From the NCBI GenBank assembly GCA_003282145.1, contig QBZZ01000014.1, forward strand, positions 1-49,238: DNA of 49,238 nucleotides, read 5' to 3'. Both the position numbers and the translations under genes were made by a program. Shown in pieces: positions 1 to 49,238 of the stretch. Below the pieces are notes generated by a model. It ran no database searches. It saw only the letters and a program-made list of their open reading frames with translations, and was not told the origin of the DNA. Positions within the stretch are counted from its first letter, which is position 1. Every line of letters starts with the position of its first letter. This DNA is from SAR116 cluster bacterium AG-337-N21 (GTDB taxonomy: Bacteria; Pseudomonadota; Alphaproteobacteria; Puniceispirillales; Marisalimonadaceae).

Positions 1-182
1 ATTTTATAAATTTTAATAAATATGATAAATTATTTTGTAAATATGACTAATATCTCTGTGGATGAAGAACTTAGGAAGGCTTGACTTAATCTAAAATAAG
101 ATATTATAAAGATTCAAAAATATTCATGACTTAATATTAAATAAGTTGACTAAAATATTAAAGTCCAAAAAGAATCAATATT

Positions 183-2390
183 ATGAATAAATTTAATAAA
201 AATAGCATTACAGAAAATTTAACCCAACAAAATATCAATGAGCTTTTAACCCTCTATAACCAAGGAAAGCTTTCATTAGTTATAACAAAAGCATCGAGGC
301 TTGTTAAAAATTTTCCTAAAGCGTATGTAGTTTGGAATATACTCGGTTCTGCTCATTTAGGTTTAGGTGAACTCACAAAAGCTGCAAATGCTTTTAAAAC
401 AGTTATTAATCTAAAACCTGAAATACCTGAAGCATATAATAATTTTGGCGTTGTATTGTATAATCTGGGAGATTTAGCCAGATCATCATATATTCTCAAT
501 AAAGCAATAGAAATAAAAGTTGACTACGTGGAAGCTTTTAACAACCTTGGAAACACACTAAAAAAACAAAATAAAATTAATGAAGCATTAGAAAAATATT
601 TTAAATGTTTGTCAATTAAACCAGATTATCTAGAGGCATATAATAATATTGCAATAATATTTCAAGAACAAGAGAAGTATGATGAAGCTGTTCTTTATTA
701 TAATAAAGCAATTAATTTAAAACCAAATTATGATATAGCATTTTCAAATTTAGGTGAATTATTTTTTGAAAAGAATGAACTTGAAAAAGCCATCGAATAT
801 TTAAATAAGGCTATATCGATCAATCCTAATTTATCTGAAGCTTATAATAACTTAGGGAATGTTTTTTACAAAAAAGGTGAATTAGGTGAAGCAATAAATT
901 TTTATAATAAAGCACTTTCTATTAATCCAGTCTCATATCAATTTAATGATAATATTGCTAATGTTTTCAAAAAAAAGGGTGATCTATTTAAGGCAATAAA
1001 ATATTATGAAAAAGTTTTATCAATAATGCCTAATTTAGAACGTGTAAGAGCAAAAAAACTTCATTTGCAAGCATCAATTTGTGACTGGAAATTAATTAAG
1101 CAAGATTCTATTTTTTTTGATAAAATAGGTACAACTAATCAATCAATAACGCCATTTTCTTTGTTATCCCTTGAAGACAGTCCAAAAAGACATAAAAAAC
1201 GTTCAGAGATATATTGTAAAAATAAATTTTTACAAAAGCCGCTTCCATTTGATTTTAAAATAAGGGAAATAGACGAGCCCATACGTATTGGTTATTTTTC
1301 GTCTGATTTTAAAGAACATCCGGTTGCCTATTTAATTGCTAAGGTTATTGAAAAGCATAACAAAGGCCAATTTCAAGTATATGGTTATTCTATAAGAGAG
1401 ACTGAGAAAGATAGTTTGTACAAAAGATTAGTCAAATCCTTTGATGTGTTCAAAGATTTAAGTCATCTAAATGATAAAGAAGCAGCTTTGTTAGCTAGAG
1501 AAGATGGGATTGATATTGCTATTGATTTGAATGGTTATACTCAAAATTCACGTACTGGTATTTTTGCCTATCGTATAGCACCGATACAAATCAATTACCT
1601 TGGTTATCCAGGAACCCTTGGAACTGATTTTATGGATTATATTATAGCAGACAATAACCTTATACCTGAAACTTCACAGGACTTTTATTCAGAAAAACCA
1701 ATTTATTTACCAAATACTTATATGCCAACTGATAATACCAGAGAAATTTCTAATAAAGCTATTACTAGAAAAGAAATGTCGTTACCTGAGGATAGTTTTG
1801 TTTTTTGTTGTTTTAATAACAATTATAAAATTACATCAGAAGAATTTGATATTTGGATGCGTTTGTTAGGTAATGTCAAAGGTAGTGTATTATGGCTCAG
1901 AAAGTCAAATAAGTGGTCTGAAGCAAATTTTAGGTTAGAGGCCAAAAAAAGAAATATTGGCTCTTCCAGGATTATTTTTGCAGAAAGGGTGCCTATAGAG
2001 GAGCATCTTGCAAGGTATAAACTTGCTGATTTATTCGTTGATACTTTTAATTTCAATGCCCATACTACAGCATGTGAAGCGCTATGGGCAGGATTGCCTG
2101 TTGTTACAAAAATAGGTAATGGTTTTGCTGCCAGAGTTGCAGGGAGCTTATTACATGCAATTGATTGTCCTGAGTTAATAACTAAAACAAAAGAAGAATA
2201 TGAAGCTTTGATGCTAGAATTAGCTACTAATTCTAAAAAGCTCTCCAAAATAAAAGAAAAGGTATTAAGTAACCGTATGTCTAAGCCACTATTTAATACA
2301 GAACTTTATACAGAAAACTTAGAAAATGGATACAAAAGAGCCTATCAGCTTTATGCTGATCAAAAGAAAACAGAAATAATTTTTACTTAA
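183..2390 (+). CDS. TPR-repeat SPINDLY-family O-GlcNAc transferase-like protein (GT41)
   Basis: A 735-residue protein in two parts. Residues about 45-288 are a run of roughly seven tetratricopeptide repeats with the usual alternating Ala/Gly/Leu pattern and a 34-residue period. From about residue 367 to the end is a GT41 (OGT/SPINDLY) catalytic region. Visible landmarks are IGYFSSDFKEHP with H379, at the place of the active-site His of human OGT; the DLNGYT and YLGYPGT segments; FNNNYKI with K549, at the place of the UDP-binding Lys; and the C-terminal NAHTTACEALWAGLPVVT. The family moves a sugar (GlcNAc or fucose) from a nucleotide sugar to Ser/Thr of proteins, and the TPRs bind the acceptor. 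Which sugar and which acceptor cannot be read from the sequence. No signal peptide, so it is probably cytosolic. It stands alone, with about 650 bases of non-coding DNA after it. Family assignment is firm; the biological role is open. Confidence 0.93.
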   Translation: MNKFNKNSITENLTQQNINELLTLYNQGKLSLVITKASRLVKNFPKAYVVWNILGSAHLGLGELTKAANAFKTVINLKPEIPEAYNNFGVVLYNLGDLARSSYILNKAIEIKVDYVEAFNNLGNTLKKQNKINEALEKYFKCLSIKPDYLEAYNNIAIIFQEQEKYDEAVLYYNKAINLKPNYDIAFSNLGELFFEKNELEKAIEYLNKAISINPNLSEAYNNLGNVFYKKGELGEAINFYNKALSINPVSYQFNDNIANVFKKKGDLFKAIKYYEKVLSIMPNLERVRAKKLHLQASICDWKLIKQDSIFFDKIGTTNQSITPFSLLSLEDSPKRHKKRSEIYCKNKFLQKPLPFDFKIREIDEPIRIGYFSSDFKEHPVAYLIAKVIEKHNKGQFQVYGYSIRETEKDSLYKRLVKSFDVFKDLSHLNDKEAALLAREDGIDIAIDLNGYTQNSRTGIFAYRIAPIQINYLGYPGTLGTDFMDYIIADNNLIPETSQDFYSEKPIYLPNTYMPTDNTREISNKAITRKEMSLPEDSFVFCCFNNNYKITSEEFDIWMRLLGNVKGSVLWLRKSNKWSEANFRLEAKKRNIGSSRIIFAERVPIEEHLARYKLADLFVDTFNFNAHTTACEALWAGLPVVTKIGNGFAARVAGSLLHAIDCPELITKTKEEYEALMLELATNSKKLSKIKEKVLSNRMSKPLFNTELYTENLENGYKRAYQLYADQKKTEIIFT

Positions 2391-3044
2391 AGTTAATATT
2401 ACTTCATTACGCATATACCTCTACTTACAAAGCTCAAACAGCTACATTAATCACATTTCACAATCCAGACTCTGAACATTAACTCTGATGTATTACGCTG
2501 TATGAGTCTTTATAATGGTTAACATTTATATGAGTATGTTTTTGTAAAAGCCTATGTATACATAACGTACACACTCCCTAGTATCCTTGTATGGGTAGGG
2601 TCATTTAAGTGATACATATAACTAGAACACCTAAATTAATACATATATTAATTAGAATACATTAAGTGACTAATTAAGAAGGTATTATGCATGTAGATAG
2701 GCCTATATGTATATACATTTTTAAGTTCTTTTCTTTTCCAGAAGATTTCTTTACTATGAAAGAAACTGTAAAAGAAAACGTGCCTGTTGACACAGATTCT
2801 ACAATACGTAATATGAAACTACTGCTTATGTTCAGTTGTAATTGGCGCACTATAAGAGAAAAGAACTGCTTCTCAGCCGCCCCATTCTAAATTCTAACTT
2901 AGTGTAATTGCTTAGTTACTTAATTTTTTATAAAAGTGTGAAACAAAGTGAGAAACATTTTATATTTGTGTCTTTTTAGTTAACATTGATAGGTTTGATT
3001 GATACTTTATTTTATTATAAATTTTTGCAGAATGGGAGTTTCTG
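2391..3044. other. 654-base stretch with no convincing gene
   Basis: Between the OGT-like gene and the small-protein cluster I find no recognisable gene, RNA or mobile element. The stretch contains many overlapping ATATAC/GTATAC/TACATA-type words and one open frame at 2687-2890, listed separately with low confidence. No clear terminator hairpin with a T-run follows the upstream gene. It may be a degraded gene or a long leader of the cluster that begins at 3045. Confidence 0.5.
2687..2890 (+). CDS. Possible small ORF, unknown
   Basis: A 67-codon open frame with an acceptable Shine-Dalgarno sequence (AGAAGG, about five bases before the ATG). The product has a hydrophobic, aromatic start (IYIFKFFSF), a charged middle and no family I recognise. 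Codon use does not clearly differ from random AT-rich sequence, and the reading is not supported by a neighbour. Treat it as a weak candidate. Confidence 0.2.
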   Translation: MHVDRPICIYIFKFFSFPEDFFTMKETVKENVPVDTDSTIRNMKLLLMFSCNWRTIREKNCFSAAPF

Positions 3045-3380
3045 TTGGATACAAATGCAAATTTGATGACTTATAATACTTTTACTTTTAAAACAGAAGC
3101 GCAAATGCTTCTTTTTAGAAGAATTTGGGAAGATAATGGTACATCATTGTTTGATAAACTTAAAAAAAAAGGATGTACAAGATTTTGTCTTAATCAAATA
3201 TGGAATATGAAGGGAACATTTAAAATATCTATTTTGTTTGAGTATGAAAGCCCAAATTCATTTAAACAATGTCAAAATGAATTAGAAAATTTTACCAAAA
3301 ACATTATGAAAGAACTTCAAGCCGCAGACCCTGTTATAGAGGCAAGCAGAAATATTGTTCTTCAGGACCTGAGAGTTTAA
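3045..3380 (+). CDS. Small protein, probable dimeric alpha/beta-barrel fold (tandem copy 1)
   Basis: A 111-residue protein. I chose the TTG start at 3045 because GGGAG lies at 3034-3038, six bases upstream; the next in-frame ATG (3066) has no ribosome binding site. The order of predicted elements (strand, helix, two strands with KGTFKISILFEYES, then a long amphipathic helix) fits the ferredoxin-like half of a dimeric alpha/beta barrel, as in antibiotic-biosynthesis-monooxygenase or EthD-type proteins. It is the first of four consecutive same-strand genes of about 95-113 codons that share this plan, and it is the most divergent of them. No catalytic residue can be assigned. The gene is likely real, given its ribosome binding site and the cluster; the fold is inferred from pattern only and the function is unknown. 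Confidence 0.6.
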   Translation: MDTNANLMTYNTFTFKTEAQMLLFRRIWEDNGTSLFDKLKKKGCTRFCLNQIWNMKGTFKISILFEYESPNSFKQCQNELENFTKNIMKELQAADPVIEASRNIVLQDLRV

Positions 3381-3559
3381 CTCCTGACTCATACAGCCTT
3401 GCTCAGCGACGACAACCAAATCGCAAGCAGCTTATTACTTTGATTGCATTAGCTTTTCTGAAAGACTTTATATTAAACATTAAAAGGTTTAACACTTTAC
3501 GAAATATGTTCGATTTGATTAAACTATATCAGTATCAAAATACTTACGGAACTTAAAAT

Positions 3560-3883
3560 ATGTATGGAATAACAGTTACTGTAAAATTACAAAATAAATT
3601 AGCCAAAGATTCTATAGTTATGTCCCTTAGAAATATGAGTGAAGATTTGTTTAATGAAAGTGGAGGCTTGTTAATTAGGTGCTTCACCGAAGTATCAGAT
3701 ACTCAAATAGATATGTTTCATTTATGGAAAGATAAATCATCTTTATTAAAAACAAGAACAAAGTTTTCCAATAAGTTTTGGAATGATATAAAAGAAATGG
3801 GAGGAATAGTAAGTAAATCAGAGGGAGAAACGCTAGTTGAAATGTCAAAACTAATAAAAAATGCTAATGTACAGGTTAAGTGA
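3560..3883 (+). CDS. Small protein, probable dimeric alpha/beta-barrel fold (tandem copy 2)
   Basis: A 107-residue protein that starts at an ATG with only a weak GGAA upstream. The pattern is a beta strand (YGITVTVKL), a helix (KDSIVMSLRNMSEDLF), two strands (LLIRCFTEVSDTQIDMFHLW), and a helix ending in DIKEMGG. The C-terminal part matches the broken copy at 4222-4560: VSD..(I/F)..F..(L/V)WK, then about 20 residues, EMG, then GET..MS. So these two are clear paralogues. The stop codon is joined to the next gene as TGATG (3881-3885), which indicates translational coupling and one transcript. No known function; ABM/EthD-like proteins often handle small hydrophobic or reactive substrates, but nothing here proves that. 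Confidence 0.65.
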   Translation: MYGITVTVKLQNKLAKDSIVMSLRNMSEDLFNESGGLLIRCFTEVSDTQIDMFHLWKDKSSLLKTRTKFSNKFWNDIKEMGGIVSKSEGETLVEMSKLIKNANVQVK

Positions 3884-4164
3884 TGTACGTTAGAATTGTA
3901 GAAATAACAGCTCCAACGAAACTTCAATTAAATATTTTTTTAGATTATTTAAGAATTACACATTTTCCAAAAAATTTAGAACAGGGTCAAACGTCTGCAA
4001 AAGTATTCAGAGTAAATGAAGTGTCAGCTTTCGTTATTGCTGGATTTAAAGATAAGAAATCTGCAGATAAAATTAAAATTATGAATAATCTAGAAATTAA
4101 TGAATTGAAAACTAACTTAAAAATAAGGTCATTTGAGGGACCAATTGAGTACTGTTTAGATTGA
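3883..4164 (+). CDS. Small protein, probable dimeric alpha/beta-barrel fold (tandem copy 3)
   Basis: A 93-residue protein read from the ATG at 3883, which overlaps the stop of the previous gene by one base (TGATG); a GTG one codon earlier is the alternative. The pattern resembles copy 2: MYVRIVEI strand, helix through LRITHF, strand AKVFRVNEVSAFVIAGF, then KDKKSADK where copy 2 has KDKSSLLK, a helix, and a final strand. A one-transcript arrangement with copy 2 is clear from the coupling. No family is recognised by sequence; the fold is an inference. Confidence 0.6.
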   Translation: MYVRIVEITAPTKLQLNIFLDYLRITHFPKNLEQGQTSAKVFRVNEVSAFVIAGFKDKKSADKIKIMNNLEINELKTNLKIRSFEGPIEYCLD

Positions 4165-4221
4165 TAATCTAATTTCATTAAAATTATATTTATAAATTAA
4201 AAATGAGAAAAAAGGAAAAAA

Positions 4222-4560
4222 ATGTATACGAGAACCCATGTTTTTAAATTTGTAAATAAGGTTTCAAGAGACTCTTTTAAATTTTTTTGCATAAATTATA
4301 CAGATTCTTTATTTAAAGATGGTCTAAATTTTTCATTATTTATTGATATTTCAGATATCTCATTTCAATTTCTAACTGTTTGGAAGTAAAAAAAAGAATG
4401 GGAGAAATCTTTTAAAAAAGCAGGTGAATATTCAGACTTAAAAAAACAGATTACAGAAATGGGCGCCACAATGACAATAGTTGGGGGTGAAACTCAAGGA
4501 AGAATGTCAACTCAGAGTGATTTTAATCTTTTTGAAAATATTAAACAGTCTGGTTTGTAA
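4222..4560 (+). pseudogene. Fourth tandem copy, interrupted by an in-frame TAA
   Basis: A frame of 113 codons begins with ATG at 4222, preceded by AAGGA at 4212-4216, and ends with TAA at 4558-4560. It carries one internal stop, TAA at 4387-4389, just after VWK. Both halves match copy 2: before the stop, ISDISFQFLTVWK aligns with VSDTQIDMFHLWK; after it, EMGATMTIVGGETQGRMS aligns with EMGGIVSKSEGETLVEMS. The frame does not change across the stop, so this is a substitution (for example AAA or GAA to TAA), not an indel. It is a recent pseudogene, a sequencing error, or a gene that needs stop readthrough. The intact ribosome binding site and the open downstream half argue that any decay is young. 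Confidence 0.65.
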
Positions 4561-4636
4561 AAATTAATAAATACAAACAATATGGTCTATTTCAATTCAC
4601 TTTACGAGGAGTGATTATTCCACTTAAAATAAAAAT

Positions 4637-5386
4637 ATGTTTTTAGAATATTTTGAAACTATTACTTTTGCTATAATTTTGAGCTCAGTATTTTTGGGAG
4701 GAATAGTTAAAGGATCGGTTGGTATTGGAATGTCTATGTTTTCAGTTCCACTGATAGCTTTTATTTTGCCTCCTACTAAAGCAATGATGCTTTTATGCTT
4801 TCCAGTTATTGTAACAAACTTTATCCAAATGGATATCAAAAGAGGAGTAAGCAATTATAGGTTTTTTCCAATGTTCATGACACTTTTTTTAGGTATAATT
4901 ATTGGTGGAAAACTAATATTAAGTTTAAATTTGAAAACAATTTCAATATTAATTGCATTAACTATAATTATTTTTACGCTCTTCAACTTTTTAGGATTAA
5001 ATCTAAAATGGCTTAAACCAAAATATGAAAAAATAATATCCATTTTTATTGGTTTTTTTTCAGGTATTCTCGGGGGCTTGTCTACGTTCTATGCACCGCC
5101 TATAATTACCTTTTTAGTTTCTTTAAATTTAGCAAAAGAAAATTTTATAAGAACTACAGCAACAATGTATTTCTTAGCTTCTATACCATTATATTCATCC
5201 CTTATTTTTCATGGTTTAGGTAATTTTTATGATTTGTTAGTAAGTCTTATTATTACAGCACCAGCTTTGTTAGGACAATATTTTGGAACTAAAATTAGGT
5301 TAAGATTATCTAACGCAATATTTAGAAAAGCAATTTTAGTAATTTTAATTGTTATTGGTTTTTCATTGTTGATTAAAAATTTATAA
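4637..5386 (+). CDS. TSUP (TauE/SafE) family membrane permease
   Basis: A 249-residue, strongly hydrophobic protein with about eight membrane segments arranged as two similar halves. The first half opens with GGIVKGSVGIGMSMFSVPLIAFILPPTKAMMLLCFPVIVTN and the second with GILGGLSTFYAPPIITFLVSLN, the pattern of the TSUP/DUF81 family (G.(V/I)G..G...(P/G) near the start of each half). Members export or import small organic anions such as sulfoacetate, sulfite or other sulfur or carboxylate compounds across the inner membrane. It is in the same direction as the four small alpha/beta genes before it and the hydratase after it, so it may move the substrate or product of that module. Exact substrate unknown. 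Family is firm. Confidence 0.85.
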   Translation: MFLEYFETITFAIILSSVFLGGIVKGSVGIGMSMFSVPLIAFILPPTKAMMLLCFPVIVTNFIQMDIKRGVSNYRFFPMFMTLFLGIIIGGKLILSLNLKTISILIALTIIIFTLFNFLGLNLKWLKPKYEKIISIFIGFFSGILGGLSTFYAPPIITFLVSLNLAKENFIRTTATMYFLASIPLYSSLIFHGLGNFYDLLVSLIITAPALLGQYFGTKIRLRLSNAIFRKAILVILIVIGFSLLIKNL

Positions 5387-5650
5387 AATATTTTACATAT
5401 TGAATGTAGATGCTTTATAATTAGAGCCTTAAATAGTATCTAATGTGGCTTTAAGCAATGCAATTACTATTTTGGATTATATTATTGAAAACTAAAATAT
5501 ATATTTTTCTTATATAAATTAATCTCGTCTTAAAATAGCTATCATATAAGTAAGTTATTTTGTTAATGAAATATAAAATTACTTTATACTAAATTTGTAA
5601 TACTCTTAATGTAGAGTTAGGAATAATTTTTAATTAAATAAAAATACAAT

Positions 5651-6436
5651 ATGAATGAATTAACTCAAAATAAATTAGAGAGCTATGCCCAGAAAATTTT
5701 AAACGACTATGATGCGAAAAATCATAGTGCTTTTTTTAAAAATAAAAATATCAAGATAAGTATCTCAGATGCTTATAAAATCCAATCAATACTAACTGAT
5801 CTCAGAATAAAGAGAGGTGAAAAGGTAATTGGTTATAAAATTGGAAGTATTTCAAAACAAACTCAAAAAAAATATGGCTTTTCCTATCCAGCTTGGGGAC
5901 GTTTATGGGAAAGTGAACTACATTTAAATGGGATAAAGTTAAGTAAAAAAAATTATTCAAATCCAGCAATGGAAGCTGAATTTGGAATAAGATTCAATCG
6001 TAATTTAGATCCTCAAAAGGTTAATTTTGAATATATATTAGCTTCAATTGATACAATTCACCCAATAATAGAAATACATAATCTAATATTTTACGGTAAT
6101 GAACCCTACGGTGCAGAACATATTTCAAACAATGCAATAAATGCCGGTGTGGTTTGTGGTACTGGAACAGACAAACCCAAATTTGGAGAAATTACTGACC
6201 TAAAATTAATTTATGATAAAATAATAATAGATAAATGGACAAATAAAATATGGCCTATTGACATGTTATCAGCAATTGAGTGGTTTGTTGTGGAACAAGC
6301 AAAGATGAATAATCAAATAAAAAAAGGAAACCTTATTTTGACAGGTGCATATGGTCCTCCAATTCCAATAGTTGATAAAAAGCTGATAGAGGTTAACTCT
6401 AGTTTGTTTGGTAAAGTTTCAGCAATTTTTAAATAA
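5651..6436 (+). CDS. MhpD-like 2-keto-4-pentenoate hydratase / 4-oxalocrotonate decarboxylase family enzyme
   Basis: A 261-residue protein of the fumarylacetoacetase superfamily, MhpD branch. Visible: GYKIG at 61-65 (with the conserved Lys), a metal-binding E-x-E at E108 and E110 (MEAEFG), a third acidic ligand E141 in IIEIHN, and the C-terminal GNLILTGAYGPPIP segment. Members hydrate 2-hydroxypentadienoate-type dienols or decarboxylate 4-oxalocrotonate in meta-cleavage pathways, using a divalent metal. The segment that commonly reads PDFG in the classical enzymes reads PAWG (80-83), so the usual acidic residue there is absent and the substrate may differ. A tautomerase gene follows at 6631, and that pairing is typical of meta-cleavage routes, but no ring-cleavage dioxygenase is in the window. 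Family firm; reaction not settled. Confidence 0.8.
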   Translation: MNELTQNKLESYAQKILNDYDAKNHSAFFKNKNIKISISDAYKIQSILTDLRIKRGEKVIGYKIGSISKQTQKKYGFSYPAWGRLWESELHLNGIKLSKKNYSNPAMEAEFGIRFNRNLDPQKVNFEYILASIDTIHPIIEIHNLIFYGNEPYGAEHISNNAINAGVVCGTGTDKPKFGEITDLKLIYDKIIIDKWTNKIWPIDMLSAIEWFVVEQAKMNNQIKKGNLILTGAYGPPIPIVDKKLIEVNSSLFGKVSAIFK

Positions 6437-6630
6437 AAATATTTTTATATTTTCTGAATTACATACACTTACATAAACATCTTGTGCACTAATCATGTAA
6501 AAATAACTCAGATATAAAAAACTTTTCTGTATCACTAAATGCATAAACTAAATGGATAATACTTTACGAATACTATCTCGTTAGATTAGTAAATTCCTGC
6601 TTAATATTTAAAATATTTATAGGAGTAACA

Positions 6631-6977
6631 ATGCCATTAATAAGAATAGATGTTCCTGAAGGAGTATCTGGAGATGTTAAAAAACAAATACATAGCAAAG
6701 TAAGAGAAGTTGTATTAAAGAAGTTCAATATGATTATGTTTTTATTAGAGAAGCATTTGGATATATAGGTGACAATCTTCCAGTCATAGATGTTGATTTA
6801 AGACCCGGGAGAGATGCGAGAAGAAAAAAAGCTCTTGTTGACGGTATATCTAAAGTTTTCATAGAGACACCAAATATTTCTAAAGAAGATGAATATTGTT
6901 TATTGAGGGAAACACCGGCACATAATCATTATACCGGTGGTGAACCTTTGCCAGAATGGTTAATATCTGATGAATAA
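6631..6977 (+). pseudogene. Tautomerase-superfamily gene broken by a one-base frameshift
   Basis: The gene starts with ATG at 6631 after AGGAG at 6621-6625. The first 31 or so codons read MPLIRIDVPEGVSGDVKKQI and onward, with the N-terminal Pro-1 that is the catalytic base of 4-oxalocrotonate tautomerases. The frame then runs into a TAG near 6766. From about 6726 a different frame continues with YDYVFIREAFGYIGDN, then PVIDVDLRPGRDARRKKAL and ends with TAA at 6975-6977. One base is missing around 6720-6726 (a TT that would need to be TTT). Repaired, it would be about 115 residues with two beta-alpha-beta units, the size of the cis-CaaD/MSAD-like tautomerases. It follows the MhpD-like gene and probably acts, or acted, in the same pathway. 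A sequencing error is possible. Confidence 0.8.
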
Positions 6978-7035
6978 AAATAATGAAAATAATAATCTAT
7001 TATTAAAATTGATTAATACATGATAAATAATAATT

Positions 7036-7167
7036 ATGAGAAAAGAATTAAAAATATTTTTATGTATTGTCACATTTTTTATTTTGCTAAAGGGTTACAT
7101 TTTCTTTTTTATTAACCCTTCTATACTTACCAATCCAAATATGGGATACCAATTTATAGTTAAATAA
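7036..7167 (+). CDS. Tiny single-span membrane protein
   Basis: A 43-codon frame from ATG 7036 to TAA 7165-7167. The product has a short basic start (MRKELK), one hydrophobic segment of about 20 residues (IFLCIVTFFILLKGYIFFF) and a short polar tail ending NPNMGYQFIVK. That layout (Lys/Arg inside, one span) is that of a small inner-membrane protein. No Shine-Dalgarno sequence of strength. It sits among other tiny membrane proteins (7329, 7560). Function unknown. Confidence 0.4.
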   Translation: MRKELKIFLCIVTFFILLKGYIFFFINPSILTNPNMGYQFIVK

Positions 7168-7328
7168 ATATAATAAAATATGAAATTATTGATGATTAAA
7201 ATTTTAAAGTAATATTATATACTAAAGTCACAATATATTTTTTAATAAAATTAAAATTTACATATTCTCATACCATGACTTTAAATTTTAAAAATTGAAA
7301 ATATTTATTGCTTGTTTTAAAATGACTT

Positions 7329-7532
7329 ATGAACAGAAAACTGTCTGAAAAAAAATTCACTAATTGGTGGAATGACGGAGAAAATAAATTTTCAAAGTTT
7401 CTATACATATTTGTCAGCTGGTGGGATGATGGTAAAAACAAGTTTTTAAAAGCAATCTATTTTTCTTTATTTTTACATTTTTTATTTGCTGCTTTTTGGT
7501 TGCTTAGTCTTGGTATAGGGTACATATTTTAA
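7329..7532 (+). CDS. Small membrane protein with a duplicated WW(N/D)DGxNKF motif
   Basis: A 67-residue protein. WWNDGENKF at 13-21 and WWDDGKNKF at 31-39 are near-identical and 18 residues apart, each followed by a short aromatic-rich stretch. A hydrophobic segment covers about 42-66 (AIYFSLFLHFLFAAFWLLSL) and probably spans the membrane. The repeat spacing of 18 residues equals five helical turns, so both WW pairs could lie on one face of an amphipathic helix at the membrane surface. No known family recognised. It lies 27 bases before another tiny membrane ORF (7560) and probably shares its transcript. Confidence 0.5.
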   Translation: MNRKLSEKKFTNWWNDGENKFSKFLYIFVSWWDDGKNKFLKAIYFSLFLHFLFAAFWLLSLGIGYIF

Positions 7533-7559
7533 TAACAATATTTTTTAAAAGGACATAAA

Positions 7560-7670
7560 TTGAAAAAAAATGGAAAACCACACCCCTATATTTTTAAATG
7601 GTATGCTAGTGCATATATTATTTTAGCAATTATTGTAACTTATCTAGAATATGATAATTGGTTTAGTTGA
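7560..7670 (+). CDS. Tiny single-span membrane protein, TTG start
   Basis: A 36-codon frame beginning with TTG at 7560, with AAAAGGA a few bases upstream as a good ribosome binding site, and ending with TGA at 7668-7670. The product has a basic N-terminus with KPHPYIFKW, one membrane segment (YASAYIILAIIVTYL) and an acidic/aromatic tail EYDNWFS. It looks like a subunit-type micropeptide. It follows the duplicated-motif protein at 7329 by 27 bases, which suggests co-expression. Function unknown; I rely on ribosome binding site, topology and context only. Confidence 0.45.
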   Translation: MKKNGKPHPYIFKWYASAYIILAIIVTYLEYDNWFS

Positions 7671-7778
7671 AAATAATAAGATATTACTTTTCTTAATTGT
7701 ATCATATATATCAAAACTAATAGCTGTAAATAAATCATATTTAATGAGTTAAATAAAATATTATTGTTTTAGTTAGAA

Positions 7779-7991
7779 TTACACAGATTCTAATTTAACT
7801 TTAATGCAATTCTTACTAATAACTGCTGGATAATTTATAACGTGTAATAATTCATTTTCCATTTCATTTATTCTTTTATTACATTTAGCTTCTGTTGAAT
7901 AGTAGCCTTTAGTATCCTCAACCCCAAAACATTCTTTTTCGTGGTAGATTAAGTTCATTGGCGAACATACTAACATAACTGCAAAAAACAT
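7779..7991 (-). CDS. Small exported Cys-containing protein
   Basis: A 70-residue protein with GGAG nine bases before the ATG at 7989-7991. The N-terminus (MFFAVMLVCSPMNL) is hydrophobic and could be a short signal sequence or lipoprotein leader (Cys-9), though it lacks the usual basic start. The mature part has three more Cys (ECFG, AKCNKR, NCIKV), which could form disulfides in the periplasm. No family recognised. It is convergent with the tiny membrane ORFs at 7560. A perfect 7-base inverted repeat (7773-7779 and 7787-7793) covers its stop codon. Confidence 0.5.
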   Translation of the reverse strand: MFFAVMLVCSPMNLIYHEKECFGVEDTKGYYSTEAKCNKRINEMENELLHVINYPAVISKNCIKVKLESV

Positions 7992-8262
7992 ATTTATTCT
8001 CCATGTTTATCCCCCATGGTTAACTTATGATGAACTAAATTTGAAGTATCTCAACATTATTTCTATCTACATTGCTTTTATGTAATTTATTTATGCAAAA
8101 CTACTTTTGTTATTAAAATTTAATCAATTTATATACATATATTATATTTTAACTATATGTGTCAGCTTAAAAACCTGACATATATCTATCAACTAAAACA
8201 TCTTTAACAATAACAATTTATTAGATAAAATTAAGTCTTTGCATTATAAAATATATTATGTA

Positions 8263-8493
8263 TTAGCCTTTAGACTCTTTTTTAATTTTTTCCTCCAGAT
8301 GACCTATCATAATTCTTCTCATATATTCAGCTCGGGCCAAATCTGTAAATGAGTATTCACGAATATCATCTTGGCTAACTCTGATAGAAAAATTATAAAA
8401 AGCTCCAGTTTTTTTTATGCTTGACGCGCTACCTGCAGCAATCTTACTTGTATTAACTAAGGTTCCAAATTTTGTTTCAATTATATTAGTCAT
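8263..8493 (-). CDS. Small hypothetical protein (76 aa)
   Basis: Read from the ATG at 8491-8493, because GGGGAG lies just upstream; an in-frame start 21 codons earlier has no such site and adds a sequence of different character. The product, MTNIIETKFGTL and onward, is a soluble mixed alpha/beta protein with a charged C-terminal helix (MIGHLEEKIKKESKG). No motif recognised. It is followed, 94 bases upstream on the same strand, by the alpha/beta-barrel-like gene at 8588, and may share its transcript. Confidence 0.5.
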   Translation of the reverse strand: MTNIIETKFGTLVNTSKIAAGSASSIKKTGAFYNFSIRVSQDDIREYSFTDLARAEYMRRIMIGHLEEKIKKESKG

Positions 8494-8587
8494 TTTTACA
8501 CTCCCCAAAGTATAAATAAGTAAGTTACTATGAGCTAATATCTTTGAAAAAGTCAAAAAAATAATTTTTATTGTTAAACTTTAAATG

Positions 8588-8932
8588 TTAACAGTACTTA
8601 TACATAAAGTGAGATCTTTCAGTAGTATGTTGCCTTACGTGAGTACTCCATCGACCTTTTTCCACGGCTATAGACCATTCACTACTGTTAACTACGTCTG
8701 GATTTTCTATTTCATACATTGCTACAAACTTTTGATTTGGAACTTCCATAGACTTAGTTTTACCTCCAATAGAGAACATAAAAGGAACACCTTGACCTCT
8801 TGTGACTTTATTAACTCCTGGTACTTCCAATAAATAAGGTATGTGTTCCTTATCGTACACTTCATTAAACAGATTTTCAAACTCAGGCTTTACATTCATA
8901 GAAACTATAAAAATATATTTTGATTTAAACAT
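8588..8932 (-). CDS. Dimeric alpha/beta-barrel (EthD/DUF4286-like) protein
   Basis: A 114-residue protein read from the ATG at 8930-8932, which has AAAGGAG seven bases upstream; a longer in-frame start (8959) would sit inside the upstream gene. The pattern is KYIFIVSMNVKPEFENLFNEVYDKEHIPYLLEVPGV, then VTRG, a second strand pair (QKFVAMYEIENP) and a C-terminal amphipathic stretch. The strand, helix with a conserved W/Y..EH(I/L)P, then VPGV, is the signature of EthD/DUF4286-type ferredoxin-like proteins. Such proteins dimerise into a barrel that binds a small ligand. Role unknown. It is the fifth probable alpha/beta-barrel gene within 6 kb. Confidence 0.7.
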   Translation of the reverse strand: MFKSKYIFIVSMNVKPEFENLFNEVYDKEHIPYLLEVPGVNKVTRGQGVPFMFSIGGKTKSMEVPNQKFVAMYEIENPDVVNSSEWSIAVEKGRWSTHVRQHTTERSHFMYKYC

Positions 8933-8942
8933 ATTTTCTCCT

Positions 8943-9197
8943 TTAAAGTTGATTTGCATACTTTATTAATAATTCTTTTTCTCTTTTATTTAGTTTTTTT
9001 ACTTCTATTTCTCTTTTACTAGCGCTACTTCTACTTGAAAAATCTTCTTTATAGATCAATTCCACAGGTAATCTTCCTCTAAGATATTTGGAGCCATTTC
9101 CTGACATATGTGTTTCAATTCGATTGTCTAAATTATTGGTTATGCCGGTGTAAATTGAATTATCTCTACATCTTAACATATAAACAAACCATATCAT
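8943..9197 (-). CDS. GIY-YIG nuclease-domain protein (YhbQ/UPF0213-like)
   Basis: An 84-residue protein that is little more than the GIY-YIG domain: WFVYMLRCRDNSIYTGITNN contains the paired GIY/YVY strands, followed by the Arg in NNLDNRIETHMSG, and the Glu-bearing C-terminal helix after KREIEVKKLNKREKE. The family includes small stand-alone nucleases of the YhbQ/UPF0213 type, some reported to cut branched or damaged DNA; the physiological role is not settled. Its ATG at 9195-9197 directly abuts the TAA of the ABC ATPase gene (9198-9200), so the two are cotranscribed. Confidence 0.85.
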   Translation of the reverse strand: MIWFVYMLRCRDNSIYTGITNNLDNRIETHMSGNGSKYLRGRLPVELIYKEDFSSRSSASKREIEVKKLNKREKELLIKYANQL

Positions 9198-10166
9198 TTA
9201 TATTTTACTATTGTTTTCTTTGGTCATATCAATAAAAATATCTTCAAGACTAACATCTTTCGTAGATAAATCTATTATATCCAACTTCGATTTATATAAG
9301 GTTTCAATAACTATTTTCGTAGATATTTTATTAGGATTAAAGTGCAATTCCACTTTATTTCCATCAATTATTATTTGTCCAATATTTTTAAGAAAATTTT
9401 TATCTTTTGTCGAAATCTCATTTTTACTCAATGTGATTTTAATAATCTTTTTGTTTGAATTAGTAAGAAGAGAATTTGTAGTTTCATTTGCTATAATTTC
9501 ACCTTTACTAACAATAGCTATGTGGTCACATAAATTTTCTGCCTCTTCTAGATAGTGCGTAGTTAATATTATAGTAACACCTTGTTCATTCAATTTTTTA
9601 AAATATTTCCATAATTTTTGTCTTAACTCTACATCTACCCCTGCGGTAGGTTCGTCTAGTATAACAATTGGTGGTGAATGTACCATTGCTTTAGCCACTA
9701 GTAATCTTCTTCTCATTCCACCAGATAATGTTCGACTATAACTTTTAGCTTTATTACTTAAATCCATTAACTTTAATAATTCATCTGTCCTCCAAGATTT
9801 TTTTGGAACATTAAACATACCAGAATGTAAATTTAAAGTTTCTTGAGGAGTAAAAAAAGCATCAACATTTAACTCTTGTGGAACAACACCTATTGCGAGT
9901 TTTGATTGCTTTCTATGTTTATCAATATCATAACCCCACACAATTACCTTGCCAGAACTTTTAATCACTGCTCCAGAAATAATATTAATCAAAGTTGATT
10001 TGCCTGCACCATTAGGGCCCAAAAGACCAAAAATACTTCCAACTGGAATATTTAAAGATACATTGTTTAATGCAATATTTTTTGTGTTTCCGTCATAGAA
10101 TTTATTTAGATTTTTAATTTCTAATGCTAATTTATTATCTGGAATTTCCCAAAAATTTTTATTCAT
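9198..10166 (-). CDS. ABC transporter ATP-binding protein (YadG/DrrA-like)
   Basis: A 322-residue ABC ATPase. Walker A GPNGAGKST is at 50-58, the Q-loop at PQELN (96-100), signature LSGGM at 147-151, Walker B IVILDEP at 167-173, and the switch His is H204. A further 100 residues follow, ending with a domain of the DrrA/CcmA/YadG type found in multidrug or polyketide-like exporters (ABC-2). An ABC-2 permease (YadH-like) normally lies next to it; none is adjacent here, and the next gene is the GIY-YIG protein. It therefore must pair with a permease encoded elsewhere. The start has no strong Shine-Dalgarno sequence. Divergent from polA, 131 bases apart. Confidence 0.88.
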   Translation of the reverse strand: MNKNFWEIPDNKLALEIKNLNKFYDGNTKNIALNNVSLNIPVGSIFGLLGPNGAGKSTLINIISGAVIKSSGKVIVWGYDIDKHRKQSKLAIGVVPQELNVDAFFTPQETLNLHSGMFNVPKKSWRTDELLKLMDLSNKAKSYSRTLSGGMRRRLLVAKAMVHSPPIVILDEPTAGVDVELRQKLWKYFKKLNEQGVTIILTTHYLEEAENLCDHIAIVSKGEIIANETTNSLLTNSNKKIIKITLSKNEISTKDKNFLKNIGQIIIDGNKVELHFNPNKISTKIVIETLYKSKLDIIDLSTKDVSLEDIFIDMTKENNSKI

Positions 10167-10223
10167 TTATAATCTTTCTAATGATTTCTCATATAAAAAA
10201 AGATATTATATCTTTATGATTTA

Positions 10224-10251
10224 ATGACAATTAAATCAATTTATCTATAAT
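10224..10251 (+). promoter_or_regulatory. Probable sigma70-type promoter of polA
   Basis: ATGACA (10224-10229) and TATAAT (10246-10251) are 16 bases apart, one mismatch from the -35 consensus and a perfect -10. The polA ATG follows at 10298, leaving a short leader of about 40 bases. In an AT-rich genome such matches occur by chance, so this is only moderately secure. Confidence 0.5.
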
Positions 10252-10297
10252 ATGATACCAATATAATAACTGTAATTTATTTTTATAATAATCTTAA

Positions 10298-13144
10298 ATG
10301 AGCGATAATTTAAAACACACGAAAAGACCAGATATAAAACTTAATGACCCGAATAATTTAATATTAATTGATGGTTCAGGGTATATTTTTAGAGCTTTTT
10401 ATGGGTTACCCTCTATGACAAACGAGAATGGGGTGCCTGTCAATGCAGTGTTTGGTTATACAAAAATGTTGCTCAAGCTGATTGATGATTTTAAACCAAT
10501 GTACTTAGCTGTTATATTTGACGTTGCAAGAAAAACATTTAGGAATGATCTTTACGATTTATATAAAGCTAATAGATCTGACCCTCCAGAAGAATTAATA
10601 CCCCAATTTTCTATTATTAGAGAAGCAACTAATGCTATTGGCTTACCTGTTGTTGAAATGGAAGGATTTGAAGCTGACGACTTGATAGCAACATATTCAA
10701 ACATTGCCCAAAAAACAAATAAAAAGGTAATCATAATTTCTAGTGACAAAGATCTTATGCAATTAGTCGATGATAACACAATATTATTTGATCCAATGAA
10801 ACAATTTTGGATTAATAATGAGCAAGTTTTTGAAAAATTTGGGGTCTATCCAAGTAAAGTGATTGATGTTCAATCACTTGCAGGTGATAGCAGTGACAAT
10901 ATACCTGGTGTTCCTGGAATTGGAGTTAAAACAGCTGCGGAGTTAATAAATCAATATGGTGATTTAGAACAACTGTTAACCAGAGCATCTGAAATAAAAC
11001 AAAATAAAAGAAGAGAAAATTTAATAGAATATGCTGATCAGGCAAGACTATCTAGATCATTAGTAACCTTAAAAAAAGATGTACCAGTTAAGTCAAAAAT
11101 TAATGAGTTCAAAATAAATTCTATTTTAGATCTTAACAAATTAATTCCTTTTTTAAAATCGTACGGTTTTAAAAGCCTATTAAATAAATATGAAAATGTT
11201 GAGAAAGAAGAAATCAAAGAAAAATCAAAGGTTTCAAAATTAGAAGTTATTAAAAATGATCAGGAATTTAAATCTATTTCAAAAAATTATTATTTAATTG
11301 AAAATTTATCAGATTTAAAATTTTTTATAGATAGATGTTATGATAAATCTACTATTGCCTTGGATTGTGAAACGGACTCTTTAAATGCTAAAAACGCTAA
11401 CTTAGTTGGTTTATCATTATCTTTTGAAGAAGGTGAGGCTTGTTATATACCCTTAAGACATGGAATAAATTTGGAAAACAACCAGTCGGGTTTTATTTTT
11501 GACGATATAAAATCATATAAACAAATTCCATTTGATGATGCAATTTGCTTAATTAAACCACTTCTAGAAAATAGTTCAATTTTAAAAATTGGTCATAACA
11601 TTAAATACGATTCATTAGTAATGAAACAAGAACATAATGGTAATATTAATTTAAAGCCTGTAGGTGATACTATGTGTATTTCGTATGTAGTAGATTCAGG
11701 AAGAGCAGATAGTCACAAATTAGATGCTTTGGCATTACGTGAATTGAACCATGATACCATAAAATATGATGATATTTGTGGAAAAGGAAAAAATAAAATT
11801 TCATTTAATCAATTATCTCCTTTAGATGCTCTTCATTATGCAGCTGAAGATGCAGACATTACTTTATCAATTTACAATAGAGTTTTACCAAGAATAATTA
11901 ATGATAAAAAGTTTTCAGTTTATAAAAGACTAGAAAATCCATTGATTAATGTATTATTAGAAATGGAAAATACAGGAATTATCATTAATCCTAATAAGCT
12001 CAATGAAATTTCTAAAAATTTATCAGGTCAGATTCATAAATTGGAAGAGCAAATATTCAAATTGAGTAAAGAAAATTTTAATATAGGTTCTCCTAAACAG
12101 TTAGGAGAAATTTTATTTGATAAGATGAAAATCGATGGTGGTAAACGTTCAAAAAATGGTTCCTGGCAAACAAGTGTTGAAATATTAGAAAAGATTTCTG
12201 ATATGGGATATGAAATTGGAGACATTATTTTGAGTTGGAGACATTTTTCTAAACTTAAAAGCACTTACACGGATGCATTAGTTGAACAAATAAACAAAAA
12301 AACTCATAGAGTTCACACTAACTATTCTATGGTGGGAGCAAGTACTGGAAGACTATCTTCTTCAAATCCAAATTTACAAAATATACCAATTAGAACTGAA
12401 GAAGGAAGGTTAATTAGAACAGCTTTTGAGCCAAAGCAGGGTTTCAAGTTAGTTTCAATGGATTATTCTCAAATTGAATTAAGGTTGATTGCTCATATTG
12501 CAGATGAAAATAAAATGTTGGATGCGTTTAATGATAATTTAGATATTCATGCTGATACCGCCTCTAAGGTATTTGGTATACCAATTAAAGAAATGACTTC
12601 AGAGTTTAGAAGAAAGGCAAAGGCAATTAATTTTGGAATTATTTATGGTATTTCAGCATATGGTCTTGCAAAGCAGTTGAAATGTTCTGCAAATGAAGCA
12701 AAGGATTTTATTAGTTCATACTTCTATAGGTTCCCAAGAATTAGAGATTATATGGAACAAATCAAATCTAATCTAGATAGTGATGGATATGTAGAAACAT
12801 TATTTAATAGACGTGTTTATATTAATGATAGCAATTCTAAAAACCAAAAGCTGAGAGGGTTTGCAGAAAGGCAAGCTATTAATGCTCCTATTCAAGGGAC
12901 TGCAGCAGATATTATTAAATTTGCTATGATTAAAATTCACAAACAGTTACTTAATAAAAAAGAAATTTCTATGCTGATGCAAGTTCATGATGAGTTGGTA
13001 TTTGAAATTAGAGATAAAAATATTGAAGAATTTACAAACGTTATTTTACCAATAATGGAAACAGCTAATCTACCAATGGTACCTTTGAAAGTTAACTTAA
13101 AAGTAGACGTAGGTGTTGGAAATAATTGGGCTGAAGCTCATTGA
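10298..13144 (+). CDS. polA: DNA polymerase I
   Basis: A full-length, 948-residue Pol I with all three activities. The 5'-3' nuclease domain (about 1-300) shows DGSGYIFRAFYGLP, FEADDLIATY, SSDKDLMQLV and GDSSDNIPGVPGIGVKTA. The 3'-5' proofreading domain (about 330-540) has D356 and E358 (DCETD) and looks active. The polymerase domain has motif A DYSQIELR (D722), motif B RRKAKAINFGIIYG and motif C HDE (H897, D898). It fills gaps and removes RNA primers in replication and repair. It stands alone on its transcript, divergent from the ABC ATPase gene and with a good promoter. Proofreading residues are intact, unlike some streamlined bacteria that lose them. Confidence 0.97.
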   Translation: MSDNLKHTKRPDIKLNDPNNLILIDGSGYIFRAFYGLPSMTNENGVPVNAVFGYTKMLLKLIDDFKPMYLAVIFDVARKTFRNDLYDLYKANRSDPPEELIPQFSIIREATNAIGLPVVEMEGFEADDLIATYSNIAQKTNKKVIIISSDKDLMQLVDDNTILFDPMKQFWINNEQVFEKFGVYPSKVIDVQSLAGDSSDNIPGVPGIGVKTAAELINQYGDLEQLLTRASEIKQNKRRENLIEYADQARLSRSLVTLKKDVPVKSKINEFKINSILDLNKLIPFLKSYGFKSLLNKYENVEKEEIKEKSKVSKLEVIKNDQEFKSISKNYYLIENLSDLKFFIDRCYDKSTIALDCETDSLNAKNANLVGLSLSFEEGEACYIPLRHGINLENNQSGFIFDDIKSYKQIPFDDAICLIKPLLENSSILKIGHNIKYDSLVMKQEHNGNINLKPVGDTMCISYVVDSGRADSHKLDALALRELNHDTIKYDDICGKGKNKISFNQLSPLDALHYAAEDADITLSIYNRVLPRIINDKKFSVYKRLENPLINVLLEMENTGIIINPNKLNEISKNLSGQIHKLEEQIFKLSKENFNIGSPKQLGEILFDKMKIDGGKRSKNGSWQTSVEILEKISDMGYEIGDIILSWRHFSKLKSTYTDALVEQINKKTHRVHTNYSMVGASTGRLSSSNPNLQNIPIRTEEGRLIRTAFEPKQGFKLVSMDYSQIELRLIAHIADENKMLDAFNDNLDIHADTASKVFGIPIKEMTSEFRRKAKAINFGIIYGISAYGLAKQLKCSANEAKDFISSYFYRFPRIRDYMEQIKSNLDSDGYVETLFNRRVYINDSNSKNQKLRGFAERQAINAPIQGTAADIIKFAMIKIHKQLLNKKEISMLMQVHDELVFEIRDKNIEEFTNVILPIMETANLPMVPLKVNLKVDVGVGNNWAEAH

Positions 13145-13256
13145 TGATATTATTTAACATAAATTAACTTAATTTAGCCTTGAATAAACCTAAATTTTCT
13201 CATCAAATAATAATAAAGTATAAATTATTAATTATTATTTTAATATAGGTGAAATA

Positions 13257-13946
13257 ATGAGTGAAAAGATAATTCTTGTTGATGACGATAGTAATATTTT
13301 AGCTTCTGTTTCCCTTGCCTTAAGAGCGGAAGGTTGGTCGGTTGAAACTTATAATGATAGTGAACAAGGACTTGTTGCGTTACAGAGAAATTCTCCAGAT
13401 ATAGCTGTTTTAGATATTAAAATGCCAAAAATGGATGGTATGGAACTGTTAAAACGGCTAAGGGCTTCTAATGACGTGCCTGTTATCTTTTTAACTAGTA
13501 AAGATGATGAAATAGACGAAGCAATTGGTCTTAGAATGGGTGCTGATGATTATATAACTAAGCCATTTTCGCAAAAACTACTAATAGAAAGAATAAGAGC
13601 AGTACTCAGAAGGACTTTATTTAAAAATTCAGACTCGTCCGATAAACTGATCCAGAGAAATGACTTGTCCCTTGATCCAGATAGGCATCTTTGTAAGTGG
13701 AAAGGACAAGAGATAAGACTGACTGTTACAGAATTTTTAATACTTTATACGTTGGCACTTAGACCGGGATTAGTAAAAAATAGAGATCAACTTATAGACA
13801 CAGCATATGGAGAAACTATATATGTTGATGACAGAACTATTGATAGTCATATAAAGAGAATGAGAAGAAAATTTAGAGTTTTTGATAAGGATTTTGATTG
13901 TATTGAAACTTTGTACGGTGTTGGGTATAGGTATAGAGATGTGTAA
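13257..13946 (+). CDS. chvI: Response regulator ChvI (OmpR family)
   Basis: A 229-residue OmpR-type regulator. The receiver domain shows the acidic pair DDD at 9-11, the phospho-acceptor D53 in VLDIKMP, T80 and K102 (TKPF). A winged-helix DNA-binding domain follows (about 130-229) and ends with the typical YGVGYRYRD. The order chvI-chvG-...-ahcY is the alphaproteobacterial one; the ChvI/ChvG (ExoS) pair responds to acid or envelope stress and controls exopolysaccharide and envelope genes. Stop TAA is three bases before the TTG start of the kinase gene, so the two are translated from one mRNA. Assigned from context and sequence. Confidence 0.9.
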
Positions 13947-13949
13947 AAA

Positions 13950-15548
13950 TTGAGAAAGTTTTTTAGAATTATAAAGAGATTATATTTTCCTCTTAAAATG
14001 AGAATATTATTTATAATATTGTTACCAGTTTTATTATATCCCATTATTATAATTTACTTCAACAAGTATCAAGAAATTTTGATTAAATCTGAGTTTGCAG
14101 CTATAGAAAGACAAGGACTTACTCTTACAAAAGCACTTGCGTTGGCAGAAAATCAATATGGTCTAATTCAAAATAATCAAATCTCTAGTCCTGCGTTACA
14201 AAGTCTTATTCCTAAAGTTGATTATGGATCTAACATAAGAGCGAGACTTTTCAATATATATGGAAATTTAATAGCTGACACAAAAGGAAGTATGAAATAT
14301 AGTCCATTTGTTAAAGTAAGCCCTTTACCATCCGTAGATAAGGATTTTTCTTTAAAAACTTATTTTACTGACTTTGTGTTTTTATTTTCAAATATTATAT
14401 CAAAACCACTAAATCTTCCACTTTATGTCGATAATAGAGAATTTTCATTTGAAGATTTTCCAGAGGTTATCAGGGCTCTGAGAGGTAAAAATACAAAAAT
14501 GCTAAGACAAGATAAAAGTGGAAATTTATTTTTGTCAGTTGCAATTCCTATCAAAAATATTCGTATGGTTAGGGGTGCAGTTCTTCTATCAGTTTCTGGC
14601 AATAAAATAGAAAAAGAATTAGTGGACTTGGAAACTGAACTTTTTAAGGCATTTGGGTTAATTTTATTAGCTACCATAACTCTTGCTCTTTATTTTGGAA
14701 GATCAATAACAAACCCTATTGTAAAGTTATCAAACGAGGCTGATAAAATAGCTGAAGACAAAATGATGAAAACTTTTAATTTAAGTGAATTTAGATTTAG
14801 AAAGGACGAAATAGGCAAATTAGCGAGATCATTTTTTAAAATGACTAATGAATTACAAAAAAGAATAGATCACATAGCAGAATTTGCTGCGGATGTTGCA
14901 CATGAGTTAAAAAATCCTATAACATCAGTGAGGTCTGCTTCAGAAACAATTAGTAAAATAAGAAATGAAAGTGAACAGAAAAAATTAATAAAGGTTATCC
15001 AAAACGATGTTGAGAGAATCGATAGATTAATTAACGATATTTCTGCAGCTTCAAGGCTAGATTCAGAATTATCTAGAATAGAAATGAAAAAAATAAATAT
15101 TTCGAATCTACTTGAAACTTTGGTTGATGTAAGATCATCTACAGTTAATTGTAATATAAATTTTTTAAAATATTCCGAAGATATGTATATTTTTGGTAAT
15201 GAAAATAAGATTGCGCAGGTTTTTGATAATTTAATACAAAATGCGGTTTCTTTTTCAACTGATAAACAGATTATAAATATACGTTTAGAAAAAAGCTTAG
15301 AACATGTCATTATTCTAGTTGAAGATAGTGGTCCAGGTTTCTCAAATGGATCTCTAAATAAAGTTTTTGATAGATTTTATACTGACAGACCTAAAAATGA
15401 AAAGTTTGGAAATCATTCCGGTTTGGGTTTATCCATTTCAAAACAAATAGTCCTAGCGCATGGAGGGACTATTGAAGCTTTAAATAGATTTAACCAAAAG
15501 AATGAATGTGTCGGAGGTAGTGTTAAAGTCAGTTTTCTAGAAATATAA
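13950..15548 (+). CDS. chvG: Sensor histidine kinase ChvG
   Basis: A 532-residue membrane kinase. There is a basic N-terminus, a first membrane segment (about 17-37), a periplasmic sensor domain of some 190 residues, a second span (about 231-248, FGLILLATITLALYFG), a HAMP linker (about 249-305), then the histidine kinase core: phospho-acceptor H318 in DVAHELKNP, N-box DNLIQNA, G1 EDSGPGFS, F-box FDRFYTDRP and G2 SGLGLSISK. The start is a TTG three bases after the chvI stop with no clear Shine-Dalgarno site; an in-frame ATG 16 codons later is an alternative but would shorten the cytoplasmic lead. It phosphorylates ChvI. Normally hprK follows; here ahcY follows. Confidence 0.9.
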   Translation: MRKFFRIIKRLYFPLKMRILFIILLPVLLYPIIIIYFNKYQEILIKSEFAAIERQGLTLTKALALAENQYGLIQNNQISSPALQSLIPKVDYGSNIRARLFNIYGNLIADTKGSMKYSPFVKVSPLPSVDKDFSLKTYFTDFVFLFSNIISKPLNLPLYVDNREFSFEDFPEVIRALRGKNTKMLRQDKSGNLFLSVAIPIKNIRMVRGAVLLSVSGNKIEKELVDLETELFKAFGLILLATITLALYFGRSITNPIVKLSNEADKIAEDKMMKTFNLSEFRFRKDEIGKLARSFFKMTNELQKRIDHIAEFAADVAHELKNPITSVRSASETISKIRNESEQKKLIKVIQNDVERIDRLINDISAASRLDSELSRIEMKKINISNLLETLVDVRSSTVNCNINFLKYSEDMYIFGNENKIAQVFDNLIQNAVSFSTDKQIINIRLEKSLEHVIILVEDSGPGFSNGSLNKVFDRFYTDRPKNEKFGNHSGLGLSISKQIVLAHGGTIEALNRFNQKNECVGGSVKVSFLEI

Positions 15549-15638
15549 AAGCATAAAAAATTTAAAAAGTAATAAATTCACAGTTTTCAAAAGATAGTTA
15601 GAGTGTTATAGAAGTATTAAAATTTTTAGGGAATTATT

Positions 15639-17030
15639 ATGAAAGATTATTCAATATCAGATATTAGCCTCGCCAAATGGGGAAGAAAAGAAATATCAAT
15701 TGCTGAGACAGAGATGCCAGGATTAACTGCTTGCAGAGAATTATATGGAAAAGAACAACCATTAAAAGGAACTAGAATAGCAGGCTGTTTACATATGACT
15801 ATACAAACAGCCGTACTTATTGAAACTTTGGTTAGCCTTGGAGCAACTGTTAGATGGGCTAGTTGTAATATATTTTCGACACAAGATCATGCTGCTTCGG
15901 CTATTGCTGAACAAAATATTCCAGTTTTTGCTAAAAAGGGTGAAACTCTAAAAGAGTATTGGGAGTATGTTGATAAAATATTTACATGGTCTGGAGATAC
16001 GTTTGCTAATATGATTTTAGATGACGGTGGAGATGCCACACTTTACATAATTTTGGGAGCTAAAGCTGAAAGTGGAGAAAAGGTGCTTGCGTCACCAGCT
16101 AATGAAGAAGAAGAGGCGCTTAAAACTCAAATCATGTCTAGACTTAAATCTTCTCCAGGTTGGTTTACTAAGGTCAAAAATAGTATTAAAGGAGTAACAG
16201 AAGAAACAACGACAGGTGTTTTAAGATTATATCAAATGGCAGAAAAGGGTGAACTTCCTTTTCCGGCGATAAATGTAAATGACTCTGTAACAAAATCTAA
16301 GTTTGACAATTTATACGGATGTAGAGAATCTTTAGTTGATGGTATTAGAAGGGCTACAGATGTAATGTTATCCGGTAAAGTAGCTGTAGTAGCTGGATTT
16401 GGAGATGTTGGTAAAGGTTCAGCAGCTTCCCTTCGTCAGGGTGGAGCAAGAGTGATTGTAACAGAGATTGACCCAATTTGCGCACTACAGGCTGCAATGG
16501 AAGGTTATGAGGTGTGTTCAATGGAAGAAGCTTGTCCAAGAGGAGATATTTTTGTAACCGCAACTGGTAACAAAGATGTTATTACAGTTGACCACATGAG
16601 AGATATGAAAGATAGAGCTATAGTTTGTAATATAGGTCATTTTGATTCTGAAATACAGGTTGAATCATTACAAAATATGAAGTGGTCAGAAGTTAAACCT
16701 CAAGTGGATGAAGTAGAGTTTCAAGATGGTAAACGATTAATTGTGTTAGCAAAGGGAAGATTAGTTAATTTGGGTTGTGCAACTGGGCACCCTAGCTTTG
16801 TAATGAGTGCTTCATTTACTAATCAAGTTTTAGCACAGATTGAAATTTGGCAAAATTTTAAAAACTATGAAAATAAAGTCTATACTTTACCAAGACATCT
16901 AGATGAAAAAGTCGCCACTTTACATTTGGAAAAAGTAGGAGCGACTTTATCTAAATTATCAAATGAGCAAGCTGATTATATTGGTGTTCCAGTTCAAGGT
17001 CCTTTCAAATCTGATAATTATAGATATTGA
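15639..17030 (+). CDS. ahcY: S-adenosylhomocysteine hydrolase
   Basis: A 463-residue AhcY of the long form. Substrate-site His-52 in GCLHMTIQT, the [10 protein letters not shown] segment, the NAD-binding [10 protein letters not shown] and the closing KSDNYRY are all present. It splits S-adenosylhomocysteine to homocysteine and adenosine and so drains the product of all SAM-dependent methylation. The ATG has AGGGA upstream. The stop overlaps the possible TTG start of tsaE, whose more likely ATG is 3 bases further, so the genes are cotranscribed. No SAH or SAM riboswitch is visible in the 90 bases upstream. Confidence 0.97.
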
Positions 17031-17032
17031 GC

Positions 17033-17532
17033 ATGAAGCCATTATCAGAAATTATTGTTAAATCTGAAAATGAAATGAAAAATATTGGTGGTTTGATATC
17101 AAGATTATTAAAAGCAAACGATCTAATTACTTTTGAAGGTGATTTGGGAGTTGGTAAGACTTTTCTATGTAAGTCTATAATAAACAGTATTACAAATATA
17201 AAAGAAGTACCAAGTCCAACATTTAACCTCGTTCAAACTTATCCTTTGAATAAGGTTATAGAAATATGGCATTGTGATTTTTATAGAATTAATAACTTTG
17301 ACGAAGTTGAAGAAATCGGTGTCTTTGAAGATCTAAAAAAAAAATTATTTTGCTAGAGTGGCCAAGATTTAATTCAGAAATTAAAAATTTGGACCCCTTA
17401 AAGATTACTATCTCTTTTATTGGTGGCAGTGAGAAGCAATTTTCAGAATTAAGAAAAATTTCATTATTTGGATCTGTAAATTGGTTTAATAGGATAAAAG
17501 AGCTTTCTTTAAAGTTGGATATAACTAAATGA
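17033..17532 (+). CDS. tsaE: tRNA t6A synthesis ATPase TsaE, frame broken at an A10 run
   Basis: TsaE is the ATPase of the TsaBDE complex that makes the essential t6A37 modification of ANN-decoding tRNAs. The ATG at 17033 starts a frame with Walker A GDLGVGKT (36-43), VPSPTFNLVQTY and HCDFYRI..FDEVEEIG, all family landmarks. At the ten-A run 17335-17344 this frame ends a few codons later (LFC then TAG). The family's conserved ILLEWP continues in the -1 frame (LLEWP from 17350) to the TGA at 17530-17532. One extra A would restore one protein of 166 residues with DLKKKIILLEWP. This is a homopolymer sequencing error, or a gene expressed through polymerase or ribosome slippage on the A10. The stop overlaps the next start (ATGA). 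Confidence 0.85.
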
Positions 17533-18944
17533 GTATGAATTTTGTTTTTTATGATTTGGAGACTACAGGAAGAAATTCTACTTGGGATCAAATTATTCAA
17601 GTTGCCGCAATCTTAGTCGACAAGAATTTTAATGAGCTTGAAAGATTTGAGGATAGATGTCGTTTAAGATCAGGTTTGGTTCCCGAACCTGGTGCGTTAT
17701 TAGTTAATAAAACATCAATAGAGATGTTAAACAATGTTAATTTATCACATTATGGTTTAATAAAAAAACTTCAGGATAAATTTAAAAAATGGTCTCCAGC
17801 TATATTTATTGGATATAATACTATTTCTTTTGATGAAGAGTTTCTTAGAAAAACTTTTTTTAAATTACTTCTAGAACCATATATAACTCAATTTAATGGA
17901 AATAAAAGGGTAGATGTTTTAGGAATAACAAGATCATCTAAATATTATTATCCGGAATGTTTAGAAGTTGGTATGAATGAAAAAGGGAATCAAATATTCA
18001 AACTAGATAATTTGACTGAGTTGAACAAGATTACTCACAACGCACATGACGCTATGGGTGATGTGGAAGCTACTATCGAAATTACAAAAATTTTACAAAA
18101 AAAAGCAAACATAATTTGGAATTCTGCTTTGAATAACAGCACTAAAATTGATGTTGATAACTTCCTAATTAACAATAATATTGTTTGTATGGATGAATAT
18201 TTTTTTGGTAAATTCAACACTCATGTAGTCACTTACTTATGCAAAAATCATTTCAACTATCCTCAGTGTTTTGATTTGCTTCATGATCCTGTTGATTATT
18301 TTGATATGTCAATAAAAGATTTAAAAATTAAAATTAAACAAAGACCAAAACTAATAAGAGAAATTAAAAATAATAAAAATCCTGTATTATTGGATGCAAG
18401 CCACATTGAAAAAATACCTCTTTATAAATCTATAGGAATTGAAGTTATTCACAAAAGAGCAGAGATGATCAAAAATAACCCAGATTTTAAAAATAAAATA
18501 CAGAGAATATTATTTGAAGAAAATGATGAAAAGGAGATTTATAAATCTCAAATTGATTCACAACCTGAAGATAGCTTATATTTAGGAGGATTTCCAGGTA
18601 ACAATGATAAATCAAAAATGATAGATTTTCATAATGCCGATTGGGAAGAAAAGTTCTATATATCAAACCACTTTAAAGATCAAAGATATAAATACTTTGC
18701 CCAAAGATTAATCTATGAAGAAGCACCTTTAGTACTTCCCAAATCCGATTATGATATTATTCATAAAATTATTGCAAAACAAATTTTAAGTACTGATAAT
18801 GAAAAATGGAACACAATACCAAAATCATATCATGAATTAGATACTTTTAGAGAACAATTTGAGATCAAGGGTGATGACGAAAAATTATTATTTTTAGAAG
18901 AATTAGATAAGTTTCTTCAAGATCTAGAAAAGAGATATCAATAA
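17529..18944 (+). CDS. sbcB: Exodeoxyribonuclease I (SbcB family)
   Basis: A 471-residue protein, close to the 475 of E. coli ExoI. It begins with a DEDDh nuclease domain: D9 and E11 in YDLETTG, an acidic residue in GYNTISFDEEF, and the closing HDAMGD with H173 and D178. PEPGALL and LDNLTELNKI..NAHDA also match ExoI. The SH3-like and helical C-terminal parts that form the ssDNA-binding ring are less conserved but present in length (to about 470). It degrades single-stranded DNA 3' to 5'. Its ATG overlaps the tsaE stop by four bases. In other alphaproteobacteria this site, between tsaE and trxA, holds the addB-addA helicase-nuclease genes. Confidence 0.85.
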   Translation: MSMNFVFYDLETTGRNSTWDQIIQVAAILVDKNFNELERFEDRCRLRSGLVPEPGALLVNKTSIEMLNNVNLSHYGLIKKLQDKFKKWSPAIFIGYNTISFDEEFLRKTFFKLLLEPYITQFNGNKRVDVLGITRSSKYYYPECLEVGMNEKGNQIFKLDNLTELNKITHNAHDAMGDVEATIEITKILQKKANIIWNSALNNSTKIDVDNFLINNNIVCMDEYFFGKFNTHVVTYLCKNHFNYPQCFDLLHDPVDYFDMSIKDLKIKIKQRPKLIREIKNNKNPVLLDASHIEKIPLYKSIGIEVIHKRAEMIKNNPDFKNKIQRILFEENDEKEIYKSQIDSQPEDSLYLGGFPGNNDKSKMIDFHNADWEEKFYISNHFKDQRYKYFAQRLIYEEAPLVLPKSDYDIIHKIIAKQILSTDNEKWNTIPKSYHELDTFREQFEIKGDDEKLLFLEELDKFLQDLEKRYQ

Positions 18945-18979
18945 ATTATAATTAGCAAAGAAAGTTAGGAGATAAAAAA

Positions 18980-19300
18980 ATGGCAACCAATAAAACTAAT
19001 GACCAAAAATTTAAAGAAGATGTTTTAGAATCAAAAGAACCAGTTTTAGTTGATTTTTGGGCAGAGTGGTGTGGTCCATGTAAAGCTATTGGACCGTCTC
19101 TTGAAGAATTATCTGAAGAAATGGCCACCAAACTGAAAATAGTGAAAATAAATGTTGACGAGAATCCTTCAACATCGCAAGCTTATGGTATAAGAAGTAT
19201 TCCAGCTTTAATGATTTTCAAAGATGGTCAAAAAATATCTGAAAAAATGGGTGCGTTACCAAAATCAGCTCTTGAATCTTGGGTTAACGAGACAATTTAA
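18980..19300 (+). CDS. trxA: Thioredoxin
   Basis: A 106-residue thioredoxin with the active site WCGPC (W30-C34), the buried Asp in PVLVDFW, and the cis-Pro segment SIPALMIF. It reduces disulfides in the cytosol (ribonucleotide reductase, PAPS reductase and others) with thioredoxin reductase. The ATG has TTAGGAG upstream. Its TAA (19298-19300) overlaps the stop codon of the convergent folC gene on the other strand by three bases, so there is no room for a terminator between them. Confidence 0.97.
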   Translation: MATNKTNDQKFKEDVLESKEPVLVDFWAEWCGPCKAIGPSLEELSEEMATKLKIVKINVDENPSTSQAYGIRSIPALMIFKDGQKISEKMGALPKSALESWVNETI

Positions 19301-20530
19301 AAAATTTTTGTTTTATTAAATTTTAAAGTATTTCCTACTAAATAAAGTGATCCAGTAATCAAAAGAGGTATATCTTTTTCAGCTTTTTGTAAGGCGTTTT
19401 CCAAATTTTGTGCAGGAAGTACTTCTAACCCTATTTTTTTTAATTTTACAATTATTTCAGCTGGAGAATATGATGATTCCACTTCAGGAATAGCCATAGC
19501 AAACGCTTTATTAATATGATTTTTGAATATTTTTACAAAGTTTTCAACATCTCTATTTTTCAACATACCAATTATTAAATTCCATTTTCCTATAGATTTT
19601 TTATTTAAATATTGATTCAACACATATGCACTATCATCATTATGTGCACCGTCTAAGATTGTTATGTTATTTCTATAATTGATAATTTTTCCCTGTTTTA
19701 TCTGATGAATTCTTCCAGGCCAATTCGCTTGTTTTAAAGCTAAATTTGTCTTTGATAAGGATATTAATGGTAATATTTTTTTTGCAGCAGTATAAGCTGT
19801 AGATGCATTCTCATATTGATGATCACCACTTAATCCAAGTATTGTATTTGTAGAAATATTTTCAATATTAATTATTTCAGTTTTTTAAATGTTTTGCGCA
19901 CTCTAAAAGAGTTTGACGTGCTTTTACATTCTTTTGCTTCGCAATAATAACTGGGGTGTTTTTTCTAAAAATTCCAGCCTTTTCGCGCGCTATCTCTTCA
20001 ATTTTTTCTCCAAGAAACTCAATATGATCAAAACCTATTTTAGTTATTATAGTAAGTTTTTTATTTTCAATAATATTTGTGGCATCTAATCTACCACCTA
20101 AGCCTGTTTCAAATATATTCACATCACTTGGTTGTCTTTGAAAAGCAATTATAGCTGCTGCTGTCGTTATTTCAAAAAATGTAATTGGGTTATTAGCATT
20201 TTTTTTTTCTACTTCTTCTAAAATTTTAATCAGAGTTTCATCTGAAATAAACTTATTATTTATTTTTATACGTTCATTAAAATTAATTAAATGAGGCGAT
20301 GTATATAAATTTACTGATAACTTATGATATTCCAATATTTCCTTGAGAAAAGATGCTGTTGAACCTTTGCCATTAGTACCTGCGATATGAATTACATTTT
20401 GTAACCTGTTTTGTGGGTTATTAAATTTTTTCATTAGTAATTTTAATCTTGAAAGATCGAAGTCTATCAGTTTCGGGTGAAGTGAAAACATTCTATTTAA
20501 TGTGTGTGATAATTTATGTTTGTTGATCAT
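19297..20530 (-). CDS. folC: Folylpolyglutamate / dihydrofolate synthase FolC, frame broken at an A6 run
   Basis: FolC adds glutamate to folates and, in bacteria, also makes dihydrofolate from dihydropteroate. The N-terminal part starts with ATG at 20528-20530 and shows the P-loop GTNGKGS (51-57), SPHL, the ITFFEITTAAA region, FETGLGGRLDATN and ITKIGFDHIEFLG. It ends at TGA (19877-19879). The rest of the enzyme continues in another frame: GLSGDHQYENASTA, WPGRIHQI, ILDGAHNDDSA, VLNQY and on to the TAA at 19297-19299. The frame shifts at the A-run at 19881-19886 (as T on the plus strand). Removing one A (A5) joins the parts as HLKTE and gives one protein of 410 residues, the normal length. A sequencing error or slippage rescue is more likely than real loss, because the downstream half stays open and conserved. 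Confidence 0.88.
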
Positions 20531-20556
20531 ATTATTAAAAATAATAATCTTTATTG

Positions 20557-21411
20557 TTAATTAATATAGAAAGTTAGTGTTTTTAATAAATGTGAAATTT
20601 TTTCTTTTTGCTCAGATCTTGGAATAACAATGTCTATCATACCATGAGATTTTAAATATTCTGCTGTTTGAAAATTTTCTGGAAGGTTTTCTTTAACAGT
20701 TTCTTCAATAACTCTTCTTCCAGCAAATCCAACTATTGCTCCTGGTTCTGCTATATGGATGTCTCCAAGCATTGCAAAACTCGCTGTAACACCGCCGGTT
20801 GTAGGATTGGCAAGTAGAACAATATAGGGTAGATTTTCCTTTTTAACTTTATTAATTGCAATTGTTGTTCTTGGCATTTGCATCAAGGAAAATATACCTT
20901 CCTGCATCCTTGCTCCACCTGAAGATGGCACTACTATTAAAGAGCATTGTCTTTTTATCGCTTCTTTAGCAGCTACTATCAATCCATCTCCTACATATCT
21001 TCCCATAGATCCAGCCATAAATGAGAAGTCAAAACATGCTAATACTACTGGTATTTTATTTACAAGACCAAAACTTACCAACAAGGCGTCTTCTAATTTA
21101 GTTTTATTTTGAGCATCTTTTATGCGATCAATATACTTTTTTTTATCTTTGAAATTAATAGGGTCTAATTTTAATTTTGGTATTAAAATATCTTCAATAG
21201 TATCCTTATCTAAAAGAAAATTAATTCTTTCTCTTGCAGACAGATGGTCGTGAAAACCACAGGATTTACAAACATTATTGCTTTCATGAAATTCTTTATG
21301 AAATATCATTTGAGAACATGATTTACATTTAATCCATAAGATTTCTTCAGGCTCTTTTATTTTAACAAAAGCCTTAAACTTAGGTAATACTGTTTCTTTA
21401 ATCCAATTCAA
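20557..21411 (-). CDS. accD: Acetyl-CoA carboxylase carboxyltransferase beta subunit
   Basis: A 284-residue AccD. The N-terminal four-Cys zinc ribbon is C29, C32, C48 and C51. The carboxyltransferase core shows SSGGARMQEG, the oxyanion-hole loop NPTTGGVTASFAMLGD, and FAGRRVIEETV near the C-terminus. With AccA it transfers carboxyl from carboxybiotin to acetyl-CoA to give malonyl-CoA, the first step of fatty-acid synthesis. The next gene in the operon is folC, 26 bases on; trpA precedes it by 40 bases. accD beside trpA and folC is the common alphaproteobacterial arrangement. Confidence 0.96.
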   Translation of the reverse strand: MNWIKETVLPKFKAFVKIKEPEEILWIKCKSCSQMIFHKEFHESNNVCKSCGFHDHLSARERINFLLDKDTIEDILIPKLKLDPINFKDKKKYIDRIKDAQNKTKLEDALLVSFGLVNKIPVVLACFDFSFMAGSMGRYVGDGLIVAAKEAIKRQCSLIVVPSSGGARMQEGIFSLMQMPRTTIAINKVKKENLPYIVLLANPTTGGVTASFAMLGDIHIAEPGAIVGFAGRRVIEETVKENLPENFQTAEYLKSHGMIDIVIPRSEQKEKISHLLKTLTFYIN

Positions 21412-21451
21412 TTCTAAACTCCTTATTTTCTAAATAAATATACAATAAGGC

Positions 21452-22270
21452 TTAATTATGTTTAACATTTTCTGACACTTTACTTATAAAATCTAAACAT
21501 GAGTTAAGTGTTTGTTTCGTTGGATTATCGTCATTATCTAATGATGATTTTATTAAATCAACTACCGCAGACCCTACGACTATACCATCTGAAATATTAG
21601 CCATGGATGATGCTTGAGAAGGTGATCTAATCCCAAATCCTATAACTACTGGTAGATCAGTAACAGTTGTTATTTTTTTCAAATTTATTGATACATTAGC
21701 TACATTTGGGGCTTGTGTACCCGTTATTCCTGTTATTGAGACATAATATACAAACCCAGTTGCATTGAATAATATTTTATTTAGCCTTTTCTCATCGGTC
21801 GTAGGTGTAACTAATCTAATTACACTCAGTTTATTTCTTTCAGCTTCAATATAAAATTCTTCATCTTCTTCTGGTGGTAAATCAACAATAATTAGGCCAT
21901 CAACTCCAATTTCAAGGCATTTATTTATAAAATTTTTTTTACCAAATTTATATATAGGGTTGTAATATCCCATCAAGATAATTGGGGTATAATTATTTTT
22001 TTTTCTAAAGTTTTCTACTAGAGACAAACATTTTGTTAAGTTTGTGCCTGATTTAAGGGCTCTTTGACTTGATAGTTGAATTGAAGGTCCGTCAGCCATT
22101 GGATCAGAAAAGGGCATTCCAATTTCAATAAAATCTACTCCGTTTTCGGGTAATTTTTTTATTAGATTAAGAGAGCTTTTAAAATCAGGATCTCCAGCTG
22201 TTAAAAAAATTCCAACAGCTTTTTCATTATTTTTTTTAAGTTCATTAAAAGTTTGTTTAATACGATTCAT
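21452..22270 (-). CDS. trpA: Tryptophan synthase alpha subunit
   Basis: A 272-residue TIM barrel. The catalytic Glu is in FIEIGMPFSDPMADGP and the Asp in GLIIVDLPPEE; the phosphate-binding VVIGFGIRSPSQ and DGIVVGSAVV are present. It cleaves indole-3-glycerol phosphate to indole, which channels to TrpB. It is the third gene of trpF-trpB-trpA, 15 bases after the trpB stop. No leader peptide or attenuator is visible before trpF. Confidence 0.96.
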   Translation of the reverse strand: MNRIKQTFNELKKNNEKAVGIFLTAGDPDFKSSLNLIKKLPENGVDFIEIGMPFSDPMADGPSIQLSSQRALKSGTNLTKCLSLVENFRKKNNYTPIILMGYYNPIYKFGKKNFINKCLEIGVDGLIIVDLPPEEDEEFYIEAERNKLSVIRLVTPTTDEKRLNKILFNATGFVYYVSITGITGTQAPNVANVSINLKKITTVTDLPVVIGFGIRSPSQASSMANISDGIVVGSAVVDLIKSSLDNDDNPTKQTLNSCLDFISKVSENVKHN

Positions 22271-22285
22271 CAGCTTTTATTAATT

Positions 22286-23497
22286 TTATTTCTTCATTAT
22301 TAATGGTAATACTGATGACAAATCTTTATCTCCTCTACCACACATATTCATAATTATAATCTGACCTTTTCTTTTAGAAGCAAGTTCACCAGTAATATGT
22401 AAAGCGTGAGCTGGTTCAAGTGCAGGTATAATTCCTTCTAATCTACTACACAGCTTAAAAGCAATTAAACTTTCCTCATCTGTCGTCGATAAATATTTAA
22501 TCCTTCCTATATCATATAACCAAGAATGCTCGGGACCTATTCCAGGATAATCAAGCCCGGCAGAAATTGAGTGTGCGTCATTGATTTGTCCATTATTGTC
22601 TTGAAGTAAATAAGTTCTGTTGCCATGAAGTATGCCAGGAGATCCAGCTGAGAGGGAAGCAGCGTGAAAATCAGACTTCAGACCTTTACCGGCAGCTTCC
22701 ACACCAAAAATTTCGACCTCTTTATCATCAAGAAAAGGATGGAATAATCCCAAAGCATTAGACCCACCTCCAATACACGCAACTAAAACATCAGGTAGTC
22801 TATTTTCTTTTTCTAAAATTTGTTTTTTTGCTTCTTCTCCTATTACAGATTGGAAGTCTCGGACCATTTTTGGATAAGGATGAGGTCCAGCAGCAGTACC
22901 AATAATATAAAAATGTGTATTAGCGTTTGACACCCAAAATCTTAACGCATCATTCATTGCATCTTTTAAAGTACCAGTTCCTGAAGTTACTGGGTTAATT
23001 TTAGCACCTAATAATTGCATTCTTTGAACATTAGGTTTTTGTCTTTCAATATCCATTGCACCCATAAAAACCTCACACTCAAATCCGAATAGGGCACATG
23101 CTGTTGCAGTTGCTACTCCATGTTGACCTGCTCCAGTTTCAGCAATTATTTTACTTTTACCCATTTTTTTAGCTAATAAAATTTGGCCTATTACGTTATT
23201 AATTTTATGCGCTCCAGTATGATTAAGCTCATCTCTTTTTAGGTAGATTTTAGCTCCCCTAAAGTGTTCAGTTAATCTTTCTGCAAAATATAAAGGACTT
23301 GGTCTTCCTATGTAATCTCTTCTGTACATTTCTAATTCATTAATAAAAGATTGATTTTTAATTGCTTTTTCATATGAATTTTCTACTTCAAGAATAAGAG
23401 GCATTAATGTTTCTGCAACAAATCTTCCACCATGAATTCCAAATTTACCATTTGAATCAGGTCCTTTTTTTAAACTATTTAAACTAATTTCTGACAT
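22286..23497 (-). CDS. trpB: Tryptophan synthase beta subunit
   Basis: A 403-residue PLP enzyme. The Schiff-base Lys is in HTGAHKINN, the substrate loop is [10 protein letters not shown], and the phosphate-binding loop is [10 protein letters not shown]. It condenses indole with serine to give tryptophan, as an alpha2beta2 complex with TrpA. The gene follows trpF by ten bases and precedes trpA. It keeps the normal length for the family, with no unusual insertion. Confidence 0.97.
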
Positions 23498-23507
23498 AAT
23501 TAATACA

Positions 23508-24149
23508 TTATAAATTTCTACATTTTAAAACAAAGTTTTTAATTAATCGAGGATCCTTAACACCTTTTATTGTTTCAAGTCCAGATGAAATATCTATCGC
23601 CGGTGGCTTAGTTATATCAATCGCTTCACTTATATTATTTATATTTAAACCTCCAGCAAGCATCCATTTTTTTTTTGATTTATAATTTTTTAAAATTTTC
23701 CAATCAAATTTTTTACCATTTCCACCAGGCAGTTTCTTTGATGGTGCATCTAATATTAAAATATCACAAATTTCTGCATATGTTTTAATGTGTCTTTTTA
23801 AATCTATATTTTTTTTTACACCAATCCCTTTTATTATAGGGATGTTAAATTTATCTTTAATATTTTCACATCTTTTAGGCGACTCTTCTCCATGTAGTTG
23901 AATATAATCTGGTTTTATAAATTTTTTAATTTCTTGTAAAAAAATATCGTCAGGATTTACAGTTAAAGCAACTATTTTGGATTTTGTAGTTCTATTTTTT
24001 GTTAGTAATTTAGCTCTTGTTATTGATAAATTCCTAGGAGATTTATGATAAAAAACCAAACCAATGTAGTTAACACCGATATTCAAAGCAGCATTCATTG
24101 AAGTTTGATCATTTATACCACAAATCTTAATCTCAAAAGAATGTTTCAT
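23508..24149 (-). CDS. trpF: Phosphoribosylanthranilate isomerase
   Basis: A 213-residue TIM barrel with the catalytic Cys in EIKICGI and Asp in [19 protein letters not shown], and the phosphate-binding WMLAGGLN and AIDISSGLE segments. It is the Amadori rearrangement step of tryptophan synthesis. First gene of the trpFBA-accD-folC run on the minus strand; ihfB lies 37 bases upstream. Confidence 0.95.
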
Positions 24150-24186
24150 TACATATAAACTAGTTGAAAAATCAAACTTATAAGTA

Positions 24187-24465
24187 TCATTTGTTGATAC
24201 GATCTTTCATAGCTTTGCCCATTCTAAAAAAAGGAATAATTTTTGACGGTACAGCTACAACGGCTCCATTTTTTGGATTTCTGGCAATTCTAGCCTCTCT
24301 TTTCTTAACATCAAAAACTCCAAAACCTCGTAATTCAACTCTTTCATTTTTACTCAAAGCGAAGCTAAGGGTGTTAAAAAATACGTTAATTATTTTGCTT
24401 GCATCTTTTTGATACAATTCAGGATTAATATTAGCAATTTTTATTATTAAATCTGATTTATTCAA
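24187..24465 (-). CDS. ihfB: Integration host factor beta subunit / HU-family DNA-binding protein
   Basis: A 92-residue HU/IHF-fold protein. VELRGFGVFDVKKREARIARNPKNG is the DNA-binding arm with the intercalating Pro in RNPKNG, as in IhfB. The position directly after rpsA is the usual place of ihfB in proteobacteria, which favours IhfB over HU. It bends DNA for recombination, replication and transcription, as a heterodimer with IhfA. It lies 22 bases after the rpsA stop. Confidence 0.93.
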   Translation of the reverse strand: MNKSDLIIKIANINPELYQKDASKIINVFFNTLSFALSKNERVELRGFGVFDVKKREARIARNPKNGAVVAVPSKIIPFFRMGKAMKDRINK

Positions 24466-24487
24466 TATTACACCCTTTTTAATTATG

Positions 24488-26197
24488 TTATGAAGAACTT
24501 GTATCTTTCTTAGCCAATGCAGCTCCTAAAATATCACCTAAACTTGCGCCACTATCAGACGATCCGTACTCAGCCATAGCTTTCTTTTCTTCTTCTATTT
24601 CTTTTGCCTTAATTGATAGTGAAATTTTTCTAGTCTTTTTGTCAATATTAATAACTGCAGCATCAATTTTATCTCCCACACCATATCTATCGGTTTTTTG
24701 ATCTGCCCTTTCGCGTGATAGATCACTTTTCTTTATAAACCCTTTTAGATTTTCACCAACGTTAACCTCAAGACCGTTATCAATAATATTTGAAATTGTG
24801 CAAGTAACTGTTATACCTTTTCTTATATTTCCTATTTCTGTAGCAGTTACGTCTTCAGTTAATTGCTTGATTCCAAGAGAAATACGCTCTTTATCTATAT
24901 CAATGTCTAATATTTTGGCTTTGATTAAACTTCCTTTAGAATATGATTTTATTAACTCATCTCCATTGCCGTCCCAACTTAAATCTGACAGATGAACTAA
25001 ACCATCTATATCTTCAGATAGTCCTATGAACAAACCAAATTCAGTAATGTTCCTTATCTCACCTTCAATCGTTTCTCCAACTTTTTTGTTTGATTTATAA
25101 TTTTCCCATGGGTTTTCTACACATTGTTTTATTCCTAAAGAAATTCTTCTTTTTTGAACATCTATTTCTAGTACCATTACTTCAACTTTTTCAGAGGTAG
25201 ATACTATTTTGCCAGGATGGACATTTTTTTTCGTCCAACTCATTTCGGAAACATGTACTAAGCCTTCTATCCCATCTTCTAATTCAACAAAAGAGCCGTA
25301 ATCTGTAATATTTGTTACAATGCCTGTCATTTTTGAACCAACTGGGAACCGTTCAAAAACCTTTACCCATGGATCCTCAGTTAGCTGTTTTATTCCTAAT
25401 GAAATTCTTTGTGTTTCATCATTAAATTTTATAACTTTAACTTGAACAGATTGACCAATCTGTAAAGCTTCTGACGGATGGTTAATTCTTTTCCATGAAA
25501 TATCTGTTACATGCAATAGACCATCCACACCACCTAAATCAACAAAAGCGCCATAATCAGTAATGTTTTTAATAACGCCTTGTAGAACTTGGCCTTCTTC
25601 AAGATTAGCAACTAGTTCAGATCTTGCTTCTGCTCTACTATCTTCTAAAACAGCTCTTCGTGATACAACAATGTTACCTCTTCTTCTATCCATTTTTAGA
25701 ATCTGAAATGGTTGAGGCGTTCCCATCAAAACACCTAAATCTTTAATTGGCCTGATATCAACTTGACTTCCGGGTAAGAAAGCAGTTGCACCTTCAAGAT
25801 CAACTGTAAATCCACCTTTTACCCTACCGAATATAACACCATTAACCCTTTGTTGTTTTTCGAGAGCTTTTTCTAGGTTAACCCAGGACTCTTCTCGCCT
25901 TGCTTTTTCCCTACTTAATATAGCGTGTCCATTTATATCTTCTAACCTTTCAATATAAACTTCAACTACGTCTCCAGCATTTATTTTAATATCTTCTTCA
26001 TTATTTCCAAATTCTCTTAATGGAACTCTCCCTTCAGACTTCAGGCCTACATCAATCAAAATCATATCTTTTTCAACTGACAATACCGTGCCAGCAACAA
26101 CTGAACCTTCAATGCTTGTCATTTCTTGAAAACTTTGATCTAGTAATTCTGCAAAGCTTTCATTCACAGGTGAGGCTGTTACATCAGCTTGGGACAA
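24488..26197 (-). CDS. rpsA: 30S ribosomal protein S1
   Basis: A 569-residue S1 with six S1/OB repeats, four of them with the strong G(A/S)F(V/L)..(E/G)G(V/I)(E/D)GL(L/V)H(V/L)S(D/E)(I/M/L)SW pattern. The acidic N-terminus (ESFAELLDQSFQEM) binds the ribosome. S1 holds mRNA at the 30S subunit, which matters for the many weak Shine-Dalgarno sites in this window. The length is normal for the six-domain alphaproteobacterial type. It starts with ATG after AGGAGAAA, and a promoter-like pair lies at 26240-26268. Confidence 0.97.
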   Translation of the reverse strand: MSQADVTASPVNESFAELLDQSFQEMTSIEGSVVAGTVLSVEKDMILIDVGLKSEGRVPLREFGNNEEDIKINAGDVVEVYIERLEDINGHAILSREKARREESWVNLEKALEKQQRVNGVIFGRVKGGFTVDLEGATAFLPGSQVDIRPIKDLGVLMGTPQPFQILKMDRRRGNIVVSRRAVLEDSRAEARSELVANLEEGQVLQGVIKNITDYGAFVDLGGVDGLLHVTDISWKRINHPSEALQIGQSVQVKVIKFNDETQRISLGIKQLTEDPWVKVFERFPVGSKMTGIVTNITDYGSFVELEDGIEGLVHVSEMSWTKKNVHPGKIVSTSEKVEVMVLEIDVQKRRISLGIKQCVENPWENYKSNKKVGETIEGEIRNITEFGLFIGLSEDIDGLVHLSDLSWDGNGDELIKSYSKGSLIKAKILDIDIDKERISLGIKQLTEDVTATEIGNIRKGITVTCTISNIIDNGLEVNVGENLKGFIKKSDLSRERADQKTDRYGVGDKIDAAVINIDKKTRKISLSIKAKEIEEEKKAMAEYGSSDSGASLGDILGAALAKKDTSSS

Positions 26198-26239
26198 TAT
26201 TTTCTCCTATCTTTGTTAGTATATAAGCAATTTACTGAG

Positions 26240-26268
26240 TTTATAATTATGGAAACAAAAGAAATCAA
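26240..26268 (-). promoter_or_regulatory. Probable sigma70-type promoter of rpsA
   Basis: On the minus strand, TTGATT (26268-26263) and TATAAA (26245-26240) are separated by 17 bases. The rpsA ATG is about 43 bases downstream of the -10. Both hexamers differ from consensus by one or two bases. In AT-rich DNA this is suggestive only, but position and spacing are right. Confidence 0.45.
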
Positions 26269-26347
26269 TCTAATAATTATAATAAAATAAATTTTCAGTA
26301 GGTTATTTGTTTATTAAACTTGCTAAAACCTCCATTTTTTTAGCATC

Positions 26348-27004
26348 TCATTTTTTTCTTTCAATAATATCGGCAACTTTTAACAATAATTCTTCAGGAT
26401 TAATTGAGGTAGTATCTATGACGTAAGCATCTTTAGCCGGAATTAAAGGTGATATTTTTCTGTTACTATCCAGTCTATCCCTTTCTCTCATGTTATTCAT
26501 CAAAGCCTGCAACATACACTTTTCGTCATTTTCATGCAAGAAAGATATGTTTTTTTCTAATAATCTTCTTTTAGCCCTTATTTCTAACGACGCAGTAATA
26601 TAGAACTTAAAATCTGCATTTGGGAGAATTGTGGTGCCAATATCTCTTCCATCTAATATACAACCACCAAATTTTTTTTTACTTGAATTGTTAAATTCTT
26701 TTTGTTTGTTGTTTAAAATCTTTCTAAGATTAGGAAAAGTAGCAATTTTTGATGCAAGTTTAGCAACATCTTCAGTTCTTAGATTTGTATTTTTCAATTC
26801 TTTGAAATTTAAAATCATTGCAAAATCACAACTGGTTTGTTCTAATTTTGTTGTGTTGATTTTATTATCCTTTATAAGCTCATGAGCTACCTTACGATAC
26901 AATAATCCTGTATCTAAATATGGAAAACTATATTTATCAGACAGTTTTTTACCTAAAGTCCCTTTTCCAGAAGCTGCTGTTCCGTCAATTGCTATTTCTA
27001 TCAT
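26348..27004 (-). CDS. cmk: Cytidylate kinase
   Basis: A 218-residue nucleotide monophosphate kinase with P-loop DGTAASGKGT at 7-16, the YLDTGLLYR substrate segment, LDGRDIGT and the lid region RRLLEK..R..RD..R. It makes (d)CDP from (d)CMP. The order aroA-cmk-rpsA-ihfB is the standard proteobacterial one. It starts with ATG, 21 bases after the aroA stop. Confidence 0.96.
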   Translation of the reverse strand: MIEIAIDGTAASGKGTLGKKLSDKYSFPYLDTGLLYRKVAHELIKDNKINTTKLEQTSCDFAMILNFKELKNTNLRTEDVAKLASKIATFPNLRKILNNKQKEFNNSSKKKFGGCILDGRDIGTTILPNADFKFYITASLEIRAKRRLLEKNISFLHENDEKCMLQALMNNMRERDRLDSNRKISPLIPAKDAYVIDTTSINPEELLLKVADIIERKK

Positions 27005-27025
27005 TAAAGTTTATTTTTCTGTTAA

Positions 27026-28351
27026 TTAAAAAAAATTTAAGTTTGCACCAATCTTATTCATTTTTTGCTTAAATAAAGGAAAAGAAGAATTAATTGTATC
27101 TGTGTTTCTTACGATAATTTCTTTTTCTGTGATCAAACCCAAACATAAAAAAGACATAGCAATTCTATGGTCCAAGTTGGAATCAATCTCTACGTTGCCA
27201 ATTATTTTAGCATTAGGACCTTTACCCTCTATAACCATGCTATCTTTTGTTTCGTGAGTAACCACACCTATTTTTCGCAAACCCTCACAAACTGTTTTTA
27301 TCCTGTCTGTTTCTTTATATCTGAGTTCTTCCACGCCTTCCATTACTGTATTTCCTGTTGCTCTGGTTGCCGCTATTGATAATATAGGGTATTCATCAAT
27401 CATAGATGCAGCTCTTGATTTAGGGACGATAATTCCTTTCAAACTACTTGAACTAGCAGTAATGTCAGCAACTAATTCACCACTAATTTCTTTTTCATTC
27501 AAAATCTGAATGTTCGCACCCATTTCAATCAAAGTTTTATATAATCCTGTCCTAAGCTCATTTATACATACATTCTCAACTTTTATTTTACTATTAGGAG
27601 TTATTATAGCAGAAACTATTGGAAACGCTGCACTTGAAGGGTCTGCTGGAATATTGAGGTTTAATGGTTTTAGTTCGGGGATACCTTCTAAAGTTATTTT
27701 CCATGACATGTCATCTAATTTATGTGTTGAAATATTAGCACCAAAAAATTTCAGCATTCTTTCTGTATGATCTCTTGATAAAGACGGTTCTATAATTGTC
27801 GTTTTACCTGTTGAGGATAACCCAGCTAGTAATATACTTGATTTTACTTGAGCAGAGGAAATTGGGCTCTGATATTTAATTGGTAAGGGAATTTGACTAC
27901 CTCGTATTTTGATTGGTAAATTATCAGATTGACTCACTATTATTGCACCTGTTTTCTTTAGAGGTACTGTTACTCTTTTCATGGGTCTTTTAGATAAAGA
28001 CTCATCTCCAATAAATGTTGCTTCAACATTAGACCCAGCTACTAAACCCATCAGTAATCTAGCCCCAGTACCAGAATTACCCATATTTAGTGTATAGTTA
28101 TACCCAAAAAAATTACCTATTCCACTGCCAAACACTTCCCATTTATCATGTAATTTATTTATTTTAACACCTAGAATTTTTAGAGCTTCAGCTGTTGCAA
28201 TGACGTCTTCACTTTCTAAAAGGTTATTTATTTCAATTCTGCCACTCACTAAAGAACCAATAATCAACGATCTATGTGAAATAGATTTATCTCCAGGAAC
28301 ACTGAAATTTCCAGATAAATTAGTAGATTTACTAGACGATATTGAATTCAT
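27026..28351 (-). CDS. aroA: 3-phosphoshikimate 1-carboxyvinyltransferase (EPSP synthase)
   Basis: A 441-residue EPSP synthase: PGDKSISHRS near the N-terminus, NSGTGARLLMG, SLSKRPMKR, the QVKSSILLAG segment, DEYPIL and DHRIAMSF. It joins shikimate-3-phosphate and PEP in the chorismate route that feeds trpFBA. The scaffold resembles the alphaproteobacterial class II enzymes, but the loop that reads NAAT in glyphosate-tolerant CP4 reads NSGT here, with the Gly of ordinary enzymes, so tolerance is not predicted. It is the first gene of aroA-cmk-rpsA-ihfB and is divergent from the zinc-protein gene. Confidence 0.96.
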   Translation of the reverse strand: MNSISSSKSTNLSGNFSVPGDKSISHRSLIIGSLVSGRIEINNLLESEDVIATAEALKILGVKINKLHDKWEVFGSGIGNFFGYNYTLNMGNSGTGARLLMGLVAGSNVEATFIGDESLSKRPMKRVTVPLKKTGAIIVSQSDNLPIKIRGSQIPLPIKYQSPISSAQVKSSILLAGLSSTGKTTIIEPSLSRDHTERMLKFFGANISTHKLDDMSWKITLEGIPELKPLNLNIPADPSSAAFPIVSAIITPNSKIKVENVCINELRTGLYKTLIEMGANIQILNEKEISGELVADITASSSSLKGIIVPKSRAASMIDEYPILSIAATRATGNTVMEGVEELRYKETDRIKTVCEGLRKIGVVTHETKDSMVIEGKGPNAKIIGNVEIDSNLDHRIAMSFLCLGLITEKEIIVRNTDTINSSFPLFKQKMNKIGANLNFF

Positions 28352-28429
28352 TAATTCTCACTATATCTTATCAAGTCTGCTAATATATATCTAATTTATT
28401 AAAAGTTAATAAATTTATTAAAAAATATT

Positions 28430-28457
28430 TTGACAGAATTAAATTTTTTAGTCTAAT
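28430..28457 (+). promoter_or_regulatory. Probable sigma70-type promoter of the zinc protein and tRNA-Ala
   Basis: A perfect TTGACA (28430-28435) and TCTAAT (28452-28457, one mismatch) are 16 bases apart. The next start, ATG 28492 with GGGAG, is 35 bases on. It is the best promoter match in the window. Confidence 0.55.
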
Positions 28458-28491
28458 CCCATATTGAAAATAATTTTTCGGGAGTTTGATA

Positions 28492-28896
28492 ATGGCAAAA
28501 CCAGAATGGGGTAAAAAAAGAATTTGTCTTGCTTGTAATACAAAATATTATGATTTTAATAAATCTCCTATAATTTGTCCTTCATGTGGTATTGAGTTTG
28601 ATCCAGATATTTATTTAAAGAGTAGAAAAGGTAAAAATTTATCAACAAAAGTGGTTTCTGAAAAAAAACAAAACATGTCCGAAGATATATCAAATATAGA
28701 TGATATCGAGACTGATACGGATGATGAAGTAGTATCTGACGATGATCCTCTACTTGATATAAATACAGAAAATCAGGATGGTGAGGCTGAAGCAGGAGTT
28801 GAATTAAATATAGACGAAGATATTTCTTTTATTGACGAAGATGATATTAATGAAGATGATGAAATTAATGAAGAAATTATTGATGAAAAGAAATAA
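28492..28896 (+). CDS. TIGR02300-family zinc-ribbon protein with acidic tail
   Basis: A 134-residue protein, read from the ATG at 28492 because GGGAG (28480-28484) precedes it. Two CxxC pairs, C12/C15 and C29/C32 (ICLACNTKYY and ICPSCG), make a zinc ribbon. After about residue 55 it is a low-complexity acidic tail of Asp/Glu. This fits the TIGR02300 family, which is almost confined to alphaproteobacteria and usually lies divergently from aroA and just before a tRNA-Ala, as here. Function unknown. The acidic tail might bind basic proteins or mimic nucleic acid; that is speculation. Confidence 0.85.
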   Translation: MAKPEWGKKRICLACNTKYYDFNKSPIICPSCGIEFDPDIYLKSRKGKNLSTKVVSEKKQNMSEDISNIDDIETDTDDEVVSDDDPLLDINTENQDGEAEAGVELNIDEDISFIDEDDINEDDEINEEIIDEKK

Positions 28897-28909
28897 AGAT
28901 TTAATGTAA

Positions 28910-28985
28910 GGGGCTATAGCTCAGTTGGGAGAGCGCTACACTGGCAGTGTAGAGGTCAGCGGTTCGAACCCGCTTAGCTCCACCA
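28910..28985 (+). tRNA. tRNA-Ala (anticodon GGC)
   Basis: A 76-base cloverleaf with CCA encoded at 28983-28985. The acceptor GGGGCTA pairs with TAGCTCC (one G-U). The D arm is GCTC..GAGC, the anticodon stem CTACA/TGTAG with loop CTGGCAG (anticodon GGC), and the T arm AGCGG-TTCGAAC-CCGCT. It reads GCC and GCU alanine codons. It follows the TIGR02300 gene by 13 bases and may be on the same transcript. Confidence 0.97.
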
Positions 28986-29071
28986 TTACATAGCTAATAA
29001 GTAAGTATGTTTATTTAACATAAATATTTTGAAGTTTTAAAAATAATCCTTAAACTAAAGGATACTTGAAT

Positions 29072-30010
29072 ATGCCAGTTGTTGGTTTTTTTAGTAAAAA
29101 CACTACCATAAAGCTTCAAAATGAATGGGAAAAAAGATTACGGATCCATTTGCCATCGATAAAGTTGGTTCCATTATTATCAGCAGATGCGGAAGAAGCA
29201 ACCTCAGCACTCTTATGGAAAGCTCCTCTAGAGAGATTGGAGGATCTCAATAACCTCAAAGGGTTAATATCATTGGGTCAAGGTGTAGATCATATTCTTA
29301 AAAAAGACTTAATTCCGAAAAAAATCCCAATTGTTAGAATAATTGATCCCTATATGGCAAAATCTATGAGTCATTGGGTTATTCTTTCTATCCTAAATTT
29401 TGTCAGGGATACTTATGGTTATTACAATCAAGAAAAAGTAAAACTATATAAGTCCAGAAAAGAATTTAATTTTTTGTTCTTAAAAGTTGGAATATATGGA
29501 GTTGGAGCAATTGGCAGTGTAGTAGCAAAAGATTTATATAATTTAGGATTTAAAGTAGAAGGATGGAGTAGAACTAAAAAAGAAATTGAAGGTATTAATT
29601 GTAATTATGGAGAAAATTCCATTGAAAAATTAATAAAGAATTGTGATATCCACGTTTGCCTTTTACCACTTACGCCGTCAACAACTAATATTTTTAACAA
29701 ATCAACCTTTGCTATGATGAGACGTGGATCTTGTTTTATAAATGCAGGCAGAGGTGAACACGTTGTTGAAGATGATTTAATCGAAAATTGTAAATCGGGA
29801 CACATCTCAAGTGCCATTTTAGATGTTTATAGGAATGAACCACTACCAAAAGATCATAAATTATGGGAGCAAAAAAATATTAGAATATGGCCACATGTAG
29901 CTGCTGAAACAAATCCAGAGACAGCTGCTAAACAGATAGCAAATGCAATAAAATGCATTGATAAGGGAGAAATACCACCTAATACAGTAGATCGCAATTT
30001 AGGTTATTAG
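29072..30010 (+). CDS. Glyoxylate/hydroxypyruvate reductase A-like dehydrogenase
   Basis: A 312-residue D-2-hydroxyacid dehydrogenase read from the ATG at 29072 (AAAGGA upstream; a TTG two codons earlier is less likely). The NAD(P)-binding GVGAIG, catalytic Arg in INAGRGEH, Glu in DVYRNEPLP and His in WPHVAAET are present, as in GhrA. The segment SRT after the nucleotide-binding fold suggests NADPH. It reduces glyoxylate or hydroxypyruvate. First of three same-strand genes (29072, 30038, 30812) that probably form an operon with a 2-keto acid aldolase in the middle: aldolase makes an aldehyde or glyoxylate plus pyruvate, dehydrogenases handle the products. Confidence 0.85.
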   Translation: MPVVGFFSKNTTIKLQNEWEKRLRIHLPSIKLVPLLSADAEEATSALLWKAPLERLEDLNNLKGLISLGQGVDHILKKDLIPKKIPIVRIIDPYMAKSMSHWVILSILNFVRDTYGYYNQEKVKLYKSRKEFNFLFLKVGIYGVGAIGSVVAKDLYNLGFKVEGWSRTKKEIEGINCNYGENSIEKLIKNCDIHVCLLPLTPSTTNIFNKSTFAMMRRGSCFINAGRGEHVVEDDLIENCKSGHISSAILDVYRNEPLPKDHKLWEQKNIRIWPHVAAETNPETAAKQIANAIKCIDKGEIPPNTVDRNLGY

Positions 30011-30037
30011 CATACCTAACATTTTAAGGAGATTTTA

Positions 30038-30784
30038 ATGAGCTTAAAAAAACAAATCACTGACTTGAAAAATGTCCGAGGCGCCATGATTTTTGAATTT
30101 TTTAGCCCAGGCATACCTATTATTTTAAAAAACGCTGGTTGCCAATTTATAATTTTTGACATGGAGCACGGTGGTCTTTCATTAGAGCAATTTAAAACTC
30201 TTGCAATAATAAGTAATGCTAACGGCATCTCACCTTTAATTCGAATACCAGAAGTTAATTATAATTATGTAGCTAGAGCACTAGATTTGGGTGCTGCTGG
30301 TATTATGGCGCCTATGGTTAACACATATGAAGAGGCACTGAATATTGTTCAATCTTCAAAATATCCTCCAAATGGAGTGAGGGGTGCAGGATTTGGTTTT
30401 GCTCATGATAATTATAAAAATGAAAGCCCGTTATCTTATATAAACACGGCAAATTCTAACTTAATAAACATCATCCAAATAGAATCTAAACAAGCACTGG
30501 AAAATGTTGAAGAAATAGCGGCTATTGATGGTGTGGACTGTTTATGGGTTGGGCATTTTGACTTAACAAATTTTTTAGGAATTCCTGGCCAATTTGGCTC
30601 AGATATTTACATTAATTCTATAAAAAAAGTTGTGGCTGCCGCTAAATTAAATAAAACAAGTCTTGGAATAATGGTAAATAATCAAGATGAGCTTAAAATG
30701 TATTCCGACCTTGGTTTCAATATGATCGCTGTAGGTACAGAAATGAGCATTTTATCAAGATCAATTTCTCAAATACTGCAATAA
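30038..30784 (+). CDS. HpcH/HpaI-type class II 2-keto-acid aldolase
   Basis: A 248-residue (beta/alpha)8 enzyme. The four key residues of HpaI are at matching positions: H44 in DMEHGG, R69 in IRIPE, E149 in QIESKQ and D175 in GHFDLT. Metal-dependent enzymes of this family split 4-hydroxy-2-ketoacids (HKHD, 2-keto-3-deoxyglucarate, 2-keto-3-deoxyrhamnonate) to pyruvate and an aldehyde. Which substrate it uses is not shown. AAGGAG precedes the ATG. The dehydrogenase genes on both sides fit a pathway that makes or uses hydroxyacids or glyoxylate. No sugar transporter is in the window. Confidence 0.88.
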   Translation: MSLKKQITDLKNVRGAMIFEFFSPGIPIILKNAGCQFIIFDMEHGGLSLEQFKTLAIISNANGISPLIRIPEVNYNYVARALDLGAAGIMAPMVNTYEEALNIVQSSKYPPNGVRGAGFGFAHDNYKNESPLSYINTANSNLINIIQIESKQALENVEEIAAIDGVDCLWVGHFDLTNFLGIPGQFGSDIYINSIKKVVAAAKLNKTSLGIMVNNQDELKMYSDLGFNMIAVGTEMSILSRSISQILQ

Positions 30785-30811
30785 TTTTTAATTAAAATTT
30801 ATGGAGAATTT

Positions 30812-31792
30812 ATGATGTTTAAAGTTGGTATTTCTGGAGATTTATTAAATAGTGAGAATGAACCCTGCTTTGGGAATGATCCATTAGAACTTTTAAAAAA
30901 TAGAAAAGATATAGAAATATCTTGGATGGATAAGACAATATCTGAAATAACTCCTGAAATGACGTCGGTGTATGATGCGATACTTCTTAATTTACCAAAA
31001 GTAAATGCTCATTCTGTATCTAACACTGATTGCAAATTAAAAATTATATCTAGATTTGGTGTTGGATTTGATTCTATTGATATTGAGGCTATGAAAAGAA
31101 AAAATATTATAGTCACAAACACACCAAATGCAGTGAGAAGACCTGTTGCAGTTGCGACATTAACGATGATATTTGGTTTAGCGGGTAAATTAATTAAAAA
31201 AGATAAACTTGTAAGGTCAGGAAATTGGAGTCAGAGAACTAATTTTATGGGGGTTGGACTTAGTAGGAAAATTTTGGGTATCGTTGGTGCAGGGAGTATT
31301 GGTACTGAAACGATCAAATTGTCTAAACCTTTTTTTAAAAATATACTAGCTTTTGACCCATTTTTGTCTGAAGAAGAAATTTCTCAAAAAGGTGCAGTTA
31401 AAACTGAGCTTAACGAGTTAGCATCAAAATCTGATTTCGTAGTGATACTTTGTAATCTTGACAGTTCTACTGAAGCTATGATTGATTCAGAGTTTTTTTC
31501 AAATATGAAAAGGAGTGCATATATTTTTAACTTATCAAGAGGACCTGTTATTAGAGAAATTGATTTAGAAAATGCATTAGAATATAAAAAAATTGCGGGC
31601 GCTGGTTTAGACGTGACAAACATAGAGCCACTAAATACAAATAGTAAATTACTTAAATATGATAATGTTATAATTACACCACATGCACTTTGTTGGACTG
31701 ATGAATGTTTTAACGATATTGCTACTGAAGCTATAAGTTCAATATTAAATTTTATTGACGAAAAACCAATATTGAATCAAGTTAATAAGTAA
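30812..31792 (+). CDS. D-2-hydroxyacid dehydrogenase (phosphoglycerate-dehydrogenase-like)
   Basis: A 326-residue NAD-dependent dehydrogenase. Catalytic residues R (NLSRGP), E (DVTNIEP) and H (TPHALCW) and the Rossmann motif GIVGAGSIG are visible. In the family the adenine-side Asp follows about 20 residues after this motif; here DPFLS fits. It resembles the SerA/LdhA group, lacking the regulatory ACT domain, and in this context probably acts on a 2-hydroxyacid of the aldolase pathway rather than in serine synthesis. It begins with ATGATG after GGAGA, 27 bases after the aldolase stop. Confidence 0.85.
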   Translation: MMFKVGISGDLLNSENEPCFGNDPLELLKNRKDIEISWMDKTISEITPEMTSVYDAILLNLPKVNAHSVSNTDCKLKIISRFGVGFDSIDIEAMKRKNIIVTNTPNAVRRPVAVATLTMIFGLAGKLIKKDKLVRSGNWSQRTNFMGVGLSRKILGIVGAGSIGTETIKLSKPFFKNILAFDPFLSEEEISQKGAVKTELNELASKSDFVVILCNLDSSTEAMIDSEFFSNMKRSAYIFNLSRGPVIREIDLENALEYKKIAGAGLDVTNIEPLNTNSKLLKYDNVIITPHALCWTDECFNDIATEAISSILNFIDEKPILNQVNK

Positions 31793-32257
31793 TTAAGCAG
31801 CTTTCTCGCGGACTGATTGAGAAATTACTGCAAAAGCACTTTCAGTGTTTTTACAACCTCTTAATTTAGTCGTTAATTCTTTGTTTCGTAGTAATCGTGA
31901 CACTAATGCTAAAGCCTGCAAATGCTCTGATCCACTATTGTCTGGCGCTAATAGTAAAAATATTATATCAACAGGTTGATCGTCATTAGCATTAAAATCT
32001 AAACTATTTGATAGCAACGCCACAAATACTTTTGGCTTATCTATATATGGGCAATTAGCATGAGGAATAGCTATCCCATTACCTACGGCAGTAGATCCTA
32101 ACTTTTCACGTTTGGTGAGTGATTCAAGTAAAATTCGTGAATCGATTTTAATATCTCTTTCAGCCAATTTAGATAGTTCATCAAGTACGTTTTTTTTGCT
32201 ACTCGCTTCAAAATTAACCAAAAAAGATTTATCAGATAACATATTTTTAATATTCAT
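31793..32257 (-). CDS. ptsN: PTS IIA-like nitrogen regulatory protein PtsN
   Basis: A 154-residue EIIA-Ntr. The phospho-His is H66 in GIAIPHA, and LDFNANDDQPVDIIFLLLAP is the typical second segment. In the Ntr phosphorelay it takes phosphate from NPr (HPr-like) and EI-Ntr and affects potassium and nitrogen control. It is the last gene of rnd-lptC-lptA-lptB-ptsN. The usual rpoN and hpf genes between lptB and ptsN are missing, and the only known partner genes (hprK, HPr, EIIA) are absent from the chvG-ahcY gap. It tail-to-tail abuts the dehydrogenase gene at 31792. Confidence 0.93.
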   Translation of the reverse strand: MNIKNMLSDKSFLVNFEASSKKNVLDELSKLAERDIKIDSRILLESLTKREKLGSTAVGNGIAIPHANCPYIDKPKVFVALLSNSLDFNANDDQPVDIIFLLLAPDNSGSEHLQALALVSRLLRNKELTTKLRGCKNTESAFAVISQSVREKAA

Positions 32258-32346
32258 TTTATACCTTAATTAAGTGAATTGAATAATCGGGAAATTTAAA
32301 TAGTATTAACTGACATATCAGTCAAGTTTATATTAATTTTTTTTAT

Positions 32347-33174
32347 TTAAAAATTATTTCCAAGATAAACATCTCGAACTCTCTTATCAGATTTAATTTG
32401 ATCAGGGTTACCTGACATTATAACAGACCCCTCAAAAAGTATATATGCTTTATCAATAATTCCAAGCGTTTCACGAACATTATGATCTGTTATAAGCACA
32501 CCAATATTTTTAGATTTTAATTTATGAATTAAATTTTTTACATCATCAATAGCAATTGGATCAATTCCAGCAAGAGGCTCATCAAGGAGTATATAATTAG
32601 GGTTTGTAGCTAAAGCCCTAGCAATTTCTGTACGTCTTCTTTCACCTCCAGATAAAGTGGCTCCATATGAATTTCTTATCTTGCCAATATTAAATTCAGA
32701 CATTAATTCTTCTAAAATTTGAAATTTTTCATTTTTAGTATATTTCTGAATTTCTAAGACTGATAAAATGTTCTGTTCAACTGTTAAACCTCTAAAGATA
32801 GATGATTCTTGTGGTAAATAACCTATACCACTTTTGGCACGAATATGCATTGGCAAGTGATTAATCCTTGACCGATCAAGTATTATATCTCCTTCATCAG
32901 TATTAATAAGACCGGCTATCATGTAAAAACATGTAGTTTTACCGGCTCCATTAGGTCCAAGAAGACCAATTGCTTCTCCTTTTTGTAAATCTAAAGAAAC
33001 TTTATTGACAACTTTCCTTTTATTATAAGTTTTAGAAATAGATCTTATAACTAAACCTTTTTTAATGTTGTTTGCGTCCTTATTTTTTTTTGATCGTTTG
33101 AAATCATCATAATCTTCAATTTTTCGAAAAGAAGGCGATTTTAGCCGTTGAAGTTCTTCTTCTAAATTACTCAA
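32347..33174 (-). CDS. lptB: LPS export ABC ATPase LptB
   Basis: A 275-residue ABC ATPase with an N-terminal extension of about 40 residues. Walker A GPNGAGKT is at 73-80, the Q-loop LPQESSIF, signature LSGGERRR, Walker B LLDEPLAGIDP and the switch His in ITDHNV follow. It powers LptFG to lift lipopolysaccharide from the inner membrane. It overlaps the end of lptA by eight bases. LptB is 240-250 residues in E. coli; the N-terminal extension is common in alphaproteobacteria and its role is not clear. Confidence 0.95.
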   Translation of the reverse strand: MSNLEEELQRLKSPSFRKIEDYDDFKRSKKNKDANNIKKGLVIRSISKTYNKRKVVNKVSLDLQKGEAIGLLGPNGAGKTTCFYMIAGLINTDEGDIILDRSRINHLPMHIRAKSGIGYLPQESSIFRGLTVEQNILSVLEIQKYTKNEKFQILEELMSEFNIGKIRNSYGATLSGGERRRTEIARALATNPNYILLDEPLAGIDPIAIDDVKNLIHKLKSKNIGVLITDHNVRETLGIIDKAYILFEGSVIMSGNPDQIKSDKRVRDVYLGNNF

Positions 33175-33982
33175 TTTTGCCTCCTTTATTCAATTTTTTT
33201 ACAGGAGAGAAAATACCTTTAACTCGTCTTTTCTTTTTGGGGTCACCAATAATATTACTTACACCAGTTTTAAGATTAGTTATTCCTTTTGATCCACTAA
33301 TTTTAGAATTCTGGTTAATTATTGTTACATTTCCTGAAAGTCTTATAATCTCATCTGAAGAATTATAAATACCTACGTCGGCTTTTGATTTTTTTCCTTT
33401 ATCTTTATTTTCTATTAGGACATTTCCTTTTGCAATAGCTTTTTCTAAAGACTTATCTTTTGCACTGAAATCTGCTTTAACATTATCTGCATAAATTATA
33501 CTTTCATTTGATAAAATGACTTTAACATTACCATTTGCTTCTGCTTTATTTTTTAAATCATCAAACATTAGAATTTTTTTTGATTCAACATATCCTGTTG
33601 GAGATGAAAAGGTTTGAAAAGAACCAGATATAATTGCAATTTTTTTTTCAACATCATATGTCATGTATTGACCAGTTGCTTTAGATTTATCTTTAGTAAG
33701 AATTACTTCCTCTTTTGCTGTTATTTTTTTTAGAATATTCTCGCCATTTTCTATAGCATAATTAGCTCTAACCATATTAGCTTTCAAAGTAAGGCCATCT
33801 TTTTTTAAAATAACATTACCTTTTGCCAGATAATATTTTTCTTTTTCGAACCATTCAAGAGAGATATCAGCCTCTACAGACAAATCGGATCTGTTATTTT
33901 TGTTGGTATTTTTTGCTAAAACATTAAATGACGAATATATTAATAAGATAAGAGAAAATATATATATATTTATAATTTTCAT
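33167..33982 (-). CDS. lptA: LPS transport periplasmic protein LptA
   Basis: A 271-residue protein with a signal peptide (MKIINIYIFSLILLIYSSFNVLA) and OstA-type beta-jellyroll repeats (GNVILKKDGLTLKANMVRA, GNVKVI, GNVTIINQNSKISG). It bridges LptC and LptD across the periplasm. It is longer than the roughly 180 residues of E. coli LptA, which may mean an extra set of jellyroll strands. Its ATG overlaps the lptC stop by four bases and its end overlaps lptB by eight: one operon. Confidence 0.9.
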   Translation of the reverse strand: MKIINIYIFSLILLIYSSFNVLAKNTNKNNRSDLSVEADISLEWFEKEKYYLAKGNVILKKDGLTLKANMVRANYAIENGENILKKITAKEEVILTKDKSKATGQYMTYDVEKKIAIISGSFQTFSSPTGYVESKKILMFDDLKNKAEANGNVKVILSNESIIYADNVKADFSAKDKSLEKAIAKGNVLIENKDKGKKSKADVGIYNSSDEIIRLSGNVTIINQNSKISGSKGITNLKTGVSNIIGDPKKKRRVKGIFSPVKKLNKGGKIE

Positions 33983-34548
33983 TTTTTATTTGATAAAAGC
34001 ATGTTTAGAATAGCTTTTCCTCTAATTTTTATGTACTCGCCATTTTTCTTAACATCTAGTCCTTTACCTTTAATTTTAATATTACCTGAAACGATGTCTA
34101 CATCGTCTTGTGTGTAATAATCACCTTTTTTAAAAGTTCCAGATAGACTTTTTGTTTTCAAAACAAAATTTCTTATTTTTTTTGTTATTTTCACATTATC
34201 TGAAAAGTTAAAATTATCATAGTTATTTGATATTATTGCGTTACCTGCATAAATATCTGTAAAAATTCCATTTTGCTCAATCGTTGTTAGAGAGTTCTCT
34301 AAGTAAATGTTTTTATCTTCAGAATTACTTTCAACAAGATTTTCTGCAGTAATTAAAAATTTTTCCCCTTTTTTATTTTCTTGACGAATTTTAACTCCAA
34401 AAATCTTTTCTTTATCATAAGCAGGAATTTTATTTAATAGCACATTTTTCGACTTTTTTTTATCATTTACTATAATTTGAGTAACAAAGCTCAAAATAAT
34501 GAGCGCTATTAAGGAAGCAAAGATTGATTTACCGCTAATTATTTTCAT
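33979..34548 (-). CDS. lptC: LPS export protein LptC
   Basis: A 189-residue protein with one N-terminal membrane anchor (about 9-25, SIFASLIALIILSFVTQII) and a periplasmic jellyroll domain. It hands LPS from LptBFG to LptA. Recognised by topology, by size and above all by position between rnd and lptA. The short overlap with lptA shows co-translation. Confidence 0.88.
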   Translation of the reverse strand: MKIISGKSIFASLIALIILSFVTQIIVNDKKKSKNVLLNKIPAYDKEKIFGVKIRQENKKGEKFLITAENLVESNSEDKNIYLENSLTTIEQNGIFTDIYAGNAIISNNYDNFNFSDNVKITKKIRNFVLKTKSLSGTFKKGDYYTQDDVDIVSGNIKIKGKGLDVKKNGEYIKIRGKAILNMLLSNKK

Positions 34549-34585
34549 TTTCTATAATCAAAAATATAATTTGAGTTTTACAATA

Positions 34586-35209
34586 TCAATGAGAAAAAAT
34601 ATCTAAACTTTCAAATCCAATTAAATCTAATCTTGATCTTGTTTTAATAAAGTCAAAACATAGCCTTGCAATATCTTCTTTTCCTTCACGTTTAAGAAGG
34701 CCATCTAACTCAATCTTTATTTTATGAAGATGAAGAACATCTGATGCAGCGTACATTAACTGTGCTGCATTTAGAACTTTTGAGCCCCAATCAGAAGTTT
34801 GATTTTGCTTGTCTAATTCAAAACCTAAAAGATCTTTACATAAATCTGCAAGTCCGTGTCTTGCGCCAAAAGTTCTTGATAATTTGGACGCAATTTTTGT
34901 ACAATATACTGGTCCACTTAATTCACATATATATTTTTCAATTACTGCAATATCGAACCTAGCAAAATGGAATAATTTAGTAGAGTTGGGATTATTAAGT
35001 ATTTTTTTTAAATTTATAAAATTTTTCTTATTCTCTAAGCTTTGTTTTGAAATTTGAACTAAATGAGCATTTCCATCACCATTAGAAAGTTGTATTAAAC
35101 ACACTCGATCCCTTTGCAGATTTAGACCCATGGTTTCGGTATCAATAGCTACAATTTCCCCAAATTTTATATTTGAAGGAATATCATCCTGGTATAAAAA
35201 ATAATTCAT
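34586..35209 (-). CDS. rnd: Ribonuclease D-type 3'-5' exonuclease (short form)
   Basis: A 207-residue DEDD exonuclease: D23 and E25 in VAIDTETMGL, FHFARFDIAVIE, and YAASDVLHL as the last motif. It is just the nuclease domain without the HRDC domains of E. coli RNase D (375 aa), the form usual in front of lptC in alphaproteobacteria. It trims tRNA and small-RNA 3' ends. It leads the rnd-lptC-lptA-lptB-ptsN operon, 37 bases before lptC. Confidence 0.9.
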   Translation of the reverse strand: MNYFLYQDDIPSNIKFGEIVAIDTETMGLNLQRDRVCLIQLSNGDGNAHLVQISKQSLENKKNFINLKKILNNPNSTKLFHFARFDIAVIEKYICELSGPVYCTKIASKLSRTFGARHGLADLCKDLLGFELDKQNQTSDWGSKVLNAAQLMYAASDVLHLHKIKIELDGLLKREGKEDIARLCFDFIKTRSRLDLIGFESLDIFSH

Positions 35210-35323
35210 TTATCTTCCATTAAATACTAAAAAGTGGGATAACATTTAAGTTAAATTATAAATATAATAATAAAATATACTAAATTCTTATCATAAATTA
35301 AACTTCATATAAAGGTATAAAAT

Positions 35324-36235
35324 ATGGGAAAAAACAAATATAAAAAAATTCTTATTTTTGGAGGAACTGGTTTTCTTGGAAACTCGTTAATCAAATTACT
35401 TTTAAAAATGGATGTTGAAATTATTTTGTTTACCCGTAAAACAAGCACAGAAAATTCAATATTAAAATATAATTCTAACCCAAATATAAAAATTGTTCAC
35501 TGGAATTTTGTGGATTACAAACTTATAGAAGAGAATATATTAAATTCAGATTGTATAATTAACTTATGTGGAATTTTATACGAGAATAAACAAGGAGATT
35601 TTTTTAAAATCCATTCTGACTTTCCGGCTCTTTTAGGCGAACTTTCAACCAAAATTAAAATCAAAAAGCTTATTCATGTTTCAGCATTAGGTGTATCGGA
35701 GTTTTCTGAAAGTGTTTATTCCAGAAGTAAGGCGATTGGAGAACGAAAGTTAATAAAAAATTTTCCAAAAGCTAAAATACTGAGGCCATCATTATTATTT
35801 GGAGAAGGCGATAATTTTTTTGGACAGTTTTCACAAATGGCGTCTCTATTACCTTTTTTACCTTTAATTTCTAGAACAACAAAATTTCAACCTGTTTTTG
35901 TAGATGATGTTGCAAAGGCAATAATTAATTTATTAGAAAGTACAAAATATAAAGAAACTATTTTTGAAATTGGAGGAGAATTTATTTATAATTTTGAGGA
36001 ACTTTTAAAGATTTTATTAGAGATTAAAAACATTAAGAGAATTTTAATTCCTCTTAATCCTAATTTAATGATGATACCTGCATTTTTTTTACAACAACTA
36101 CCAAAGCCACCTTTCACAGTTGATCAAATGAAACTTTTAAAAAAAGATAATATATTAGATAATAATTTGCCAGGTTTAAAAGAGTTAGGAATTAAGCCAA
36201 CTGACATGAAAAAAGAATTAGTTAAGATTTATTAA
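35324..36235 (+). CDS. NAD(P)-binding NDUFA9-like protein (atypical SDR, complex I-associated)
   Basis: A 303-residue Rossmann protein with GGTGFLG at 13-19, INLCGILYE, a YSRSKAIGE site where classical SDRs have YxxxK, and LRPSLLFGEGDNFF. This is the NDUFA9 subgroup; in mitochondria it is an accessory subunit that binds NADPH at complex I, and in alphaproteobacteria the same gene usually lies next to uppP, as here. Convergent with uppP, stops nine bases apart. Role in bacteria is not firmly known. Confidence 0.85.
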   Translation: MGKNKYKKILIFGGTGFLGNSLIKLLLKMDVEIILFTRKTSTENSILKYNSNPNIKIVHWNFVDYKLIEENILNSDCIINLCGILYENKQGDFFKIHSDFPALLGELSTKIKIKKLIHVSALGVSEFSESVYSRSKAIGERKLIKNFPKAKILRPSLLFGEGDNFFGQFSQMASLLPFLPLISRTTKFQPVFVDDVAKAIINLLESTKYKETIFEIGGEFIYNFEELLKILLEIKNIKRILIPLNPNLMMIPAFFLQQLPKPPFTVDQMKLLKKDNILDNNLPGLKELGIKPTDMKKELVKIY

Positions 36236-36244
36236 TAGATGTAG

Positions 36245-37036
36245 TTAATAATAAGCATAAATCAAAATCACAACACCAAGAACTATTCTATAAAAAACAA
36301 AAATTTTCAAAGATGCTGTGTTTATCCATTTCATAAATAGTCTAATTGTTATATATGCCACACAAAAACTTGAAATAATCCCTATTATCATTTCTTCATT
36401 GAAGAAAAAGCCTTCTTTATAAAAAAGTGAAAAACTTTCTAATGTCATTGCTGCAAGTATTACAGGAATTGACAATAGTAAAGAATACTTGGAAGCATCA
36501 TATCGACTAAAGCCCATAAATAAACCTGCAGTAATAACAATACCAGATCTACTTGTACCAGGAATTAGTGCTAAAATTTGAAATAATCCTATTATTAAAG
36601 CATCTGTTAAATTCAAGCTTTTGATAAATTTTTTAATCTTAAGGTTTGTATCAGCTATACCCAGTAAAATTCCAAAGCCTAGAGTTGACCATCCTATAAT
36701 TTCAAAATTACGTATTATATCGAATTCATACAAATATATTAAAAAACCAATAAAAACAATTGGTATGGTACTGATAATCAAGTTTATAAAAGTAATAAAC
36801 CCTTCATTATTTTTTTTTAGAAGGATGGTATCAAAAGCTATTTTTGAAATATCTTTTTTTAAATAAAATATTACTGCTAAAAGAGATCCAAAATGTAAAG
36901 AGACATCAAAACTTCTCTTAGATGATATGGATCCAAATATTTCTGGAATAATTATTAGATGAGCGCTTGAAGAAATTGGAAGGAACTCAGTAATACCCTG
37001 TACCATTGATAATATAATGATTATTTCTAAGGCCAT
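36245..37036 (-). CDS. uppP: Undecaprenyl-diphosphatase UppP (BacA)
   Basis: A 263-residue membrane protein with about eight spans. It shows EFLPISSSAHL (E17, with S22-H26) and the PGTSRSG motif in the middle, the two halves of the active site. It removes a phosphate from undecaprenyl diphosphate to recycle the lipid carrier for peptidoglycan and LPS sugars. Family and length are normal. Confidence 0.97.
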   Translation of the reverse strand: MALEIIIILSMVQGITEFLPISSSAHLIIIPEIFGSISSKRSFDVSLHFGSLLAVIFYLKKDISKIAFDTILLKKNNEGFITFINLIISTIPIVFIGFLIYLYEFDIIRNFEIIGWSTLGFGILLGIADTNLKIKKFIKSLNLTDALIIGLFQILALIPGTSRSGIVITAGLFMGFSRYDASKYSLLLSIPVILAAMTLESFSLFYKEGFFFNEEMIIGIISSFCVAYITIRLFMKWINTASLKIFVFYRIVLGVVILIYAYY

Positions 37037-37151
37037 TTAGTACTCTTTAGTTTGTATAAATATTATTAGACTTATATAATAATATTAACTAATAAAAAAT
37101 TAACTTAATACTTTTATAAATATTTTAACTTTTTAGCATATGTAGATATTA

Positions 37152-38270
37152 ATGATTTGGAATAGAAAAAAACCATATTTAGCAGAAATTACTTCAAGTA
37201 AGCTATTATCAGGTAAATATTCTAATAAAGAAATTATGCATTATGAGATTTCTCTAGGAGATAGCGGAATATACTATGAACCAGGAGATAGTTTAGCAAT
37301 AATTCCAACAAATGACCATAATCTTGTCCTAACAATTATAGATAGACTAGATGTAAATTCTTCAATAATTCCAGATGGCCATAATTCATCTTTATTTGAA
37401 CTTCTTATGTCACATTATGAGATATTAACTCCGACAAATAGATTGATATATTTTATAAATGAAAACATTAAACATCATGATCTTAACATGGCTTTAAAAA
37501 GTGATAATAAAAATTTATTAAATGAATTTAAATATGGAAAGGATGTTTTAGACTTCATAAATTTAGATAAAAACTTTAAAATAGACTTAAATATTTTTTT
37601 AACTCTGTTGAAACAACTTCAGCATCGAGCTTATTCGATTACATCAAGCTATAATACATATCCGAAAAAAATTCATCTTACTGTATCCACACAAAGATGG
37701 AAAAATAATTTAAGAAATTACAATGGTGTTTGCTCAACCTTTCTGGCTGATAAATGTTTTAAGGGTACTAAAATAAAAGTTTTCTTAATACCTAATAGAA
37801 TTTTTAAATTACCCAAAAATCAAGAAAAAGCTGTAATAATGATTGGTCCAGGCACAGGTCTTGCCCCTTTTATATCTTTTCTTCAAGAAAGAAAATTTTT
37901 AGGGAGTACTGGAAAAAATTGGCTTTTCTTTGGTGCTCAAACGAGAATTAACGATTTTATTTATGAAAATGAAATTTTAAATTTTAAAAAAAATAGAGTT
38001 TTGCAAAAATTAGATTTGGCATTTTCTAGGGACCAATCAAAAAAAATATACGTACAAGACAAAATGTATGAATCAAGAGCAGAAATTTTTCAATGGCTTG
38101 AAGATGGTGCTATTTTGTATGTTTGTGGAGACGCACTAAAAATGGCTAAAGATGTAGAAAATATGTTAAAATTAATCATAGAAAAGCAACTTGATTGTAG
38201 CGAAATTAAAAGTTTGGAATACATTAAAAATTTAAAAAAAGAAAAAAGATATTTATTAGATGTATATTAA
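37152..38270 (+). CDS. CysJ-like NADPH:flavin reductase without flavodoxin domain
   Basis: A 372-residue protein equal to the FAD/NADPH part of sulfite reductase alpha or cytochrome P450 reductase. It shows RAYSITSS (FAD), GVCSTFLAD, GPGTGLAPFISFLQER (NADPH), FFGAQTR, YVCGDALKMAKDVE and a terminal aromatic Tyr over the flavin (YLLDVY). The N-terminal flavodoxin domain of CysJ is missing and the protein starts at the connecting domain. It may donate electrons to a separate flavodoxin or ferredoxin, or directly to a sulfite-reductase beta subunit; no such gene is next to it. The neighbour gene encodes a LysR regulator. Confidence 0.82.
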   Translation: MIWNRKKPYLAEITSSKLLSGKYSNKEIMHYEISLGDSGIYYEPGDSLAIIPTNDHNLVLTIIDRLDVNSSIIPDGHNSSLFELLMSHYEILTPTNRLIYFINENIKHHDLNMALKSDNKNLLNEFKYGKDVLDFINLDKNFKIDLNIFLTLLKQLQHRAYSITSSYNTYPKKIHLTVSTQRWKNNLRNYNGVCSTFLADKCFKGTKIKVFLIPNRIFKLPKNQEKAVIMIGPGTGLAPFISFLQERKFLGSTGKNWLFFGAQTRINDFIYENEILNFKKNRVLQKLDLAFSRDQSKKIYVQDKMYESRAEIFQWLEDGAILYVCGDALKMAKDVENMLKLIIEKQLDCSEIKSLEYIKNLKKEKRYLLDVY

Positions 38271-38310
38271 AAAAGTTAGTTTAATTTTCTAATCATTAAG
38301 GAACATAGTA

Positions 38311-39204
38311 ATGAAATGGGATAGATTAAGATTATTCAATATTGTTGCTCAAACACGAAATATTACTGAGGCGTCCTATATATTGCACATAAGTCAATCT
38401 GCTCTAAGTCGACAAATGAAGGCGCTTGAAAATGAGTTAGGAGTAAAGCTTTTTTTAAGAAACTCTGATGGTATTTCATTAACCAAGGCAGGAATGAGAT
38501 TGTCGTCTTCTGTCCAAGTTTTAGCGTCTGATATAAGTAAAACACATAACCAGTTGCTTGAAGATATGGATGTACCCTCTGGAAGATTAAATGTCTCTGC
38601 AACAAATGCTTTTGGAGCTTTATGGGTTGCGCCGAGGATGTCTAAATTTAAAAAATTGTATCCTGAAATAAGTGTGGCGCTTAGTCTTAGAGACTCTGAG
38701 CCAAGGGTTACAAATTTTAATACAGATGTAGAAGTTAGAATGACGCCTAGCTTATCGCAAGATGACGTTCAAATTAAGTTAGCAGATTGTAAATATAAGA
38801 TATTTGCATCAAATGATTATATCTCAAAAAATGGATATCCTAAAACCAGTAGCGATTTAGACAACCACAAAATTATTTCTTATGGTGAAGATGCTCAACC
38901 ACCAATTGATAGACATAGGTTAAATTGGTTGTTAACAATTGGCAAAGAAAATAAAAGGCCTAGAAAACCAATTTTAGAAGTTTCAAGTATTTATGGCATT
39001 GCAAAAGCGACTGAAGTTGGTATGGGAATAGCTTCATTACCTGATTGGATGGAATTTGAAATGATAGAGCTTACAGAAGTTTTATCACAATTAGATGGTC
39101 CTAAAATGTCAATATCATTGTGTTTTAATTATGAATTAAGAAATGACTCCAGAATCAAGGCTTTTAAAGATTTTATGACAAAAGAAGCAGAAACAATTAA
39201 TTAA
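38311..39204 (+). CDS. LysR-family transcriptional regulator
   Basis: A 297-residue LTTR. Residues 1-62 form the winged helix-turn-helix (FNIVAQTRNITEASYILHISQSALSRQ..ALENELGVKLFLR), followed by a linker helix and a periplasmic-binding-like co-inducer domain. It lies 40 bases after the CysJ-like gene and 163 bases before gltB, in the same direction. It may regulate either, but no operator or inducer can be read. Confidence 0.92.
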   Translation: MKWDRLRLFNIVAQTRNITEASYILHISQSALSRQMKALENELGVKLFLRNSDGISLTKAGMRLSSSVQVLASDISKTHNQLLEDMDVPSGRLNVSATNAFGALWVAPRMSKFKKLYPEISVALSLRDSEPRVTNFNTDVEVRMTPSLSQDDVQIKLADCKYKIFASNDYISKNGYPKTSSDLDNHKIISYGEDAQPPIDRHRLNWLLTIGKENKRPRKPILEVSSIYGIAKATEVGMGIASLPDWMEFEMIELTEVLSQLDGPKMSISLCFNYELRNDSRIKAFKDFMTKEAETIN

Positions 39205-39367
39205 TTTGATAATCATTTTTGAAATGCAGTTTATGCATACCTGATATATAATGAATCATTTTACAATTGTACTTATATTAATTATGTTCCACTTCCCTCA
39301 AAGTGTTAACTAATACAAAAGTGTATTATATAACCTATGTTAGCCAATTAATACTAAGGATTAATGG

Positions 39368-42300
39368 ATGAAGCAAAACAAAATTAACAAAATGGGTTTT
39401 CCAAAGGAATATGGTCTATATGATCCTCAAAATGAACATGAGAATTGTGGTTTTGGTTTTATTGCGAACATAAAAAATGAACCTAAACATGAAATTGTCC
39501 ATCAAGCCCTAGAAATTGTTCATAATCTTGATCATAGAGGTGCAATAGGAGCTGATCCCTTAGCTGGAGATGGTGCAGGTATATTAATACAGATACCTGA
39601 TGAGTTTTTTAGAAAAACTCTAATCAATTCTAATATAAACTTACCCGAGGTTGGAAGTTATGGTGTAGGAATGGTTTTTTTACCACCTCAAAAGAAGAGA
39701 ACAGAATTAGCAGTTAAAGCAATAGAAAAGGCAATTAAAAACGAAAATCAAGAATTAATTTGTTGGAGAGATGTTCCTACAGACGAAAGTGTATTAGGTA
39801 AAACAGTTAAAAATAATGCACCGATTATAAAACAATTTTTTATTAAAAAAAACGAAGCTATCTTAACCGAGCAGGAGTTTCAAAGAAAACTCTATGTTAT
39901 CAGAAAACAATGTCTTTTTTTACTCCTAAATGAAAATGACGACTGGGACGACTTCTATGTAGTTTCGCTTTCTTCAAGGACAATTATATTCAAGGGAATG
40001 GTTTTAGCCCCAAACTTGTCTAAATTTTATATTGACTTCCAAAACAAAAATTTTAAGACTGCTATTGCTTTGTTTCATCAAAGATTTTCTACTAATACTT
40101 TTCCCTCGTGGAGACTTGCGCAACCATTTAGGTATTTATGTCACAATGGGGAAATAAACACTGTCAAAGGAAATACTAATTGGATGAATTCAAGAAGGTA
40201 CAGTATGTCATCAGAAGTATTAAAAGATGATTTAAAAAAAATATGGCCAATTATTGAAAAATCTCCTTCAGACTCAGCTACATTTGATAACGCCTTAGAA
40301 TTACTTGTAATGTCTGGTTATTCATTACCGCATGCTATGATGCTTATGATACCAGAAGCTTGGAAAAATAATTCATTAATGGATTCCAAACGTAAGTCAT
40401 TCTATGAATATTATTCAGCTTTAATAGAGCCATGGGATGGTCCAGCAGCTATGGCATTTACTGATGGCATTCAAATAGCTGCTACTTTAGATCGAAACGG
40501 ACTTAGACCTGCAAGATATATAGTTACCAATGAAGATCTAGTAATTATGTCTTCCGAAGTTGGAGTGTTGCGAGATATACCAGAAAGTAAAATAATAAAA
40601 AAATGGCGATTACAGCCAGGTAAGATGCTTCTTGTAGATTTACAAGAACAAAGAATAATATCTGATGAAGAACTTAAAGATAAGCTAGTCAATACATTCC
40701 CTTATGATAGTTGGGTTAAAGCATCTAAAATAAAAATGGAATCTTTTGATATTAAAACTAACAAAGAATTTCCTGACGAGGGTGTTTTATTAGATTCACA
40801 ACAAGCCTTTGGCTACAACAAAGAAGACTTAAAATTTTTTCTTGAACCTATGATTTTACAAGGACAAGATCCCATAGGTTCAATGGGACGTGATATCCCT
40901 TTAGCTGCTTTATCTGATAAGAACCGTTTACTATATGATTACTTTTTTCAAAATTTCGCTCAAGTTACAAACCCTCCAATAGATCCTATACGTGAAGAAT
41001 TAGTTATGTCACTAATGAATTTTATTGGCCCAAGGCCTAACCTACTTGACCCTAAATCAGGCGCAAAGCAAAAATTAATTGAAGTTAATCATCCTATATT
41101 AAGCAACGAAGAAATCGAAAAAATTAGAAAAATTGAAAATTTCTCATCAGGAGATTTAAAATCCTTTACTCTCAGTATTTGTTATAACAAAGAAGTTAAT
41201 AAACAAATAAAAATTGCTGATTTTATTGAAGAGATTTGCGAAAAGGCTGAACATTTAATTAAAGACAATGTATGTAACATTATAATTTTGTCAGATAAAG
41301 ACCTTGATAAAAATAATGTTGCTATACCTGCATTATTAGCTACGAGTGCTATACACCACCATTTGATCAAAAAAGGTTTAAGAACTAAAGTTGGTTTGGT
41401 TGTTGAAACTGGAGAAGCTAGGAGAGTACACGATTTATGTCTTTTAGCAGGTTATGGAGCTGAAGCTATTAATCCATACCTAGCTTTTTATACGTTATCT
41501 AATATTATAAAAACTAATTATCAAAACATTTCTGAAAGTGAGGCTTACACCAAATACATTAAGGCAGTTACTAAAGGTATGCTTAAAGTAATGTCCAAAA
41601 TGGGTATATCAACCTATCAATCTTACTCAGGTGCACAAATTTTTGATGCTGTTGGTCTTTCTTCAAAATTAATTGATAAATATTTTTGTGGGACTGCATC
41701 TAAAGTTGAAGGCATTGATTTAGACGAAATTCAAAAGGAAACAGAAAATAGACATGAATTAGCATTTGGCACCTCACCTATACTCATTAATGACCTGGAT
41801 GTTGGAGGAGACTTAAGTTATAGAATTAGAGGTGAAGAACATGTTTGGACACCAGAAACAATAGGAATGCTTCAACATTCCGTAAGAAGTGCTAATTTTA
41901 ACACTTTTAAAAAATACTCAAAAAAAATCAATGATCATTCAATGAAGCTAAAGAATTTAAGAGGTCTTTTAAAATTCAACTCTAAGTCTAACCCAATAAA
42001 TTTGGATGAAGTAGAACCAACCTCTGAAATTGTAAAAAGATTTGCCACTGGAGCAATGTCTTTAGGCTCTATCTCCACAGAAGCTCATACTACTCTTGCG
42101 ATTGCTATGAATCGTCTAGGTGGAAGATCTAACACAGGAGAAGGTGGAGAAGAAACTTCCAGGTTCAAGCCCATGTCAAATGGTGACTCTATGAATTCTA
42201 GAATTAAGCAAGTAGCATCTGGTAGATTTGGAGTTACAACTGAATATCTTTCGAATGCTACTGACATTCAAATTAAAATGGCTCAGGGAGCCAAGCCAGG

Positions 42301-44002
42301 AGAAGGTGGTCAGCTTCCAGGTGGTAAAGTTGACGAATTTATTGCAAAGATTAGGCATTCAACACCTGGTGTTGGTCTAATATCTCCTCCACCTCATCAT
42401 GATATATATTCTATAGAAGATTTAGCGCAACTTATACATGATTTAAAAAATGTTAATCCGAAAGCTAGGGTATCTGTTAAACTTGTTTCTGAAATTGGGG
42501 TTGGCACTGTCGCTGCAGGAGTAAGTAAGGCATATGCAGATCACGTTACTATTTCAGGAAATGACGGAGGTACTGGAGCAAGTCCAATTACATCATTACT
42601 AAACGCTGGGGGACCTTGGGAGACCGGTTTAGCTGAAACACATCAAACACTGGTAATGAATGGTTTAAGAGAAAGAATAGCTGTGCAGGTTGATGGTGGA
42701 TTACGAACGGGAAGAGATGTTGTGATAGGAGCAATGTTAGGTGCTGATGAGTTTGGTTTTGCAACTGCAGCATTAATCTCAGAGGGATGTATTATGATGA
42801 GAAAGTGTCATCTAAATACCTGTCCAGTTGGAGTTGCAACTCAAGATCCCAAATTAAGGAAAAACTTTACAGGTCAACCTGATCATGTTGTTAATTTTTT
42901 TGTTTTTATAGCTAACGAAGTTAGGGAAATAATGGCACAACTAGGTATTAAAAACTTTAATGATTTGATTGGTAGAAGGGATTTGCTTGATTTTCATGGC
43001 GCCGAAGAACATTGGAAGGCTCATGGACTTGACTTAGCGCGACTAATTGTTCCTTTGACAAAAGAAAATAACCAAAGTTTCTTCAATTCTCAAAAGCAAG
43101 ACCATCGATTAGACCTTGCACTTGATAAATTTTTGATTTCAAAATCCCTTGATGCCATATCAAACAAAAATAAGGTTAACTTTAAATCAAAAATTGTTAA
43201 CACAAATAGAACTGTTGGTGGAATGCTGTCAGGTGTGATTGCCAAAAAATATGGCCATAACGGCTTACCTAACGATACAATAAAAATAAACTTTTCTGGG
43301 AATGCTGGACAAAGCTTTGGTGCTTGGCTAGCTAAAGGTGTTTCCTTTAATCTAGAAGGTGATGCTAATGATTATGTTGGTAAAGGTTTGTCGGGAGGAA
43401 GGATATCAATTCATCCCCAAGAAAATAGTTCAATTGTTGCCCAAGACAATATAATTGCAGGAAATACACTTTTGTATGGAGCTATTTCTGGAGAATGTTA
43501 CTTGAGTGGTGTAGTAGGTGAACGTTTTGCCGTAAGAAATTCAGGTGCTACAACAGTTGTTGAAGGTTGTGGCGACCATGGCTGCGAATATATGACAGGT
43601 GGTGTAGTTATTGTTTTAGGAAAAACAGGTAGAAATTTTGCAGCCGGAATGTCTGGTGGTATTGCATATATTCTTGATGAGGATAACACTTTTGAAGCCA
43701 ATTGTAATATGTCCATGGTTGAATTAGAAAAAGTATCACGTATTGAAGATACAGAACATAATTCTGTAAAAAGCATTAATAGTGATTTGTTAGACTTCGA
43801 TGAAGCCCGATTAAAATTAATAATACAAAAGCATTTTAAGTTCACTAAAAGTAAAAAAGCCAAAATTATTTTAGATAACTGGGATAGATATATTAGCCTT
43901 TTTCATAAAATTACTCCTTTTGATTTTAAAAGAGCATTAATTGAAAGAAAAGAAAAATTAAATACAAAAAATAAAACACCAAATAGAATTGCTGGAGAAT
44001 AA
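39368..44002 (+). CDS. gltB: Glutamate synthase large subunit GltB
   Basis: A 1544-residue protein. The class II amidotransferase domain begins after a 26-residue propeptide with catalytic Cys-27 (HENCGFGF). Further on are the central domain, the FMN-binding synthase domain ([34 protein letters not shown]) and a 3Fe-4S site, [15 protein letters not shown], then the GXGXG-repeat C-terminal beta-helix ([34 protein letters not shown]). It makes glutamate from glutamine and 2-oxoglutarate. AAGGA at 39356-39360 serves the ATG at 39368; an overlapping ATG at 39364 opens a seven-codon frame. gltD follows in the next base. Confidence 0.98.
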
Positions 44003-44003
44003 A

Positions 44004-45446
44004 ATGGGAAAAACAACAGGGTTTATGGAACTAGATCGTGTAGAAAGAGATTACGAACCTGTCGAAGATAGGGTTAAACATTTTAAAGAGTTTTTACTAC
44101 CATTAGATCCAAAAGAAGTTTCTAAACAAGGCGCAAGGTGTATGGATTGCGGAATACCATATTGCCATCAAGGATGCCCAGTTAATAATTTGATACCTGA
44201 TTGGAATGATATGGTCTATAATAACAGGTGGAAAGAAGCTTTAGATTTACTACATTCAACTAACAATTTTCCTGAATTCACTGGAAGAATTTGTCCTGCA
44301 CCTTGTGAAGCCTCATGTACATTAAATATTACAGATAATCCAGTAGCTATTAAAACAATCGAATGCTCAGTTGTAGATAGGGGATGGGAAGAAGGTTGGA
44401 TTAAGCCACAAATCCCCTCTAAAAAATTAGATAAAAAAGTTGCAGTGATTGGCTCCGGACCATCAGGCTTAGCCTGTGCTCAGCAATTAGCTAGGGCAGG
44501 GTATTCTGTGGTGGTCTTTGAGAAAAATGAAAGAATAGGTGGATTGCTTAGAATAGGTATACCCGACTTTAAAATGGAAAAAACTCTAATTGATAGAAGA
44601 ATGTCACAGATGGAACTTGAAGGTGTTGAGTTTAGAGTTAATAGTCATGTAGGTGATAATGTTAGCATAGAAAAGTTAAATAATGAATTTGAGGCTATTG
44701 CTTTTTGTGGTGGCTCTGAGCATCCAAGAGATCTTCCCGTTAAAGGAAGAGAATTAAAAGGAGTATACTTTGCGATGGAATTTCTTTCACAGCAAAATCA
44801 TCGAGTTTCAGGTAAAACTATAAAATCTGATATTGAAATTTCAGCAAAAGGTAAAAACGTTCTTGTTATAGGTGGAGGTGATACAGGTTCTGACTGTGTT
44901 GGAACATCTAACCGTCAAGGAGCTAAATCTGTTACACAACTTGAACTGCTTGACCAACCACCTGAAAAAGAGGACAAAGCATTAACTTGGCCTAATTGGC
45001 CAATGAAAATGAGAACCTCAACTTCTCATCAAGAAGGTTGCGAAAGGAATTGGTCAGTTTTAACAAAATCATTTGAAGGTGATAACGGGAAAGTATCAAA
45101 GCTTAATTGTGTAAATGTTGAGTGGAAAAAAGGTGATGATGATAGAATGAAGATGACAGAAATAAAAGGTTCTGAATTCTCTCTTAAAGCTGATCTTGTT
45201 TTACTTGCAATGGGTTTTGTACACCCTGTACATGAAGGTTTAATTAAACAATTAGGAGTTAAATTAACACCGGTTGGAAACTTAGAAGCTGATGATTATA
45301 AATATCAAACATCAGTTAATAAATTTTTTGCAGCAGGCGACTCAAGACGCGGTCAGTCCCTAGTTGTATGGGCAATTAAAGAAGGCAGACAATGTGCAAA
45401 GTCAATTGACGAGTTTCTGATGGGTAAGTCTGATTTACCAAGATAG
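44004..45446 (+). CDS. gltD: Glutamate synthase small subunit GltD
   Basis: A 480-residue iron-sulfur flavoprotein read from the ATG at 44004 with GGAGA ahead of it. N-terminal Cys clusters [15 protein letters not shown] and CPAPCEASC hold two 4Fe-4S centres. The two FAD/NADPH folds show [10 protein letters not shown] and GGGDTGSDC. It passes electrons from NADPH to GltB. One base separates its start from the gltB stop: a translationally coupled gltBD operon. Confidence 0.97.
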
Positions 45447-45561
45447 TTTGCATTAGTTCTTTTGGACCTTTCCTTGTTATAATTTATTAATATGATTTAA
45501 ATAATTGTTTGAGTGTATTAAAGAATATGATTAATACAATAATTTTAAATGAATAAAATAC

Positions 45562-46230
45562 ATGTATACTCTTCATCATTATTATCTTTGTCCATCCTCT
45601 AGATTTGTTAGATTAATTTTAGAAGAGTACAAGTTGAAATATACTTTACAACTTGAAAATTATTGGAAACCTCAAAAAGATTTTTTAAAAATTAATCCTG
45701 CAGGTCATTTACCAATTCTTGTTAATGAAGAAAACTATCCAATTATAGGATCAAATGCATGCTTGGAATATTTTAAAGATTTAAATTTGAAACCCGATTT
45801 AATAGGTGAAAATTATAAAGATAAAGCAGAAATATACCGACTATATTATTGGTTTGAAACTTTATTTAAAAAAGAAGTCTTAGATCCAATTATTTATGAA
45901 AAAGTATTTTCGATGGTTTTTGATAACATAACTCCAAATAGTTCAAATATTCGAGCAGCAATACATAACTTAGGCTTTCACATCAATTATTTTGATTATT
46001 TATTAAAAAACCAGGATTATCTCGTAACTAATAATTTAACTTATTTAGATTTTTTAGCCTCAGCAAATTTGTCTATATTAGATTATCTTGGATTACTAAG
46101 CTTTAAAAATAATAACAATATTAAAGATTGGTATTTTAAACTTAAATCTAGACCTTCATTTAAAACGTTATTAAAAGATCAAATAGTTGGATTAAACCCA
46201 GATGAAAAATATAAATTCGTAGATATGTAA
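45562..46230 (+). CDS. Glutathione S-transferase family protein
   Basis: A 222-residue GST-fold protein. The N-terminal thioredoxin-like domain reads LHHYYLCPSSRFVRLILEE, then NPAGHLPILV with the cis-Pro, and GSNACLEYF, the glutathione-binding Ser/Asn region. A C-terminal all-helical domain follows. No obvious catalytic Cys/Ser beyond the CPSS at 11-14, so it may be a beta-class-like GST or a lyase/isomerase of that fold. It stands alone; neighbours do not suggest a substrate. Confidence 0.85.
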   Translation: MYTLHHYYLCPSSRFVRLILEEYKLKYTLQLENYWKPQKDFLKINPAGHLPILVNEENYPIIGSNACLEYFKDLNLKPDLIGENYKDKAEIYRLYYWFETLFKKEVLDPIIYEKVFSMVFDNITPNSSNIRAAIHNLGFHINYFDYLLKNQDYLVTNNLTYLDFLASANLSILDYLGLLSFKNNNNIKDWYFKLKSRPSFKTLLKDQIVGLNPDEKYKFVDM

Positions 46231-46236
46231 TTAATG

Positions 46237-46977
46237 CTATGTTCTAATTTTTTCTATTATATCAATAATTATTTTTAACTGATTAGCCTCTGATAGCCTA
46301 TGGCTAGCTTCCTTATCTAATAGTAGTTTAACATTTTGAGTCCCAACAATTTTTTTCATAATGTCTATACTTAGAGTGTAAGGGACATCAGTATCTGCCA
46401 TTCCATGATATAAATATACAGGTCCATCAAAGTTTAAATCTTCTGATAGCACAAGGTTTTTAAAGCTATCTTTTATAAATTTATAGGAAAAAATATTTTG
46501 TGATCCATCATTGTTATTTATAGTAATTTTTCTATTTCTTATTAAACTTTTCTTCTGATTAATGTTCATTTTATCCCAAATTAAAAGTTTAGGGAAATCT
46601 GGAGCAGGTGCTAACCCGATTAATCCAAAGATCTTTTTTTGAAAATTTTTAGCTAACATTAACATCACCCAACCTCCCATTGAAGACCCTATTAAAATTT
46701 GTTTTCCTTTTGTAAGTTTTTTAATTAGAAACTCAGCATCCATATACCAATCAGAAAAACATTTTTTATCAATTTTTCCAGATGACTCTCCATGACCAGA
46801 ATAGTCAAATCTCAAAAAGCTATGATCATTATCTTTAGCCCAACTTTCTATATAAAGTGCTTTATGACCTTGCATGTCAGATTTAAAACCACTAAGAAAT
46901 ACTATTCCCGTTTTTTTTCCTATGAATTGATTGTATGCTATTGTATTACCATAAGGAGTATTAATAAAATTTGTCAT
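46237..46977 (-). CDS. Alpha/beta hydrolase (ABHD10-like serine esterase/thioesterase)
   Basis: A 246-residue alpha/beta hydrolase. The nucleophile is S99 in GSSMGGW, the acid in GMADTDVPY and the His in EASHRLSE. The N-terminal segment FLSGFKSDMQGHKALYIESWA and DYSGHGESSG match the ABHD10 group. Members remove acyl groups from thioesters or esters; substrate unknown. It is divergent from the glycosyltransferase gene, about 30 bases apart, so the two share a promoter region. Confidence 0.88.
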   Translation of the reverse strand: MTNFINTPYGNTIAYNQFIGKKTGIVFLSGFKSDMQGHKALYIESWAKDNDHSFLRFDYSGHGESSGKIDKKCFSDWYMDAEFLIKKLTKGKQILIGSSMGGWVMLMLAKNFQKKIFGLIGLAPAPDFPKLLIWDKMNINQKKSLIRNRKITINNNDGSQNIFSYKFIKDSFKNLVLSEDLNFDGPVYLYHGMADTDVPYTLSIDIMKKIVGTQNVKLLLDKEASHRLSEANQLKIIIDIIEKIRT

Positions 46978-47007
46978 TTATGTCCATTCGGTTCAGGGTC
47001 AACTACA

Positions 47008-48159
47008 ATGAATAAAAAAAAATATACTATAGTTCAGATTTTACCAGCATTAAATACTGGTGGTGTGGAAAGAGGTGTGGTTGAAATTTCTAAAGCATTA
47101 ATAGATAACGGTTTTAGATCTATTGTTGTGTCCTCTGGTGGACATATGGTGCCTCAATTGAAAAGAAATGGCACTATTCATTATGAACTTGATGTGCAAA
47201 CAAAAAATCCTTTTAAATGGCGCAAAATTCGTAGTCAATTAAAAGTAATATTAGAAAGTGAAAAGGTAGATTTGATACATCTTTGTTCACGAGTTCCTGC
47301 TTGGATTGCGTTTCCACTCGGATCCATATTAAATGTCCCTATTTTAACATCTGTTCATATGAGATTTAGAAAGTCTAATTTTTTAAAAAAGTATTATAAT
47401 AGTATTTTAACTAAAGGAAATGCAATTATAGCAATTTCAAAACACATTGAGGATAGCATTAAAAAATCTTTCCCCAAAGTGGGTAATAAAATTAAAATCA
47501 TTCACAGAGGAGTTGACTTAGATCTTTTCAATCCTACTAATGTCAAGCCTGCTAGAATAATTGCCCAATCTAAGCTCTTAAACTTAAAAGATAATTTGCC
47601 AGTTATAATTATGGCAGCTCGGCCTGCTATGTGGAAAGGTTATCTTTCACTCATAAAAGCCTTGTCAAAAGTAGACGAAAATTATCAATGTGTATTAATT
47701 GGTGCGGGTGATGGTAGTAGAAAATTTCAAGATATATTAATAAACCAGATTGTTAAATTTAATTTAGAAACTAAAGTAAAACTAGTCAAATCTTCTAGGG
47801 ATATTCAAGCCTCATTAATATTAGGTGATATTATCATAATGCCCTCAGTTACACCTGAGCCATTTGGAAGGATTATTTTGGAAGCACAAGCTTTAGGTAA
47901 AATACCAATTGCTTTTGACCATGGTGGAGCATCAGAAACAATAATAAATGGAAAAAATGGATTTTTGGCTGAACCTTTAAGTATACAGAGTTTATCAGAA
48001 AAGATATCACTAGCTCTTTCTTTAGAAACAATTAAAAGGGAAAAGATGGGGGATTATTCAAAAAAATTCGTGTCTAAGAATTTCAGTCATGATAGGATGT
48101 GTAAATTGACTTTATCATTATATAAGCAAAGTATTGCAGAATATAAAACGAACGGTTAG
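47008..48159 (+). CDS. GT4-family glycosyltransferase
   Basis: A 383-residue GT-B glycosyltransferase. I read it from the ATG at 47008, since a longer in-frame extension (from 46792) lies inside the divergent hydrolase gene. It begins with LPALNTGGVERGVVEIS and has the sugar-nucleotide domain with ARPAMWKGY and the E-x7-E region SVTPEPFGRIILEAQALG. Members build LPS or exopolysaccharide sugars. No other polysaccharide gene is near. The start lacks a strong ribosome binding site (a CAGGG ten bases upstream). Confidence 0.9.
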   Translation: MNKKKYTIVQILPALNTGGVERGVVEISKALIDNGFRSIVVSSGGHMVPQLKRNGTIHYELDVQTKNPFKWRKIRSQLKVILESEKVDLIHLCSRVPAWIAFPLGSILNVPILTSVHMRFRKSNFLKKYYNSILTKGNAIIAISKHIEDSIKKSFPKVGNKIKIIHRGVDLDLFNPTNVKPARIIAQSKLLNLKDNLPVIIMAARPAMWKGYLSLIKALSKVDENYQCVLIGAGDGSRKFQDILINQIVKFNLETKVKLVKSSRDIQASLILGDIIIMPSVTPEPFGRIILEAQALGKIPIAFDHGGASETIINGKNGFLAEPLSIQSLSEKISLALSLETIKREKMGDYSKKFVSKNFSHDRMCKLTLSLYKQSIAEYKTNG

Positions 48160-48200
48160 TAGTATGAATATAATTGGTCAATTTTAGTCACTTTCTTGTT

Positions 48201-49238
48201 CTAAACAGGTGGCTTTGCTTCGTTTTTAATTACAGCTATAGCATCTTTCATACTCATAGATTGATTACCCCGATAACCGAGGCGGCGAATGGCTACGCTA
48301 TTCTCTGAGCTTTCGTGTTTGCCCAATACGAAAATAATTGGTACTTTTTTGTTGGAATGCTCCCGCACTTTATAACCAATTTTCTCATTGCGTATATCTA
48401 TTTCAGTTCGAATACCAAGTTTTATTAGAGCTTCTTTCACTTTGTTAGCATAGCCTTCAGTATCTCTGGTGATGGTGGCCACAACAACTTGTACTGGTGC
48501 AAGCCAAAGCGGGAATTTCCCAGCATAATGCTCAATCAAAACACCGATAAAACGTTCGACAGAGCCAAGAATAGCTCGGTGGATCATATGGGGTGTATGT
48601 CGTTGGCCATCTTCACCTATATAACTCATCTCAAGACGGTTTGGCATATTCATATCAACTTGAATAGTACCACATTGCCACTCACGACCAATAGCATCAG
48701 TGAGAATAAAGTCAAGCTTTGGTGCATAAAATGCCCCATCTCCAGCATTAAGAACCCATTTCATCTCGATGCGTTCCAGTACTTTTTGCAATGCTTCCTC
48801 AGCACGATCCCAGTCTTCATCCGATCCAATGCGCTCTTCTGGGCGCGTTGAGAAATTGATCATGATGTTTTCGGCCATACCAAGATCGGTGTAGACTTCT
48901 TTGATGAGATCGCACATCGCAATGACTTCATCCTCAAGCTGCTCATCCGAACAGAAAATGTGTGCATCATCCTGTGTGAAAGCTTGAACACGCATGAGGC
49001 CATGACGTGCTCCAGAGGCTTCCTGCCGGAATACGTGCCCAAATTCTGCCATGCGTATAGGAAGATCGCGGTAGGATTTAACACCGTAATTATAAAGTTG
49101 TGCATTACCAGGGCAACTCATCGGTTTCAAAGCATAAGGGTTTTTATCCTTTTGACCTTGGCTGTCGTCATTTATAATGAACATATTTTCACGGTATTTG
49201 TCCCAGTGACCAGAAGCTTGCCAGAAACGAGAATCCAG
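48201..49238 (-). CDS. thrS: Threonyl-tRNA synthetase, C-terminal part (5' end beyond the window)
   Basis: The gene continues past the end of the window. The visible 345 codons cover most of the class II catalytic core and the anticodon domain. Zinc ligands are seen in LKPMSCPGN, DDAHIFC and HRAILGS; motif 2 is FRQEASGARHGLMR and motif 3 ends with HRAILGSVERF. It charges tRNA-Thr. GC here is about 45-48% by eye versus around 30% in the neighbours, and codons often end in C or G. The zinc-Cys motif is MSCPGN where many ThrS have MNCPGH. It may have been acquired from another bacterium, or the join to the preceding sequence may be artificial. Confidence 0.95.
   Translation of the reverse strand: MDSRFWQASGHWDKYRENMFIINDDSQGQKDKNPYALKPMSCPGNAQLYNYGVKSYRDLPIRMAEFGHVFRQEASGARHGLMRVQAFTQDDAHIFCSDEQLEDEVIAMCDLIKEVYTDLGMAENIMINFSTRPEERIGSDEDWDRAEEALQKVLERIEMKWVLNAGDGAFYAPKLDFILTDAIGREWQCGTIQVDMNMPNRLEMSYIGEDGQRHTPHMIHRAILGSVERFIGVLIEHYAGKFPLWLAPVQVVVATITRDTEGYANKVKEALIKLGIRTEIDIRNEKIGYKVREHSNKKVPIIFVLGKHESSENSVAIRRLGYRGNQSMSMKDAIAVIKNEAKPPV

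Follow-up and report, generated by a model that had tools for sequence, protein, structure and literature searches.

Four small genes in tandem

What do four consecutive small genes on one strand of a SAR116 genome encode, and do their products work as one unit? We addressed this question for positions 3045-4560 of the window, the whole stretch of 49,238 nucleotides analysed here. An initial annotation had described four same-strand genes in tandem at this place, one of them carrying a stop, and our analysis confirmed both points. The genes are as follows:

3045..3380, forward strand: copy 1, family A, DUF6974 (PF22388) protein, predicted ferredoxin-like; 111 aa, TTG start
3560..3883, forward strand: copy 2, family B, without a Pfam family; 107 aa
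3883..4164, forward strand: copy 3, family C, 2OD4-like; 93 aa from the ATG, which overlaps the stop of copy 2 as TGATG
4222..4560, forward strand: copy 4, the other gene of family B; 112 codons ahead of the final stop, in-frame TAA at 4387-4389

The intergenic gaps from copy 1 to copy 4 are 179, -1 and 57 bases, and a further 76 bases separate copy 4 from a permease gene. GGGAG lies 6 bases upstream of the TTG of copy 1. Among nine orthologues of copy 1, six start with TTG, two with an ATG one codon earlier and one four codons earlier, so copy 1 may start at the TTG or slightly upstream; an alternative GTG start for copy 3 is found at 3880. The mean dN/dS values of the orthologues of copies 1-4, calculated by the Nei-Gojobori method with some pairs close to saturation, are 0.08, 0.17, 0.13 and 0.16 (9, 6, 7 and 9 sequences). 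The results show that all four genes are coding and that their orthologues are under purifying selection. Promoter and terminator scans gave counts at chance level (20 against a mean of 21.9, and 1 against 0.9), and the window yielded a single tRNA, at 28910.

The internal TAA of copy 4 falls at codon 56 and is present in one of the nine orthologues compared, that of the window, the other eight (8/8) being open. In a separate locus comparison, the copy 4 orthologue (B') is also broken in AG-337-O15. Copy 4 is probably a recent pseudogene in the window strain. The source genome is a 2.04 Mb draft of 55 contigs that is 81.9% complete, and several of the genomes used look like single-cell genomes and some are MAGs; given the apparent single-cell origin, an isolated stop or frameshift may reflect an error of amplification or assembly.

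Three sequence families

By sequence comparison, the four copies fall into three families: A (copy 1), B (copies 2 and 4) and C (copy 3). Copies 2 and 4 are paralogues, as had been proposed, with E-values of 3.9e-5 in a search of their own genome and 1.1e-42 with the family profile. Copy 3 is remotely related to family B (hhalign 92.7%, E 4.2e-7). Homology between copy 1 and the other copies was not detectable (hhalign 2.0% and 0.1%), so the one layout ascribed to all four genes holds for the fold described below and not for the sequence family. A single homologous family of four is ruled out, because copy 1 has no profile link to the others.

Copy 1 scores above the curated cut-off of DUF6974 (38.3 bits vs 26, E 1.6e-9). 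The profile of family C matches 2od4 over its full length (positions 1-93 of 93, E 4.1e-18). For family B, Pfam gave nothing above cut-off, and there was no NCBIfam match and no PHROG match under E 0.01; its profile gives a weak sequence match to 2od4 (E 0.0039), and copy 2 as a single query against PDB sequences retrieved nothing credible, 2od4 included. VasI was considered as a label for family B and rejected, with matches in 4 of 24 members, a best E-value of 0.0012 and 15.5 bits for copy 2 vs a cut-off of 26.5. The proposal that the genes form an undescribed family therefore survives for B, which we add here as an unlabelled sister family, but not for A and C, since copy 1 belongs to DUF6974 and both A and C have solved members.

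Predicted fold and solved relatives

The predicted models of copies 1 and 2 show a βαββαβ order. The best solved fold matches are 2OD6/2OP5 for copy 1, with 2od6 at the top (21% identity), and 2OD4 for copy 2. The copy 1 model has the fold of the solved members 2OP5/2OD6, and the monomer fold is that of the dimeric alpha+beta barrel (ABM-type). A common ferredoxin-like fold, which had been anticipated for the four proteins, is thus supported for copies 1 and 2 by the models and their fold matches, for copy 3 by the match of family C to 2od4 and for copy 4 by its homology to copy 2. Other fold neighbours include cofactor-independent oxygenases, cyclases and ABM-type proteins (SnoaB, ActVA-Orf6, FasU, LsrG and OAC). 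The fold is shared with ABM-type barrels such as SnoaB, ActVA-Orf6, LsrG and IsdI/MhuD, but the ABM sequence match is absent from copies 1-4: ABM (PF03992) gave no row for copies 1-3 or for either half of copy 4 in searches where the HMMER filters discard most matches beyond about 0.1.

The solved relatives are titled dimeric, and each dimer entry consists of one sequence. Their SCOP label is, we presume, 'marine metagenome family DABB'. A passage of PMC2557142 presents 2OD5, 2OD4, 2OD6, 2OP5 and 2PGC as crystal structures from novel ocean-metagenome families, and a table of PMC2954221 gives 10-oxohexadecanoic acid for 2od6. Our literature search found no paper naming DUF6974 and no function in print for this family, and among the matches listed nothing beyond PMC2557142 and PMC2954221 concerned these genes, which does not prove absence.

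The PDB titles of 2OP5 and 2OD4 name an uncultured marine organism. Over its 108 aligned residues, 2OP5 shares 99% identity with a protein from genome G044 and 97% with one from G038 (loci L193 and L194), both from another family of the window's order. For 2OD4, titled 'dimeric ferredoxin-like protein from uncultured marine organism', the 93 residues aligned show 94% identity with a G057 protein (L199), so the closest kin of 2OD4 also lie in another family of the order, and these two orphan crystal structures are now tied to genomes of the window's order. For 2OD6, no close source was found among the 61 genomes searched (best 40%). Copy 1 exceeds the cut-off of the family that holds 2OP5 and 2OD6, but it falls in a clade of its own (100/100).

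In the family A alignment, which contains copy 1, R46, W53, N54, Y67 and R102 are invariant in 31/31 rows, and E66 is present in 30/31. In the copy 1 model, R46 lies in strand 2, with W53 and N54 shortly behind it; strand 3 ends in E66 and Y67, and R102 comes shortly after strand 4. These invariant polar residues would suit a carboxylate-binding, possibly catalytic site. In family B (24 rows), D47 is the sole polar residue conserved in at least 85% of the rows (21/24), and the lack of any invariant ionisable residue suggests a binding role or varied chemistry.

Distribution and copy history

Among 61 relatives, A was found in 43 and B in 39 (both at E 0.001), and C in 40 (at E 0.01). Within the genus, A and B are each present in 35 of 37 genomes. 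In a class-wide sample of 385 genomes, A was found in two and B in one, the window's own genome included in both; across the remaining 384, the counts are one and zero. This lineage-restricted distribution is also a multi-copy one. The window genome holds six A genes, seven B genes (one broken) and two C genes, counts that leave out one A hit (E 0.09) and two C hits (E 0.058 and 0.13).

A tree of 41 A proteins, in which 16 of the 38 inner branches are well supported and the meeting of long branches is flagged, shows deep paralogue clades that are common to several species and have mostly short tips, so the copies look old and kept. Several old copies have thus been retained under purifying selection in a clade described as partly streamlined. 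Passages of PMC8547437 describe part of this clade as streamlined, and that study saw no difference between its two subclades in the number of paralogues; the window's genus may lie outside the streamlined part.

A DUF6974 gene of G012 (L103:9808-10149, the same as L127:6028-6369) looks mosaic, its first ~150 bases being 93-100% identical to one paralogue (L026) and the remainder 90-100% identical to another (L019). This could be a true recombination or an amplification chimera.

Conservation and decay of the tandem block

The A-B-C-B' run is present in five of the seven loci examined (the window, G021, G015, G031 and AG-337-O15), and the B-C stop/start overlap in all seven (six TGATG, one TAATG), which bears out the expectation of a conserved tandem elsewhere. 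The fully open four-copy block is found in G015 (AG-321-A13) only, one of the five tandem blocks. B is broken in G031 and AG-337-O15, where C is open; C is broken in G021, where B is open; lesions of B' occur in the window and AG-337-O15; and copy 1 is open in 5/5. The independent breakage of the copies and the single intact block argue against an obligate four-part complex, and this piecemeal loss fits useful but singly dispensable functions. The TGATG coupling had been taken to indicate a single product set. The overlap is real, but that conclusion is weak, because B is broken with C open in two genomes and C is broken with B open in another.

G015 and G031 have an additional gene of 123 aa (g7) between C and B', and another A gene further on. 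The window has no g7 between copies 3 and 4, and g7 has no credible Pfam or PDB-sequence match.

In the window genome, 10 of the 15 family genes have another family gene within 5 kb, against a random mean of 1.0 and with no such count in 20000 draws (0/20000). When the window block is collapsed, 8 of 13 are clustered, a value reached in 1 of 20000 draws. The clustering is beyond chance, yet tandem duplication alone could produce such clustering.

Genes of these families also recur beside other small-barrel families. In other families of the order, maps based on simple ORF picking, made without a gene caller, show C, then a DUF1330 protein, then A (L203), and DUF1330 also adjoins C at L204. An unnamed 98-aa gene runs into A with a four-base overlap at L206 and L207; at L208, one such unnamed small gene is followed by two A genes. 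In G044 and G038, a gene from another small family shares 4 bases with A. A further small family adjoining A and C has no credible Pfam or PDB-sequence match, and a two-domain small neighbour has no credible PDB relative. Runs of different small-barrel families thus recur across the order. The families in these runs (DUF1330, GYD, DUF3764 and ABM-like) are separate sequence families and, unlike A, B and C, are not in the window block. What is new at the locus narrows to additional members of structural families already known, a sister family without a label and the repeated clustering of several families in the SAR116 order.

Five small genes stand in a row at L203:14227-15911, namely GYD, ABM-like, DUF3764, cupin and SCO4226-like genes, of which the ABM, cupin and SCO4226 rows are under the curated cut-off.

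Neighbouring genes

Three genes downstream of the block bear on its metabolic context:

4637..5386, forward strand: TauE/SafE-type permease (Pfam PF01925, E 1.2e-24); present in 5/7 loci
5651..6436, forward strand: relative of the 2-oxo-4-enoate hydratase family (HpaH, 79.5 bits vs 351.5; DmpE, 67.1 vs 408.8)
6631..6983, forward strand: tautomerase gene, frameshifted (tblastn of the G021 tautomerase matches 6631-6720 and 6717-6983 in different frames)

Meta-cleavage-type enzymes had been reported beside the block. A hydratase-family relative is indeed present, but it scores far below every equivalog cut-off and has no Pfam match, which makes it related and not an equivalog, and the tautomerase is interrupted by a frameshift at ~6720. 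The tautomerase gene is open in G021 and G031, and the G021 protein matches Pfam Tautomerase (E 9.5e-18). In AG-337-O15, both the tautomerase and the hydratase carry lesions. Just upstream of the block, window positions 183-2390 encode a TPR protein with an O-GlcNAc-transferase-type domain (Glyco_transf_41, E 6e-92), for which no match was found in the compared 18 kb of G021.

We surveyed 573 neighbouring genes over 82 loci and hand-picked 20 from or near this set, and 9 more, for Pfam scans. Matches over cut-off among the 20 include cupins (three), a glyoxalase, a tautomerase, a zinc dehydrogenase and DsrE, MOSC and ydhR-like proteins; GFA-like and NTF2-like matches fall short of the cut-off, and for roughly half of the 20 nothing exceeded it. 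At 31 of the 82 loci (L020 and related), the gene immediately 3' of a zinc dehydrogenase gene is a B orthologue, and at 33 of the 82 a 4-hydroxybenzoate 3-monooxygenase gene is the third gene on from the B orthologue, with the order kept; the identities of both enzymes come from one representative each. The loci with the B-zinc dehydrogenase order are mostly near relatives, so shared descent accounts for much of this constancy. The hand-picked neighbours are partly small-molecule enzymes, and a single pathway does not stand out.

Putative function of the block

The block genes are additional members of a known fold class with a putative function. We consider it reasonably probable that they encode separate homodimeric alpha+beta barrels that bind hydrophobic or aromatic acids and, in the case of family A, probably also transform them. 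Each product would act alone as a homodimer, with one pocket per protomer between the beta-sheet and the helices, and this pocket would hold a hydrophobic or aromatic organic acid. Family A probably transforms the bound acid without a cofactor, and its polar set (R46, W53, N54, Y67 and R102, with E66) could grip the carboxylate and perform acid-base chemistry. For family B, a binding or carrier role is more likely, or else several enzymes that differ in substrate. Translation of copies 2 and 3 is probably coupled, which would be a dosage arrangement and not an obligate complex.

Alternatively, the products of A, B and C could be subunits of mixed barrels, that is, hetero-dimers or hetero-oligomers, with the coupling of copies 2 and 3 fixing a 1:1 ratio. 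The B-C overlap at every locus, the 4-base overlap of another small family with A in the ORF-picker maps of G044 and G038, the dimeric titles of the solved relatives and the presence of a B or C gene within 5 kb of three of the six A genes (33 of 20000 random draws) are consistent with such subunits. We nevertheless regard mixed barrels as unlikely: B and C break independently, the window's copy 4 is itself broken, many A and B genes stand in the stretch examined without a partner from A, B or C, and the dimer entry of every solved relative has one sequence. It also seems improbable that the genes, together with the neighbouring permease, hydratase and tautomerase, form a single acid pathway of the meta-cleavage type in which they would encode accessory enzymes. 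These three genes, some of them broken, adjoin the block in 5/7 loci, and the monooxygenase lies near another B gene, but the hydratase is far under the equivalog cut-offs, the tautomerase is not intact in the window, none of the three was found in the stretches that flank the B-C pair in G014 and G012, and the 573 neighbours at the 82 loci include only 9 hydratase-type and 7 permease genes. No ring-cleavage dioxygenase was noticed near the block.

Selfish or phage-derived cargo of a variable island, without a metabolic role, would account for the varying gene order that flanks the block between genomes, for the frequent copy breakage and for the integrase-like genes recognised by eye near a B gene (L024:9009-11338) and near the A pair (L208:9353-10585). 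Such cargo is, in our judgement, highly improbable in view of the purifying selection and of the constant gene order around a B orthologue at ~33 loci. Searches of viral contigs recovered no relative of copy 1 or family B, searches of phage records recovered none of copies 1 and 2, and the PHROG rows were weak only; on the same grounds we rejected phage genes as the best reading of the block.

The function of the separate homodimeric acid-binding barrels that we favour becomes testable, since we name intact orthologues, a class of candidate ligands and a set of invariant residues. A broader and more speculative scheme, to which we give little credence, is that SAR116 bacteria maintain a growing and recombining repertoire of small alpha+beta barrels from several unrelated families, clustered in variable islands and partly in coupled pairs that yield mixed barrels or swappable pockets, with the tandem block as one cassette. 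If this were true, a cell with a small genome would sample many dissolved lipid-like or aromatic acids.
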